A model generated the notes under the pieces. The model was not told the DNA's origin. It saw only the letters and a program-made list of their open reading frames with translations, and made no database searches. From Deroplatys truncata (lineage: Eukaryota; Arthropoda; Insecta; Mantodea; Mantidae): a DNA stretch of 64,000 nucleotides. The DNA lies in the NCBI GenBank assembly GCA_030765065.1, contig CM060979.1, positions 20,737,001-20,801,000 on the forward strand. The letters run 5' to 3'. A program made the position numbers and the translations under genes. Below are positions 1 through 64,000 of this stretch, piece after piece. Numbering within the stretch: position 1 is the first letter of the stretch; every line of letters starts with the position of its first letter.

Positions 1-225
1 TTAGACTTGAGGTTGTGGTATAAAATACCGAATCCGTATTTACCTTGGCGACTGACAGTAACTACGAAAAAAAAAACCAGTCAGATTGTTCCGGATTTGA
101 ATCCCTGAACTTCCGAATGCAGGCCACAGACATTACCGCCTAAGCCATCCTGCTCAGTACATTGGATTTCATTGGCATTGTAAATAGTCCATATTCATGT
201 CACGTCTGAGGTTCTGAAGAGCACG

Positions 226-471
226 CCCTTGTCACATCTTCAGCGATACTGCTCTTGTTCCCGAGGTTGCGGTTTCAAACAGCGCGGCGGAGGGCGATGG
301 ATTTTTTTGGGCGTAAAAATTCTTAGCATGGCTTCCTTGGGAAGGGAAGTTAAGCTGGTGATCCCGTGTCGTAGATTTACGGCACGTAAAAGAACCTCAA
401 GTCTGATAAAGAGGCCTCTGAACAAAACTTGAATGGGACGCTAAGGAGCATAGTGATAGCGTCCATAAATA
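226..471 (+). repeat. tRNA-derived SINE, family B (left part, interrupted)
   Basis: The 5' head is degraded, but a B-box-like stretch (GAGGTTGCGGTTTCAAAC) lies near 260. It is followed by the family body: a gcggagggcgatgg block, a long T run, and the 'gtaaaagaacctcaagtctg' block. The same body recurs at 33195, 37556 and 58070, where the A box (GTGGTGTAGTGGTTACC in the 37.5 kb copy) is better kept. The tail TCCATAAATA is cut at 471 by a second SINE and resumes at 1022. The open frames here are shadows of the SINE. Confidence 0.8.
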
Positions 472-1021
472 GGGTCAGGATTGCGAAACGGAGGGGATGA
501 GTTACCGATCTAGGAATTAGTGTATTGTGCCGAACCCTACGAGGGGGCGCCCACCGGGAAGATGGGCTGAGGTGAAGGGAGACACCGGGCGGCGGAACCA
601 GGAATGAAACACAGCAATGACAGGCTTGCTACAGTTTCCAGATGTACAAGCCCCGGTAGTCGGACAGCAGACCGGGGACTCCGCCCCACATAGAGTCAAA
701 CGCTCTTACCGGGGGCGGTTCTTATACTCCGGCAACCAGACGAAGGCCGAGGGACGGAGAAAGTCCAAAGAGAGCATCCTTTTCCCCTGCCACGCTGCAC
801 CGAAACTCCATCGCCGACACTTTCAGCCCTGAAAGAGAGCAAACTGGGTGAAGGATGAATGAAATGATTAATGGAACGACATAGAGGTAATTCGGGGGAG
901 GGGAGAGAAACCACTTCAATATTCATCTGACGACCCGGAAAAGCCCATGGGTCAGAGTGGGCGGTCGCCAGGGATCGATCCTCCCGAATGCGGGCCACAG
1001 GCCTGAGGCATCCCGCTAGGT
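472..1021 (-). repeat. tRNA-derived SINE, family D, inserted in SINE B tail
   Basis: Read on the minus strand it opens with a tRNA-like head (AGCGGGATG, then CATTCGGGAGG and a B-box-like GGATCGATCC). A 500-bp body follows, with a 'gtgtcggcgatggagtttcg' block shared with copies at 17980 and 33498. An exact 11-bp target duplication, GTCCATAAATA, lies at 461-471 and 1022-1032, so the boundaries are firm. The insertion sits inside the tail of the older family B SINE. Frames within it are not genes. Confidence 0.85.
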
Positions 1022-1048
1022 GTCCATAAATAAAACTCAATTTAATTT
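1022..1048 (+). repeat. SINE B tail, right of the insertion
   Basis: The remaining tail of the 226-471 SINE, TCCATAAATAAAACTCAATT and onward, which starts with the second copy of the 11-bp target duplication. The same tail ends every family B copy in the window. Confidence 0.8.
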
Positions 1049-2064
1049 TGTCAGCAATACTGAAGTATTGCAGTGCTGCATGATATTCTATAATCTATAT
1101 ACTGGAGTTCTGCACGGGCCGAAATTCTTAGGACCGCCCGGCGCGGTCAGAACAGGTTATGTACCACTCAGCCCGGACCCGACTGTCTAATATTGTTTTA
1201 AATAACATTATTTAGCAGTTATTTAATTATTATTAGCAGTATTCTCCGATGCGCTGCTGCCTGAGGTGCGAAGGGATGCGGGCTCGATTACCGGTACCGG
1301 CATGGGGATGTTTTCCCTCTTGGGATGATGGGAAGCATGTTGAGGGCATACTGCCTTATTGACACGACACCCCTGTTACTGCACTCTGTCCAGGTGGTCC
1401 TGGGTGTGGGCGGACGGGGAGAGACGGAGTCCGTAGCTGCCGAGCTGTTGTAACGTTATCCGCAATTGACCAATGCCGGCGTATTATTACTACTATTACT
1501 ATCGCGCGCGCGCGCGCGTGTTGCAATACTTGTGCTGTTACAGGCCTCTCAATATTACGGATCAAAATATGTGATTTTGTTAATTAATTTTGTTCGTCTT
1601 CATTTTCAAGCCCAAGCTCAAATTAAGCCCGTGCAGATCTCTACCATACGTGCAGCTGTGGTGCAAGTTCACTGCTCTGTCAACGCGACGAACACGTTCT
1701 TCACTCGGATTACGTTACCCTGTCATTGTGAAGGTGAACGGTTTGCTGTCATTTAACGAATATGCTGCGCATATAACAAGTAACCTGACTTGGGAAGCGT
1801 TCTCATTAACCACCTAACGTTTCATCAGCATACTCCGTGATTCGGAGAACAGCTGTTTCATATCTTGTCGACATCACTGTCACAGATTATAGATAACAGT
1901 GTGATGAATTGACGACATTAACTCTCCTCTGATTAAACTTACCTCTCCTGCAACTGCAGACGTGGAAAGCTGTAGGAGCTCTACTTCTTGAGAAATACAC
2001 GGTCTGGAATGCAACCTGGAGTTCAGCCTGCACTTGAGCCTAAGCCACAACTGAGCCTTCAATC
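1049..2064. other. No recognised feature; short (GC)n run
   Basis: No gene, RNA or known repeat recognised. There is a (GC)n run near 1502-1519 and a codon-poor region with scattered stops in all frames. The longest frames (about 96 residues) show no motif. Confidence 0.4.
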
Positions 2065-2697
2065 ATCTTCTACGTACTTCCGTGTTAATCGAGGTAAACG
2101 TTTGCAGAAATAGTTAAAGTACACATTTCCTTGAACGTAAAAGAGGATAGAGGAAACCGAATTGATCGTCGGATATTTAAAAGCGGGCTTGAGATTGCAT
2201 ACTCTTTCCATTACAGAAACAACTGAATTGCGATAGAAATTTAAAAAAAATTATAAAGTATTTGAAAAATTCAAACCAGTAATAACGAATATCTCGAAAA
2301 TAGCTCATACCCAGAAGGTTATTTCAAATAAATTGTGTGTTTTAAAAATATCTACATTTTTTTTGTAGTACCTACGTTTTTGTCTCTTAACCAGTTTAAC
2401 AAAACTAGACAAAATTCCTTCCAAGTGAAGAGGACTTCACAAGCTATTCCGAGAAACATCAAGATATACATTATGTTATGTAAATATGTTAAATATATTC
2501 TATCTTAATCAAAATCGTGTCATTTTTGAGAAAGTAAAAAAATTCGACAAATGTTCCATGTAAATGGTAAATTGATGTGGGGGAACTTTCTTAAAAATCT
2601 TCGTGGAGTATACTGAACTTAAATACCACGTTGAGACTTACCGAATATTTCGTTTTTGAGTTCTGCTGTACACACACGCGCGCTCGTACCTTTTATA
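2065..2697 (+). mobile_element. Family A, subfamily A2, 5'-worn and 3'-truncated copy
   Basis: It matches the A2 internal order: TTAATCGAG with the 'gcagaaatag' block, the 'aataacgaatatctcgaaaa' block, a 'gacttcacaag' block, and the 'tttttgagttctgctgtacac' block before the microsatellite. It stops at the (CA/CG) microsatellite, where an A1 copy begins, and its 3' hairpin end is absent. Confidence 0.7.
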
Positions 2698-3545
2698 AAA
2701 ATCTGATGTGTTGCACTCACGTGACTTTCTGTAATCTTGTACAAACTATTTTTACAAACGCTTATTTTCCATCTACTTCATGTTAATCGAGATAAACATT
2801 TGCAGAAACAAATTGCTAATTTTCTTGTAGATGCAAGGGGAATTGGTAGGCTTTAAGTGATAGTCAAATGTTTTAAGAGCTGGTTGCTATGTGGAGTATT
2901 CCATTCTCTTTGTATGTCCAGAACATAAAAATACAAATAACGAATTCCCATTTGGGAAAAAGTATAAGTATTGGAAAATTGAAACAAATAACAAGGAATA
3001 TCTCGGAAATGGCTCACTCGTGGGAAAAAAGTGTATATGACATTATTGTGTGTTTTAACGAGATCTACACTTTTTTGTGTAGTAAAAGTTTGTCTCTCTA
3101 CGGTTTTCATGCAAAAGTCATTCAGAATAAAGAAAGCTTTTGGAGACATTCCCAGAAAATTCATGATGTACATTTCATCTGCTATAAAAATATGTGAAAC
3201 AATATGATATTTTAATAAAAATCGTTAGTCATTTTTGATAAAATCAAAACTTTTGAAGAATATTCCATGTAAAGGGTATTCTGCGGTGGGGGATTTTCTT
3301 GAAAATCTTCGTTTTGCATCTGTGAAAGATACTGAACCTAGATACCAAGTTTGGTATTCATGCGACTTTTCGTTTTTGAGTTATGCTGTTCACAAACGCA
3401 CACACACGGACCTATTTTTAAAAACAAATTGTTTATTCAGGGAGCCTCAAAACGTTTATTTGCTGTTAAATCTTGTTATCAAATTTTTGGAATGCAATAC
3501 ATCTTCCTACGTGCTTATTATAGGTAAGCAGTAGAGAAAGTAAAA
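2698..3545 (+). mobile_element. Family A, subfamily A1, nearly full length
   Basis: It begins ATCTGATGTGTTGCACTC, has the subterminal CTTTCTGTA variant of the 5' repeat, a short (CA)n at about 3397, the 'atttttggaatgcaatac' block, and ends GCAGTAGAGAAAGTAAAAA. It directly abuts a truncated A2 copy on its 5' side. No coding capacity. Confidence 0.85.
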
Positions 3546-3799
3546 ATCCAGCGAAGTGTCTGCCATAAACAGAACAATTTTTCGACACATGATGTCATGC
3601 CCAGAAGTCAGTTGTTAAATCAATGCAGTTGGCGCTTCCTAATAGTGTTCTATTTGCCTTGAAGTTGTAGAGCGCTACTCGTGGCTTATCTAGATATTGT
3701 AAACTTCCTAAAAGAAAAGCAGCATCGCAGCTGAATCGAATTCGAACTGCACTACGAGTAGCTTTAGAAAAATTTCCACTTTACTGTATTTCATCGTAT

Positions 3800-4180
3800 T
3801 ATCCTCTGCAACCGAGATGGCTCCGCGATAACGTGATCTTGGGTTTTTCGTGGTTTTATCTGGTCGTTGGGCAAATGCTGGGATGGTGTTTCGTCTACCA
3901 AGATTTCATTTCTTTCTCATCTTTCATGTGCGCTTCTGTGTTTTACGGCGCATGACAATGCCAGAAAGAGTATTCCCCGTAGACACTAGAGGGCTGCTTG
4001 ATTGACGGGTCGTTCATCGCCCTCTCTAGGCAGCTCCAGTGGCGGTACTGGTCTTAGAGCCAGGACTGTTAGGGACTAGCGTGCGTCTCTGTGACCTCTC
4101 TGCCTGCGGTTCCTTCGCTTCTTCCCATCCTCCTGGGGGATGGTAGCTGCAATAAATCTCTCGAAGGCGTGAAGTTGTAT
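3800..4180 (+). repeat. tRNA-derived SINE, family C
   Basis: An A-box-like head (ACCGAGATGGCTCCGCGATA) is followed by a family body: GACACTAGAGGGCTGCTTG, 'gggtcgttcatcgccctctc' and a 3' 'ctgggggatggtagctgca' end. A second copy at 34486-34790 keeps a B box (GGTCTCGGGTTGG), which this copy has largely lost. No gene. Confidence 0.75.
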
Positions 4181-4267
4181 ACGCTCTACCATCCTGTACA
4201 AATTCGTGTCGCTAGTTGGCAACAGCTTGTAACTGGACAACTATTTTGGTGTAGGAGAACCAAAACA

Positions 4268-4790
4268 TCAACAGCGTAGCGAGAAATTTTTTTAACAACT
4301 TAGAATTGCACTACTCCACAGTCACCGTGAAACCGTTTTTGTATGCCTTCACTAAGATGAGAGCCAAGTCTGCAGTTCTTGTTTTACAACATCATCGTCG
4401 TTGAAATGTTTTCCACCAAGGAATTTCTTCAAATGAAACAGATGAAAATTGGTTGGTGCCAAATCCGGAATTGCACCCCGGATTGTAGGAAGGGTGGTCT
4501 AATTGTTCCCAACCAAACAATGCGATCAAATGTAAAATTTGTTTGGCTGTGTGTGGCCGGGCATTGTCACTGGCGATGTATGTTTGTTGGCGTAATATTT
4601 CTCACATTCAATAAACGAATCACAGTCGGCGGGTAGTTCGATTGTTTTGAGCGCTCTAACAACAGGAAAACACAAAGCGACGATCGCTCACAGCTGCGTC
4701 TAACTTCTTAATGAATGGAGGAAGTGATTGCGCATGCTCAAAATCGCGACTGCAGCGCTATGGAGGCAAAATATTAAAACGGTACTTACT
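4268..4790 (-). pseudogene. Collapsed mariner-like element (transposase remnant)
   Basis: Minus-strand translation gives, across several frames, YIASDNARPHTA (second catalytic Asp with the ARPHTA signature of some mariner groups), then WEQLDHPSYNPG, and a worn C-terminal block near 4390. The N-terminal and catalytic parts are joined by an internal deletion, and stops and frameshifts are common. A terminal sequence AAAGTAAGTACCG lies near 4775-4790 (minus). Normal mariner transposases are about 340 residues; far less remains here. Dead and old. Confidence 0.7.
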
Positions 4791-5384
4791 TTAAAAACGC
4801 TTCTCGTATATAAAATGGTTCTGGATACATTTACGTTAGGAATAGCTTGGGTTTAATATTTTCAAAGAATTCAGTAGTGAAGAAAGGATTCTACCAAAGG
4901 ATCGTTGACACTTTCCGAAGTAAATACAAAATGTTTTGAGAAAAATTAAAGAACTGGAAATATCAGTTGATCTCGGTTTATTTAAAATTTGTATTAAAGG
5001 TTTGCGGTTTATTTGTTGGCCAAATAAACTCCATAATAAACTCAGTTCCTTCTATTTTTATAAGAAAACAAAACGGCATCATAAAGGAATTCTTATGCGG
5101 GGGATATTAAGAATTCGGAAGGACGCATTGCGGCGTTTCGGAAGGGTGTGGTAGTCAATTGTAATTAACTGCAAACGTGTCAAGGTCGTCGCTTAGCATC
5201 AAGTGGTGAAGTAATGTTGTGCCTACAGTCAAAACCGCCCGAAAACGTTTACGCATTTGCATATAATAGAAAGGTTAGCCTTAGGTTTAGGTCTCTTACT
5301 GAGGCTCCATTAGCTGCCTAATTTATTGGCATTGTGCTTTGTTTAAATCTTTTATTGGTTTCTTATTATTTTCTTTACTGCTTA
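4791..5384. other. No recognised feature
   Basis: AT-rich sequence with no gene, tRNA or repeat I can name. A 72-residue frame at 4936-5154 has no motif. Confidence 0.35.
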
Positions 5385-5480
5385 CCTATACGATATGCAG
5401 GAAATATTGCGTTCCACCAAAAATTCGATATCGAGATTTCACTGGAAATACATGTTTTGAAGTCCTATGAACAAAAAATT
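5385..5480 (-). mobile_element. Family A 3' end fragment, minus strand
   Basis: The reverse complement reads 'catgtatttccagtgaaat', the 'atttttggtggaacgcaat' block and a worn terminal hairpin. It abuts the 5' end of a plus-strand A2 copy, an arrangement repeated at 8431 and 9397. Confidence 0.7.
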
Positions 5481-5485
5481 ACAAA

Positions 5486-6395
5486 ACATATTATTGTTAC
5501 ATTCACATGGCTTTCTCTACCCTCTATCGTTTATTAGTGGATACACAAATTATTCCTACGAAAGCTTATTTATCTATCTACCTCATTTTAATCGAGATAA
5601 ACCTTTGCAGAAATAGCTAAATTACACGTTTGGTTACAGATACAAAGGGAACAGTGATTGTCAAATGTTTAAGAACTGGACGCTATAGCCTGGTCTTAAA
5701 ATCCCATACTGTTCCCATAAGATCGCGAGAAACAACTGAAAATCGACATGACTATAAAAGAATGATCAGGTATTGCACAATTCGCACCATAACTAAAGGA
5801 TGTTTCGAAAAGACCAATGCCACAAAAAAGTTATTTGAAATAAATTGTGGTTTTAAACAGATCTACACTAGTACGTTTTCGTCTATCGCTTAACGTTTAC
5901 CAGAGCGCCCATAAATAGAACGCAATTTAATTTAATTTTTAGCGTTTACCAGTTTTACAAGATTATACAAAATTCCTTCCGAATGTAGAGGACTTCACAG
6001 GTTATTCCCAGAAAATTCAAGATATACATTTTATTTGTCATGTAAATATCTTTAATATATTTTAATCAAAATTGTTAGAGCAATTTTTTTATAAAATCAA
6101 AAACTTTCAAAAATGTTTCATCTAAGGGTAGTTTATGATGGGAGGATTTCCTTGAAAAATCTTCGTGTCGCATCTTTTGAAGGTACTAAAAGTTTGGTAT
6201 TTATCCGACTTTTCGTTTTTGACTTAGGCTGTTCACAGACACACGTGGTATTTGGTTCTAAATGTGCTTTATTTGGGCTCCGGGTGCCATAAAACATGTA
6301 TTTTCGGTGAAATCTCGATATCGAATTTTTGAGTGGAATGCAATACTTTCTCAACGTACTATGTGTGTGGTAGAAAAAGTAAAAAGGTACGCGCG
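5486..6395 (+). mobile_element. Family A, subfamily A2, full-length copy
   Basis: It starts near TTGTTACATTCACATGGC with the A2-type CTTTCTCTACCCTCTATCG. It runs through the 'agcgatagtcaaatg'-like, 'gcgagaaacaactgaa' and 'gacttcacaggttattccc' blocks, has a worn microsatellite, and ends in GTGGTAGAAAAAGTAAAAAG. It is interrupted at 5904-5942 by a SINE stub with a target duplication. Confidence 0.85.
5904..5942 (+). repeat. 5'-truncated SINE B stub with 10-bp target duplication
   Basis: Only the family B tail is present (AGCGCCCATAAATAGAACG, then A/T-rich), about 39 bp. It lies between two exact copies of CGTTTACCAG (5894-5903 and 5943-5952), a sequence that occurs once in other A2 copies. This is a target-primed insertion cut short near its start. 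Confidence 0.8.
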
Positions 6396-6800
6396 CGCGT
6401 GTGCCTGTCCACGTGTCTTTGAACAGCATAACTCAAAAACGAAAAGTCGGTTAAATACCAAGCTTGGTAGGTATTTAAGTTCAGCGCTTCAAAGAATGCC
6501 ACAACAAGATTTTCAAGAAAAATTCCCCCCTCCCATCCAAACTACCATTCACTCATGCCGTTACTGACACTCGATGGCATTCCCCTCTTTTCTCCCTCCA
6601 ACTTCTGTTTTAGGAGTGGTCGGACTTAACGGCTAATAGAATAGAAGCTCCTTGACAAACCAAAGTACAAAATAGAGGATGGGTTAAACCTCGTGTCTCC
6701 TTCAGTGCCAATCCTGCTTTATATGGAACTTTTCCATTATTTTTTATTTTCTTAAAAATGGCTCTAATCTAATGATTAGGATACAATATGTTAAAGATAT

Positions 6801-7245
6801 TGTGACCGCGCGCGGTGCGAGCGTCTCCCGGCTCGCCTACCTGGCCGCGGATGGAGATAATGACCAGTTCTCTTCAGAACAAAAGCGCATTATGTACGAC
6901 TTCACCACTCCAGAGGATTTGGGGCCGTTTCGAGTAGGTTCCTCTTCTAGAAATTTCTGCTTTGTATGCGGGGCCTATATAAGGGACTGTTCTTGCCCGG
7001 ACGGTGGCGTTCTGCTAGTGAAGAAGTTACGAAGTTAAGTGCAGTCAAGAAGTCGAAGAGTTTCCACAAATAAAAATGGACAGTGCTGAGTGCAGTTCAG
7101 CTGTGAGTTGTGACTTGCTGCAGTTCATTTGTGATTCGGTTCGACGGATCAGTTGTGTTCTGTTCTGAGTGCGTCAAAACTGTCTCAAGTGTAAAGTTTG
7201 TGCTACACTGAACACCTAAGTGACCCAGGGTGTTTAGCAGCAACT
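6801..7245 (+). mobile_element. Solo LTR, LTR retrotransposon fossil (family 1)
   Basis: GC-richer block starting TGTGACCGCGCGCG, with a TATA box (6976-6983) and an AATAAA-like site near 7069. It sits inside an A2 copy whose sequence resumes on both sides; GATAT and GATGT flank it as a possible worn target duplication. A related copy lies inverted at 19452-19860. No gag or pol is attached. Superfamily not determined; moderate age, younger than the A2 host. Confidence 0.7.
6976..6983 (+). promoter_or_regulatory. TATA box of the fossil LTR
   Basis: TATATAAG inside the solo LTR, about 175 bp from its 5' end, where an LTR promoter is expected. The inverted relative at 19.6 kb keeps the same box. 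Confidence 0.6.
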
Positions 7246-7720
7246 GATGTTTGACAAAATATATATCTTGACTTGTCTGAGAATTCCTCTTCATTCTGGT
7301 GACTTTTGTACAATTAGTAAACCAGATAGACAAAGTCTTACTGTACAAAAATGCAGATCTTGTTAAAACAACAGTTTGTAGAAAATACAAAAGTTTGTGG
7401 CGTTAACCATTTCCGAGATATTCTTTGTTATTGGTTTGACACGCTCTGTAAAAATGTGACTATCGCTTTAGCTACTGCATCTTCCTTATATCTGAAAGGA
7501 AATGTGTAATAAAAGTTAATCTCGGTATAAAAGTAGTAGACAGAAGAATGCTTTTGCAAGCATAGTTTCTAGAATAGTGACTAGAGAAAGTCATGTGAAT
7601 GCAACACACAACATTTTTTTATAGAATACAGAACAATACTGTATCCTTGGTATACCCACTTGGTGCACTTTTTGTGAAGAGCAGTGACCTAAAAAGCTTT
7701 CCCGTTGTATTGCAAGGCTA

Positions 7721-7721
<1 letters not shown>

Positions 7722-7769
<48 letters not shown>
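7722..7769. repeat. (AT)n microsatellite
   Basis: About 24 uninterrupted AT dinucleotides. The surrounding 7626-7990 holds no recognised gene or repeat. Confidence 0.95.
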
Positions 7770-7770
<1 letters not shown>

Positions 7771-7990
7771 TGATTTTCAAGTTGCAGTCGCAGAGTGTTG
7801 GAAGAAACCTTGTTCCGCTCCTTGGCAGATCATTGTTCTGTAACTAATATCTGTTGGTGATTGTTTGTCCTTCTTAACTTCCTCAGGGTGCCTGCCGTTC
7901 ACTAGCACTTGAGTCGTTTAGTTAAACTTACTTATCTGGCAGAAGTATTTATCGGATGCAGCATGTAACAGACAAATGCGGCAAGGAAAT

Positions 7991-8215
7991 TACGAGTGAG
8001 CCAAAAGACTCCGAACGGCTGCACGGTGTTTTTCCTGTCCGCGTCCTCGGCGCTCGTTGCTCTGTGCCGCTATCATAGAAAGGCGCGGATGAAACCATAC
8101 AACATTTTAAAAACTACTTTTAAAGCCTTTACTTACAAACTTTACGAAAGGAGATGCTCAATCTGGTCACAGTCGTCCATACATTTTTGGCAGGAGGTTT
8201 GAGGTATGCAGCAGG
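7991..8215. mobile_element. One end of a Tc1-like long-TIR element
   Basis: Starts GAGTGAGCCAAAAGACTCCG and carries about 140 bp of the long terminal repeat seen at 12646 and 56035, then 'aaaggagatgctcaatctgg' and 'tccatacatttttgg'. The opposite terminal repeat is missing, so this is a single-ended remnant. Confidence 0.75.
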
Positions 8216-8430
8216 ATAAGCATTTACATTTGTGCAAGTTTTCACGCTTCTCCGAGTTCTCGTTTTCATACATGGTTCTAGCTGAGCTGATAGCTTAGGT
8301 CCTTGACTTGTTTTCAAATACGGAAGTCAGAGGAGCTTAGTGAGCCATTTGCACGAATATGAACGCTAATAACTGCCCTGTGTCATTAGTTCTGCCGATA
8401 AAGGCGATGTATGTGAAAATCCAAAAATCC

Positions 8431-8534
8431 ACAGGGAAGGTATTGCATTCCACCCAAAACTTCGATACCGAGATTTCACCGAAATACATGTTTTGAGGCC
8501 TCCTGAATTAAAAAAAGAGCATTTTTAGAAAAAA
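8431..8534 (-). mobile_element. Family A 3' end fragment, minus strand
   Basis: The sequence 'attccacccaaaacttcg' then 'gagatttcaccgaaatacat' is the reverse complement of the A 3' region. It is followed directly by the 5' end of a plus A1 copy. 8216-8430 holds nothing I recognise. Confidence 0.75.
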
Positions 8535-9396
8535 AATCAGATGTGTTACACTCACATGACTTTCTCTACTCCTGTACAAACTATTTTTACAAACGCTTGT
8601 TCTCCATATGCTTCATGTTAATCGAGATATCGAGATGTTAATCTTATTGCTAATATTCTTGTAGATGCAAGGGGAATGGGTAGGCTTTAAGCGATAGTCA
8701 AATATTTTAAGAGCTGGTTGCTATGTGGAGTATTCCATTTTCTTTGCATTACCAGGACAAAAAAAAAATGAATAACGAATTCCCATTTGAGAAAAAGTAT
8801 AAGTAATGGAAAATTTAAGGGAATAACAAGCAATATCTCGAAAATGGTTCACTCAAAAAAAAGTGTAATGACGTAAATTGTGTATTTTAACGCGATCTAC
8901 ATTTTTTGTGTACTAAAATTTTGTCTATCTCTTATGGTTTACCAGTTATGCAAAAGTCGTTCACAATGGAGAATACTTTTGGAGACATTCCCAGAAAATT
9001 CAAGATATACATTTCATTTGTCATGAAAATATCTTAAACATATGATATTTTAATCAAAATTGTTAGAGATATTTTTGAGAAAATTAAAATTTTCTAAAAA
9101 TGTTCCATGTAAAGGGTAATATGGAGTGGGAGTATTTTCTTGAAAACCTTCGTGTTGCATCTCTGGAAGATACTGAACCTAAATACCAAGTTTGGTGTTT
9201 ATCCGACTGATCGTTTCTGAGTTATGCTGTTCACAGACACACACACACACACACACACACGGACATGTTTCCAAAAATGCTTTTTTTTTGGATTCAGGGG
9301 GTCTCAAAACATGTATTTCCGGTGAAATCTCGGTATCGAATTTTTGGGTGGAATACAATACTTCCCCTACTTACTATACGTAGTAGAGAAAGTAAA
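8535..9396 (+). mobile_element. Family A, subfamily A1, full length
   Basis: 5' end 'atcagatgtgttacactcac', subterminal CTTTCTCTACTC (A1 form), the 'tttggagacattcccag' block, (CA)n at about 9238-9260, the 'ggtgaaatctcggtatcg' block, and the 3' end TACGTAGTAGAGAAAGTAAA. One of the best-kept copies and a good reference for the family. Confidence 0.9.
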
Positions 9397-9744
9397 AAGG
9401 TGTATACGTGGTACCTGTAATCAGCATAATTAAAAAACGAATATTCGGATAAATATCAAACCGTCTTCCAAAGATGCGACAGAAAACTTGTCAAGAACAT
9501 CCCCAAACCACAAACTAACCTTTGTATGGAAAAATTTTCTGAACTTTTTATTTTATAAAAAATGACTCTAACGATTTGGATTAAAATGCCATGTATTATA
9601 GATATTTACATGACAACTATAAGGTATATCTTGAATATTCTGTGAATAGCTTGTGAAGTCCTTTTAGTTCGGAAACAATTTTGTGGATATAATTTTTTTT
9701 TAACTGGTAAACGCCAAAACGTACTACACAAAAAATATCTGAGA
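9397..9744 (-). mobile_element. Family A2 fragment, minus strand
   Basis: The reverse complement matches the middle of A2 from the 'ttatccgaatattcgtttt' block to the 'gtagtacgttttggcgttta' region. It ends where a plus-strand A2 copy starts, giving another facing pair. Confidence 0.7.
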
Positions 9745-10540
9745 TCTTTACTTCATTTTAATCCAAATAAACTTTCACAGAAATAGCTACATTACACATC
9801 TCGTTATGGATACAAAGAGAACAGCGATAGTCAAATGTTTAACAACTGAACGCTATATGCTGGCCTTAAAATTCCATACTGTTTCCATGACATCGCGAGA
9901 AACAACTGAATGTTGAAATGAATTTCAAGAGAATTATTAAGAAATGAACCATTGAACCTTTAATAATGGATACATCAGAAACGGCTCATGCCCCCCCCCC
10001 AAAAAACAACTATTTTAAATAAATGTGTGTTTTAAACAGATCTACTTTTTTTTTGTGAAGTAGGTTTTCTTCTATTGCTTAGCGTTTAGCAGTTGCACAA
10101 GATTATACAAAATTGCTTCCGAATGAAGAGGACTTCACAGACTACTCCAAGAAAATTCAAGATATACAATTTATTTGTAATGTAAACACCTTTCTATACG
10201 GTATTTTAATAAAATTCGTTAACCCATTTTTTTCGAAAATAAATTTCGAAATATCTTCCATGTGAAGGGTAGACTGGGGTTTTTCTTGAAAATCTTCGTG
10301 CCGTATCTTTATAAGGCACTGAACCTAAATTACCTAGTTTGGTATATATCCGACTTTTCCTTTTTGAGTTACGCTCTTCACAGATCGACAGACACATACA
10401 GGCGCGCGCCCGGACCTTTTCTAAAAATGCTCTTTTTTAATTTAGGGGCCTCAAAACATGAATTTTCAGTGAAATCTGAGTATTGAATTTTTTGCTTGGA
10501 ATACAACACTTCCCGTACTTAGCACGTAGCTGAAAAAGTA
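9745..10540 (+). mobile_element. Family A, subfamily A2, 5'-truncated copy
   Basis: Begins inside A2 at 'acttcattttaatccaaata', runs through the 'gcgagaaacaactgaatg' block and the microsatellite (about 10393-10408), and ends in a worn form of the hairpin near 10540. Confidence 0.8.
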
Positions 10541-11449
10541 AACAAAATAAAGGAATCGAGAAAAATGGGGTTTAAAGTTTAACACGGTGTTTTCCTAAAT
10601 GGTACACGACCACTTAAAGCCATTTTTGGCTTTAAAATTGTAGCTATTAAAAACGAATTGGTTGTATGAAAGTACAAATTGTAAGAAGTATAAAAAAATA
10701 ATTAAAAACTCGAGAATTTTCACTTTTTAAAGCAATTTTTACAGCTTGAGCGCAGCATAGCAAGCATAAAATTGTTGAAATTGTTGTACGTCGTAAAAGC
10801 TTAACGAGTGAGAGAAAAGTAACTGACCTATAAAGAGATTATTTTAAGTTAAAAGACCAAGGCTAATTCATGTCCAATAAGAAAAATTTCTCTCAATTTG
10901 CATTAAGAACACGTTTGCCAAAGTGGTACTAATTGCATCCACGGTTGTAATGTATTCCTCATTTTGAGATAATGTCGGGTACGGGATAGGAAGTAACTTT
11001 CATTTTCCCTACAGTGTACGCTTCCAAGTGGCAATTAATGAGCTAAAATAGCAGCTAAGTGGCTTTTCTTTTTTACAATATATAAGTGCTATTCACTTGT
11101 TGATGGCCGATCTGCTTCCGCGTGTCCTGAGTGAAACCGGCACGCAACATTGGGGATTCCACGATTCTCATATTATTTTATTTCATCTTTTGGGAGCGTT
11201 GTACATTGTTACTGGACATGTCATCATATATAAAATATTTACCACAGTTATAAACAATGGTTTAAATTAGTGATGGAACGATAGCACTATATCTCGATAC
11301 TCACTTTATAAGACACCACAAAGGCGATAGCGTCTTTACTGAATGACTTCTTATTAATGGTTTTCTGCGTATAAACGTCTGTAACCAGTTTTGTATTGTA
11401 TGCTAATTCCGAAACTATTCCTGTTTATCATTCTCCAATTGGCAGCATT
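10541..11449. other. No recognised feature
   Basis: AT-rich, no gene, RNA or repeat recognised on either strand. Confidence 0.35.
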
Positions 11450-12360
11450 TTTTACTTTCTCTACTGCGTATAGTAACTAGGGGAAGTATTGTATTCCACC
11501 CAAAAATTCGATACCGAGATTTCACCGGAAATACATGTTTTGAGACCCCCTGAATAAAAAAAAGCATTTTTGGAAACATGTCCGTGTGTCTGTCTGTGTG
11601 TCTGTCTGTGAACAGCATAATTCAGAAACGAACAGTCGGATAAACACCAAACTTGGTATTTAGGTTCAGTATCTTCCGAGGATGCGACACGAAGGTTTTC
11701 AAGAAAATCCCCCCACCCCATAGTACCCTTTACATGGAAGATTTTTCGAAAATTTTAATTTTCTCAAAAATGGCTCTAACGATTTTGATTAAAATATCAT
11801 ATGTTTAAGATATTTTTATGGCAAATAAAATGTATATCTGGAATTTCCTGGGAATGTCTCCAAAAGTATTCTTTATTGTGTACGACTTTTGCATAACTGG
11901 TAAACCATAAGAGATAGATAAAATTTTACTACACAAAAAATGTAGATCGCGTTAAAATACACAACTTATGTCATACTTTTTTTTTTGTTGAGTGAACCAT
12001 TTTAGAGATATTACTTGTTATTCCCTTAAAGTTTTCAATACTTATTTTCTCAAATGGGAATTCGTTATTCATTTTTTTTTTGTTTTGGATATGCAAAGAA
12101 TATTAATCTGTGGCAAAGGGAATGGTGCTGCACCTAGCAACCACCTAATAAGAGATATGTATGTGCTTAAAGGCTACTGTATTTCTGTATTGCCCCTGTA
12201 AATATATATTCCCCTTACATCTACAAGAAAATTAGCAATAAGATAGAGTCTGCAAATGTTTATCTCGATTAACATGAAGTAGATGGAGAATAAGCGTTTG
12301 TAAAAAAAGTTTGTACAAGAGTAGAGAAAGTCATGTGAGTGTAACACATCAGATTTTTTT
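11450..12360 (-). mobile_element. Family A, subfamily A1, full length, minus strand
   Basis: The plus strand reads TTTTACTTTCTCTACTGCG at the left (3' end of the element) and ACACATCAGATTTTTTT at the right (5' end). The (GT)-type microsatellite is at about 11580-11609. All internal A1 blocks are present in order. T runs at both ends fit insertion between T residues. Confidence 0.9.
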
Positions 12361-12420
12361 ATGTTGATAATGCTAGATGTTATATATCCTTATTGTTAGT
12401 CAAGGATGACGATGACGACA

Positions 12421-12421
<1 letters not shown>

Positions 12422-12470
<49 letters not shown>

Positions 12471-12471
12471 T
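12422..12471. repeat. (TAA)n microsatellite
   Basis: About 16 uninterrupted TAA units. The rest of 12361-12645 holds nothing recognised. Confidence 0.95.
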
Positions 12472-12645
12472 TCTTTGTTTCCCCTTTTATATAACTATAT
12501 TTTGTCCTGGAAACTTTCTTTTAAAGGGTATTTATTCTAACTATAGAAAAAAAACATTACATGTATTTTTTTCACCCGGTAATTAGTAATTAGCCATATA
12601 ACATAGTAAATTTTGGATTAAGCACCTCTACTATCCATCCACATA

Positions 12646-13206
12646 CAGAGAGAGCCAAAAGACTACGAACCGGCTGCGCGGTGTTTTTCCTGTCCGCGTC
12701 CTCAGCTCTCGTTGCCGTCTGCCGCTATCATAAAGGGTGCGGATGAAACCATATAACATTTTTAAAACTATTTTTAAAGGCTTTACTTAACAACTTTATG
12801 AAAACTGTGTTTGAGGACAGAATTATTAGTAGAGATTTGTGGCCCCCTCGGTCCCCCGACCTAACCCCCTGCGATTTCTATCTCTGGGGCAACTTAAAAA
12901 CAAAGTATACAAGACAAACCACACACCCTGGAAGATTTAAAATAAAATATCCGCCAGGAAATTGCCAGCATTTCTCAACGTGAACTACGGCCAGTGATGG
13001 ATAGTTTCCTAAAAAGGTGCCAAAAATGTATGGACAACGACGGTGGCCAGTTTTAGCATCCCCTTTCATTAAGTTGGTATGTAAAGCCTTTAAAAGTGTT
13101 TTTTTAAAATGTTGTATGGTTACATCCGCGCCTTTCTATGATAGCGGCAGACGGCAACGAGCGCCGAGGACGCGGACAGGAAAAACACCGCGTAGCGGGC
13201 TCTTAG
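12646..13206 (+). mobile_element. Tc1/mariner-superfamily element with long TIRs, internally deleted
   Basis: Terminal inverted repeats of about 140 bp (from CAGAGAGAGCCAAAAGACTA and its complement) enclose a short piece of transposase, and TA lies outside both ends (12644-12645, 13207-13208). The enclosed coding piece has the signature LWPPRSPDLTPCDFYLWG around the third catalytic Asp. It is too short to be autonomous. A related copy at 56035 holds the same piece in opposite orientation. Confidence 0.85.
12798..13010 (+). pseudogene. Transposase C-terminal fragment (Tc1/IS630-like)
   Basis: It encodes VFEDRIISRDLWPPRSPDLT then PCDFYLWGNLKTKYTRQTTH and continues, after a frameshift, to a worn C-terminus near 13010. 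The PDLTPCDF motif carries the last catalytic Asp of the DDE/D domain. The N-terminal DNA-binding part and the first two acidic residues are absent. Not functional. Confidence 0.8.
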
Positions 13207-13520
13207 TATGCATTAGCATATAAATGTTTAATACAAAGGTTTGACTTGCATAAACACAAATTAGCAGATGGAAGGAAACGTCGTAAGTTTTTATTAGTTT
13301 CTGCTGAATTCACAGACTTTTTGTCACCGGAGCAGGTAAATGTAACAGCGAGAGTGAGTCACCAAGCCAGGCTATTGCAGAAACGTGAGTTAGCTACATA
13401 AGCATCATTCACAACTCTGTTAACGCTGCATGTTACATGGCTACCTCTCCTTTTGCTTTCATTTTGACACAAGAGTCTATGGAATGTTGCATTGATTCAG
13501 TCACTTGATTCAGAGTACTT
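13207..13520. other. No recognised feature
   Basis: No gene or repeat recognised. Confidence 0.3.
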
Positions 13521-14080
13521 CCACACGCTATGCCCTGAAAATTCAAGATATACATCTCACTGTCATGAAAATGCCTTTAACTTATGGTTTTTAATCAACA
13601 TCGCCAGAGTGATTTTTAAGAAAATCAGGACCCTCGAAACATGTATTTCCGGTACAATCTCTGTTTACCCTCCTCGTTACGAGGACTTAAAACCCCCCTC
13701 CAGACTTATAAGCGTGTGCCTGGAATCAGACATACTAATTGGATCGGATAGAACAGCCAGGATGGGTGATCAGTCCGAGGCCTGGTATGAGAACAAGGAA
13801 GGCAATGATATGAAATAACGGTGAAATGGATGAAAAGAGGTGATGATGGAGCAGTTGGTGGAATGAACGGAGGGGGAAGCCGGAGAGCCGGGAGAAAACT
13901 AGCCCAGACGCCGTTTCATCCACCACATTTTCACATACGGTTAGTGGGATTGAACCCGGGCCGCCTTGGTGAGAGGCGAGCGGTCTAACCACTCGGCCAC
14001 GGCGCCGCCCAGTGAAACCTCGATATGTAACTTTTGGATGGAATATACCTTCTCTAGCTATTAGGTATGTGGTAGATGCA
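13521..14080 (+). mobile_element. Family A2 3' part, split by a SINE
   Basis: 'cctgaaaattcaagatatac' starts the homology. The 'acatgtatttccggt' block ends at the SINE, and after it 'gtgaaacctcgatatg', 'tttttggatggaatat'-like and a worn 3' hairpin follow. A second plus A2 copy begins close behind. Confidence 0.7.
13655..14011 (-). repeat. tRNA-Leu/Ser-like SINE (family L)
   Basis: On the minus strand it opens GGCGGCGCCGTGGCCGAGTG with A box TGGCCGAGTGG and B box GGGTTCAATCCC, both close to canonical tRNA promoter boxes. A body of about 250 bp follows, ending near 'aaacagagattgtacc'. It is inserted in a family A copy; the flanks GGTACAATCTCTG and AGTGAAACCTCGA look like a worn target duplication. 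Further copies at 21730 and 48596. Confidence 0.85.
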
Positions 14081-14351
14081 GTACAAACGAAATACCGACT
14101 TACCACTTGAAAATGTAAGTATTTGAAAATTCAAACCCTAACAGAGAATATCTCGGAAATGCTTAAGGCCACAAAAATATATTATTTTATATAAATTGTG
14201 TAATTTAATGAGTTCTACATTTTTACTTTCTCTACTACGTATAGTAAGTAGAGGAAGTATTGTATTCCACCCAAAAATTCGATACCGGGATTTCACCGGA
14301 AATATATGTTTTGTGACCCCCTGAATAAAAAAAAACATTTTTGGTAACATG

Positions 14352-14396
<45 letters not shown>

Positions 14397-15440
14397 ACAT
14401 AACTCAAAAACGAACAGTTGGATAAATACCAAGAAAATCCCCCTACCCCAGATTACCCTTTACATGGAAATTTTAATTTTCTCAAAAATGGCTCTAACGA
14501 TTTTGATTAAAATAGAGCATGTTTAAGATATTTTCATAACAAATAAAATGTATATCTTGAATTTTCTGGAAATGTCTCCAAAAGTATTCTTCATTGTGAA
14601 CGACTTTTGCATAACTGGTAAACCATAAGAGATAGACAAGAGTTTACTACACAAAAAATGTAGATCGCGTTAAAATACACAATTTATGCCATATACATTT
14701 TTGTTGTTGAGTGAACCTTTTTCGAGATATTGCTTGTTATTCCCTTAAATTTTCCAATACTTATACTTTTTCTCAAATCCGTTATTCATTTTTTTTGTCC
14801 TGGTAATGCAAAGAGAATGAAATACCCCACATAGCAACCAGCTCTTAAAAGATTTGACTATCGCTTAAAGCCTACCATATTCCCCTTGCATCTACAAGAA
14901 AATTAGCAATAAGATTGACATCTCGATTAACATGAAGCATATGGAGAATAAGCGTTTGTAAAAATAGTTTGTACAAGAGCAGAGAAAGTCATGTGAGTGT
15001 AATACATCAGATTTTTTTGTCTAGTAAGATTTTCTCTGCCTCTTTAAGATTTACTAATTATTACAAAAGCCATTCAGAATGAAGAGGACTTCACAGGCTA
15101 TCAACAGAAATTCAAGATACATATTTCATTTGTCATGCAAATATCTTAAAACAAATGGTATTTTAGTCGAAATCGTTAGAGCCATTTTTAGAAAATAAGA
15201 AGTAGCGAACATTTTCCCATGCAAAGGGTAGTTTGGGGTGGGGAATTTTCCTGACGTGTCGCATCCTTGAAAGACGTCCAACTTAAATATACAAATCCCT
15301 GCGCGCGAATCTATATCTAAAACTGCTTTTTTATTCAAGGGACTTCAAAGTGTGTATTTCCAGTGAAATCTCGGTATCGAATTTTTAGGTGGAATACAAT
15401 ACTTCCTCTACTTACTATAGGTAGGTAGTGGAGGAAGTAA
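14081..15440 (+). mobile_element. Family A2 copy split by an A1 insertion
   Basis: The left part ends at 'aatgagttctacattttt' (14221) and the right part resumes at 'gtctagtaagattttctctg' (15019), which are adjacent in intact A2 copies. The 3' end near 15440 is CTACTTACTATAGGTAGG and GGAGGAAGTAAAAA. The T|T junction shows the exact insertion point of the nested A1. Confidence 0.85.
14222..15018 (-). mobile_element. Family A1, minus strand, nested in A2
   Basis: Complete from TTTACTTTCTCTACTACG to ACATCAGATTTTTTT, with a (GT)n microsatellite at about 14353-14393. It sits in the T run of the A2 block 'ctacattttt|gtgtagta' with no clear target duplication, as expected for insertion between two T residues. 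Confidence 0.9.
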
Positions 15441-15964
15441 AAACGCTATAAAAACCTGGCAATACTCCATGTGCCTTTGGAAACATCGCTATAAATTAAA
15501 CATTACCTTTACTCTTATTTGCGAAACTATTTTGGTGTGATATATTGTTTGTTAAAAAGATAAAGAAAAAAATCACGATTTTAATGTATTGTGCTGTACA
15601 AGACGCCTGGTTATTGTTCCATTTACTGTCGCAGAGACACAGCGAAAAGGCTGATGGTACACAAATGGAAATAAATAAATTATCGCTGTCCTTCAAGCAA
15701 TGGACATGTCTGGCACGTTTAACTCCGTTTCTAGAAGGTCTTTCAAAACACGCATACGCATTTCAGCTCCTCCGTATAAGGCAACGTGCAAAAACAACAT
15801 AAAACCACTGTATTCCAATACTTTCCTGAAATTGCCACAAGACCGAGAGTTACTAGGTTAGTTGTCCTCTTTTTTCTTTAGTATCAAGGAATAACCTGCT
15901 TTGTTATGTTATCACAGATAATTCTACGGGAGAAGACGATTTTGCTGATAGATTCGCGAGTGTG
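15441..15964. other. No recognised feature
   Basis: Two overlapping frames (15496-15696 minus, 15545-15802 plus) carry no motif. No repeat recognised. Confidence 0.35.
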
Positions 15965-17335
15965 TAGCATGTGTGTGTATGTGTGAACAACATAACTCTA
16001 AAACGAAGTCGAATAAATACCAAACTTCACATTTATTTATAGCACTTTGCAAGGGTACAACACAAAGTTACCTCCAAAACTATGCTTCACATGGATTTCT
16101 ATTCGATATGTTTTGATTTCCTCAAAAATGCCTCTTAACGATTTTGATGAAAATACCTTATATGTTTAATTTATTTACTTAACAAATAAAATACATTTTC
16201 TGAGAATAACTTGTGAAGTCCTCTTTATTCGGGATGAATTTTATATAATTGGTAAATTGTCAACGATAGACAAAAATTGCTACAGAGAAAATGTAGATGT
16301 CCTTAAAATACGCAGTATTTTTTGTAGCATTAGCCATTTCCGAGAAGTCCGTTTTTATTAGTTTGAATTTTTCAATATTTTGTCACGTTTTTAAAGTGCC
16401 TTCGTTATTCAGATGTTTCTGGCGATGTCTTGGATAGAGTATGGAAGTTCCAGCCGAGGATATAGCTACCTGCGCTTAAACGTTTGAGTATCGCTTTGGT
16501 TTCCTCTACCCTCCATGTACCCTCAGTTTAAAATTGGTCGGCTCGAATCGGGTTATTCCTTGAGGGCTCGGGACAGGAGGCTTCTTGTAGTAGTTATAAT
16601 GGGGAACACAACTATAATCACAAAGGTCTTCAAGATTTCAAACATGCAGATGTTTCAAAGTGTTTCAACACTATTTTGGAATCAAAATACACTTTATTGA
16701 TTTAAGGTTCTCTAGTGGAGTATGACTAAAGTTCGTAACAATGCCACGTTTACTGCAGCACCCTTAGCTTAGTGGTAGAGAGCTAGCTTGCTGTTCCTAA
16801 GGTTGCAAGTAACAGGTTTTCTTCATTTTTGTGTATGCGGCGTTAGTAGTCCGTCATACCGGTAGATGGTAACCATGACATTAATTTATCGATCGGGAGG
16901 AAGTTTCATACACAGTAAATTTAATTTTATAACTACAAATTTCACTATTACTGTAATTATATTTATAATTAAAATGAACTAACTCAAGCAATATTACTTA
17001 CTATATTACAACAAAACGAGTTGTAAAACATAAGATAACAATCCAGTACGAAGAATCGAACTCGTGCTGCTTACGAGAAGTTAAGTAGCTTAGCCACTGC
17101 TCCATGTTAACACTGTGTGGAGGTAGCCCTCCAAAATCAGGGCCTTGTGGCTTGTATTATAGTTAGCCAAAGCGGCGCACAGAAATTAACGGTTCACCGC
17201 GCGTCACTCGAAGGGACTTTGGCCGAGTGTACCTACAGAGAAGTATGGAATGAAACTATTTCTGTTAAGGTTATCTCGATTAACATGAAGTAGAAGAGAA
17301 AATCATGTGAATGTATCACAATATTTTTCAACATA
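15965..17335 (-). mobile_element. Family A2, minus strand, split by a tRNA-like TIR element
   Basis: 15965-16507 matches A2 in reverse from the microsatellite to the 'gtttgagtatcgctttgg' block. 17232-17335 resumes with 'actatttctgttaaggttat', TTAACATGAAGTAG and the 5' end 'gtgaatgtatcaca'. The two parts are contiguous in intact copies. Confidence 0.8.
16508..17231. mobile_element. TIR element with two convergent tRNA-like modules
   Basis: About 725 bp, flanked by short inverted ends (TGTACCCTCAG at the left, CGAGTGTACC at the right). Inside, a plus-strand tRNA-like promoter (TTAGCTTAGTGGTAGAGAGC then AGGTTGCAAG, 16763-16815) faces a minus-strand one (A box GGAGCAGTGGCTAAGC, B box GAGTTCGATTC, 17050-17105 in reverse). 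A second copy lies inverted at 57245-59040. No protein is encoded. It interrupts an A2 copy, which shows it was mobile. Class unknown; it is not a simple SINE because it has inverted ends and two opposing heads. Confidence 0.65.
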
Positions 17336-17979
17336 ATCCCTTTTTTTTCATTTTTTCTTCGAAGCTTTATTTAATATATGCATATGCAAAATAGTTTTTT
17401 TCCAAGATAATATGGCCAATATTATAATGTCCCCCGTCTTCAGATGGAATGCAGACAGCGTGAGAAAATTCCGAAACGTTCTTTGAACGCTCGTTCGTGC
17501 ACTTAAGCAACAATAATAATGAAAAGAAACTTTCTTTGTTCCTGAGTTGTCCTCTAAAATACTAAATATTTTGAAGAAAAGAATCAAGCTGTACACCGTT
17601 GTGTAGTTTTGTTTATCTCTGCACGCTCACGAAATATGACACGTTAGCATTTTTGAGGCCATCGCCCTTCTCGTCGGGGCTCGTTTGTTTTCAGCCTGTA
17701 CGTCCACTGTTTCGTTTCTTTCTTGCAAACTTTCTGACGTGATCAGGTTGTGAAGTTTATCTAAGCTTTCCATGGATATTTAACGTGCTTGGTGCAAATG
17801 TTGTAATTTCAGATACTCGTGTTCAAGATCAAGGGGGATTCAGGATTCTTTTAAGGAGGGGCTGACTTATTTTGAAGATACTTTATAAATGTGAACAATA
17901 ATAAAGTATTGTAGCAAATGAGAACATCAGTTGCTGCAAAATACACTATTTTATCTCCTGAGTATTGGAGTGGACTGGG
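17336..17979. other. No recognised feature
   Basis: AT-rich, an 82-residue minus frame at 17348-17596 without motif. Nothing else seen. Confidence 0.3.
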
Positions 17980-18424
17980 CATTGCTCCAGTGAGGATATT
18001 TATTGTACCTATGTCCCACAAGGTGGAGCCCCAGGAGGTTGGAGAGGCACTGTGCGGTCGGAACCAGAAGTGACGGCACAGCAATGATAGGGTCCCTACA
18101 GTTTCCAGATTGAGATTCCTCGACAGTCGGACAAGCAGGCCCCACAGAGAGATCCAAACACCCCGCTCCGAAGGGGCGGTCTTTTTACCCCCGGCAACCA
18201 GTCGAAAGCCAACGCTGAAACACACCTAACGGGATGAAGGATGAATGGAACGAAATGGAGGGACAGGATATTCGGGGGCTGAAAGAAATCACTCCAGCAT
18301 TCGCCCGACGACGCGGGAAAACTCCCGAGAAACCCATGTTTCAGTGCGGGCGGTCGCCAGGAATCGATCCCGGGACCTCCCGAATGCGAGTCGCACGCGT
18401 TACCGCGGCCCACCTCGCTCGGTC
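17980..18424 (-). repeat. tRNA-derived SINE, family D, near full length
   Basis: On the minus strand: ACCGAGCGAGGTGGGCCGCG head, CATTCGGGAGGTCCCGGGAT with a B-box-like GGGATCGATTCC, then the D body ('gttgccgggggtaaaaagac', 'aaactgtagggaccctatca') to a 3' GTACAATAAATATCC. Clear relative of 472-1021 and 33498-33935. The frames that overlap it are shadows. Confidence 0.85.
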
Positions 18425-18458
18425 ACTTTATCACTTAGTGCTCAGCGTAGCTCAAACT

Positions 18459-19452
18459 ATACAAGGTGTCCCAACCGCGCCGTATTTGACCTTTAGTGCG
18501 TTAAGAGTTGCAGAACTTGACGGGGCAATTCCAAGTTCTCTCAGGTCAGTGGCGAACTGACGCATTAAGGACCCAAAAACCCACCATCACCACCACCACA
18601 GCAGTTCTCAGAAACGTCCATATGGATACATGGAGACGGCTGGAACATCCTATCAACAGCAGGGGCAAAATTTCGAACATCCATTGAATGAGCGAAGTCA
18701 GCATAACAGTACCGTTAGATTCTAATGATAATAATAGAAACAATAACATTTATAATAAAAAGCGAAAAAATGGTTGTGAAACACTGCGTGCTTTCATGTT
18801 TGTTACTTGTAGTCCGCAATGTTAGACAAGAACAGCGTAAACACAATTATAAAAATAACTATGTCCTGATAGGTCAAATAAAGATAATTTAATTATTTTT
18901 CAATCTACAAAGTAAGTTTATTCCCTCGAAAATAAAGTCTGTGTAACTGAAGTGGAAAATATTTTAAGACCTTTTGGGTCTATTTTGTCTATCATCACGG
19001 GCAATACACTCTAGTGCAAGCAAGCCTGGGAAGTGCCTCTCAATGACCGCGATCTGTTCATCGTCTTTCCTGATAAGCAAGAGGAGTAATTTTTTCTTTA
19101 GCTAAGATTATTCCCTATCCTCCACAGAGGCTAGAAGTATGAATGAAGTGTGAATGTGTGTGTGATCTAATGAGTAAAGCCCAAAGTTTACTAGAAACCC
19201 AAAGACAAGCGAATACGAGTTAACAACATTGCCTAAAGGCAATATTAGATATGTTCTATAGGCAAGGCCGCCGATAAAACCATTGCAGTTACGGCGGGGT
19301 ATAAATGGAACTTAACGTGAGCGAGCTTCGTATTTTTTAATTCGCCACTGACCTGCGTTTACATGGAATTGCCCCGTTGAGTTCTGCAACTCTTTTAACA
19401 CACGAAGGGATAACTACACACTTGAAATATGGCGCGGTTGGGCCAACTGGTA
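18459..19452. mobile_element. TIR-bounded DNA element of unknown family
   Basis: Inverted repeats of about 100 bp: CCCAACCGCGCC ... GAGTTGCAGAACT ... GGGGCAATTCCA ... AGGTCAGTGGCGAA at 18465-18557 match the reverse complement of 19347-19444. The interior holds a family G SINE and no transposase. Probably a non-autonomous DNA transposon. The 3' side abuts a fossil LTR. Confidence 0.65.
19008..19205 (+). repeat. tRNA-derived SINE, family G, worn
   Basis: Head CTCTAGTGCAAGC and body 'ctccacagaggctagaagta', 'tgaagtgtgaatgtgtgtgt' match the better copy at 42790-43075. B box lost. Confidence 0.6.
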
Positions 19453-19860
19453 CACTTTTGACACACACTCAGAACAGAACACAACTGATCTGTGTAATCA
19501 AATCACAACTGAACTGCACGCGGTACTGTCCGCTTTTTTAACTGTTCAAACTCCTCGACTTCTTGACTGCTCTTAACTTCGTAGCTTCTTAACTTACCGA
19601 ACAGAACTTCCCTCGCTAGGCAGAGCATCCCCTTATATAGTCCCGCATAATACAAAGCGGAATGTTCTAGAAGCGGAAGCTACTGGAAACGGCTAAAAGG
19701 AATCTTCTGGATCAGTAAAAATTTCGGAGAAGCGGCACATAATGGGTTCGTTGAGCGCCTATAGTTCTGAAGGTCGGCCGTGGGCCCCACGCAGGTGTCG
19801 GGCCGGGATGCGCTTACCGGCGGCTCGCAGGTAAATTCGCGCGCGCGGTCACACTATTTA
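19452..19860 (-). mobile_element. Solo LTR fossil, family 1, inverted copy
   Basis: The reverse complement opens TGTGACCGCGCGCG and runs through a TATATAAG box (about 19632-19640) to 'gttctgttctgagtg'. It is homologous to 6801-7245 across most of its length, with clear divergence in the upstream third. No internal genes seen next to it. Age moderate. Confidence 0.65.
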
Positions 19861-20744
19861 GCCTTTCTAGATTTTCAAACATATAAGTGATCCATGGGTT
19901 ATCCTTTCGATGTAAACAATTATTGTTAATTTTGAAAATACTTTTAAAATATTTATTAACTAAACGTGCATTTTAAGAGAAGACAGAATTGCGGAAATTG
20001 CCAAAACAAAATTGTGCAGTATTATTAATTTAAATTTCCTCTTTAATGTGATAATCTGTCATTGTAGGCACAATAATTATATTTTAAATATATTTTTATA
20101 ATTCGCCATTTTGTACTATGAATTCGGAACCATTTCACAGAAAAAATCAGCTGTCACACACTTTGGAGCAGAGAGGTAAACTTGAGCCCGTATTTTAGGG
20201 GATGTTATGCATTAAAGATTCGTACCGCTGTTAAATATGGCAGCTTGTGTGTGCTATGCAAGTTTGTTTTCTCTATTTTTTTCGTTGAAAGCTTTTTCTG
20301 TGGATGACAGTTTTTGGTATAAATGATCCGTTTTCTCAGAAGCTATTAAAGATAGCTAAATTATATTTTAGGATGATAAAAACAACCTCCTAAATGCTAT
20401 TGTGGATCTATTTTGGTTTCAATAAGATGATTGGTTATTTATTTAAAAGAAATAACTGGTGATAAATTTGAATCAAAATATCGTAAAATTCAGAAAAAAA
20501 TTCTATTATAAACAAAATTATTAGATAAAGTTAGATCAGTGAACTTAGGAGGCATTCATCTACAATGTGGTTTCTTAAATAGTTTCCGAAATAATGGGGT
20601 ATGACTTAACAGATTTAGCATTGGTGGGATAGGACTTTAAAGTCTCCCCTTAAATAATCATTTCTGTGTTTCTCTTTTGGTACACCCTTTGTTTCGAGGC
20701 AAATGTACACAAATGTATACTGCGATTCTTCCTCGATTATGAGG
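19861..20744. other. No recognised feature
   Basis: Strongly AT-rich. No gene, RNA or repeat recognised. Confidence 0.3.
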
Positions 20745-20789
20745 CAGTGGCGGCTGGTGTGCTTTTATTTGTTGGGGCACAACTTATAA

Positions 20790-21530
20790 AAATCTGATAA
20801 TACATTCACATGACTTTCTCTACCCTCTATGGTTTATTGGTGGAAATACAAACTATTCTTACTAAAGCGTATTTGTCTATCTACTACATTTTATCCAAAT
20901 AAGCCTGTGCAGAAATAGCTTCATTACACATTTCGTTACAGATACAAAGAGAACAGCGATAGTCAAATGTTTAACAACTGGACGCTATATACTGGCCTTT
21001 AAATTCCGTACTGTTCCCATGACATCGCGACAAACAACTGAATGTTGAAGGGACTTTAAAAGCATGACCAATAAATGAACAATTCGAACCTTTTAATAAC
21101 GAATATTTCAGAAATGACTTATGCCACAAAAAAGTATTGAAAATGAATTGTATATTTGAAAGAGATCTACATTTTTGTGTAGTACGTTTTCGTCTATCGT
21201 ATTTTAATCAAAATCGTTAGCCATTATTTAGAAAATAAAGAATTTCGAAAGATGTTTCATGTAAAGGGTAATTTGGTACGAAGGGATTTTCTTGACAATT
21301 TTTGTGTCGCATCTTTGGAACGTACTGAACCTAAATACTAAGTTTGGTATTTATCCGACGTTTTGTTTCTGAGTTATGCTGTTTACAGACGCACACGCGG
21401 ACGTTTTTTCTAAAAAAAATGCTGTTAGAGGCCTCAAAACATGCATTTCCGTTGAAATCCCGGTATAAAAGTTTTGGGTGTAATGCAATACCTTCTCTAC
21501 CTACTATGTACGTGGTAGAGAAGGTAAAAA
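20790..21530 (+). mobile_element. Family A, subfamily A2, internally shortened
   Basis: 5' 'atctgataatacattcacat', A2-type CTTTCTCTACCCTCTATGG, a deletion from the 'tcgtctatcg' block to 'tattttaatcaaaatcgtta', a worn microsatellite, and 3' CTACCTACTATGTACGTGG then TAGAGAAGGTAAAAA. It keeps the A2 form of the terminal hairpin. Confidence 0.85.
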
Positions 21531-21729
21531 TGGCATTGCATAGAATCCACGATCATGAATTATCACTTTGCATTGCAAAAAATAGTGCACTTCGGAAAAA
21601 AAGACTCTCGCTTCTCGAAAATATAGTCTAAAGTAATTCTATGTACCGGTGTTCAAACCAAGGGAAACAATCCACCCTCGTTTCAGATCTTTGTTAATAG
21701 TTTCGCTGCATGCTCTTGTTCAGAAACTA

Positions 21730-22074
21730 ACTTCCTTAGTCGGCTTACACTCCCTAGGACTTAAACCCGTGCCTAAGGTCAGAGGCCTGTTGAGGATCAG
21801 ACGAACTTGAATCAGAGAATGAAGAACCCGGAACGGGTAGCCAGGTATGAGAGTGAGGAGAAGGATGATATGAAATGAAAGCGAAATGTATGAAAGAGAA
21901 GGCGATAATGGAGCAATTGGTGGATTGGATGGTGGGGGAAATCGAAGAACCCGGAGTAAACCACATAGAGGCCGCTTCGTCCACCACAGATCCCACACGC
22001 GAGTCCCTGGGATCGAACGCGGGCCGCCTTGGTGGGAGGCGAGCGGTCTAACCACTCGGTCACGGCGCCGCCCT
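21730..22074 (-). repeat. tRNA-Leu/Ser-like SINE (family L) with exact target duplication
   Basis: Minus-strand head GGGCGGCGCCGTGACCGAGT with GGTTAGACCGCTCGCC and B-box region GCGTTCGATCCC. The exact 11-bp duplication TTCAGAAACTA lies at 21719-21729 and 22075-22085, fixing both boundaries. Length 345 bp. Confidence 0.9.
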
Positions 22075-22987
22075 TTCAGAAACTACATGTAAGGATTAAT
22101 GTCAGCAATAAATACAAACACTTAGGCTTATTTAAACAAAATAACGGTGCGCGACGTCACTTTTGGGAGCGGCTGGCTTGGGATAAAGGTATTAGAAACA
22201 ATAGTAAAATGCTATGTTAAAGGATGCATAAACACTAACTTCCATTCTGCGATCCTCCTCTCACTAAACATTCAAGTTTACTCTTATGATAACGCTGGCT
22301 GTTTTTAAAACGTAATTTTATTTAAGGATAAGTGGAGTTGCCTTTATAGTGGAAGGGTGTCTTATAGTTTAGATTCTTCATAAGCCATTGGCTCGAAAGA
22401 GCCAACAGCTGATGGGAAGTAATAACGTTGAGTTCACGATAAATCGCTCAGGGAAGCTCCTCTTGCAGGTGCTCCGATAGGGAGGACTGGCTGTGAGCAT
22501 GCGCGAGGTACATCCACAGATTCTGAGTGTCCTTCCAGGAACCCTCCCTGCAACACCTCTGTCATCCCTTTTCCCGTCGTAACAACTTTTAAACCAAAGT
22601 ATTCTGTCCTGCTAAGTCTGGACACACGTAAAATGCACCCTGGCACACATACACACACCAAGGTGCCTGAAAAGCGCGCTTCTCTTGTAAACAGGTGCTG
22701 AAACATTCGGGATTTGCGTCTAAAAATTCTGTAATCTTGCTCTGAGTTGACAATTTTTGCAGAAACTATTGTCTGTTCAGAGCTTTTTGAGCCAGTGGAG
22801 GGAAAGGTAACAACCGCTGGCACGCGACCAGTTTCGCTTCGTGTGGCTGTTCTTTGTTCTAGCTCTGTGTCGACCGCCGAATTTATCTCCCCCTTCCAAC
22901 TGGCTCAAAAGACTCGGAACAGACAATATTTAATGATGGTTAAAAATGGGCACTTGACCTTGTGACCTTTAGCGCGAGCCGCCACTG

Positions 22988-23551
22988 TTATGACTGAATG
23001 AGCTTCCTTTATTTCTTTTGTTTTTCTTAAAATAGGGCCGGTGAGTGCATCCTCACAAATATGAAAGAAAAACAGAAAACTTATGATCTCGTTGTTAGTG
23101 TTCCACACAATCAGATTTTTAATAGTACTTCCCTACTGGGAGTCGTCACATTACATTAAAACGATGACTCCAATGCAGCGTTGTGTGGGATAAGAGCGAA
23201 GGCCTGTTGCAATTTGTGGTGTAATATGTATAGCAGACCTTGGAACGTGCTAGCAGTTTTGTTGGAGGTCATTCACAGGGTGAGGGAGTAGTGGTCCGTC
23301 CGCCGGCAAGGTCGCACATGATTCCTTCAGCTGTGGTTACGTGCTTCCCCCAATGCCATTCGCGTGTATAACACAAAACAGTATAGGCCCCCTAAAAACT
23401 GCTGAAAAACAATAAAACATATTTTTATACGATGAAGATTATAGTTGTGGACAGACCATAGATAGTTCTATAGATCTATTTGTATGCGAATGTTCGTCGT
23501 TACTTCTTTAGCCGGGGTAATGCCGAACATTGTTGGTATTTTTGCTTTCTC
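22988..23551. other. No recognised feature
   Basis: No gene or repeat recognised. Confidence 0.3.
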
Positions 23552-24330
23552 AACCACATCATAGGCAGAGAAGGTATTTCATTCCATCCAACAATTCGAC
23601 ACCAAGATTTCAGCGGAAATGCATGTTTTGAGGCACCTGAATGTAAAAAAGCATTTTTGGAAAAGTTCCCTGCGTCTATGAACAGCATTGCTCAAAAAAG
23701 AAAAGTCGAATCCACAGGTAACTTGGTATTAAAGTTCGGTACCTTTCAAAGGTGCTACACGAAAATTTTAAAGAAAATCCCCCACCCCAAACCACTCTTT
23801 ACATGGAACATTTTTCGAATTTTTTTTATTTTCTAAAAAATGATTAACAATTTTGGTTAAAATACCATATATTAAATATATTTACATAACAAATGAATAC
23901 ATATCTCGAATAGTCTGTGAAGTCCTCTTCATTCGGAAGGAATTTTGTATAATCTTGTATAACTGGTAAACGTTGATAGACGGAAATGTACTACACAGAA
24001 AGTGTATATTTCTTTACAACAAACAATTTATTTCAAATAGCTTTTTTTGTGGCATCAGCCATTTCCGAGATATCCGTTATTAATGGATGGATTTCTTTGA
24101 TACTTTGTCATTCTTTTCAAGTCCCGTCGATTTTCAGTTGTTTCTCGCGATGTCATGGAAACCGTATGGAATTTTAAGGCCAGCATTAGCGTGCAGTTCT
24201 TAAACATTTGACTGTCGCTGTTCCCTTTCTATCTGTAGCGAAATGTGTAATGTAGCTATGTCTGCAAAGGTTTATCTAATTAAAATGAAGTAGATAGAAC
24301 AATAAACTTTTGTAAGAATATTTGTATAAG
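23552..24330 (-). mobile_element. Family A, subfamily A2, minus strand
   Basis: The plus strand starts near 'ataggcagagaaggtatttc' (3' end) and runs through 'cattccatccaacaattcg', 'atcccccaccccaaac' and 'aaacatttgactgtcgctgt' to the 5' region 'aaaatgaagtagatagaaca'. The terminal 5' repeat is lost. Confidence 0.8.
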
Positions 24331-24769
24331 TCCTGTCGCTATTTGGTTTCCTCCTACAATGAAATGTGTAACGAGTACGCTAAGGATAAACTTAGACAAT
24401 AGACCTGTTGAAATGTTATTCTGATGGATGCATACCTGAGGGAAAAATGTTACACACCTTGTTGGCTTTTCCTTGATAGTCTTAATATTTTGCACGATGA
24501 GCACAAGTGTTCGGGTTTACCTCGGTCTCCACTACGATACAATTAATGTTCATCCTGAGCTTTCTAAGCATAGCCTGTGAAGTCTCAAAGAATAAAGGGG
24601 TGATTAAACCTTGCAAAAAAGGTAGATCTGGTTCAAATTTGCAATAATATCTATCAAATAAGTGCTCCGTGACTATTTCCTAAGTATACCCCTTTGTTTG
24701 TGTAAATGTTCAAATATTTCGAAATGATACGAGGGCGACACTGAACATTTTTAGAAAATAATAAAAAAC

Positions 24770-25289
24770 AAATCTGATGTGTTACACTCACATGCCTTTC
24801 TCTACTCTTGTACAAACTACTTTTACAAACTCTTATTCTCCATCTATTTCATATTAATCGAGATAAACATTTGCAGAAACGATTTTTTGACATGCAAAGA
24901 GAGTTACATTTTACACATAGCGACCAGTTCTAAAAATATTTGACTCGCTTAAGGCGTACTATGTTCCCCTTGTTTTGTATTTGCAAGGGCAATATAGAAA
25001 TACTTTTAAGCATAGACATTACTCTGAATAGCTGGTCGCTATGTGCAGCACCATTCTCTTTGCCACAGATTAATGCTCTTTGCATATCAAGACAAAAAAA
25101 ATGAATAACGAATTCCCATTTGAGAAAATAAGTATTGAAAAATTTAAGGCAATAACAAGCATGTAAAGGGTAATCTGGGGTGGGGGGATTTTCTTGAAAA
25201 CCTTCGTGTCGCATCTCTGGAAGATACTGAACCTAAATACCAAGTTTGGTGTTTATCCGACTGTTCGTTTCTGAGTTATGCTGTTGACA

Positions 25290-25338
<49 letters not shown>

Positions 25339-25457
25339 GGACATGTTTCCAAAAATGCTTTTTTTCGATTCAGGGGGTCTCAAAACATATATTTCCGGTG
25401 AAATCTCGGTATCGATTTTTTGTGTGGAATACAATACTTCCCCTACTTACTATAAGT
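24770..25457 (+). mobile_element. Family A1, rearranged copy inside mariner
   Basis: Proper A1 5' end (ATCTGATGTGTTACACTC) and 3' region to TACTTACTATAAGTAAAAAA, with a long (CA)n at about 25292-25336. Between them, about 24885-24985 reads as the A1 5' region in the opposite orientation, followed by the same region again in plus orientation. A mosaic with an internal inverted duplication and the middle of A1 deleted. The terminal hairpin is partly lost. Confidence 0.8.
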
Positions 25458-25463
25458 AAAAAA

Positions 25464-26147
25464 CAAGGTGCTAGATCAGGGCTGTATGTTGGAGGGTCCA
25501 CGGTTCTGACCTTTAGGGCTTCCAGATTCTCAGTAGTTAGTTTTGTTCTATGCGACGATGCGTTGTAATGATGTAACATTTTTCATTTTGGGCGTTTTTC
25601 ACGAAATGTTTTAAAAAAAAATTGCGGTAAACGCACATTTGTGTACCAATCGGAAGTTTGTCTTCTAATGCTATAGTAGCAATATGGCCCGTTTTAGAAA
25701 AAAAAAGTAGTAACAGTGTTCTTTCCAGCACTGCGAATTCGTCGAACTTTTTTAGGCTTAGGTTCTGTTCGAAAAACCCATTAAGCCGATCGACGTTTCT
25801 TTTCGGGATCATAACAACAAATCTAAAATTCATCACCAACAACGATATTCCAAACCAAATTTGAAGTGCCGCCTTGGAAGTTTTCCAGAGTTTTTCTGCA
25901 CCAATCAATGTGTTGTGGATTTGTTTTTTTTATCGCGATTCAGTTTATGTGGAATCCATCGACAACAAAGTTTTCTCACATCTAACTGTTGATGTAAAAT
26001 GTTTTGGATTTGACTCATACCAATGCCCAATGTCGCCCGAATAAATTCATAAGATGTCCGTCGATCTTCTTCAAACATTGCTCGAACAGCGGCAATGTTT
26101 TCTTGGGCGTCGTTCACGAAATTCATCACTAAGAAAAAAATTGACAT
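25464..26147 (-). pseudogene. Mariner transposase, broken
   Basis: Pieces in order on the minus strand: ENIAAVRAMFEEDRRTSYEF with RKLCCRWIPHKL (DNA-binding half), then the FFSKTGHIATIALEDK block, and MLHHYNASSHRT with YSPDLAPC. The usual HDNA is HYNA here, so a catalytic Asp is lost, and several frame breaks occur. The gene ends where the A1 copy begins. Full mariner transposases are about 340 residues. Confidence 0.85.
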
Positions 26148-26499
26148 GTTTTGAATTCGCTGTACTAATTATAAATTGTTGCCTTAGATGGGCCTTCTTC
26201 GCCAAATGCATTTGTAAGCCGATCTTCACTTTGTTTAGGCGTTAATGATGATTTAAAATAATAAAACATCATAGCCCGCAAATGCTCTCTAGTTCAAATT
26301 CATTTGTGGGTGAACACAGAATCTTTAAATAATGATAATTAAGAAAAAATTGAAGCAAATCGAATAAACTACACGGCAATCAACTCGCAAAACATTAGAA
26401 AGTAGCTGTCAAATACAAATTTCATTTGTTTTTAGAAACATAGCATGGTATCGCCCTCGTAAGTGTGAAGATTATTGTTCTTGAAGTTTACTTTGTTTA

Positions 26500-27368
26500 A
26501 GAAGTTTGCAACACGCTTTTGGGCGTCGGTTTGAAGTAGTTGATTACGTAATAGTTACTGTTGTTACGCAATATGCTGCTACGTACGAGAAGCTGATTTA
26601 AAGATGTGTTTTTGTTGTTACACTCCAAGTTTTACACTATAATATTTAACTTTGTTATTAACACTGCTTCTATATATTATTTATGTTTGAATTTTGCCTC
26701 GGCTGCGAAAGTAATGTTTGTAGAGTCATGTATCTCTTAGTCAGGGTGCGGTATGACAATAATTGTAGACATACACAGAATTTAAGTTTTAAAATTCACT
26801 TCTTTTATTAATCCTTGCACATTTTTAATAAAAGCACTACACTTTTTAAGAGCTGTGAGATTCTTTAATACTTTCACTTAGCTAACGCGTAGACATATTT
26901 TACGGTTTACACGTAATATTTCTGTAGAGAACACATCTTCCATCTGATCACTACCAAGGTTTGCCAGCAACTGAACATGCAACCGTTAAACCCGTAAGCT
27001 TCGGTATTTCAAGTCTCTGATTGGCTAATTCTAGTCCAATAGAATATCTGCATTTTACTTAAAGCTGTTGATTGGCTAATTTTAAACTGTTACTGAATTT
27101 ATATTATCGTTGCTCTAATCATGACTAGTAATATTCAAACTCTCTAACTCATCATTGCCTCATTGTTAGCAACTTAAAACTTATTATTCTCACAGCTCTT
27201 GCATTATTAAAGTATGTAATGTATTCACATAACATTATTAAATATGTTTACAATAATAATAAGCATATGCAATGACTGTTACATACAATTTAAATAATTA
27301 TTACATAGTTGAATTTACTTATTATAAAAATGCAATTGAAATTATTTAGGTATTAAAATACTGCCTCA
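26500..27368 (-). mobile_element. Solo LTR fossil, family 2 (TGAGGCA type)
   Basis: The minus-strand 5' end TTGAGGCAGTATTTT and an internal 'gattggctaattctagtcca' block (plus) match the copies at 30216 and 46047. The 3' end near 26500 is worn ('gcaacacgcttttgggcg'). LTR retrotransposon, superfamily not determined. It starts just beside the mariner end. Old compared with the 46 kb copy. Confidence 0.65.
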
Positions 27369-27890
27369 AGTGGCGATGTTTATGATGAAAAAGCTAATAT
27401 ATTTGTGTAAGCATAATTAACTGCATTATCTATCTAACGATATTTTTCTTTTCTTTTTCAGCTCCTTGCAGTTTAGCTCGGAGGTTCTTCACGTAAGTAG
27501 CAACATATAAGCACAAAGTGTAATTCACTGACAAATAGACAATGCAGTCTGCGACCAATATGTTTATCTGGGTATGGGTACCTAATTTGACATGCCGTTA
27601 TCTCATTGTTCGTGAACGGAACATTACTATCCATAGAAGTCTACAGCGTGGCTTTGAAGCATCGTGGGTAGTAAGTGCTTACGTTTGTTGCACAAGGTGT
27701 TTCCAACTGTCGCGAAATTTGAGCCTTCGGGAGACATTGCGGTGAAAACCGAAAAAGTGCGAAAGTGTAGCTACTTTCGTCAATTTTAATTTTAAAAAAT
27801 ACATTTATGATTATAACTAAAATAAACATAAAAGGCTTCAATTATCCTACAAAATTAATTTAGCCATTTTAACTATTGGCAATTTTTGTA
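27369..27890. other. No recognised feature
   Basis: A 67-residue frame at 27542-27745 has no motif. Nothing else seen. Confidence 0.3.
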
Positions 27891-28142
27891 ATGAGTGATA
27901 AAGGGCACTCCACTCTTAAGAAAAACCGGGAGTACCGCGGAGAATTGTCGAAAGAAGCGAGAAAACAGTTGTTTTCAGATAAGTGGTTGAAAGAAGATTT
28001 TTTTTTTTCGAAATGGTTATAACTAGTTAAAGAAGACGGTGCAAAAGCAAAATGCAGAGCATGTAAAGTTCTTTTGGGAACAAAAAGAAGTCCTCTTTTG
28101 AAACATTGTGAAAGTCAGAAACACATACTAAAAAGCTACTGA
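27891..28142 (+). pseudogene. BED-type zinc-finger N-terminal fragment (transposase-like)
   Basis: An 83-codon frame starting ATG with one internal TAA (at 28018-28020). It reads QLFSDKWLKEDFFFSKW then, after the stop, KEDGAKAKCRACKVLL and LLKHCESQKH. The spacing C-x2-C ... H-x4-H with a leading KWL/W block is that of BED fingers at the start of many hAT-type transposases and domesticated relatives. No DDE/D domain follows. It lies between two same-strand LTRs. Could be a host-gene exon copy; a transposon remnant is more likely. Confidence 0.6.
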
Positions 28143-28339
28143 CAGCACAAAATTTTCTCAGGCAAATAGTAAATTAATAATTTACATTTTACTAAGAAAT
28201 GTAGAATGATTAAATTAATTTTAACTTACTTATTCACGTAATCAAAAGATAAATTACCGCCTCTAAAATAGGTCTAAATTACCAGCAAAGAGATTATAAT
28301 TTTTTCTGACATGTAATGATATGATATAGTATTTTGTAG

Positions 28340-28740
28340 CGGAATTTTGTTCGACCTGTAGCGAGATTCAATGTTTTTGGTTGGCAACACATATATATGC
28401 CGAGAGAAGGGAGGGGATCCCTTGCACCCCAACCCAACGCGGACCTTTTGTGCTTACCACCCCTCCAGGAGGAACGGATGAGGTGAAACAACCGCAGGAG
28501 GCCGACAGAGACGAGCAGAGTGTCTAACGATTCCAAGCGTGAGGACCCGGTCACACCGGCGGACTGGTCAAAGACGGCTTCCCTCTGGCGGATCAGGGGA
28601 GAATTCGACCCACTGAGGCGGCTCAGAGAAGGCTGCCATCTGGCAAGAAGAACTTGCCAATGAGCAAGCATCCGCCACATTTGCCCGACACTGACCGAAA
28701 CTGCTCAGCTTGCCTGGGGGAAGCGAAATGATAGAAATGA
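28340..28740 (-). repeat. SINE-like, family D body, worn head
   Basis: GC-richer block; its minus strand shares 'ttcctcctggagg' with flanking words of the 62780 copy and has the same order of C/T-rich blocks. The tRNA head is not clear. The 128-residue minus frame at 28294-28680 is a by-product of base composition. Confidence 0.45.
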
Positions 28741-29699
28741 AGTAAAGGAAATTCGTGGTAGAAGAAAAGCGTGTTTACACCAGGGTCATTTCTTGGGCTG
28801 GATTGAGTATAATAGCACAGTCCCCAAAAGTAGGCAGCATAAGTTTGGGAATATTCTAAGAAAATAATTGTTTGTATTTCATGTTGTAGCCTTCCAAACT
28901 GTATCATAAGTTAAAGCAGTTGTGATGGATCGTGCTGAAAGCTTATGAAGCAAATTGTTTACCGTTATTTAACTCGCGAGGTAATGAATAGCATGTTTGT
29001 TCACCAGCCGAAGGGAAGTGTTGACTGTTGGAGAAGCACATAGTCACACGAACGTGTGTGATCTAGGCAGTGTGAGAGAATGAAGTAGCTTACTTCAGCA
29101 CTTCAGGCCAAGAGTTGTTGCAAGGTCAGTGACTAAGCCACCAGAGAACTTTCCATGTCGCAACAAACCATTGTTTTCTTAACGCCCATTCACTCTTTTC
29201 TAATATGCTACGTCTGCAATAATCAAAACATAACACGGGCGCAATGTATCTTCAATACTTGCCCGTCCCGTCCATTGTGGATCTCATTTATGGGGACCGA
29301 TCGGTGAAAATGATCAAAAATTATAATTTAGGCTTACTAACTTATGAAGTCCGATATTTTAGGAACTTTTTTCGTATCAGAGTGAAAATACGGCAGTTAC
29401 ATAACAATTTAAATAATCCTTAGTGGAGGTTGTGGTAGCGCATTGATGCTTTTTCCAATGTGTTTAATTTTTTCCGCAAAATTTCTAGAAATGTTTTTGT
29501 AAAATTTTATACACATATATTAACAAATTTCTCAATTATGGATTTTAAGTAAAAATATGCAGTGTTTTATGTATATCTACAGAATTTCAAGGCATATTTT
29601 TCAATGTTTTTTTCCGTTGTAATATTTTAGACTTAATTTTTAAGTTATCAGAGTCAAGCTTTGGAAGCACTTTTCCCAAAATATGCTAACTAAAACTTG
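28741..29699. other. No recognised feature
   Basis: No gene, RNA or known repeat seen. Confidence 0.3.
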
Positions 29700-30212
29700 T
29701 TAGGTATTGTGAGCAAAGGCCCACCGGGCTAGGATCAAAACCCAAGCCCCCCTCCCTAAGCCCAGGGCTGGCGCCAACCGCTCTCCAACCGTGGGTTTTT
29801 CCCATGAGCCAATACCTTATTTCTTAAAAAGGCTCCCCCCGCTTACGCGAGGATGGAAGTGGATACGCCACTTACGCGCGTCATCCCGAAAAGGGCGACT
29901 ACCAAAAACCTCGGTAGGGCCACAGCAACCTAGCATGTCGTCTACCAACTTTCGCTCGGAGAGCATCGGGGCGTCTCACAACCCCGCCTGGGCGGAAAAC
30001 CAGTCAGGCGTATTCAATCTCTCATGAGTATCGGGAACCCTGCCCCGCCGAGCCCAACCCAATCCGAACAACTCCCTATCGGAAGGGGCTGGAATGTTCG
30101 GCCCGGCGTATTTCTAGTAACGTCAGAAGTACCACGAGTGTTCAAGGTACGCAGCGCCCGCAACACGGCAGCTGAAGGGGTCGGACCCCCCCTTACGGGA
30201 TGCTAGGTATTA
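29700..30212 (+). repeat. GC-rich interspersed repeat F, unknown class
   Basis: About 510 bp, sharply GC-richer than its surroundings. Shared blocks with the inverted copy at 43236-43649: GGCGTCTCACAACCCCGCCT, CGGAAAACCAG, 'tcatgagtatcgggaaccc', CGTCAGAAGTACCACGAGTG and GCCCGCAACACGGCAGCTGA. A B-box-like GGTTTTGATCC can be read on the minus strand near 29730, so an unusual SINE is possible. Overlapping short frames are not supported as genes. Confidence 0.6.
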
Positions 30213-30215
30213 GTG

Positions 30216-31147
30216 TGAGGCAAGTTATTTTCTGCCCCACGTATGGAAGCCAATTTGAAGAAGTTATTGTCTTTACGTTATTTGCAGCACGCTTTGGGCG
30301 TCAATTTGATGAAGGTTAATTTTATGGTGGAGTTGTATTGTAGTTCAACTGTTGGGGAACCGAACTTGGAAGTAGTTGCAATCGCACGTATGGTACCCGG
30401 TAGCCTTCGTCCCAGAAATTTAAAAATATTAACTTTGTAATTTGACTGTTTCTTTTAAATATATATTTATTGTTAGAGACATGTTTCTCTTTGCAGGGTT
30501 GTGGTGCGACTGAAGAATGTAAGCTTACACAGATTTTAAGTTTTTCTTCACTCCTTTTATTAATGCTTGACACGATTTAAATAACACTTCACTGATATTG
30601 AGAGCTGTAAGATTCTTTTACTAAATACTTGCACTTTTTAACACGTAAACTATTTTCTCACACAAAATACGTATTAAATGTCTCGAGGACACATCTCGCG
30701 TCCGATTAGAAACACTGTCTACAAGCAACTGACTTGATTTCTACCGCCTAAATTTGTAAATTTCTGTATCTCAAGTCTCTGATTGGCTAATCCTAGTCCA
30801 ATAGAACACCTTCATTTAACTAAAGCTTTTTGTGGTTGTTGATTCGCTATTTTATAAACTGTCACAAAAATTACATTATTGTTGCTCCAAGAATGACTAG
30901 TAGCATTATTACACTTTCTTACTCATTATAGCCTCAAGGTTACCTCATTGTTAGCAACTTTTAACCTATTATTCTCACAACTCCTACATTATTAAATTAC
31001 GTAATACATTCAGATAACATTTATAATGAATGTAATATACACTTTTTATATATCGTTACATACACATATTGCTTTAAGGCGGGCTGTTATTGAATTTATA
31101 TTATATAATTTGACTAAATTCATTTAAGTGTTAAAAATACTGCCTCA
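30216..31147 (-). mobile_element. Solo LTR fossil, family 2
   Basis: The plus strand opens TGAGGCAAGTTATTTTCTGC and closes ACTGCCTCA, so the LTR has 7-bp inverted ends TGAGGCA/TGCCTCA. Read on the minus strand it has a polyadenylation-like region near 30560 and a 3' part with CGTGGGGC. Length 932 bp. Relatives at 26500 (same strand) and 46047 (opposite). No gag or pol between the two same-strand copies. Moderately old. Confidence 0.75.
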
Positions 31148-31659
31148 ATGTGTTACCCCAAGAAGGTCACCGAAATTACATACGTGTATATTTGTTTTTA
31201 TAAAATAGCTTGAATTTATGTTTTAAAATACGTAATTCTGAACGAATTAACATATAGTACCAAACGTTGCAGCCACACACTTATCAAATATAACATGTAA
31301 AAAAATTAAAAACCTCAGTGGAGTACTTGGGCCATTGAAAAGAATTTGAATATTTTTGCTGCATGTTGTAAGTAGCACCTTCGCTTAATTTGAAATAACT
31401 GCTAAACAAAAACGTATCGTGTGTAAAGTAACTTTCATATGAAATGGATTTGTTGTTGACAGTGAAGAATATATCACATATGATTTTTGCACTACCTTTT
31501 GATAGGGGACTTGACTATAGTAGTGATGGAGTTTGGTAGTAATTGACCTTAACACCTAAGGGTTTGTTGTATTCTCCTATCCCTATTATTTTAGTTAAAT
31601 AGTCCTGTCCCTGTAATTAGGGATAATAGTTTATTAACTAAGCTTTCTATAGGAAAACT
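31148..31659. other. No recognised feature
   Basis: AT-rich, nothing recognised. It may hold the worn 3' region of the LINE fragment to its right. Confidence 0.3.
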
Positions 31660-32150
31660 ATTTGGCTTTATCAGACCCAAAAGTTCATATCTTTTGCTAC
31701 CCAGTATTGTATGTAGATGTTTCCGTGATCTACAATGTCCCGGCAAGAGCCCGGTTTATTTCAGACCTATTGAGATTAGGTACATCTTCAGTGAATGAGA
31801 ATATACTGCTCATCTCTTGTTGTGCTTACATCCCTCTGGACCCATTACAATTGATGGTTATGATTAATCCACTCGCAATGGTTCTTCGAACAGAGTTTAA
31901 GGGTATCCCAAAAACTGGTTCAGGTCCAGTAAATGTTCGAGCAGATCCTTTTCAACCCAGAATATCTGCTTTTTCATTGTCCAAAATTCCTTTATGTCCA
32001 GGCACCCTCCAAGATTAACCAATTGCATAAGGTTTATTAGGCAGTTCCAGACTATCTTAGATGTTACCTGATAACTTGCAGGTGCTTTTAGCGCAGCCTG
32101 TCAGACAAAATCCAAATGTTGCTTTCTGATGCTTCTGATAGGTTGCAGCT
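31660..32150 (-). pseudogene. LINE ORF2 fragment, RNase H domain
   Basis: Minus-strand translation gives SYQVTSKIVWNCLI upstream, then WRVPGHKGILDNEKADILG, the FTGPEPVFGIP block and LNRSEINRALAGTL. This is the C-terminal part of the RNase H domain (the VPGH.GI..NE.AD motif with its last acidic residue) and the following region of RNase-H-bearing LINEs (I/Jockey-type). Frame breaks and stops are present. The 118-residue plus frame over the same bases is a shadow. No reverse transcriptase domain remains here. Confidence 0.8.
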
Positions 32151-32589
32151 TCTCTCAAATCAGTTTTCGGCATTTAAATGCAAGTTTCTTTCAAAGAAAT
32201 ATTAAAAACGTGTTGCTAAATGTTTAGCGCAAGTTAATTACTAAAATAATACAAAGTTGTTCAGTACAAGTTGTATTTTAAAATCAAGAGTAACAACAGT
32301 TAAACACTTATGGGTCTAAGAAATAATGCTTTATAATTTACATATTTTGTGAATATTCGAAATGTAATAATATCCGGATGAGAAACGGAGACATGGACTG
32401 ATTTTTTTTATTACTTTGTTTATTATTTTCAAAGTTACAGCACAGAGTTAACTGGGATATTGTATATCCCAAACAGAAACAGTGGGATCAAATATGTTCG
32501 ACGCCGACTTGATATACTAGAACTATGCCGCGGACTATCACATTTCAAACGTAACTTAACTCGTTCTTGGAGACGTGGTCAGTAAAAAA
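32151..32589. other. No recognised feature
   Basis: AT-rich, nothing recognised. Confidence 0.3.
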
Positions 32590-32735
32590 ACATTTTTGGC
32601 GAGTTACATTCACATGACGTTTTATACCAGCTATTCTTTCAAAAGCTTATTCTTCTATCAAATGATATAAACATCGACAGAAATGGTTTTATTACACGCT
32701 TAAGTGTGCCAAATTTAAAGGAACCAGAAGGTTTA
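32590..32735 (+). mobile_element. Family A 5' fragment
   Basis: 'gttacattcacatgacg' and 'aaaagcttattcttctatca' match the A2 5' end, which then fades out by about 32735. 32736-33194 holds nothing recognised. Confidence 0.6.
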
Positions 32736-33194
32736 AGGTTTTCCCTATCTTAGTAACGTTAACTGTACGTACACTTTTCTCTTAAACCAGAGATACTGCA
32801 TAGCTCTTTGTGTATGTATTTTGAATAAAGTGTGCTAGAATATTTGGGATTTCGCTCCAAATAATTGGGTTTTAGGTTTGAAAAATGTACTATTTTTAGG
32901 CGAATTTAATTTGTAAATATTTTTACAAAAACATTTCTTACACACACTCATTCCAGTAAAATTTGTAGCACCAATACTAATAGGCATATAGTTCAAATTT
33001 GGTTGCATTGGGGTGGATGGTTTCTGAGAAAAGTGTACCTATGTTAACATTACCAACATAGGGAAAAACTTCACGTCCTGGTTTCCTCAAAAGGGGGCGC
33101 TATGTGATGGTTTTATTTATTTTATTTTCTTGATTTTTTCTTTCTATGTCACGGACCAATAAGCAGTCAGGATGTCTTATTTCTATTAAATTCA

Positions 33195-33470
33195 CACACA
33201 TACACGCGAGCGGTTCCCGAGGTCGCGGGTTCAAACCCGGCGGAGGCGATGAATTTTTTTCGGGCGTAAAAATCCTTATCATGGCTTCCTTTGGAATAGA
33301 AGTAAAGTCGGTGGTCCCGTGTCGTAGATTTACGGCACGTAAAAGAACCTCAAGCCTGATACAGACGCCTCTGAGCAAAATTGCCGGGCTTTCACCCCAA
33401 TATAGAATGGAACGCTAAAAACTGATTGTAGTTAAAGAGCGTCCATAAATAAAACTCAGTTAATTATTAC
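33195..33470 (+). repeat. tRNA-derived SINE, family B
   Basis: Head 'gttcccgaggtcgcgggttc' with B box GGTCGCGGGTTCAAACC, body 'acggcacgtaaaagaacctc' and 'atatagaatggaacgctaa', tail 'tccataaataaaactcagtt'. The A box is missing, so the copy is 5'-truncated. Confidence 0.8.
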
Positions 33471-34390
33471 GGTTTACCAGTTCACTGAGAATGAGGTCTA
33501 CCGAGCGGGATGGCTCAGGCGGTAACGCATTTGGGGGGTCCCACTCTGACCCATGGTTTTTTCCGGGGGTTTTCCGGGGTCAGGAGTGGTTTCTTTCATC
33601 CCTCGAATTTCCTGTTCCTCCATTTCGTTCGCCCTTCACTCCGTTTGATCTCTTCTAGGGTTGGAAGTGTCGGTGATGGTGTTTCGGTGCAGCAGGGAAC
33701 AAGGAAGTTTCTCGGTTCCTCGACCTTTGGCTAGTTGCCGGGGCATAAGGACCGCCCCTTAGGGGAAGGGGTCCCCGGTCTGGCTGTCCAACTGCCGGGG
33801 CGTCTCCATCTGAAAACTAGGGACCCTGCCATTGCTGTGCCATCACTCCTGGCTCCGGCCGCTCGCGTCTCCCTCCCCGCCAGGAGTGCCCCCTCACGGG
33901 GCGTCGGTACAATATCCTTCATTCTTGGATAGGTGCCGAATTCCTTCCGCTTCACAATCCAGTACAATCCATTGCAAAGAACTTCGCAGGCTATTCCCAG
34001 AAAATTCAAAACGTATATTTTATTTTTCAGTAAAATATCTTAAACATATGGTATTGTTAATCACTTTGCCACTTTTGAGAAAATCAAAATGCTCGAAGAA
34101 AATTCCATCTAAAGACTAGTTTGTGCTGGGGGATTTTCTTGAGCATCGTCGTGGTCCATCCTTGCAAGTTGCTGAATATAATAACATTTAACCGACTTTT
34201 CGTTTTTGAGTTATGCTGTTCACGCACACACACAAATACGTGCGCGCGCTCATTTTTCTACAAATGTTTTTTTTTTTAATTAAGGGGTCTCAAAACTGTA
34301 TTTCCAGTGAAATCTCTGTATCGAATTTTTTTGGGTGGAATACAATACTTCCTGTACTCGCGATTAGTAATCAGTAGAGAAAGTAATTTG
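33471..34390 (+). mobile_element. Family A copy split by SINE D
   Basis: A short left piece (GGTTTACCAGTTCACTGA) precedes the SINE. From 33936 the A2-like order resumes: 'gaacttcgcaggctattccc', 'aaacatatggtattg', microsatellite about 34227-34253, 'tttttttgggtggaatac' and a 3' end 'gtagagaaagtaa' at 34375-34387. Confidence 0.7.
33498..33935 (+). repeat. tRNA-derived SINE, family D
   Basis: Head ACCGAGCGGGATGGCTCAGG with A box TGGCTCAGGCGG, then a shortened B region, and the body 'gttggaagtgtcggtgatgg', 'gttgccggggcataaggacc', 'ctagggaccctgccattgct', to GGTACAATATCC. It gives the family's direction and lies inside a family A copy. Confidence 0.85.
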
Positions 34391-34485
34391 TTTATTACTC
34401 CACTACAAATGTTATGTTGTGTTGCAAGGAATCTTCCAAGTCGTGATGATGCGTGTTACATTTTTATAAAATATTTAATATCTCG

Positions 34486-34790
34486 GACACCGAGCGAGTT
34501 GGCTCTGCGATAAGGTGTGAAGCCTGCATTCGGGAGGTCTCGGGTTGGGATTTTCGTGGATGACGCGGATACTTGTTCAAAGGAAAGAATACTCCTCGGG
34601 ACACTAGAGGGCTGCTTGGTTTAACGGGTCGTTCATCGCCCTCTCTGGGCAGCTCCAGCAGTGGGACGGGTCTTCGAGGCTGGAAATGTTAGGGACTTCC
34701 GGAGTCTCTGTGGCCTGTAGCATCCTCTGATTCCTTCACTTCACCCGTACCCCCTGGGGGTTGGTAGCCACAATAGATCTACCTAACACA
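34486..34790 (+). repeat. tRNA-derived SINE, family C
   Basis: Head ACCGAGCGAGTTGGCTCTGC (A box TGGCTCTGCGATA) and B box GGTCTCGGGTTGG, then GACACTAGAGGGCTGCTTGG and 'gggtcgttcatcgccctctc' to 'gggggttggtagccacaata'. Better kept than the copy at 3800. Confidence 0.8.
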
Positions 34791-34799
34791 GATCTAACA

Positions 34800-36056
34800 A
34801 AGAAAACACAAACATTTTGAAAAAAAATATCTTCATTTCTCTACATAGTCTCCTTTCAGCTCGATACACTTTTCCCAGCGATGTTCAATAGCTTCGATAC
34901 TCTGTTTATAGTGAGTTCTGCAAAATAGCCATCAACTGCAAACTCCACCTCTTCATTTTTGGCAAATCTTTTATCACCAAGCCATTTCTTCAGCTTTAGA
35001 AGCAGAAAATAATCAGAGACTGGAGAATAGGGTGCACGAGGAAGCAGTTCGAACTTTAACTCATTGATTTTGGCCATGGCGATAATGGATGTGTAAACTG
35101 GTGCATTGTCTTGATAGAACAAAACTTTCTTTTTCGCTAAATGCGGCCGTTTTTGCTTGATTTCATCATTCAAACGCTGCAATAAATTTGTGTAATACTC
35201 GCCATTAATTGCTTTTCCTTTTTGAAGATAATTAATGAAAATTATCCCACGCGCATAACCCCCCCCCCAAAAAAAAAAAACTGACGCCATGACCTTGTCT
35301 GCAGATGGAACTGTCTTCGCCTTCTTTGGAGCCGATTCTCCCCTTTCAATCCACTGTTTTGACTGTTCCTGTGTCACACGTGTGAAGTGATGGACCCATG
35401 TTTCATCCATGGTTATGAATCGACGCAAAAACTCGGCTTTATTGCAGCGAAACATCGCCAAACACTGGACTGATATATCCTCACGACGCTGCTTTTGTTC
35501 CATTGTGAGTAAACGCGGCCCCATCTTGCACACAGCTTTCTCATGTCTAAATTTTCAATTAGTATGCGATGAGCACTTTTTGAAATGCCTACGATGTCTG
35601 CTAGCTCGCGCACTTTCAGTCGACGGTCTTCGAATATCATTTTGTGGATTTTCTTCACAATTTCTGGCGTGGTCACCTCATTTGGTCGACCACTGCGATG
35701 TTCGTCTTGGCAGCTCGTACGGCATCGCTTAAACTCTGCCACCCAATATTTTACTGTTGTAAACGAAGGAGCACACTCCCCCAGAGTAGAATCTAGCTCA
35801 GCTTTAATATTAGTTGGACTAAGACCTTTCAAATGAAAGTATTGTATCACATAACGATGACCAGTTTTATTCATGTTTACAAATTCGCTGAGAATGTTCA
35901 CTATTGACGGCTGCCAAACAATTACTAAACAACGTAGCATCGTCAAACTTAAGCTTTATAAGGTTTGTACTTTCTACCATAGTCATTTGTTTGAAACAAC
36001 AACCGCTATCTATACGTCAGGTCGGGTACTTCTGGGACTGCCCTCGTATGTAGGCC
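34800..36056 (-). mobile_element. Mariner-like element, nearly complete and young
   Basis: The right end, read on the minus strand, is CGAGGGCAGTCCCAGAAGTA with TA outside (36057-36058). The left inverted repeat is not found next to the SINE at 34790, so that end is truncated or rearranged. The element encodes an almost complete transposase (34833-35874). It is the least decayed protein-coding transposon in the window. Confidence 0.9.
34833..35874 (-). pseudogene. Mariner transposase, about 347 codons, few breaks
   Basis: Start MNKTGHRYVIQYFHLKG; helix-turn-helix half to RSGRPNEVTTPEIVKKIHKM and LDMRKLCARW; then PRLLTMEQKQRREDIS in another frame, ITMDETWVHHF (first Asp), YQDNAPVYTS (second Asp) and YSPVSDYFLL, where the usual YSPDLAPSD is shortened and the third Asp is doubtful. 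The C-terminus KCIELKGDYVEK is in a third frame. I see about two frameshifts plus a slipped C/A run near 35261-35281, so it is probably inactive. Confidence 0.9.
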
Positions 36057-36058
36057 GC

Positions 36059-36679
36059 AGTGCGCGAGCTGTTCCCCTGTTGTATAATCTAAAATGTCTC
36101 GTTTGATAATTGCCGTATCAAAAAATTCACACCTTTATCACAGCAAACATATTTTAAAATAGGTTAACTTGTAAATTACAAAAGTTGCTAAATTTGGTCT
36201 CAGTGCGCCGTAAAATCAAGAGTTTTACAATTTTATCATTTTTGGGCCAAAACCTCGGTCCCCTTGTTCCTTAAGTGACTAGAACAGTACTTATCGACTG
36301 TTTTCACAAATGTACATTGAATCTTTAGCAACATTTCTATTTCAACACTTACCATCACGGACGAGTTGTTGTAAGAGATTATTGGGACATGAATTTGCAG
36401 CGTGTTTACTAATTAATGTGTAAAGTAGGGGTTATTTATATGTTTGTTAACGCATTCTCTTCAGGTTGCAAAACAGCTTTGTCAGCGTTATTTCTTTCAG
36501 AATACCAAGAAGTAATCAATTCTGGTGCGAACGTGTCGTAAATTACACAAACAACGGCTTTTAGCGCAGGAGCAGAAAAAATGCACCTAACCGCTATTTT
36601 CAAACAGATTATATCCTGTAAACTTACTGTGGTTACCAAAACGGGAAATTATGAGCAACAGTAACCAAATGACGAAATA
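36059..36679. other. No recognised feature
   Basis: No gene or repeat recognised. Confidence 0.3.
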
Positions 36680-37470
36680 AAAATCTGATGTGTTACATTC
36701 ACATGACTTTCTCCACCCTCTATCGTTTATTAGTGGATATACAAACTGTTCTTAATAAACCGTATTTGTCTATCTACTACATTTTTATCCACACAAACCT
36801 TTGCAGAAACAGCTACATTACACATTTTGTTATAGATACAAAGAGAACAGCGATAGTCAAATGTTTAACAACTGGACGCTATATGCTAGCCTTAAAATTC
36901 CATACTGTTTCCATGACATCGCGAGAAACAACTGAGTGTTGAAAGGACTTTAAAAGAATGACCAAGAAATGAACAATTCGAACCATTAATAACGAATATC
37001 TCAGAAATGATTTATGTCATAAAAAGCGTATTGAAAATAGATTGTGCGTTTTAAAGAGCTGTACATCGTTTTCGCCTATCACAACGTTTATTAGTTATAG
37101 AAGATTGTATAGAATTCCTTCCGAATGAAAAGGACTTCAAATACTCTTCCCAGAAAATCCAAGATATACATTTTATTTGTGATGTTAATATCTTTAGTGT
37201 ATAGCATTTTAATCAAAATTGTTAGAGCCATTTTTAGAACACTAACATTTTCGAAAAATGTTCCATTTAAAGGGTTGTTCGGGTGGGGGTATTGTCTTGA
37301 AAATCTTCCTTTCGCACCTTGGAAGGTGCTAACTTATACACCAAGTTTCCAAAAACGCTTTGAATTCAGGGGCCACAAAACATGTATTTCCGGTGAAATC
37401 TGGGTATTGAATTTTTGGGTGGAATGCAATACCTTCTCTACCTTCTATGTACGTGGTAGAGAAAATAAAA
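36680..37470 (+). mobile_element. Family A, subfamily A2, full ends, microsatellite lost
   Basis: 5' ATCTGATGTGTTACATTCAC, CTTTCTCCACCCTCTATCG, all A2 blocks in order, then a deletion that removes the microsatellite ('caccaagtttccaaaaacgc'), and 3' CTACCTTCTATGTACGTGG then TAGAGAAAATAAAA. Confidence 0.85.
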
Positions 37471-37555
37471 GGTGCTGCGCAGCGTAATTTCAATAATATT
37501 TTTAAACTATTTAGAATTAACGTACCATTTAGATCACCCCTTGAATAACCCGTCG

Positions 37556-37850
37556 TCCTCCGTGGTGTAGTGGTTACCATGCTAGCCTCTAGTTCCCGAG
37601 GTTGTGGGCTCAAACACGGCGGAGGGCGATGCCCTCTTTCGGGCGTAAAAATCCTTAGCATGGCTTCCTTCGGAAGGGAAGTGAAGCCGATGGTCCCGTC
37701 GTAGATTTACGGTACGTAAAAGAACCTCAAGTCTGATAAAGAGGCCTCTGAGCAAAATCACCGGTCTTTCTCGCCCAATATAGAATGGGACGCTAAGGAC
37801 CACAGCAGTTAAAGAGCGTCCATAAATAAAACTCAATTTAATTTTAATGG
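37556..37850 (+). repeat. tRNA-derived SINE, family B, best-kept copy
   Basis: Full tRNA-like head CCTCCGTGGTGTAGTGGTTA with A box TGGTGTAGTGG and B box GGTTGTGGGCTCAAAC. Body 'gggcgtaaaaatccttagca', 'ggcttccttcggaagggaag', and tail 'tccataaataaaactcaatt'. About 295 bp. Use it as the family B reference. Confidence 0.9.
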
Positions 37851-38862
37851 AACATTTTTCAAAATTTTTGATTTTCTAACAATGCCTCTAAAGATTTCGT
37901 TTAAAATACCCTATATGAAAGATATTTACACGAAAAATAAAATGATAATCTCGAATTTTCGGGGAATAGCTTATGAATTCGTCTTCATTTCTTTTCAGCG
38001 TTAAGTGACAGACGAAAATGTACTACAGAAAAAATGCAGGTCTCTTTAAGACACACAGTTTACTTAAAATTACTTTTTTGTGGCATAAGCAGTTTCTGAC
38101 ATGTCCGTTATTAAAGGTTCGAATTGTTCATTTCTTGGCCATTCTTTTAAAGTCCTTTCAGCATTCAGTTGTTTGTCGCGATGTCATGGAAACAGTATGG
38201 AATTTTAAGGCCAGCATACAGCGTCCAGTTGTTAAACATTTGACTATCGCTGTTCACTTTGTATCTATAACGAAATGTGTAATGTAACTATTTCTGCAAA
38301 GGTTTATTACCGAGCGGGATGGCTCAGGCGGTGGCCCGCATTCGGGAGGTCCCGGGTTCAAATCCCGTGGGCCGACCAATCTGAGGTTTTTCGTGGTTTT
38401 CCTCAGGCGCCAAGGTAAATACCGGATTGGATATTTAATACCACGACCCAAAGTTCCATCTTAAGTGTAAAAACAATAGTAAAATGAAAAATAAGTGGTA
38501 ATAGCTAATGCTATGGACGGCACCCTAATGCCATCTGCACAGCATGAAGCAGGTGGTTACAGGGATGAGACCTAGAAGGCTAACTGTCCGCCTTTGTGTG
38601 AGGGTGGCGGTTGGACTGGACGGCACCGTAATGCCATCTGCACAGCATGAAGCAGGTGGTTACACGGATGAGACCTAGAAGACTAACTGTCCATCACATA
38701 TCGTTCTAAGAGATATCCACCAACAGATCCGTTGCGATATGATCAAGGAGTTAAAGCGACGTAAAATAAAAAAAGCTTGAGTAAGAATAATTTGTCTAAT
38801 AAACGATAGAGGGTAGAGAAAGTCATGTGAATGTAACACACAATAATTTTTTTAGGTTATTA
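37851..38862 (-). mobile_element. Family A2, minus strand, split by SINE E
   Basis: 37851-38310 is the A2 middle to 5' region in reverse ('gacatgtccgttattaaagg', 'aaacatttgactatcgctgt', 'tttctgcaaaggttta'). 38775-38862 resumes with 'gagtaagaataatttgtc' and ends GATAGAGGGTAGAGAAAG and 'gtgaatgtaacaca'. A few tens of bases of target are missing at the junction. Confidence 0.8.
38311..38774 (+). repeat. tRNA-derived SINE, family E, with duplicated core
   Basis: A nearly perfect tRNA-like head: ACCGAGCGGGATGGCTCAGG, A box TGGCTCAGGCGG, B box GGGTTCAAATCCC. The body contains a core of about 100 bp present twice in tandem (from about 38513 and 38615; GGACGGCACC, 'taatgccatctgcacagcat', 'gatgagacctagaag'). 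A related minus copy lies at 52415-52665. Confidence 0.85.
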
Positions 38863-39689
38863 ATGATAGACGTAAAAAAGGTTTTATAACTTCGACTAGA
38901 AGTATCTATATGTTTCACAATAAAGGTAGACGATTTAAACCTGTAATTTTTTCGCGAACTTTTACGAATTTCTCGCGAAAGTCTTTATTTGCGCGATAAA
39001 CACGAACATTGGCATATTTTATAAATTAATTACAAAACTTACATGTTGACGATATTAAGGTAATCAAAGCACTGGATTTTCTTTTTGAGTCATCTGATAT
39101 AAATCACGATGTGGTAAAGATGTGGTAAGCACCCTCTTAATTTCAGAGTGAAAATAATGTGTAACTTTATGTTATATTCAATTGTGCAACTATGTCCGAA
39201 ATTTATATCAAGATAGTAATGAAACTGGTGTATTGCATTACTGTGTTGACATTTAAAGCTAATGGTAACCAGTTTCGTAGATTTTGTGAAATATCTGTTC
39301 AAGCTTTATGACTAGCATCAAATGCGGACGGTGAAAGTTCTTTTCGCTCTATAATTTAGTAGTTACTGAAGATATCTTCAATGGACTGAAAACATTGCAA
39401 AATATCCTTTCAAAATAACTTGCATCTCTGTTAAACCTCGCATAAACTACCGATGATATTAATAATTCAGTTTTACGGATAATACAACAATTTTGTGTTC
39501 TATAGGATAAATTATTTTTTTTGTCTAAATGAACGTCAAAGTTGGTTATTATTCTACGAACCACGCATATATTATGCGTTTATCTGTCGCGAAATTTTGT
39601 TGCAGTATTAACACGAAATTGCAAAAATTTAAAAATTAACGGGAATTCTTAAAACAATTATCACCAATAAAACCCGCCTCTGAGAATTA
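38863..39689. other. No recognised feature
   Basis: AT-rich with two short minus frames lacking motifs. Confidence 0.3.
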
Positions 39690-39832
39690 CATTGCACCCA
39701 AAAATTCTATATGAGATTTCACCGAAAATACACGTTTAGAAACTCCCTGAATCAAGAAAAGGATTTCTAGAAAAACGTCCTTGTGTGTAATGTCTAAGAA
39801 CAGCATGATTTAAAATCCCATATATTTAAGAT
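39690..39832 (-). mobile_element. Family A 3' fragment, minus strand
   Basis: 'cacccaaaaattctatatga', 'gatttcaccgaaaatacac' and 'gaacagcatgattt' match the A 3' region in reverse. It is shortened and ends at the transposon at 39834. Confidence 0.65.
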
Positions 39833-39833
39833 A

Positions 39834-41149
39834 CAGGGTGATTTATTAAGAACTGACACATTTATTTCTTTAATTTTTTCAAAACGAACTATGCTAGCGA
39901 CAACTTATTATACCTGAAATGAGGAATTTTGGGAGATTATTTACCTCTATAGCAAATGTTGAAAATATCCTCCATCCTGCATAAGGCACAATTCAACATG
40001 TCGTTCCATGTTACGGCCACTCGTTGGAGGACTCTGTTGTCATTAGCATGAATCTCCTGTGTAGATAATGTGCTTCAGATCGTACATTGTCTGGGGACGT
40101 GTGGCATAAACCCTGTCTTTTAAGTAACCCCATAGAAAGAAGTCCGGCGATGTCAAATCCGGAGATCTCGGTGGCCACAGGTTCTTGGAAATTATCCTGT
40201 CGTCAAAGAAACTTGCAATTAGTGCCATGGATTCATTTGATGTATGGCATGTAGCGCCGTCCTGCTGAAAATATTCTTGACTCAGCTCTACATCGTCTAG
40301 TTGCTCAGCAAACTCCATGAAAATCCGCCGGTACTCTGCAGTGTTCACATTGTTTTAAAAAAAAATTGGTCCCACTATTCTCTGTGCGGATATTGCGCAC
40401 CAAACTCCGATTTTAACGTGGTACATAGGTGCTTCATGAATAACATGTGGATTTTGCTGCCCAATAGCGTGAGTTATTTGAGTTCACATAGCCGGATAAA
40501 TGGAACCATGTGATGGACAATATGGCAGGATTTTGCACAAACAACGACAATAATTCAGTCGTCTATCCTTATCTAGTTCCTGTAACTGATGGACAACCTA
40601 TATGACTTTAGGCCTGCACTTTTCACAGCTCTCTGACACATTGAGTAGCTGTATCCTGTCTTCTGCGACGAACGTCTTAATGATTTTTTTGGGTGACTGA
40701 TCCAGTCGTGCTCTTACTAAACTACAACCGTGGGAAGCCTAGATGAACGAGTTTTGCCTTTTTCACTCACCAGAGATCCAGTTGTTTCCAATTTGTTTAC
40801 CAGCCCCAGTATTGTGTTTCTTTGGGTAGGATTCCGAACATCAAATTCTCTCTGGTATGCCCTTTGAGTAGCTGTAATTGAATTCGTAATCCAGTATTGC
40901 TTTACAAGGAAGAGTCGTTCATTTAATGCGTACTCCGTTGAATAGAAAAAAATCTCAAAAACATTGCCGACAACAAAACTAACAATTACGAATAAAACAT
41001 GAACATCTGCACATCTAGTGACAGGCAATCGAACTCTCTGCTTAATTCAGAACATTCTACTTAATTTGGTGCTAAAATTGGGGCATTGAGTGAATTTCGA
41101 ACAGAATAATTAAAGAAAGAAATGTGTGAGTTCTTCATAAATGATCCTG
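39834..41149 (-). mobile_element. Tc1/mariner-superfamily element with 50-bp TIRs
   Basis: Left CAGGGTGATTTATTAAGAAC and, inverted at the right, CAGGATCATTTATGAAGAAC, continuing with 'cacatttatttctttaatt' on both sides; the inverted repeats are about 50 bp. TA precedes the left end (39832-39833) and TG follows the right end. About 1.3 kb and close to full length, carrying a broken transposase on the minus strand. Confidence 0.85.
40043..41028 (-). pseudogene. Tc1/IS630-like transposase, broken
   Basis: N-terminal part (40717-41028): YALNERLFLVKQYWITNSIT and TILGLVNKLETTGSL, a helix-turn-helix domain. C-terminal part (40043-40348): SQEYFQQDGATCHTS (second Asp) and KNLWPPRSPDLTSPDFFLWG (third Asp). 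The segment between is decayed. The WPPRSPDLT..DF.LWG type is shared with 12798 and 41260 but the terminal sequences differ, so these are separate families. Confidence 0.85.
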
Positions 41150-41215
41150 TGGAATGGGATGCTAAGAATCATAGTGGTTAGTGTGTCCATAAATAAAACT
41201 CAATTTAATTTTCTT
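41150..41215 (+). repeat. SINE B 3' end fragment
   Basis: GGAATGGGATGCTAAGAATC then 'gtccataaataaaactcaat': the last 65 bp of family B, directly after the Tc1-like element. Confidence 0.7.
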
Positions 41216-41259
41216 ATTTTTTGAACAAATGCAGAGAGATACAGGAATGTCATACTCAC

Positions 41260-42155
41260 ACATTTTTGAACAGCTGACCGACTTTGAACGTCAGTCTGGA
41301 CTTTGCTACCGCGCATACAGCTGATGAGTCATTAAATTTCATTCAGGACATTTTTGAAGATAGGGTAATTGGTATATAATTGTGGCCCTCACGATACCCT
41401 AATTTAACTGTATGTGATTTTTATGTATAGGGGAACTTGAAAAAAAATCTGATGTGTTATACTCACATGACTTTCTCTACTCTTGTACAAACGCTTATTC
41501 CCCATATGCTTCATATTAATCGAGATGTTAATCTTATTGCTAATTTTCTTGTAGATGTATGGGGAATTGGTAGGATTTAAGCGATAGTCAAATATTTTAA
41601 GAGCAGGTTGCTACGTGGCGCATTCCATTCTCTTTGTATGTCCAGGAGAAAAAAAATGAATAACGAAGTTGAGAAGTATGAAGTATTGGAAAATTTAAGG
41701 GAATAACAAGCAATATCTCGAAAATGGTTCACTCAACAAAAATAATGTATATGGCATAAATTGTGTATTTTAACGCGATCTACATGTTTTGTGTAGTAAA
41801 ATTTTGTCTATCTCTTATGGCGTTTCTGAGTTATGCTGTTCACAGACACACACAGGACATGTTTCCAAAAATGCTTTTTTTGGATTCAGGGGGCCTCAAA
41901 ACACGTATTTCCGGTGAAATCTCGGTATCAAATTTTTGGGTGGAATACAATACTTCCCCTACTTACTATACGTAGTGGAGGAAGTAATAAGGGTGTGGAA
42001 CAAACCCCATACATTGGAAGAACTAAAAGAAAGTGTTAGGCTGGAAATTCATTCAATTTCGGATATAGAATTGCTCAAGGGAATGAAAATTTCCTGAGAA
42101 GATGCCAGAAATATGCATATAGAGAAAGACAACGTTTCCAGCAGCTCTTATGACT
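41260..42155 (+). pseudogene. Second Tc1/IS630-like transposase fragment, split by A1
   Basis: Left of the A1 copy: ADESLNFIQDIFEDRVIG, LWPSRYPNLTVCDFYV and GNLK. Right of it (41985 on): NKPHTLEELKESVRLEIHSI then, in another frame, ENFLRRCQKYAYRERQ to a stop near 42152. The two parts join at the KDKVY region in relatives, so the A1 insertion split one gene. Several stops and frameshifts; inactive. Confidence 0.8.
41445..41984 (+). mobile_element. Family A1, internally deleted, inside transposase gene
   Basis: Complete ends (ATCTGATGTGTTATACTCAC; GTAGTGGAGGAAGTAAT) with a deletion joining 'ctatctcttatgg' to 'cgtttctgagttatgctg'. About 540 bp. Both flanks are transposase coding sequence, which gives a clean view of the element ends: A-rich flank on each side and no target duplication. 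Confidence 0.9.
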
Positions 42156-42789
42156 CTGTTACGGCGGGAGTCCGAGCTGTGGCAGCCTACGCGCGTTGCC
42201 GCACTGTACTGCACTACAGTTCACAGTTGAGAAGAATCGTACTCTAGGATGAGGGACCAGGGAAGTTTGTCTGCTCGGTTTGACTCGGGGAGCTCTGATC
42301 TATTTGGTTGACAACCCATGAGTGAGTGTATGCATTTGCAGAAAGAGGGCATAGCTAGTATTTGCGTAGTCCATTACTGTTACTGGGATGTTTGTAATCT
42401 GCGAACTGTATCTGATATCCTGAGGGAAAATCCCCGAATCATAACCACAGATGCTTAACTGAACCAGGATTTGAAGCCGAGACTGCAGCATGAGAATCAA
42501 GAAGTTACAGCTGCATAATTTTGTCAGTTGTTTAATGACGTACAGCTTGCGAAGCGAGTGGTATTTTAATGAGAATAATATGTGGAGCATTGTCCGACCT
42601 TGGACTTAATACTTCGTCATGCTTCAAACACGAAGATGTGACTCACTACCAGCGGATCAGAATTGCAGCAATGTATTAGTTCTGCATTAATGTAGCCGAT
42701 GTTGCTGCTGATCAGAAAAGCAGTCGTTAGAAATGCTGTAATGAGAGAATAACATTTTTACACCAGTGTATGGATATCTATCAAATAAA
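42156..42789. other. No recognised feature
   Basis: A 96-residue minus frame (42300-42590) has no motif. Nothing recognised. Confidence 0.3.
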
Positions 42790-43075
42790 GTAAGACTGCC
42801 TCTCTAGTGCAGTGATCAGCGTTCTAGCTTCTCAACCAAGAGGTCTCGGGTTCGATTCCTGGCTGGGGCAGGGAATTAATCTTTAACAACAATCATCCCT
42901 TATCTCCCACAGGGCCTGTAAGTATGAATACGGGAGTGAATGTGTGTGTTTCATAGTTAAAACTCATAAACGTTCAGTGAACAATAACACCAGCTGTTTA
43001 TCAAGTCAAGCCTCCTATATGAACAAAGAAGCTAAAGGAGGCTACACAAATGGAACAATAAAACAAATATATATT
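42790..43075 (+). repeat. tRNA-derived SINE, family G
   Basis: A box region CTCTAGTGCAGTGATCAGCG and B box GGTCTCGGGTTCGATTCC about 35 bp apart, then the body 'cttatctcccacagggcctg', 'gtgaatgtgtgtgtttcata' and a tail 'aacaataaaacaaata'. A worn relative lies at 19008. Confidence 0.8.
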
Positions 43076-43089
43076 GTCAATATACTGAA

Positions 43090-43818
43090 TGTAGTGTTAG
43101 GTGAAATTGCTTCATGATGACACACGCCTTGATTTCCCTTCCATTTTAAGTGGCGCATAATACATGGTATGAAAAGTATAGGAACTTCAAGGTCAGCATG
43201 TAGCGTCCGGCTTTTAAACATCAGACTATCGACTCGGTTTCCGACCATTTCAGCTGCCGTGTTGCGGGCGCTGCGGATCCTGAGCACTCGTGGTACTTCT
43301 GACGTTGCTAGAAGTACTTTGGGCCAAACATCCGAGCCCCAACCGTGAGGATGTTTAGATTGGGTTGGACTCCGCAGGGCAGTGGTTCTTGATACTCATG
43401 GGAGATTGGGTACGTCTGAGCGGTTTTCCGCCCAGGTGAGTTGTGAGACGCCTCAAGGTCCTCCGGTACTGCCTTGGAGAGCCGCTAGTGGGCTGTCAGC
43501 CCCACCGAGAATGTTCGGTAGTGTCTTTGGGGTTGACGCGCGTATCCCCTTCCACAATGTAAGGGTGGGGCGGTTTAAATATTCAAGTGCCGGCCTACAG
43601 GAAAACCCTTCGGAGGTGGGAGAGCCACTTGGATGGCACCCTCCTCCCTGCGTCTTACTGTACCTACAACGAAATGTGTAATGAAAGTATTTCTCCAAAT
43701 GTTTTTCTGGATTAAACTGAAGCTGATAGAAAAATAAGCTTTCGTAAGAATATTTTGTAGAAAGTATATAAACAATGGTGGAGAAACCATGTGAATGTAA
43801 CACATCAGATTTTTAGAA
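43090..43818 (-). mobile_element. Family A2, minus strand, split by repeat F
   Basis: 43090-43235 ('gatttcccttccattttaag', 'gtccggcttttaaacatcag', ACTATCG) and 43650-43818 ('cctacaacgaaatgtgtaat', 'tttcgtaagaatattttgta', 'catgtgaatgtaacacatca') are contiguous in intact A2 copies. Confidence 0.75.
43236..43649 (-). repeat. GC-rich repeat F, second copy
   Basis: It matches 29700-30212 in reverse: 'cagctgccgtgttgcgggcg', 'cactcgtggtacttctgacg', 'gttttccgcccagg', TTGTGAGACGCC. About 410 bp. Its position inside an A2 copy shows that F transposes or retroposes. Confidence 0.65.
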
Positions 43819-44165
43819 AAAGGTCCGCGTGTGTGTGTATGAACAGCATAACTCAAACATGAAAAATCCCGCAAATACCAAACTTGATATTTAAGTTCAG
43901 TATCTTAAGGATGAGAGAAGAAAATTATCCAGAAAATCTCCTCCAGCCTAAACTACCCTTTACATGGAAATGTTTTCGTTATTTTTCTCAAAAATAGCCT
44001 AACGATTTTAAATAAAATGCAATATATTAAGGTCACCTATTTATATTAAAGTAAACTGTATATTTTGAATTTTTTGGGAATAGCCTGTGGAGTCCTCTTC
44101 ATTCGGCATGTCTTTTGTATAATTGGTGGCCAGAAGAGATAGACAAAAATCTACTGCACAAAAAA
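43819..44165 (-). mobile_element. Family A2 fragment, minus strand
   Basis: From 'gaacagcataactcaaacat' through 'aatctcctccagcctaaact' and 'gtggagtcctcttcattcgg' to 'ctactgcacaaaaaatgtaa', matching A2 in reverse. It lies between the preceding A2 end and a SINE. Confidence 0.75.
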
Positions 44166-44375
44166 TGTAAGCCCTTCACCATACTGGGGGTTAACGTTTA
44201 TGCCTCACATTCAGGTCAGAGTTCGAATCTTGGTTAGGGTGAGTTATCCGGGGTTTATCCTGGAAAGTAGAATGTCGGGTAACTTTAAGCTCTATGGGCC
44301 CCGGGCTCATTTGACCACCATTTCACCAACGTAGGTCATTCATTGTTCGATATGACCTACTGGTTAAAGGATATT
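44166..44375 (+). repeat. tRNA-derived SINE, family H
   Basis: A-box-like ACTGGGGGTTAACG and B box AGAGTTCGAATCTTGG, then 'gagttatccggggtttatcc', 'gggccccgggctcatttgac' and a tail 'aaaggatattaaac'. Only one copy in the window. Confidence 0.6.
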
Positions 44376-44612
44376 AAACTATTTTTAAAAATATGAAGTG
44401 TTACATTCACATGACTTTCTCTACCCTCTATTATTTATTAGTGAATATACAAATTGTTCTTACGAAAGCTAATATTTCTATCTACTTCATTTTAATCTAA
44501 ACAAAGCTTTGTAACAATAGCTAAGTTACACATTTCGTTATAGATCAAAAGAGAACAGTGACAGTCAAATGTTTAAGAAGTGGACGCTATATGCTGGCCT
44601 TAAAATTATTTT

Positions 44613-45500
44613 TTACTTTCTCTACTACGTATAGCAAGTAGGGGAAGTATTGTATTCCACCCAAAAATTCGATACCGAGATTTCACCGGAAATACATGTT
44701 TTGAGACCCCCTGAATCCAAAAAAGCATTTTTGGAAACATGTCCGTGTGTCCGTTTGTAAACAGCATAACTCAGAAACGAACAGTCGGATAAACACCAAA
44801 CTTGGTATTTAGGTTCAGTATCTTCCAGAGATGCGACACGAAGGTTTTCAAGAAAATCCCCCCACCCCGGATTACCCTTTACATGGAAGATTTTTCGAAA
44901 ATTTTAATTTTCTCAAAATGGCTCTAACGATTTTGATTAAAATATCATATGTTTAAGATATTTTTATGACAAATGAAATGTATATCTCGAATTTTCTGGG
45001 AATGTCTCCAAAAGTATTCTTCATTGTGAACGACTTTTGCATAACTGGTAAACCATAAGAGATAGACAAAAGTTTACTACACAAAAAATGTAGATTGCGT
45101 TAAAATACACAATTTATGGCATATACATTTTTTTTTGTTGAGGGAACCATTTTCGACATATTGCTTGTTATTCCCTTAAATTTTTCAATACTTTTCTCAA
45201 ATGGGAATTCGTTATTCATTTTTTTGTCTTGGATATGCAAAGAGCATTAATCTGTGGCAAAGGGAATGGTGCTGCACCTAGCAACCAGCTATTAAGAGAT
45301 ATGTATGTGCTTAAAGGCTACTGTTTTTCTATATTGCCCTTGTAAATATATATTCCCCTTACATCTACAAGAAAATTAGCAATAAGATAGAGTCTGCAAA
45401 TGTTTATCTCGATTAACATGAAGTAGATGGAGAATAAGCGTTTGTAAAAATAGTTTGTACAAGAGTAGAGAAAGTCACGTGAGTGTAACACATCAGATTT
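44613..45500 (-). mobile_element. Family A1, full length, minus strand, nested
   Basis: TTTTACTTTCTCTACTACG at the left and 'gtaacacatcagatttt' at the right; all A1 blocks in order. The microsatellite is reduced to GTCCGTGTGTCCG near 44741. A good reference copy. Confidence 0.9.
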
Positions 45501-46046
45501 TGTTTTCATGCAATCGCGAGAAACAATTGAAAATCGATGGGGCTTGAAAAGAATGGCAAAATTATTGAACAATATGAACCATTAATAACGAATATTTTGA
45601 AAATGGCTCATGTCACAAAACGCAAGTTATTTGAAGAAAAAAAACGTGTTTGAAAGAGATCTACATTTCCTGTGTAAGTACGTTTTTATTTACCAGTTAT
45701 ACAAGATTATACAATTCCTTCCGAATGAAGAGGACTTCACTTGTTATTTCCAGAAAATTCAGGACATACAGTTTGTAATGTAAATATCTTTAATATATAA
45801 AAATCGTTAGCCATTTTAGAGAAAATAAATTTCGCAAAATATTCTTGAAAATCTTCGAGTCGCATCTTTGGAAGATATTGAAGTGAAATACCATGTTTGG
45901 TATTTATCAAATTTTTCGTTTTTGAGTAATGCTGTTCAAGGACACACACATGTAGACGTTTTTCTAAAAACCTTTTCTTTTATATTCAGGGAACCAGAAA
46001 ACATGTATTTCCACTGGAATCTCGATATCAAATTATTGGGTGGAAT

Positions 46047-47000
46047 TGAGGCAATATTTTTAACACTTAAATGATATCAGTCTAATTATATAATATAAAA
46101 TATAATAACAGCCCGGCTTAACGCAATATGTGTATAATAATATATAAAGTGTATGTAACAGACATTGTATTATGTTTATATTATTATGTACATTGTTATG
46201 TGAACGTATTACGTAGTTTAACAATGTAGGAGCTGTGAGAATAGAAGCAAGCTGCCTTCCGTAGCAAACAGAATTATAAAGTAGATGCCGAAAGTTGCTA
46301 TCAATGAGGTAACCCTGAGACAACAATAAATTAGAAAGTTTAAAAAGGCTACTACTAATTCTTGGAACAATAATGTAATATTTAAAACAGTTTATAAATA
46401 GGCAATCAAAAACTAGAAAAAGCTTAAGTTAAATAAAAGTATTCTATTGGAGTAGGCTTAGCCAATCAGAGACTTGAAATAGAGGAAATGTACAGATTCA
46501 GGCGAGAGACGCTACAAGGAAGCGTAACCAAGCAGTTCGGTATGGTATGTGTTTAGTGTGAGATATGAAATTTTATTGGGGCGAGAATAATATAAAGTTT
46601 ACGCGTTAAAAAGTACAATTAACAATAATCTCACAGCTCTATAGTAGGATACATCGGTGAAGTGTTATTTAATCGTGTGAAGGATTAATAAAAAAATGTA
46701 CAATACGATTATAATTTGTGTAAGCCTTCATTCTTTAGCCCCACCAGCCCTGCTAAGAGATACGTGCTTTACAAATTACTACTGATGAAGCCGAGGCATA
46801 CATACATAAGTAAAATAAATAAAATAACATAAAAATAAAAGTGAAATTTTAAACGTGGGGCGAAGGCCACCGGAAAGTGTGTATTGTGCGTGGGGCGAAC
46901 ACTCCAAGAAGCAATCTCCCGCAAGTTTGGCATCCATTACGTGTGTGGTCCAAAACAGCTTCAAGTTTGGCGTCCCACACGTGGGGCAGAAACTACTTCA
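46047..47000 (+). mobile_element. Solo LTR fossil, family 2, full length
   Basis: TGAGGCAATATTTTTAACAC at the start, a polyadenylation-like AATAAA about 300 bp before the end, the CACACGTGGGGCAG block, and CTACTTCA at the end. 954 bp. It is inserted in an A2 copy; the flanks GAAT and AAAT may be a worn 4-bp duplication. It sets the family boundaries for the copies at 26500 and 30216. No internal genes. Confidence 0.8.
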
Positions 47001-47049
47001 AAATGCAATACCTTCACTACTTACTAGTATGTGGTTGAGAAATTAAAAA

Positions 47050-47320
47050 ATTGGAGCTCTCGTTAGAATACACAACTTATGTTAATTTTTTTGTGGCATT
47101 AACCATTTCCGAGATATTCTTTGTAATTACTTTCAATTCTCAAATACTTTATACTTTTTTTTGTTTGTTTAAGTGCTTTCGTCGTTGTTCGTTTTTCCTC
47201 GTTATCATGCAAAGAGAACGGAATTTCAAAGCCATCACATGGCCACCCGCTTTTAAAACATTTGGCTAACGCTTAAGCCTGCTGTATTCCCCTTGTACCT
47301 AAACGAAGTTTGTGAGGGGT
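47050..47320 (-). mobile_element. Family A fragment, minus strand
   Basis: 'gttagaatacacaacttatg', 'aaccatttccgagatattct', 'catgcaaagagaacgg' and 'aacatttggctaacgcttaa' follow the A order in reverse. Confidence 0.7.
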
Positions 47321-47984
47321 ACTAAGTAATAGAATAATTATGAGCCTGAGGGAGAAAGTGGCGATAAGAGTATTAGGATAACAATGCTGATTTAGGAAAA
47401 TGAATGTTTACTTTCTTTAGGAAAGCTGTCTCGCTTAGTAACAATACAGAGTATGTTTAAAAACTGGTCATTATACTTGTGTTAGAGTTGCAAGATCTCG
47501 TGGGAAAACAAGGCGTGTCCCCTTCCTTCAATTTGCATCATCAGATTAGGAAGGGATCCATGCAGAGTAATGTTAAAACAAGCTCGGGCACAATGGACTT
47601 TTGTCAATTACTGTTGGAAGGATGTGTGTGCGAGTACGTAATGGGCATTAAACGCAAGGAGAAATCTGCGCTGAGAACGACAGCAGGGGCACTTTCACTA
47701 CGTGTTGCTGCGAAGTCAGTGAAAGTTTTAGGAAAATGGGATCATCACTATATACCTACCTTCTGTTTTGCAGGTTTGGTAGCTTCTCAACACCGGAATA
47801 TCAGGATTATTAGGTTTCGTTCAAACTCGCTTTCATTTTAAAGGCCACTTGTGAGTTTTGTGTTACTCATTGGCAATTAATTTCTAATAATTATCACTCC
47901 AGAGATTACGAGGTTATCGTAAGCTCGAGTGGGATTTATTAAGACTCTTCTACGAATAAAATGTAACATTATTTAAATAAAAAT
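47321..47984. other. No recognised feature
   Basis: A 120-codon open frame (47479-47841, plus) has no family motif and no clear splice or start context. It is not called as a gene. Confidence 0.3.
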
Positions 47985-48289
47985 CTGTTGTGGTACATTC
48001 ACATGCCTTTCTCTACCCTCTAACAAACTATTCATACTACAGCTTATTTTTATATCTACCTCGTTTTAATCCAAATAAACCTTTGCAGAAATAGCTACAT
48101 TACACATTTCGTTATAGATACAAAGAGAACAGCGATAGTCAAATGTTTAACAACTGGACGCTATATGCTGGCCTTAAAATTCCATACTGTTTCCATGAAA
48201 TCGCGAGAAATAAGTGAATGTGGACCGGAAGTGAACAATTCAAACCATTAATAACCAGTTATACAAGTTTCAAGATCAGTAACTTATGC

Positions 48290-48470
48290 AATTGTTATTG
48301 ACAAAACTCCAATACAAAGAAATGGTGCAAGATGGATTGGCGGCAGAGTTCTATGGTGACGGTATCCAAAAGCTGGTACCACTACTGAACAGGTGTGTGG
48401 ACATTAATGGTGACTATGTAGAAAAATAAAATAATGCTATAAGAAAAAGGGCCTTACTTAAAAAAAGGAC
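48290..48470 (+). pseudogene. Mariner-type transposase C-terminal fragment
   Basis: DGLAAEFYGDGIQKLVPLLN then RCVDINGDYVEK and a stop at about 48430. The (C)INGDYVEK ending is typical of mariner transposases. Nothing of the catalytic domain remains. It lies inside an A2 copy. Confidence 0.75.
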
Positions 48471-48595
48471 TCACGTATTTTAATCAAAATAACCATTTAA
48501 TAAAAATAATTTTTTTCGAAAAAAATGTTCCATATAAAGCGTAATTGTGGGTGGGGGGATTTCTTGAAACTCTTCGTGTGGCATCCTTGGAATAT

Positions 48596-48856
48596 TCATT
48601 CATTATCTGTTTACCCTCCTCTTATGTAGGACTTAACACCCCCCAGGACTTACAAGCGGGTGCCTGGGGTCAGAGGCCCGTCGAGGAGCAGACTCTCATG
48701 GATCAGACAGAGCATCCAGGATGGGTGATTAGCCCAATGCCTGGTATGGGATGAAGAAAGGAGATGAAACGAAATGTTGGTGAAATGGATGAAAGGAAAG
48801 GTGATGATGGAGCAGTTGGTGGAATGAATGGCGGGGGAAACCGGAGACGGCGCCGC
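48596..48856 (-). repeat. tRNA-Leu/Ser-like SINE (family L), shortened, exact duplication
   Basis: The exact 14-bp duplication CATCCTTGGAATAT (48582-48595 and 48857-48870) brackets it. The body matches the copies at 13655 and 21730, but the tRNA promoter between GGCGGCGCCG and 'tccggtttcccc' is deleted, so the A and B boxes are gone. Confidence 0.85.
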
Positions 48857-48957
48857 CATCCTTGGAATATACTGAACTTAAATACCACATTTGGTATTTA
48901 TCCGACTTTTCGTTTTTCAGTTATGCCGTTCACACGCACGAACCTTTTTCTAAAAAT

Positions 48958-49770
48958 CGCGTGACTTTCTCTACTCTTGTACAAACTATTTTTACAAACG
49001 CTTATTCTCCATATGCTTCATGTTTATCGAGATGTTAATCTTATTGCTAATTTTCTTGTAGATGCAAGGGGAATATGGTAGGCTTTAAGCAATAGTCAAA
49101 TATGTTAAGAGCTGGTTGCTATGTGGAGTATTCCATTCTCTTTGCATTACCAGGACAAAAAAAAATTATTAATTCCTATTTGTGAAAAAGTATAAGTATC
49201 GGAAAATTTATGGGAATAACAAGCAATATCTCGAAAATGGCTCACTCAACAACAAAAAATGTATGTGACATAAATTGTGTATTTTAACGCGATCTACATT
49301 TTTTGTGTAGTAAAGTTTTGTCTATCTCTTATGGTTTACCAGTTATGCAAAAGTCATTCACAACGAAGAATACTTTTGAAGACATTCCCAGAAAATTCGA
49401 GATATACAATTCATTTGCCATAAAAATGTCTGAAACTTATAGTATTTTATTCAAAATCGTTAGCCATTTTTGAGAAAATTAAAATTTTCGAAAAATGTTC
49501 CATGTAAAGGGTAATCTGGGGTGGGAGGATTTTCTTTAAAACCTTTGTGTCGCATCTCTAGAAGATGCTGAACCTAAATACCAAGTTTGGTGTTTATCCG
49601 ACTGTTCGTTTCTGAGTTATGCTGTTCACACACACGGACATGTTTCCAAAAATGCTTTTTTTGGATTCAGGGTATCTCAAAACATGTATTTCCGGTGAAA
49701 TCTCGGTATCGAATTTTTGGGTGGAATACAATACTTCCCCTACTTACTATACGTAGTAGAGAAAGTAAAA
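48958..49770 (+). mobile_element. Family A1, first unit of a tandem run
   Basis: Starts at GTGACTTTCTCTACTCTTG, lacking the outermost 5' 25 bp. All A1 blocks are present, microsatellite reduced to CACACACGGACATG (49626), 3' end TACGTAGTAGAGAAAGTAAA. Its 3' end is followed at once by a second A1 unit. Confidence 0.85.
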
Positions 49771-50398
49771 ATATGAATTCCTATTTGAGAAAAAGTATAA
49801 GTATCGGACAATTTATGGGAATAACAAGCAATATCTCGAAAATGACTCGCTCAAAAAAAATGTATTTGACATAAATTGTGTATTTTAACGTGATCTACAT
49901 TTTTTGTGTAGTAAAATTTTGTGTATCGCTTATGGTTTACCAGTTATGCAAAAGTCATTCACAATGAAGAATACTTTTGGAGACATTCCCAGAAATCTCG
50001 AGATATACAATTCATTTGCCATAAAAATGTCTGAAACTTATTGTATTTTATTCAAAACCGATGGAGCCATTTTTAAGAAAATTAAAATTTTCGAAAAATG
50101 TCCCATGTAAAGGGTAATCTGGGGTGGGGGATTTTCTTGAAAACCGTTGTGTCGAATCTCTAGAAGATGCTGAACCTAAATACCAAGTTTGGTGTTTATC
50201 CGACTGTTCGTTTCCGAGTTATGCTGTTCACAGGCGCGCGCGCGCACACACACACACGCGCGCGGACATGTTTCCAAAAATGCTTTTTTTGGATTCAGGG
50301 GGCCTCAAAACATATATTTTCGGTGAAATATCGGTATCGAATTTTTGGGTGGAATACAATACTTTCCCTACTTGCTATACATGGTAGAGAAAGTAAAA
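49771..50398 (+). mobile_element. Family A1, second tandem unit, 5'-truncated
   Basis: Begins inside A1 ('gaattcctatttgagaaaaa') and runs to a complete 3' end. It shares private variants with the previous unit ('atgtctgaaacttat', 'gaagatgctgaacc'), so it arose by local duplication of about 600 bp. Microsatellite mixed CG/CA at about 50232-50266. Confidence 0.85.
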
Positions 50399-51153
50399 AT
50401 GTTTTTTTTTTTATTCACGTATATTTCCGGTGAAATCTCCGTATAGAATTTTTGGGTGCAATACAATATACCAGCGGTTCCCAAACTGTGGGTCGCGACC
50501 CTCAAGAGGGCCGCGGAATACTACCTGGGATGGTCGCAGTGGATATTTGGAATTATTAATAAATCATTTTTATTGTTAATTATTATTTTAACAATGGGGA
50601 AAATGGAATTTAGTCGCCTATTACGTATTACATTTAAACTGAATCATGTTTTGTATTTAAGAAGCATATTAATACTACAATTTCACAGTAAATGCACATG
50701 TACAATTTTATTTAAACCATTAATTATTACACTGCACATTAAGGATGATAAGTATGAGCCTGTTTGCTATTAATTAATCGTTCAATGTCTGGCTGTATAT
50801 TAGTCACACACATTATCTATTCCTAGATTTACTCTTGAAGTTCATCATTGACGAAAATCCAGTTTCGCAGAGATATGAGGTGAATAAGCACATTTAGTGT
50901 GGCAGACACCAGGGTATCCTGTTCTTCTTGCTGGCCAGAACTGATACACATCTACCTTCTGGAACTTTGGTCTGAAGAAAGCTCAATTAATTTATCCTTT
51001 AATTTCAAAACTTGCAAATTAATGATTAAACAGCGAAGTGAATGGAGGGGTCGCCAATAATTTCATTATCGAAAAGGGGGACGTGTGCGCAAGAAGTTTA
51101 GGAACCGTTGCAACATACAATACTTCCCCTACTTACGATACGTAGTAGAGAAA
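50399..51153 (+). mobile_element. Family A1, third tandem unit (3' end only), split by hAT
   Basis: 50399-50471 ('attcacgtatatttccggtg', 'tttttgggtgcaatacaata') and 51111-51153 ('acatacaatacttcccctac', CGTAGTAGAGAAAGTAA) are contiguous in intact copies. The hAT element lies between. Confidence 0.8.
50472..51110 (-). mobile_element. hAT element (Charlie/ZBED-type), internally deleted
   Basis: Ends CAGCGGTTCCCAAACTGTGG and, inverted, CAACGGTTCCTAAACTTC. 8-bp target duplication CAATATAC/CAACATAC (one mismatch) at 50464-50471 and 51111-51118. The minus strand keeps a transposase C-terminal fragment near 50745-50880 (a SSMMNFKSKSRNR-like stretch, then TNIQPDIERLINSKQA), as in ZBED5-like hAT proteins. 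639 bp, not autonomous. Confidence 0.9.
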
Positions 51154-51261
51154 GTAATAATTATTTGTTACTTGTATTGTTTAAAATGAAATCACCATTG
51201 TGTCAGCTGTCAGATTACAGCATACTAACCAGCGCTATGAAAAGGGGTGGTGAGAAAAAGT

Positions 51262-51700
51262 ATGTAGTAGGTAGAGAAGGTACTGCATTCCGCAAAAAAT
51301 TCGATACCGAGATTTCAGCACAATACGTTTGGAGGCCCCTGGAATAAAAAAGCATTTTTAGAAAAAGGTTCGTGTGTGTGTCTGTCTAAGTATTTAAGTT
51401 CAGAATCTTCCAAGGATGTGACACAAAGATACCTCCATCTCCAACTACGTTTACATGCAACATTTTTCTAAATTTTTTATTTTCTCAAAAATGACTTAAC
51501 GGTTTTGATTAAAATACCATACATTAAAAATATTTATATGGCAAACAAAATGTATGTCTTGAATTTTCTGGGAATAGACTATATAGTCCCGTTCATTCTG
51601 AAGGAATTTTGTAGAATCTTGTATACACACACACCCACCTATTTTTCTACAAATGCTTGGCCTCTCTATATCAAATTTTGGATGAAGCAGTGGAGAAAGT
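51262..51700. mobile_element. Family A inverted pair sharing one microsatellite
   Basis: 51262-51625 is A2 in reverse ('gtaggtagagaaggtactgc' to 'attttgtagaatcttgtata'). 51626-51700 is an A 3' end in forward orientation, from the (CA)n through 'tttttctacaaatgctt' to 'agtggagaaagtaaaaa'. Another facing arrangement. Confidence 0.7.
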
Positions 51701-52414
51701 AAAAATTTTATATAAGAACACTCAGCATTCCGAAATGAATTACTACCACATTTTTTATTCCTCTCTTGATTTTGCAACAGTACTGAAAATAAATAATATC
51801 AGGGTTTGTATCTGTTTTCATAAATGCATAATGTGAACACAAAAAATAAATTACCATTCACAAGGAATGTCACTAAACAGAAAAGATAGTCTCTATGGCC
51901 TTAAACTATAAGTGAAGCAGGTCTACTCTTGAAGCTGTAGGAATGAATAACTTAAGATGCTGATAATTTATTGCCAGAAATAAAATGCACTCTCATATAA
52001 TTTAAAGCACTTGCTATAAATTTCTGGCAACATTTTAAACTTAAGTTTCTTTTTTCTTTTAAATTAACATTTAAAGCTTTGATATATCAAAGAGGCAATG
52101 TGTCATTTTTGTTGAAAGTTATATTTTCACTTAGGTGCCAAGTACCTTGTAAGCATTCAAACCAGCATGGGTAGATGATGTGAGTGCATACCCCAAAGGG
52201 GGCATGTGTCATTGTCACATATGGGATGTCATTACATGTTTAAAAGTGTCCAATTCTTTTCAAGCAATTAAAATGAAAATCCACAATTTCCATAACATTT
52301 AAACAGGCAGCAGATGAACTGCTAAACTTAGTCAATAAGGATAGAAGGTGAAAAACCTGGAGTACTAAGTATTGCGAAAACTTTCAATGAACTGGAGCCA
52401 TGTAAATGAATAAA
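51701..52414. other. No recognised feature
   Basis: AT-rich, no gene or repeat recognised. Confidence 0.3.
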
Positions 52415-52665
52415 CTTTTTTTTTTACTCTATTTTACTTTTTGTAGCTTTAACTCCATGGTCATATCGCGTTGGTGGATAACTCTTAGAACGATATGTGA
52501 TGGATAGTTAGCCTTCCAGGTCTCATCCCTGTAACCACCCGCTCCGTCATGTGTCAGAGACATAGCTACTGAATCTTCTGCTTCATCCAGTCCAACCGCC
52601 GTTCCCATATAAAGCAGACATTAGCCTTTTAGGTCTCATCCCTATTGTCTCAGAGAGATGAAGGG
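52415..52665 (-). repeat. SINE family E, 3' part, minus strand
   Basis: The reverse complement shares the E core ('gatgagacctaaaagg', 'ggttggactggat', 'gatgagacctggaaggctaa', 'catatcgttctaagagt') and its 3' end 'gcgatatgaccatggagtta'. The head is missing. An A-rich tail lies at 52418-52450 in this orientation. Confidence 0.7.
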
Positions 52666-53070
52666 AATAATAATAATATTTAATCGTAATTTAACTATTA
52701 CAAAGTAACAGACATCATCGTTATCACATTCTAAAACACTAGATCATCTGGATTTGTCTCTTCACACCTCTTAATAATATAAATTGTTTTAGTTTTTAAC
52801 CAGTGTTTAAGTACTTTAGTAGGTCTATTTGAGATCACATTACTTGCATTTTTATTAAACCACTTAATTCCCATATGTTTAAAGCTATTCTGAATTTTAC
52901 TCAGTCTGACAAAAGCAAGATCTAAATTATGTTTATTTCTTGTTTCGTATTGTGGACATCTGATCTAGAATTAAAAGTATGTTTAACATACTCCAGTACC
53001 TGTAATATAAAAAGACTAGTCAACGTCATAATATTTAAATGAAGTGTGGTTTACAAGATTCTGTGCTTTT
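52666..53070. other. No recognised feature
   Basis: AT-rich. It may hold the downstream part of the LINE that the A1 copy at 53071 separates from the fragment at 53885, but no motif is readable. Confidence 0.3.
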
Positions 53071-53884
53071 TTACTTTCTCTACTATGTATAGTAAGTAGG
53101 GGAAGTATTGTATTCCACCCAAAAATTTGATACCGAGATTTCACCGGAAATATATATTTTGAGACCCCCTGAATCCAAAAAAAGCATTTTTGGAAACATG
53201 TCCGTGTGTGTGTGAACAGCATAACTCAGAAACGAACATTCAGATAAACACCAAACTTGGTATTTAGGTTCAGTATCTTCCAGAGATGTGACACGAAGGT
53301 TATCAAGAAAATCCCCCCACCCCAGATTACCCTTTACATGGAACACTTTTCAAAAATGGCTCTAACGATTTTTATTAAAATATCATATGTTTTAATATAT
53401 TTTCATGACAAATGAAATGTATATCTCTAATTTTCTGGGAATGTCTGCAAAAGTATTCTTCATTGTGAACGACTTTTGCACAACTGGTAAACCATAAGAG
53501 ATAGACAAAATTTTACTACACAAAAATTGTAGATCGCGTTAAAATACACAATTTATGTCATATACATTTTTTTTTTTTTTATTGAGTGAAGCATTTTCGA
53601 GATATTGCTTGTTATTCCCTTAAATTTTCCAATACTTTTTCTCAAATGGGAATTCGTCATTCTTTTTTTTTTTTTTACGTACTGGACATGCAAAGAGACT
53701 GGAATGCGCCACTAGCAACCAGCTCTTAAAAGATTTGACTGTCGCTTAAACTCTACCACATTCCCCTTGCACCTAGAAGAAAATTAACAGTAAGATTAAC
53801 ATGAAGCATATGGAGAATAATCGTTTTTAAAAATAGTTTGTACAAGAGTAGAGAAAGTCATGTGAGTGTAACACATCAGATTTT
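53071..53884 (-). mobile_element. Family A1, full length, minus strand
   Basis: TTTACTTTCTCTACTATG at the left and 'gtaacacatcagattttt' at the right; all A1 blocks. It lies directly at the end of a LINE reverse transcriptase fragment read on the same strand. Confidence 0.9.
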
Positions 53885-54540
53885 TATACCCTTTATTACT
53901 CTTATGACCTTTTCTTTGGCAGAGGAAAACCTGTTTAGCACAAGTAGAGTTACTCCATATCAGACCATATTGTAAATGAGTATGAAACAAGGCATAATAT
54001 GCCTTAAGTATCAGGTCAATATTGGTTGTATGTAATTTTAACTTCCTTATTAAATATGTGTACACGCAGCTAGCTTTTGTATGAGTGCCCAATTTAACCT
54101 TTTTGTAAGTAAATCCATAGTGATTTTACATGCTTGTCATTACTATTTAAACTAAAAACAATATTCTATGTTTTTGCTATGTTAATATTAATTTGTTGAT
54201 TTTGAACCAAACTTCGGACTAACACATACTGGTTTAGCTGTTCTATCATATCAATTTTATATTTGATGTTAGAATAATTGAATCATCCGCATATACAAGG
54301 CAGATAACAAGGCAAGTCATTCATGTATATTATAAACAAAAGTGGAAGTGTTGATGACAACAGGATCAAGTAAGAAAAGAAAGGGGGGGGCAGACTTGGC
54401 TATGGTAGATACATGTCAGGTAAAACAAGAATTTTACTATAAATTTGTATGTAGCAGAGTTTACTGTTTTCCAGTACAAATTTTAATAAGCCGAGCATTT
54501 TTGTAAAGTAATCTGTCTATATTCGAAGACTTTACATTAC
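53885..54540 (-). pseudogene. LINE reverse transcriptase fragment (Jockey/CR1-like)
   Basis: On the minus strand, in shifting frames: PLLFIIYMNDLPCYLP, then YADDSIIL (the catalytic Asp pair of the palm), IDMIEQLNQYVL, ININIAKT and, in the clearest frame (53885-54092), YLIRKLKLHTTNIDLILKAY and ALFHTHLQYGLIWSNST with FLCQRKGHK. These are the RT palm motif and the region C-terminal to it in Jockey/CR1-type LINEs. Endonuclease and 3' end not seen; the A1 copy truncates it. Confidence 0.85.
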
Positions 54541-55640
54541 TTTAAATAACATTGTTACAAAAAATGACAAAATTTATTTATAATGTTGTCATAAAGGTAG
54601 TTGGTTTACTTGGTTTAGATAATGTAAAAATAAAAATAGTACACCTCCATTGAAGTATCCATGTACACTTGGCACCTAGACCTAAGCCAGTTTCATGGTT
54701 TCAATGTTCCCTTGATTCATTGCTATGTTGACTAAACACATTTATGTAAGGCACTGATCAAGCAAGAATATCCAACAAAGCAAAACAAAACCATCTATTT
54801 CAGTGTTTTCTTAGAAATTATGGCCAGTATGTATGACATTGTTACAGGAGATAACACATGGAACTTATAAGCTCCTTTCACAATTTATTTTTAATGCTAT
54901 CATAAAGATGGTTGGTTTATACAGTCTTTCTCGAATAACTCTGTTTCTTGTTTTTCGCACTTAACCTCTGTGGTATTTCAAGGCTTTATTTATGCTGTCC
55001 TTTTACTCATAGGTCATCCACTTACACTAGATAATTCGAACATTAGCTAATATGACGACTTTTACGTTTGCTTATAATATCTTTATCAGTTGCTCTCAAG
55101 TCTTTTGCTAGAAAAACAATAAAATATACATGTTGAATCTATAATTATATTGATGCAAAGGCCTATAGAATAAACTTAATAATAGTGGTTGGACAGTTAA
55201 TGACACCTTCCTCTCGTTGTGTGTGTTCCAGTTGCTTTCATCCCAACGTCCAGTCCCAAAAAGCACTTCTTCTTAGATATTGTAAAAATATAAACGGTAC
55301 ACCTCATTGCAGTATCTAGCACTTACACCTAAGCCACAAGGTTCATGTTAGCACCAGCGGCTATAACAGAGGCTCAAGTTGTTATAAGAAGCAATCACTC
55401 AAAGATCAATGGCTTCAATTGTCTTTCCCTTTTTTTCTTGCGAGTATTCACATTATTTCTTACTATGTTGAAATTCCATTCATATTGTTTCTGACTAAAC
55501 ACACTTATATAAGGCAACAGTTTAATCTTATGTAAGGCACTGATCAAAAATATCCAACAAAGCTTTAAAAAAAACCCTGCATTTATTTCATTGTTTTCTT
55601 AGAAATTATGACCAGTATATATGACATTTTTGTAACTAGT
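54541..55640. repeat. Local imperfect duplications
   Basis: Two stretches resemble each other: 54610-54860 and 55265-55640 share 'ttagataatgtaaaaata'-like words, 'ctgactaaacacactta', 'aaggcactgatca', 'atatccaacaaagc' and 'gttttcttagaaattatg'. A shorter piece recurs at 54545-54610 and 54835-54925 ('tcataaaggtagttggttta'). No coding potential. If 55649-55809 is a real terminal exon, this is its downstream region. Confidence 0.65.
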
Positions 55641-55648
55641 TTGTTTCA

Positions 55649-55809
55649 TTAGCTAAGAACCGAAACCAACACAACATGTTCTCCTCTTATCAGCAGTTGG
55701 TTAACATGTCGTTCACAAACCTCGTATTGCTTCCCAGCAGTTTCTTTTACTACAACGCTAGGCGGCCTTGGTACTTTTTTCCACAATTTGCAAGGAGTTT
55801 CTGATTCTC
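55649..55809 (-). CDS. Candidate terminal exon of a host gene, function unknown
   Basis: On the minus strand a T-rich tract and TTTGTAACAG (a good 3' splice site) precede 53 codons ending in TAG. The peptide includes CKLWKKVPRPPSVVVKET and ERHVNQLLIRGEHVVLVSVL. The upstream part of the same open frame (to 55885) is T-rich and reads as intron. The ending resembles the last strands of Sm/LSm folds (R..I..L.IRG..VVLV, compare SmD2), but the match is short and from memory. No other exon was found in the window. Alternatives: chance frame, or exon of another family. Confidence 0.4.
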
Positions 55810-56034
55810 CTGTTACAAACAAAACAAACACAAACAATATTAACATTATTGTTGGCTTGCAATAATAATTAGTAAGGACATACAATGTTTAAACATTCAC
55901 AGTGATCATGCACATTTTATTCTGATCTGATTCAACACTGAAACAATTTCTGTGTATTCCACAAAGCACTGCTTCTCTCATGAATGGGAATATTGACATG
56001 TTCTTAATATCCAACCAAATATAATTCTATTGTA

Positions 56035-56576
56035 CAGAGAGAGCCAAAAAACTACGAACCGGCTGCGCGGTGTATTTCCTGTCCGCGTCCTCGGCGCACG
56101 TTGCCGTCTGCCGCTATCATAGAAAGGCGCGGATGAAACCATACAACATTTTTAAAACTACTTTTGAAGGCTTTAATTACCAACTTTATGAAAGGAGATG
56201 CTGAAACTGGCCACCGTCGTTGTCCATACATTTTTAGCACCTCTTTAGGAAACTATCCATCACTCGCCGTAGTACACGTTGAGAAATGCTGGCAATTTCC
56301 TGGCGGTTATTTTGTTTTAATTCTTCCAGGTTGTGTGGGTTTGTCTTGTACACCTTGTTTTAAGTTACCCCAGAGATAGAAATCGCAGGGGATTAGGTCG
56401 GCGAACCGAGGGGTCCACAAATCTCCACTAATAATTCTGTCCTCAAACACACTTTCATAAAGTTGTTAAGTAAAGTCTTTAAAAGTAATTTAAAAATGTT
56501 GTATGGTTTCATCCGCGCCGAGAATGCGGACAGGAAAAACACCGCGCAGCCGGTTCGTAGTCTTTTGGCTCTCCTG
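56035..56576 (-). mobile_element. Tc1-like long-TIR element, second copy
   Basis: CAGAGAGAGCCAAAAAACTA at the left and, inverted, CAGGAGAGCCAAAAGACTAC at the right; TA lies outside both (56033-56034, 56577-56578). Inverted repeats of about 140 bp, the right one with a small deletion. The middle carries the transposase piece of 12798 on the minus strand (VFEDRIISGDLWTPRFADLI-like). Non-autonomous. Confidence 0.85.
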
Positions 56577-56733
56577 TATTAGCAGAATGAAAACAAACTG
56601 ATCAAACTTCATCTTTATATAAGTTACAGTTGCATTTTCTGTTGCACATTTAGACACTTCCCTCCACAATGAAAATTAGACAAAAACATAGGTAATGCAA
56701 GCATAGAAGCCTACGTCCACATTGGCTGCGTTA

Positions 56734-56774
56734 ACATAAACATGACCGCAAACATAGAAGTGTCATGTTTATGT
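56734..56774. repeat. 13-bp perfect inverted repeat
   Basis: ACATAAACATGAC (56734-56746) and GTCATGTTTATGT (56762-56774) are separated by 15 bp, with weaker pairing outside (GCGT/ACGC). It could be the core of a small palindromic element or a hairpin. Not linked to a gene. Confidence 0.7.
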
Positions 56775-56819
56775 CTACGCCAAATATAAGAAACTAGCCA
56801 ATCAGAGAGGGATTCAGAT

Positions 56820-57060
56820 CACGTGCGCATTGTGCCATCTCTCACTACGAGGGGTCGTTAAAGGGGTGAACCTCCCCTAAAAGGGGGAAGGTGGCCCTTT
56901 GACTTTAGCCATTCCGGGCTTAGGCCCTTGCTGGCTTAAGGAAATTGGAGGAAGTATGGTGGTTGAGGGTGGCAATTGGTTTTGGGGATTTTTTTTTTGT
57001 GTTGAATGAAGGGTGAAGTAAATCTCACATCACATTTTCCGTCGCCATGTGTTGACTCGC
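56820..57060. other. GC-richer block of unknown nature
   Basis: Contains 'ggtgaacctcccctaaaagg' and 'ttccgggcttaggcccttgc', which look like a SINE body, but no head or second copy is seen in the window. The rest of 56577-57240 holds only the inverted repeat at 56734. Confidence 0.3.
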
Positions 57061-57286
57061 TGTCTTTCTGTGTAAAATCACGGGCCAGAAATCACTGGGA
57101 TACCTATAAAACTCGCAGCAAAACAAATTGTGTTGGTAGGTAGTGCTTTATTGTCCTTTAAAGTTTAAACGATTGCCTAACTCTTCTTCATTATTTACAT
57201 GTACACGCTATCTAACTAGAAATGGCCCATTTAGAGCAGTTACAAGTCCCTTCGAGCGAGCGCGTCGCTTTGGCTAACATTATGAT

Positions 57287-58032
57287 TAAGCCCCGGATTC
57301 TTAGGTTCTGACCTATTTTATTCCTGACCTCCTACACTCCAAACTTCGGTTTATTTTAATGTTTTAGTTACCAACGAGTAATATACTTCAATTTTATAGA
57401 GCCTAAATTGACCTAATTTTACGTTAGGACCTAATAAAACCTATTTTTCGTGATAGAACCTAAAAGTGCCTAATTCGGTTATTTAAGCAAATAAGAGTAG
57501 CTTTATGAATATAAAAGTATTTTTAAAACGAAGGGAGACCGTTCGAATAAGGAAACTATTAAATAATTAGATTATGAAATCTTGCGCAATACCTTACAAT
57601 AATAAACTTTAATTAAACCGTCCGCCACAATAATAAAGTAATTAAAACGTTCGCCGCCTTCAGTTATCATTTTCTAGCTATAGTCGAAAGAGGTGGTCAG
57701 TGGCACGCGGCATTTCTGAAACGTGTGATGTTTACATACCGCAACAATAGGTGAAAACAGAGGCAAACATTTTAATAGAGCTGTTGAGTAGTATGCATTA
57801 TTGCTTCTTCCGTTATAGCAAGTTTCTAACACATTTTTGAATTTGGTACTTTCAAATACATAATAAAGTTACAGTTAATTTAAAGTTAGTGTTTTAAACG
57901 AAGTGCCCAGTGATTTGCATGAATATATATCCCAAGGATCCTATAAATTCCTAAATTCAGCATATAAGATCCTAATACACTGATACATAGAACCTAATTT
58001 TAACTTTTTAGAACCTAAAAATCCGGAGCTTA
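57287..58032. mobile_element. hAT-type MITE with perfect 8-bp target duplication
   Basis: Terminal inverted repeats TAAGCCCCGGATTCTTAGG and, inverted, TAAGCTCCGGATTTTTAGG, continuing TTCT. The perfect duplication ATTATGAT lies at 57279-57286 and 58033-58040. 746 bp, no transposase. Many subterminal ACCTA/GCCTA words (such as GACCTAATTTT, AACCTAAAAGTGCCTAATT) cluster near both ends and may be transposase sites. The empty site is visible in the relative at 17160 ('gcttgtattatagttagcc'). Confidence 0.9.
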
Positions 58033-58069
58033 ATTATGATATAAGTCACAAGCTATTGATTCGGGTTAC

Positions 58070-58328
58070 GGCCACACCGTGGTCTACGGGTACCATGCTG
58101 GGCTCTATTTCCTGAGGTCGCGAGTCAAACCAGGCGGAGGGCGAAGGATTTTTTTTGGGGCCTAAAAATCCTTAGCATGGTTTCCTTCGGAAGGGAAGTA
58201 AAGCCGCTGTGTAGATTTACGGCACGTAAAAGAACCTATGAGTAAAATTTCCGGTCTTTCAAGCCCAGTATAGAATGGGACGCTAAGAGTAGTCAAAGAG
58301 TGTCCATAAATAAAACCCAGTTTAATTT
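58070..58328 (+). repeat. tRNA-derived SINE, family B
   Basis: Head CACCGTGGTCTACGGGTACC (worn A box), B region GAGGTCGCGAGTCAAACC, body 'acggcacgtaaaagaacc' and tail 'tccataaataaaacccagtt'. A small deletion in the body. Confidence 0.8.
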
Positions 58329-59040
58329 TAACCGTGCCTGGCGTGGAGCAGTGGTTTAAAAGCTATTTAACTTTTACGCAAGTAGCTCGAGTTCAATTCT
58401 CCGTAGTGGATTGTTATCTTCTATTTTTTATAACTCGTTTTACTGTAATATAGTAAATAATATTGCTTGTATTATTTCATTTTACTTACAAAAATGGTGA
58501 TATTTGTGCTTATAAACTTAGACCAATTAAAAAAATTGTCATGGTTGTCATCTACCGGCATGAGACTACCAAATAAACGCCACATACGTAAAACATAAAT
58601 TAAGAAAACCTGTCATATTCATGTTCGTGTATTTAAAATGAAAGAGCGGGAAGTTGAGTAGCTCCACGGAGATTTGAGCTTGCAACCTTCAAGAACAGTA
58701 AGGTAACTCTCTACCACTGGGCTAAGAGTACTGCAGTACGACATTCTAACGAGCTTTAGTCATACTCCGCTTGAGCACACCATAAATCAATAAAGTGTGT
58801 TTTGATTGCAAATATTCAGCGTTGAAAAACACTGAAACATCTTCCTGAAATCTCGTACTATATGACTTATTTTCTCGGAAGATATCTATGATTATTTTTG
58901 TGTTCCCCATCATAACTACTACAAGAATATACGCAGTCGTATGAACAAGCTTGACCGTCCCGAGCGCTCACGGAAGTACACGATTCGAGCTCCGTCTCTC
59001 AGGCGCCGGCCAGTTTTAAATTACCCGAGTGTACATTCCT

Positions 59041-60014
59041 TTTTAGTCGTGTGTACTGTCGGTGGTCACTTCGCAGGTCGCCATGTTAGCTCAGCTGTTT
59101 CACGTTCTCTTGCGACTGCCTGCTGTTTATGTTTCAGTTTGCCGTCGTAAATCCTCCATAATATGTCAAAATACAACGGTCATTCTGAAAATAGGGAAGT
59201 TCCTTACAGCCAGTCCTGGTTCATAATATTTAATGTGTAGATCTCGCCCTCTGTCACAACCCGTTACATTCACCACGTAATAAGGTCTGCTGTACCAACG
59301 GCCCATTTCGCTGTCTGTATCTTATTCAACGTAACGGACGAGTGGCCGGCTGAAACGAAACGTGCGCTTCTTTACTTTCTGAATGACTCTCGCTTAACTT
59401 CTTGGGGGAAAAATTGCTCCTCTCATGTGTGCAATAATCCTTAAGTACCTCATTATTTCGCGGCCTGCCACTACGCAGCAAAGTAGGTAGTTAATTCGTA
59501 TGTGTAAGATCAACAAATGATCGCCGATTTGGCATTCTGTATAAAGCTAGAATAAGTAAGCCGCTTATGAAATGTCGAGAGTCTCTTGCAGTGTGCATTG
59601 GGCTGTAAAATCTGAAGCTTCAAAGAGTGAAAAGAAAATGATAGATACTTTATTGGAGGACAAAATCGAAAGTAATACAGATAGCGAAACAGCACCAGTG
59701 ACCGTGAAATATGCTCCACTTGGGAATTCACTGCAACACATTTTGGCAGTTTATCTGATTACCCTACACCAAACTAATCTATTAGGGAATTTAGGTACAG
59801 CGAGGACGGCGTGTCATCTGCTGCTGTAGCAGATGTTGCTCGACAGAGATTTCGGAGTTCAAAGTCGAATGCTAAGTGCGGATATATATGTACACATCCT
59901 AAAAATCGGTAACCAAGCTGTACGGAGGACACCGGCCCCATTTTCACAATAAATTCATGGCCCGATATCTGATACGTTGCATTCTGATAGTGGTATACTT
60001 CTGTTATATTTATT
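59041..60014. other. No recognised feature
   Basis: The 85-residue plus frame at 59572-59829 (KSEKKMIDTLLEDKIESNTD) is low-complexity and acidic, with no family match I can name. No repeat seen. Confidence 0.3.
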
Positions 60015-60892
60015 TGTTGAGCCCCACGTTTGGGAGCCAATTTGCGACGGTATTATTTATAATGTTTGTGTATTTGTGTTTACTTCACGTGGTGAAGCCA
60101 TTTTGTGACGTGATTCTTTGTTAGGTTTGTTAGCTCCATCTGGTGTTAGCAATTTGCGGCAGTATTAGTGTTTGTTTAAAAGAATGCTACTGTTATTTTA
60201 TTTAATTTTGGTTCTCTGTCCTCCGGCTAGCTATGATCTTTTTGGTCGAGCACTTCTCTTTATACAGGTTGTGTAAACGGAAAGGAGTCTTTTATCCAAA
60301 GATAACACTGATGAAGGAATTTGTTTTACACTTTTATTGTCGAACACATTCACTATCACATTTACACATTGATCTTGACACTCGCCAAACTGAAACTGTT
60401 ATAATAACTTATTTACTGATCATTCTTAATTCGAGTACTTCAACTTTCTGTGTAATTAACTTTACAACACTTGAGATTTTTCATAACTCTGCTGGACTGA
60501 AGGCGACGTGTAACGTACAAATATTTTCGATGAACTGACGGACTGAAGACGACGTGTAGCATACAAATATTTTCGGTGAACTGACGGACTGAAGGACTTT
60601 ACCTCTAACCTAGCCCTTTTTATACTCCTACACCCCGATATGCCTAAAGATTATAACTGAGCTGCAATTGGCTAATAAAACGCGCCAACATTAGCGTCTA
60701 TTTTTATATCCAATGAAAATTATGAATACATATGCTCTAGGTATAATGTTCCAGCAAATTCTAAAGGAAAAACGCGCCAACATTACGTAACTTCCTCGTC
60801 TCTAATAATGATAAACAGCTCACCCCCTCGCTGCATTATTGCACGCTATTATTGTCAGTTTCAGTAAGGCAGTATAAACTTACTTCCCAACA
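60015..60892 (-). mobile_element. Solo LTR fossil, family 3
   Basis: On the minus strand TGTTGGGAAGTAAG at the start and CGTGGGGCTCAACA at the end. A TATAAAAAGG box is at 60615-60624 and a tandem pair of about 50-bp units at 60492-60600. 878 bp, whole-looking ends, no internal genes. It shares the 3' CCAAACGTGGGGC-type block with family 2, so it may be a related lineage. Superfamily not determined. Confidence 0.75.
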
Positions 60893-60994
60893 ATAATTAC
60901 AATCAACAAACATCTCAAACCAATGTCACATAATAACGCATATTCATACTATAATCACTCTTTACATTTAAATAATTTGTGATACAAATTACTG

Positions 60995-61145
60995 CATCAA
61001 TTCACACGACTTTCTCTACTCACTCATACAAAATATTCTTATTCTATCTATTCCTTGTTAATCCGGATAAACTTTCAGTTAACATTTACACATTTTGTTG
61101 ACGATACGGTAGGTAAAGCGATAGATTTTTTTAAAGAGCGTGTCG
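60995..61145 (+). mobile_element. Family A 5' fragment
   Basis: 'cacacgactttctctactca', 'attcttattctatctattcc' and 'gttaatccggataaactttc' match the A 5' region, which then fades. Confidence 0.65.
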
Positions 61146-62246
61146 GGTAACCACTTTTGTTTACTTTTCCCTTTCCGCCATGTTGCAGATTTCGTGACGC
61201 ACTGTAAATATTCGCATTTAATTGGTCAAAGCCATCAAATCATTGTCAAACCATGATCGTTTAGAGCATGTCCTTATTTGCTTTCAAAATTTTCAAAGGG
61301 TTTAAAAGTATTTGAAGCAATTTGACAGGAAAAGTTGTGACAACCCTTGAAAGGTCTTGTAAAATATTGAATTTGACTAAAATTTGATCGTGTACAAAGG
61401 GGCTTTAAAAACGAAAACCACATGTCCGGTGGGTAAGTACTGACTTCGCTTGCACATGTTTCAATACTATAATCACAAAATTCATCTAAATTTTGATCTT
61501 AAGGCTTGACGGACATCAAGTCATGCTGACTATTGACTTTGGTCAGTGTGTAGTTTGTTACTGGTAAGAGTGAAATAAGAAAGTGATTGTATGAATTGCC
61601 ATTTCTTGACGAGTTTATTGGAAACTGTAACTTGACAAATGTATTTTATGATCAAGGACGTAATGTCTAGGTGTTTGACAATGTTATAATTTTAACCAAA
61701 CCTGTATTAAGGTTGTTCATAATGTTTCACCAACCTTGTAGGAACTAACAACTCTATTCTCGCAGATTTCTACCTGCTATGATTTTGTAGGAATTTAAAA
61801 GCGACCCAAAATCGAAACTTCCTTTCCTTTATCGTCCAGAAATCTAAAAGCTAACTACGTACATTGCATCCGAGCAGGGATATACGTGACCTCTATCCAA
61901 ACAGCTTCCGGGTGAAAACACTCGAGATTTCCTGTTGACACATTTAAACATCACCAACCCAAGTTCACAGCCACGGAAGTGTTTGCTGCACGATTGCGGA
62001 CATTTCCGTCAGCACGCAGGACTCAGGTGCGAATTCAAGACGATAGTCCATCCGGTCGAGGTTAACCGCCATGACTTGGCCCTGACCTACTCTATTCCCT
62101 TCCTCCAGCTTCCCAAAATGACCTTGTGTGACTATGACAAAGCAGTGGCTAGCATTACCCGTAGTACTTCCTGCTGCGCTGCTCCTCTCGCGCCCGGCGG
62201 TAGGCAGACAAGCGAGCATCAACGATTTTTACTCTCCCGGCCACAT
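61146..62246. other. No recognised feature
   Basis: A 121-residue plus frame (61935-62300) overlaps a family A fragment at its end and has no motif. Nothing else recognised. Confidence 0.3.
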
Positions 62247-62720
62247 AACTATATGGTGAGTAGAGGGAATGTTGTATTCCACTCAAAAATTCGATGCTGA
62301 GACTTCACTGGAAGTGCACGTTTTGGGATCCCCTTTACTCCAAAAGAGCAATTCTAGAAAAAGCTGGTTAAATACCAAAGCTTTTGTTTATGTTCAGGGA
62401 TGCGACACGAAGATCTCCCACCTCAAACTATCCTTTACTTGGAACAATCTTCGTTAATTTTTATCGCTCAAAAACGACTCTTTTAACGATTTATATCTTG
62501 AATGTTGTGGAAATATCCTGTGAATCTCGGTTTATTTAAACGAGTTTTGTATTATACGGGAGTCTCAAAAGATGCACAAAACTTACTACAGGAAAAATGT
62601 AAAGCCAATTAAACAACATGTGTTCAGTATTTTTTCCCGTAATCTCGGCCGTTATATATAATGGAAAGTTTAACACCTTTCCTAAGCGTCATCTAAGGTA
62701 GTGAAAGTAAAAATAAGTTT
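62247..62720 (-). mobile_element. Family A, old minus-strand copy
   Basis: 'tattccactcaaaaattcga', 'tgagacttcactggaagtgc', 'aactatcctttacttggaac' and 'tatcttgaatgttgtggaaa' follow the A order in reverse with many changes and several deletions; the 5' end is lost. Confidence 0.7.
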
Positions 62721-62779
62721 TAAAAGAATAGTTTGTAGAAGAGATATAAAAATAAATCGTGGTTATCAGGAAGCGCAGC

Positions 62780-63118
62780 AGGATTTTGGCACTTAAGCGT
62801 ACATTCGCCTATTATGCTTCTGGGAACCTCCAGGAGGAAGGGATGAAGTGAAGGTCGCAGAGGGCTACTAGATCCAGCGCGGCGGGAAAACCCACCAAAC
62901 AAAACTATCGTCATACGCCTTACCTGCGGCTTATTCGCCTGATCCTTCGAAATGAAACGACAGCAAAATTCGCAGCATTATATAATCCACACCAGCATTC
63001 CCTATCAACTAAGAAAACTAACAGAACAAGGTCAAATTGGCCGACCCAACGAGTATCGAACCGGGACTTCCCGAATGCGAGACTCATACGTTACCGCAGG
63101 GCCATCTCACTCGGTAAA
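62780..63118 (-). repeat. tRNA-derived SINE, family D, worn
   Basis: The minus-strand head ACCGAGTGAGATGGCCCTGC, CATTCGGGAAGTCCCGGTTC (B box GGTTCGATACT) is well kept. The body is degraded and shortened, ending near 'ttcctcctggagg' words shared with 28340. Confidence 0.75.
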
Positions 63119-64000
63119 ACAAATGATACTGGGTAGGAAAATTCAATTCATGGAATTGAAACATAAGAATTTCTTTAGGGGGGGCTATTAAGGGATATAT
63201 TTCAGTTCTCTTCAACCTCTATTTACGCGGTCAAAATATTTAATCATATAAACAAAATTTTGTAATGAGCTCATTACTCCACTTTAGTTTTTAAACGCCG
63301 CCTTCTGGAACTCCACTTTACTACGGCGAAAATGCATACCTTTCCGGAAGTGCCACAAGAAGAACAGAAGTATAGTCATAATTGTTGCACTACACAAGAA
63401 AGAAAAGGGAGACAAAAAGACGGAGGGGGAAAAAAAAGCTACACGCGCGTCTCTGAAAAGCTCAAGGTGCAAAGTGTGTTTACTTGCAACTACTAGTTAC
63501 AAAGATTGAAGATATGGCATCAAGGTCAAGGTGAGAGGAGAAAAAGAGAGAGCTGCCGCCCCATCATAAATGGGACAGCAGCTTTCAGGGTGCAGTATTA
63601 TTTGCTAAAGTAGGGACAGAAATTTATGCTCTAGTTCCCTTCATGCATTGTGTAAACTATATGAATTATTTAACTCGCCAAACTTCAATACTGAAGAGTT
63701 AGGATATACAAGCATCACGCCACTGAATTGAATGACGTGAAGTTTCAATTGGGGATGATTGCGAACCTGCAGGGATATTTTCGGAATTGCATTTTTAAAA
63801 CTATATTAACGGTTAAGTTAAACTGAATTTAATATTACGTATAAGTACAACCACGACACTTGAGCTCAATTTCGAGAACTGCTTAACAGCCACCTTCATA
63901 CCGTGAGGGAACGGCCACGACCGGATAAGACGGGGATTCACCGACGTGACGTGAGCTATTGATTGCGTTGCGTGGAGCTACTGTATTAGGAGTTTAGCTA
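63119..64000. other. No recognised gene; one small hairpin
   Basis: The only structure seen is a hairpin-like repeat at 63551-63584 (CTGCCGCCCCAT / ATGGGACAGCAG, imperfect). Frames are short and without motifs. Confidence 0.3.

Follow-up and report, generated by a model that had tools for sequence, protein, structure and literature searches.

Non-autonomous Helentrons (HINEs) are the closest described relatives of the repeat family analysed here. In passages of Thomas et al. 2014 (PMC4067079), HINEs are described as inserting within a T-run without target modification, and the mite families as having a subterminal repeat of 12-15 bp, with the 3' repeat 38-60 nt from the end. DINE-1 is described there as carrying an inverted repeat with its 5' side inside the 5' subterminal repeat, and compensatory change in its 3' stem was already proposed in the relevant sections of Yang and Barbash 2008 (PMC2374699). 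Within these portions of the two papers (PMC2374699, PMC4067079), the layout, the nested 5' inverted repeat, insertion into T-runs and the type of partner element are thus described for DINE-1 and Helentrons. Useful additions of the present analysis are the identification of a partner with both ends, the correction of the orientation, and a genome-wide control that traces most of the covariation to founder history. To our knowledge, the terminal features required by a Helentron are largely untested. A genome that has both a very abundant HINE (more than 180,000 exact 5'-end matches, tandem arrays included) and an open-frame Rep-helicase partner offers a good opportunity to test which of them are needed.

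The focal copy, an A1 copy of family A, occupies positions 8535-9396 of the window, the whole 64,000-nucleotide stretch of DNA that was analysed. An earlier note on this DNA had assigned to A1 copies a 5' repeat, a five-base 3' hairpin and a 3' repeat. The letters are present in the focal copy as quoted, with CTCTACT inside CTTTCTCTACT at 8560-8570, CTACT-TACTATACGT-AGTAG at 9367-9386 and AGTAGAGAAAG at 9382-9392, all read directly on the forward strand. The hairpin is longer, however: all 11 nt of the repeat take part, forming nine Watson-Crick and two G.T pairs with CTTCCCCTACT (9361-9371). Moreover, the element had been taken backwards. Its true orientation is the minus strand, as given by the direction of the partner's open frame and by the 3' stem-loop, and the supposed 3' hairpin is an inverted repeat at the 5' end, with its 5' side nested in the 5' subterminal repeat as in DINE-1; the end formerly called 5' is the 3' end. 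Oriented from Rep-domain copies that share both ends, the focal copy has its 5' end at about 9398 and its 3' end at about 8530.

Read on the minus strand, a T-tract and a single A lead into the 5' subterminal repeat CTTTCTCTACT (9382-9392), which is also the first arm of the 5' hairpin. The 10-nt loop (9372-9381) is ACGTATAGTA, typical of A1, while A2 copies typically have ACGTACATAGTA; the 3' arm of the hairpin, AGTAGGGGAAG (9361-9371), follows. Further along are a microsatellite, (TG)n or (CA)n according to strand (9234-9260), and an internal T-tract (8759-8768), which is uninterrupted here and carries a further insertion in other copies. The 3' part consists of the 3' subterminal repeat AGTAGAGAAAG (8560-8570, formerly taken for the 5' repeat), TC, the stem-loop ATGTG-AGTGTAA-CACAT (8541-8557) and a CAGA-type end with its T-tract; this terminus (8528-8540) is of the CAGATTTTT type and reads CTGATTTT in the focal copy, with a T-run at the end. 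The 5' repeat thus lies at most 6 nt from the 5' end and the 3' repeat is internal, about 27 nt from the 3' end, which is the arrangement of subterminal inverted repeats by which HINEs are recognised.

As DNA, the 5' hairpin has a predicted fold energy of -5.7 kcal/mol in A1 and -8.8 kcal/mol in A2. Compared with dinucleotide shuffles these values correspond to z = -3.9 and -5.6, and 0 of 200 shuffles were as good for either type. The 3' stem-loop ATGTG-N7-CACAT is kept in A1, A2 and Rep-domain copies. Its sequence is conserved and its predicted energy is weak (z = -1.1 and -0.75, with 33 and 55 of 200 shuffles as good).

Family A is interpreted, with a probability of roughly 0.92, as a non-autonomous Helentron (HINE, DINE-1-like) that is mobilised in trans by another Helentron resident in this genome, which encodes a Rep domain, a helicase of the PIF1 type and, probably, an endonuclease at the C-terminus. 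It resembles the HINEs and Helentrons described in the consulted parts of PMC4067079 in its subterminal inverted repeats, 5' near the end and 3' internal, in a putative 3' palindrome, in T-rich insertion without target modification, in having a Rep-helicase partner, probably with an endonuclease, that carries the same ends, and in that non-autonomous copies outnumber autonomous ones. In family A the repeat is shorter (10-11 bp) than in the mite families described there and the 3' repeat lies closer to the end (about 27 nt); the partner's two repeats match over 10 bp only. It also resembles Drosophila DINE-1 / INE-1, as presented in the corresponding parts of PMC2374699: both insert into TT, contain a microsatellite and carry a second inverted repeat that is complementary to the 5' subterminal one. 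The stem-loop that DINE-1 has beyond its 3' repeat has a putative counterpart in family A. The repeat is different in D. melanogaster (ATACCCGTTACTC), and the microsatellite is GTCY in DINE-1 but CA/TG in family A. Drosophila DINE-1 is further marked by a conserved core of about 90 bp. The second repeat is described as partial in that account, whereas the family A hairpin spans the whole 5' repeat.

The partner was found by searching the 4.29-Gb assembly (818 contigs) with the Pfam model Helitron_like_N. At least 152 genome matches were obtained, a lower bound as 150 of 291 candidates were scored, and among the matches listed 18 were in open frames of at least 2,000 aa. One 2,441-aa open frame, the one copy tested, was scanned in two parts and matched Helitron_like_N (PF14214) with 100 bits and PIF1 (PF05970) with 101.5 bits. 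C-terminal of the helicase, Exo_endo_phos_2 (PF14529) matched with 23.9 bits (E = 4e-5), below its curated cut-off of 27.4. The order of domains is Herpes_teg_N near the N-terminus, DUF6570, Helitron_like_N, PIF1 and the C-terminal endonuclease (below cut-off). HEH and TYIIKYISK can be read in the translation, and we take these to be the Rep motifs. The N-terminal part of this frame (L039+L040) matched Herpes_teg_N with 38.9 bits and has a long run of 21-residue K/R/E-rich repeats ahead of DUF6570 and the Rep domain.

Two Rep-domain copies were followed to both ends. In these, homology stops at GTAGAGAAAG-TTATGTGAATGTAACACAT-CAGATTTT, the CTTTCTCTACT hairpin lies upstream and the frame between them reads in that direction. 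The same 3' end was present in 19 of 20 sampled Rep-domain copies, in stretches located by their expected distance from the Rep domain, and absent from the stretch examined for the remaining one (L106). For 14 copies the upstream 1.2 kb was inspected, and some of these stretches hold two 5' ends; 12 contain the A1-type 5' hairpin, and in the other two (L125 and L129) no 5' end was seen. Both ends of family A are therefore common to a Rep-encoding element of the same genome. No A2-type end was seen among the 14 Rep-domain copies with a visible 5' end (12 + 2), which is weak evidence as the copies were sampled by Rep score. In the 20 copies of the 3'-end sample, open frames ranged from 428 to 2,416 aa, and several of these copies are for this reason probably dead.

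Comparison of empty and filled paralogous sites demonstrated that insertion is within a T-run, without duplication beyond the Ts. Empty sites, for example TTATTCA-TTTTTTT-ATGTCC, have an uninterrupted T-run, while at filled sites TTATTCA-TTTT is followed by ACTTTC at the 5' junction and CAGATTTT by TTTTATGTCC (Ts, then ATGTCC) at the 3' junction. This comparison also bears on a cut-and-paste transposon with terminal inverted repeats, or a MITE, the case that the earlier note had named as fatal to its view if a fixed target duplication accompanied it. CTTTCTCTACT and AGTAGAGAAAG do form an inverted repeat, as such an element would have. Nevertheless, the two repeats are asymmetric and subterminal (at most 6 nt as against about 27 nt from the ends), the site has no fixed duplication and the open-frame partner is a Rep-helicase. 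A terminal-inverted-repeat transposon was rejected on the asymmetric ends and the empty-site comparison, and we consider this reading extremely improbable. The Helentron-associated, DINE-1-like assignment made earlier holds up, given Rep-domain copies with the same two ends and T-run insertion. Shared ends, T-run sites and anatomy point indirectly to mobilisation of family A by the Helentron.

After CAGATTTT, 10 of the 19 Rep-domain copies run into mutually unlike flanks, and for the other 9 the flank is a GTCCTGG-type site within a further HINE copy. These nine (L103, L104, L114-L119 and L122) sit in the T-tract of a GTCCTGG-type (or GTCTTGG) site internal to the HINE, so its own relatives are a frequent target of the element. 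Around the L041+L042 copy, 5' ends lie 685 and 646 bp apart and 3' ends 224 and 222 bp apart, spacings that are explained by repeated insertion in the same orientation into the internal T-tract. In L124, L131, L132, L135, L136, L039+L040 and L041+L042 there are two 5' ends, with an identical inner junction (AATGCGTTATTCATT) and mostly different outer flanks, while the Rep-domain copies L126 and L127 seem to begin at the inner-type 5' end, with flanks of their own. Judged from these junctions, both nested 5' ends look usable.

A DNA search with the focal copy returned the copy itself and at least 39 other places at 89-93% identity, at least 30 of which cover query bases 7-861 or more; 40 of 5,003 candidates were scored, so these figures are lower bounds. 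In the window, A1 copies lie on the plus strand, opposite to the focal copy, at 11449-12355, and also on that strand at 14220-15013, 44610-45499 and 53068-53882. Two further A1 copies at 48957-50399 (minus strand) are probably nested, with a second 5' end at 49771 after the first approximately 630 bp of the copy that starts at 50399. Three A2 copies lie on the minus strand. The one at 20790-21530 has a perfect 11-bp 5' hairpin (CCTTCTCTACC / GGTAGAGAAGG) and the 3' repeat GGTAGAGAAAG, and it bears out the letters earlier given for A2: CTCTACC, CTACC..GGTAG and GGTAGAG. The other two depart from them. At 5486-6385 the hairpin arm has decayed (CTTTTTCTACC / CGTTGAGAAAG), reading CAACG and not CTACC, and the hairpin is broken. 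At 36680-37471 the hairpin is TTTTCTCTACC / GGTAGAGAAGG, and the 3' repeat GGTGGAGAAAG, then called the 5' repeat, has CTCCACC and not CTCTACC. CCTATA-type loops with perfect or longer stems occur at the 5' ends at window position 15443 (minus strand) and in L077 and L078, and perhaps represent an older form of the hairpin.

The stems of A1 and A2 differ at pairs 2, 4, 6 and 11, and all four remain standard pairs. The differences at pairs 2, 4 and 6 are A/G changes opposite an unchanged T, and the change is two-sided at pair 11 only. For pair 11, formed by the last base of the 5' repeat and its partner, exact genome-wide counts were T-A 183,690, C-G 7,435, C-A 3,163 and T-G 2,572, whereas the pattern read backwards gave 0 matches in each class. 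A strong association of T-A and C-G, as anticipated when genome-wide covariation was suggested as a check, is thus present, but the copies behind it belong to two lineages whose loops differ. Among copies with the A1 loop, the counts were T-A 135,461, C-A 1,348, T-G 1,066 and C-G 21, compared with 10.6 C-G copies expected under independent decay in this loop class (1348 x 1066 / 135461). In 11 of the 21 the rest of the arm is A1-like (GGTAGGG), and in 10 it is GGTAGAG, either a variant of A1 or A2-like. All 21 together are twice the expected number, while the 11 with A1-like arms are at expectation; there is no clear excess of compensated copies.

The whole stem gave a similar result. Standard pairs made up 88.9% of the total, compared with 86.8% when arms were shuffled across all rows, and one of 5000 shuffles reached the observed value. 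Within the lineages, pairing was no better than shuffled: 3638 of 5000 shuffles reached the observed value for A1-like rows (22 rows) and 1209 of 5000 for A2-like rows (16 rows). The 5' ends in this set were not chosen by stem sequence; L001, a duplicate of the focal copy, was excluded, as were the 5' ends that had determined the choice of L043-L082. The 63 rows, less four without arms, left 59 with both arms and 38 distinct after identical rows were merged, with relatedness uncorrected.

With A1-loop double changes near chance and within-lineage pairing no better than shuffled, the paired difference between A1 and A2 is read as mostly a single founder or lineage difference inherited by many copies, between two old lineages with different loops. 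Concerted change, as claimed in the earlier note, is real between A1 and A2 and across the genome but absent within each lineage and within the A1 loop class. Its further step, of reading selection directly from the covariation, does not survive: there is one lineage split, no clear excess of compensated copies and no within-lineage signal. The case carries a warning, in that a huge transposon copy number makes one founder change look like thousands of covarying pairs, and the within-lineage count of double mutants is the control that tells founder history from covariation. Both arms of the A1 hairpin change independently after insertion and at similar rates, and on this ground copies appear to be neutral once inserted.

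A candidate third lineage at pair 4 (CTTCC..GGAAG) was rejected: of its 57 genome matches, 25 have the exact A1 loop and many others are close to it, and they were treated as decayed A1 copies. At pair 11 no A-T or G-C lineage was apparent among 62 scattered genome matches to a pattern that includes mismatched letter pairs.

In the few source copies, constraint may act on hairpin pairing and not on the 3' repeat; A1 and A2 would then be set apart by one ancient compensatory substitution, at pair 11, and by three wobble-compatible changes. The four stem differences that all stay standard pairs are consistent with this, as are the window copies at 15443 and 21530, in which 11 of 11 stem pairs are Watson-Crick, and the Rep-domain copies, which retain the hairpin though their 3' repeat differs at that base. 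Nevertheless, three of the four changes keep pairing automatically, pair 11, alone in being two-sided, represents a single event, and among A1-loop copies the C-A mismatch is at least as frequent (1,348) as the G.T intermediate (1,066). We put the chance that source copies are constrained in this way at slightly under even.

The earlier note had gone further and proposed that the 5' repeat, the hairpin arm and the 3' repeat covary under selection, so that all three must match at the variable base. A1 and A2 do differ in concert, with T-A (183,690) and C-G (7,435) exceeding C-A (3,163) and T-G (2,572), and the third site follows lineage to a considerable extent. The 3' base is A in 25 of 25 A1-like rows with a linked 3' end, a set that includes L001 (the focal copy again) and in which some rows share a 3' end. 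It is G in the three A2 copies of the window. Copies of the other classes were hand-picked from the first 100 places listed per class, all on contig C1, and the C-G picks were made first for varied loops and then for A2-like loops, with L052 (35 bases) left out. In 39 such C-G copies of the 7,435, a 3' end was detectable in 21, with G in 14, A in five and no clear base in two; the other 18 had no 3' end. The five with A are L060-L062, which are closely similar and lie within about 61 kb, and L058 and L097, in which A1-type ends are further away. Five of the 13 T..G copies had a 3' end, with G in L068, L071 and L082, A in L070 and no clear base in L069. Among the seven C..A copies, three had a 3' end. 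Two of these, L079 and L080, belong to the 25 A1-like rows and have a 5' base decayed to C and A as the 3' base; L075 is ambiguous and was excluded from the count, its first 3' letter being C when adjacent and G in a gapped alignment.

The Rep-domain copies break the three-way rule. Their 3' repeat is TGTAGAGAAAG (once TGCAGAGAAAG) and begins with T in 19 of 19; the 5' base was seen in 12 copies and is likewise T in all of them. A 3' T thus stands opposite a 5' T, and the two repeats agree over 10 bp only. L060-L062 and L070, in which a non-A1 hairpin occurs together with an A1-type 3' end, also count against the rule; these may be recombinant elements. In addition, the A1-loop C-G count (21 against 10.6), a stem signal confined to comparison across lineages (1 of 5000) and the lack of an apparent A-T or G-C lineage all argue against it. 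If the 3' base were random, it would agree in at least two of three lineages with a probability of about 0.16, which makes such chance agreement unremarkable. The third site tracks lineage with exceptions, and for this site the rule is largely refuted; selection on all three sites together is quite unlikely.

As to how the ends work, the Helentron protein may recognise each of them by a 10-bp core, CTTTCTCTAC / GTAGAGAAAG. Where the transferred strand begins, the 5' hairpin would offer the 5' site in the form of folded single-stranded DNA that could be nicked or used in strand transfer; the 3' stem-loop or T-tract would mark the end of that strand, and integration would be into TT. A tentative extension, which we hold to be rather doubtful, is that the two 11-nt repeats are read differently, the 5' repeat as a folded hairpin with every pair constrained and the 3' repeat as a linear 10-bp site with a free eleventh base. 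If true, this would explain why the source lineages (A1 and A2) keep hairpin pairing whereas A, G and T all occur as the 3' base, and also why the Helentron can apparently start from either of two nested 5' ends.

Some minor observations were made. An Rfam scan of the window gave a single match, a tRNA-like one at 42798-42870 (29.8 bits, gathering score 29). Near the start of contig C1 (G000 C1:19716-121974), 31 successive A1-type 5' ends, about 3,408 bp apart and in one orientation, form a large tandem repeat containing the HINE 5' end. Short tandem repeats of HINE 5' ends, each comprising the hairpin and about 90 bp, are present at L046:579-1068 and L065:693-1068 and also in L064 and L067. 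The repeat units are 123 bp (4.0 copies) and 119 bp (3.2 copies) long, and several units have broken stem pairs.
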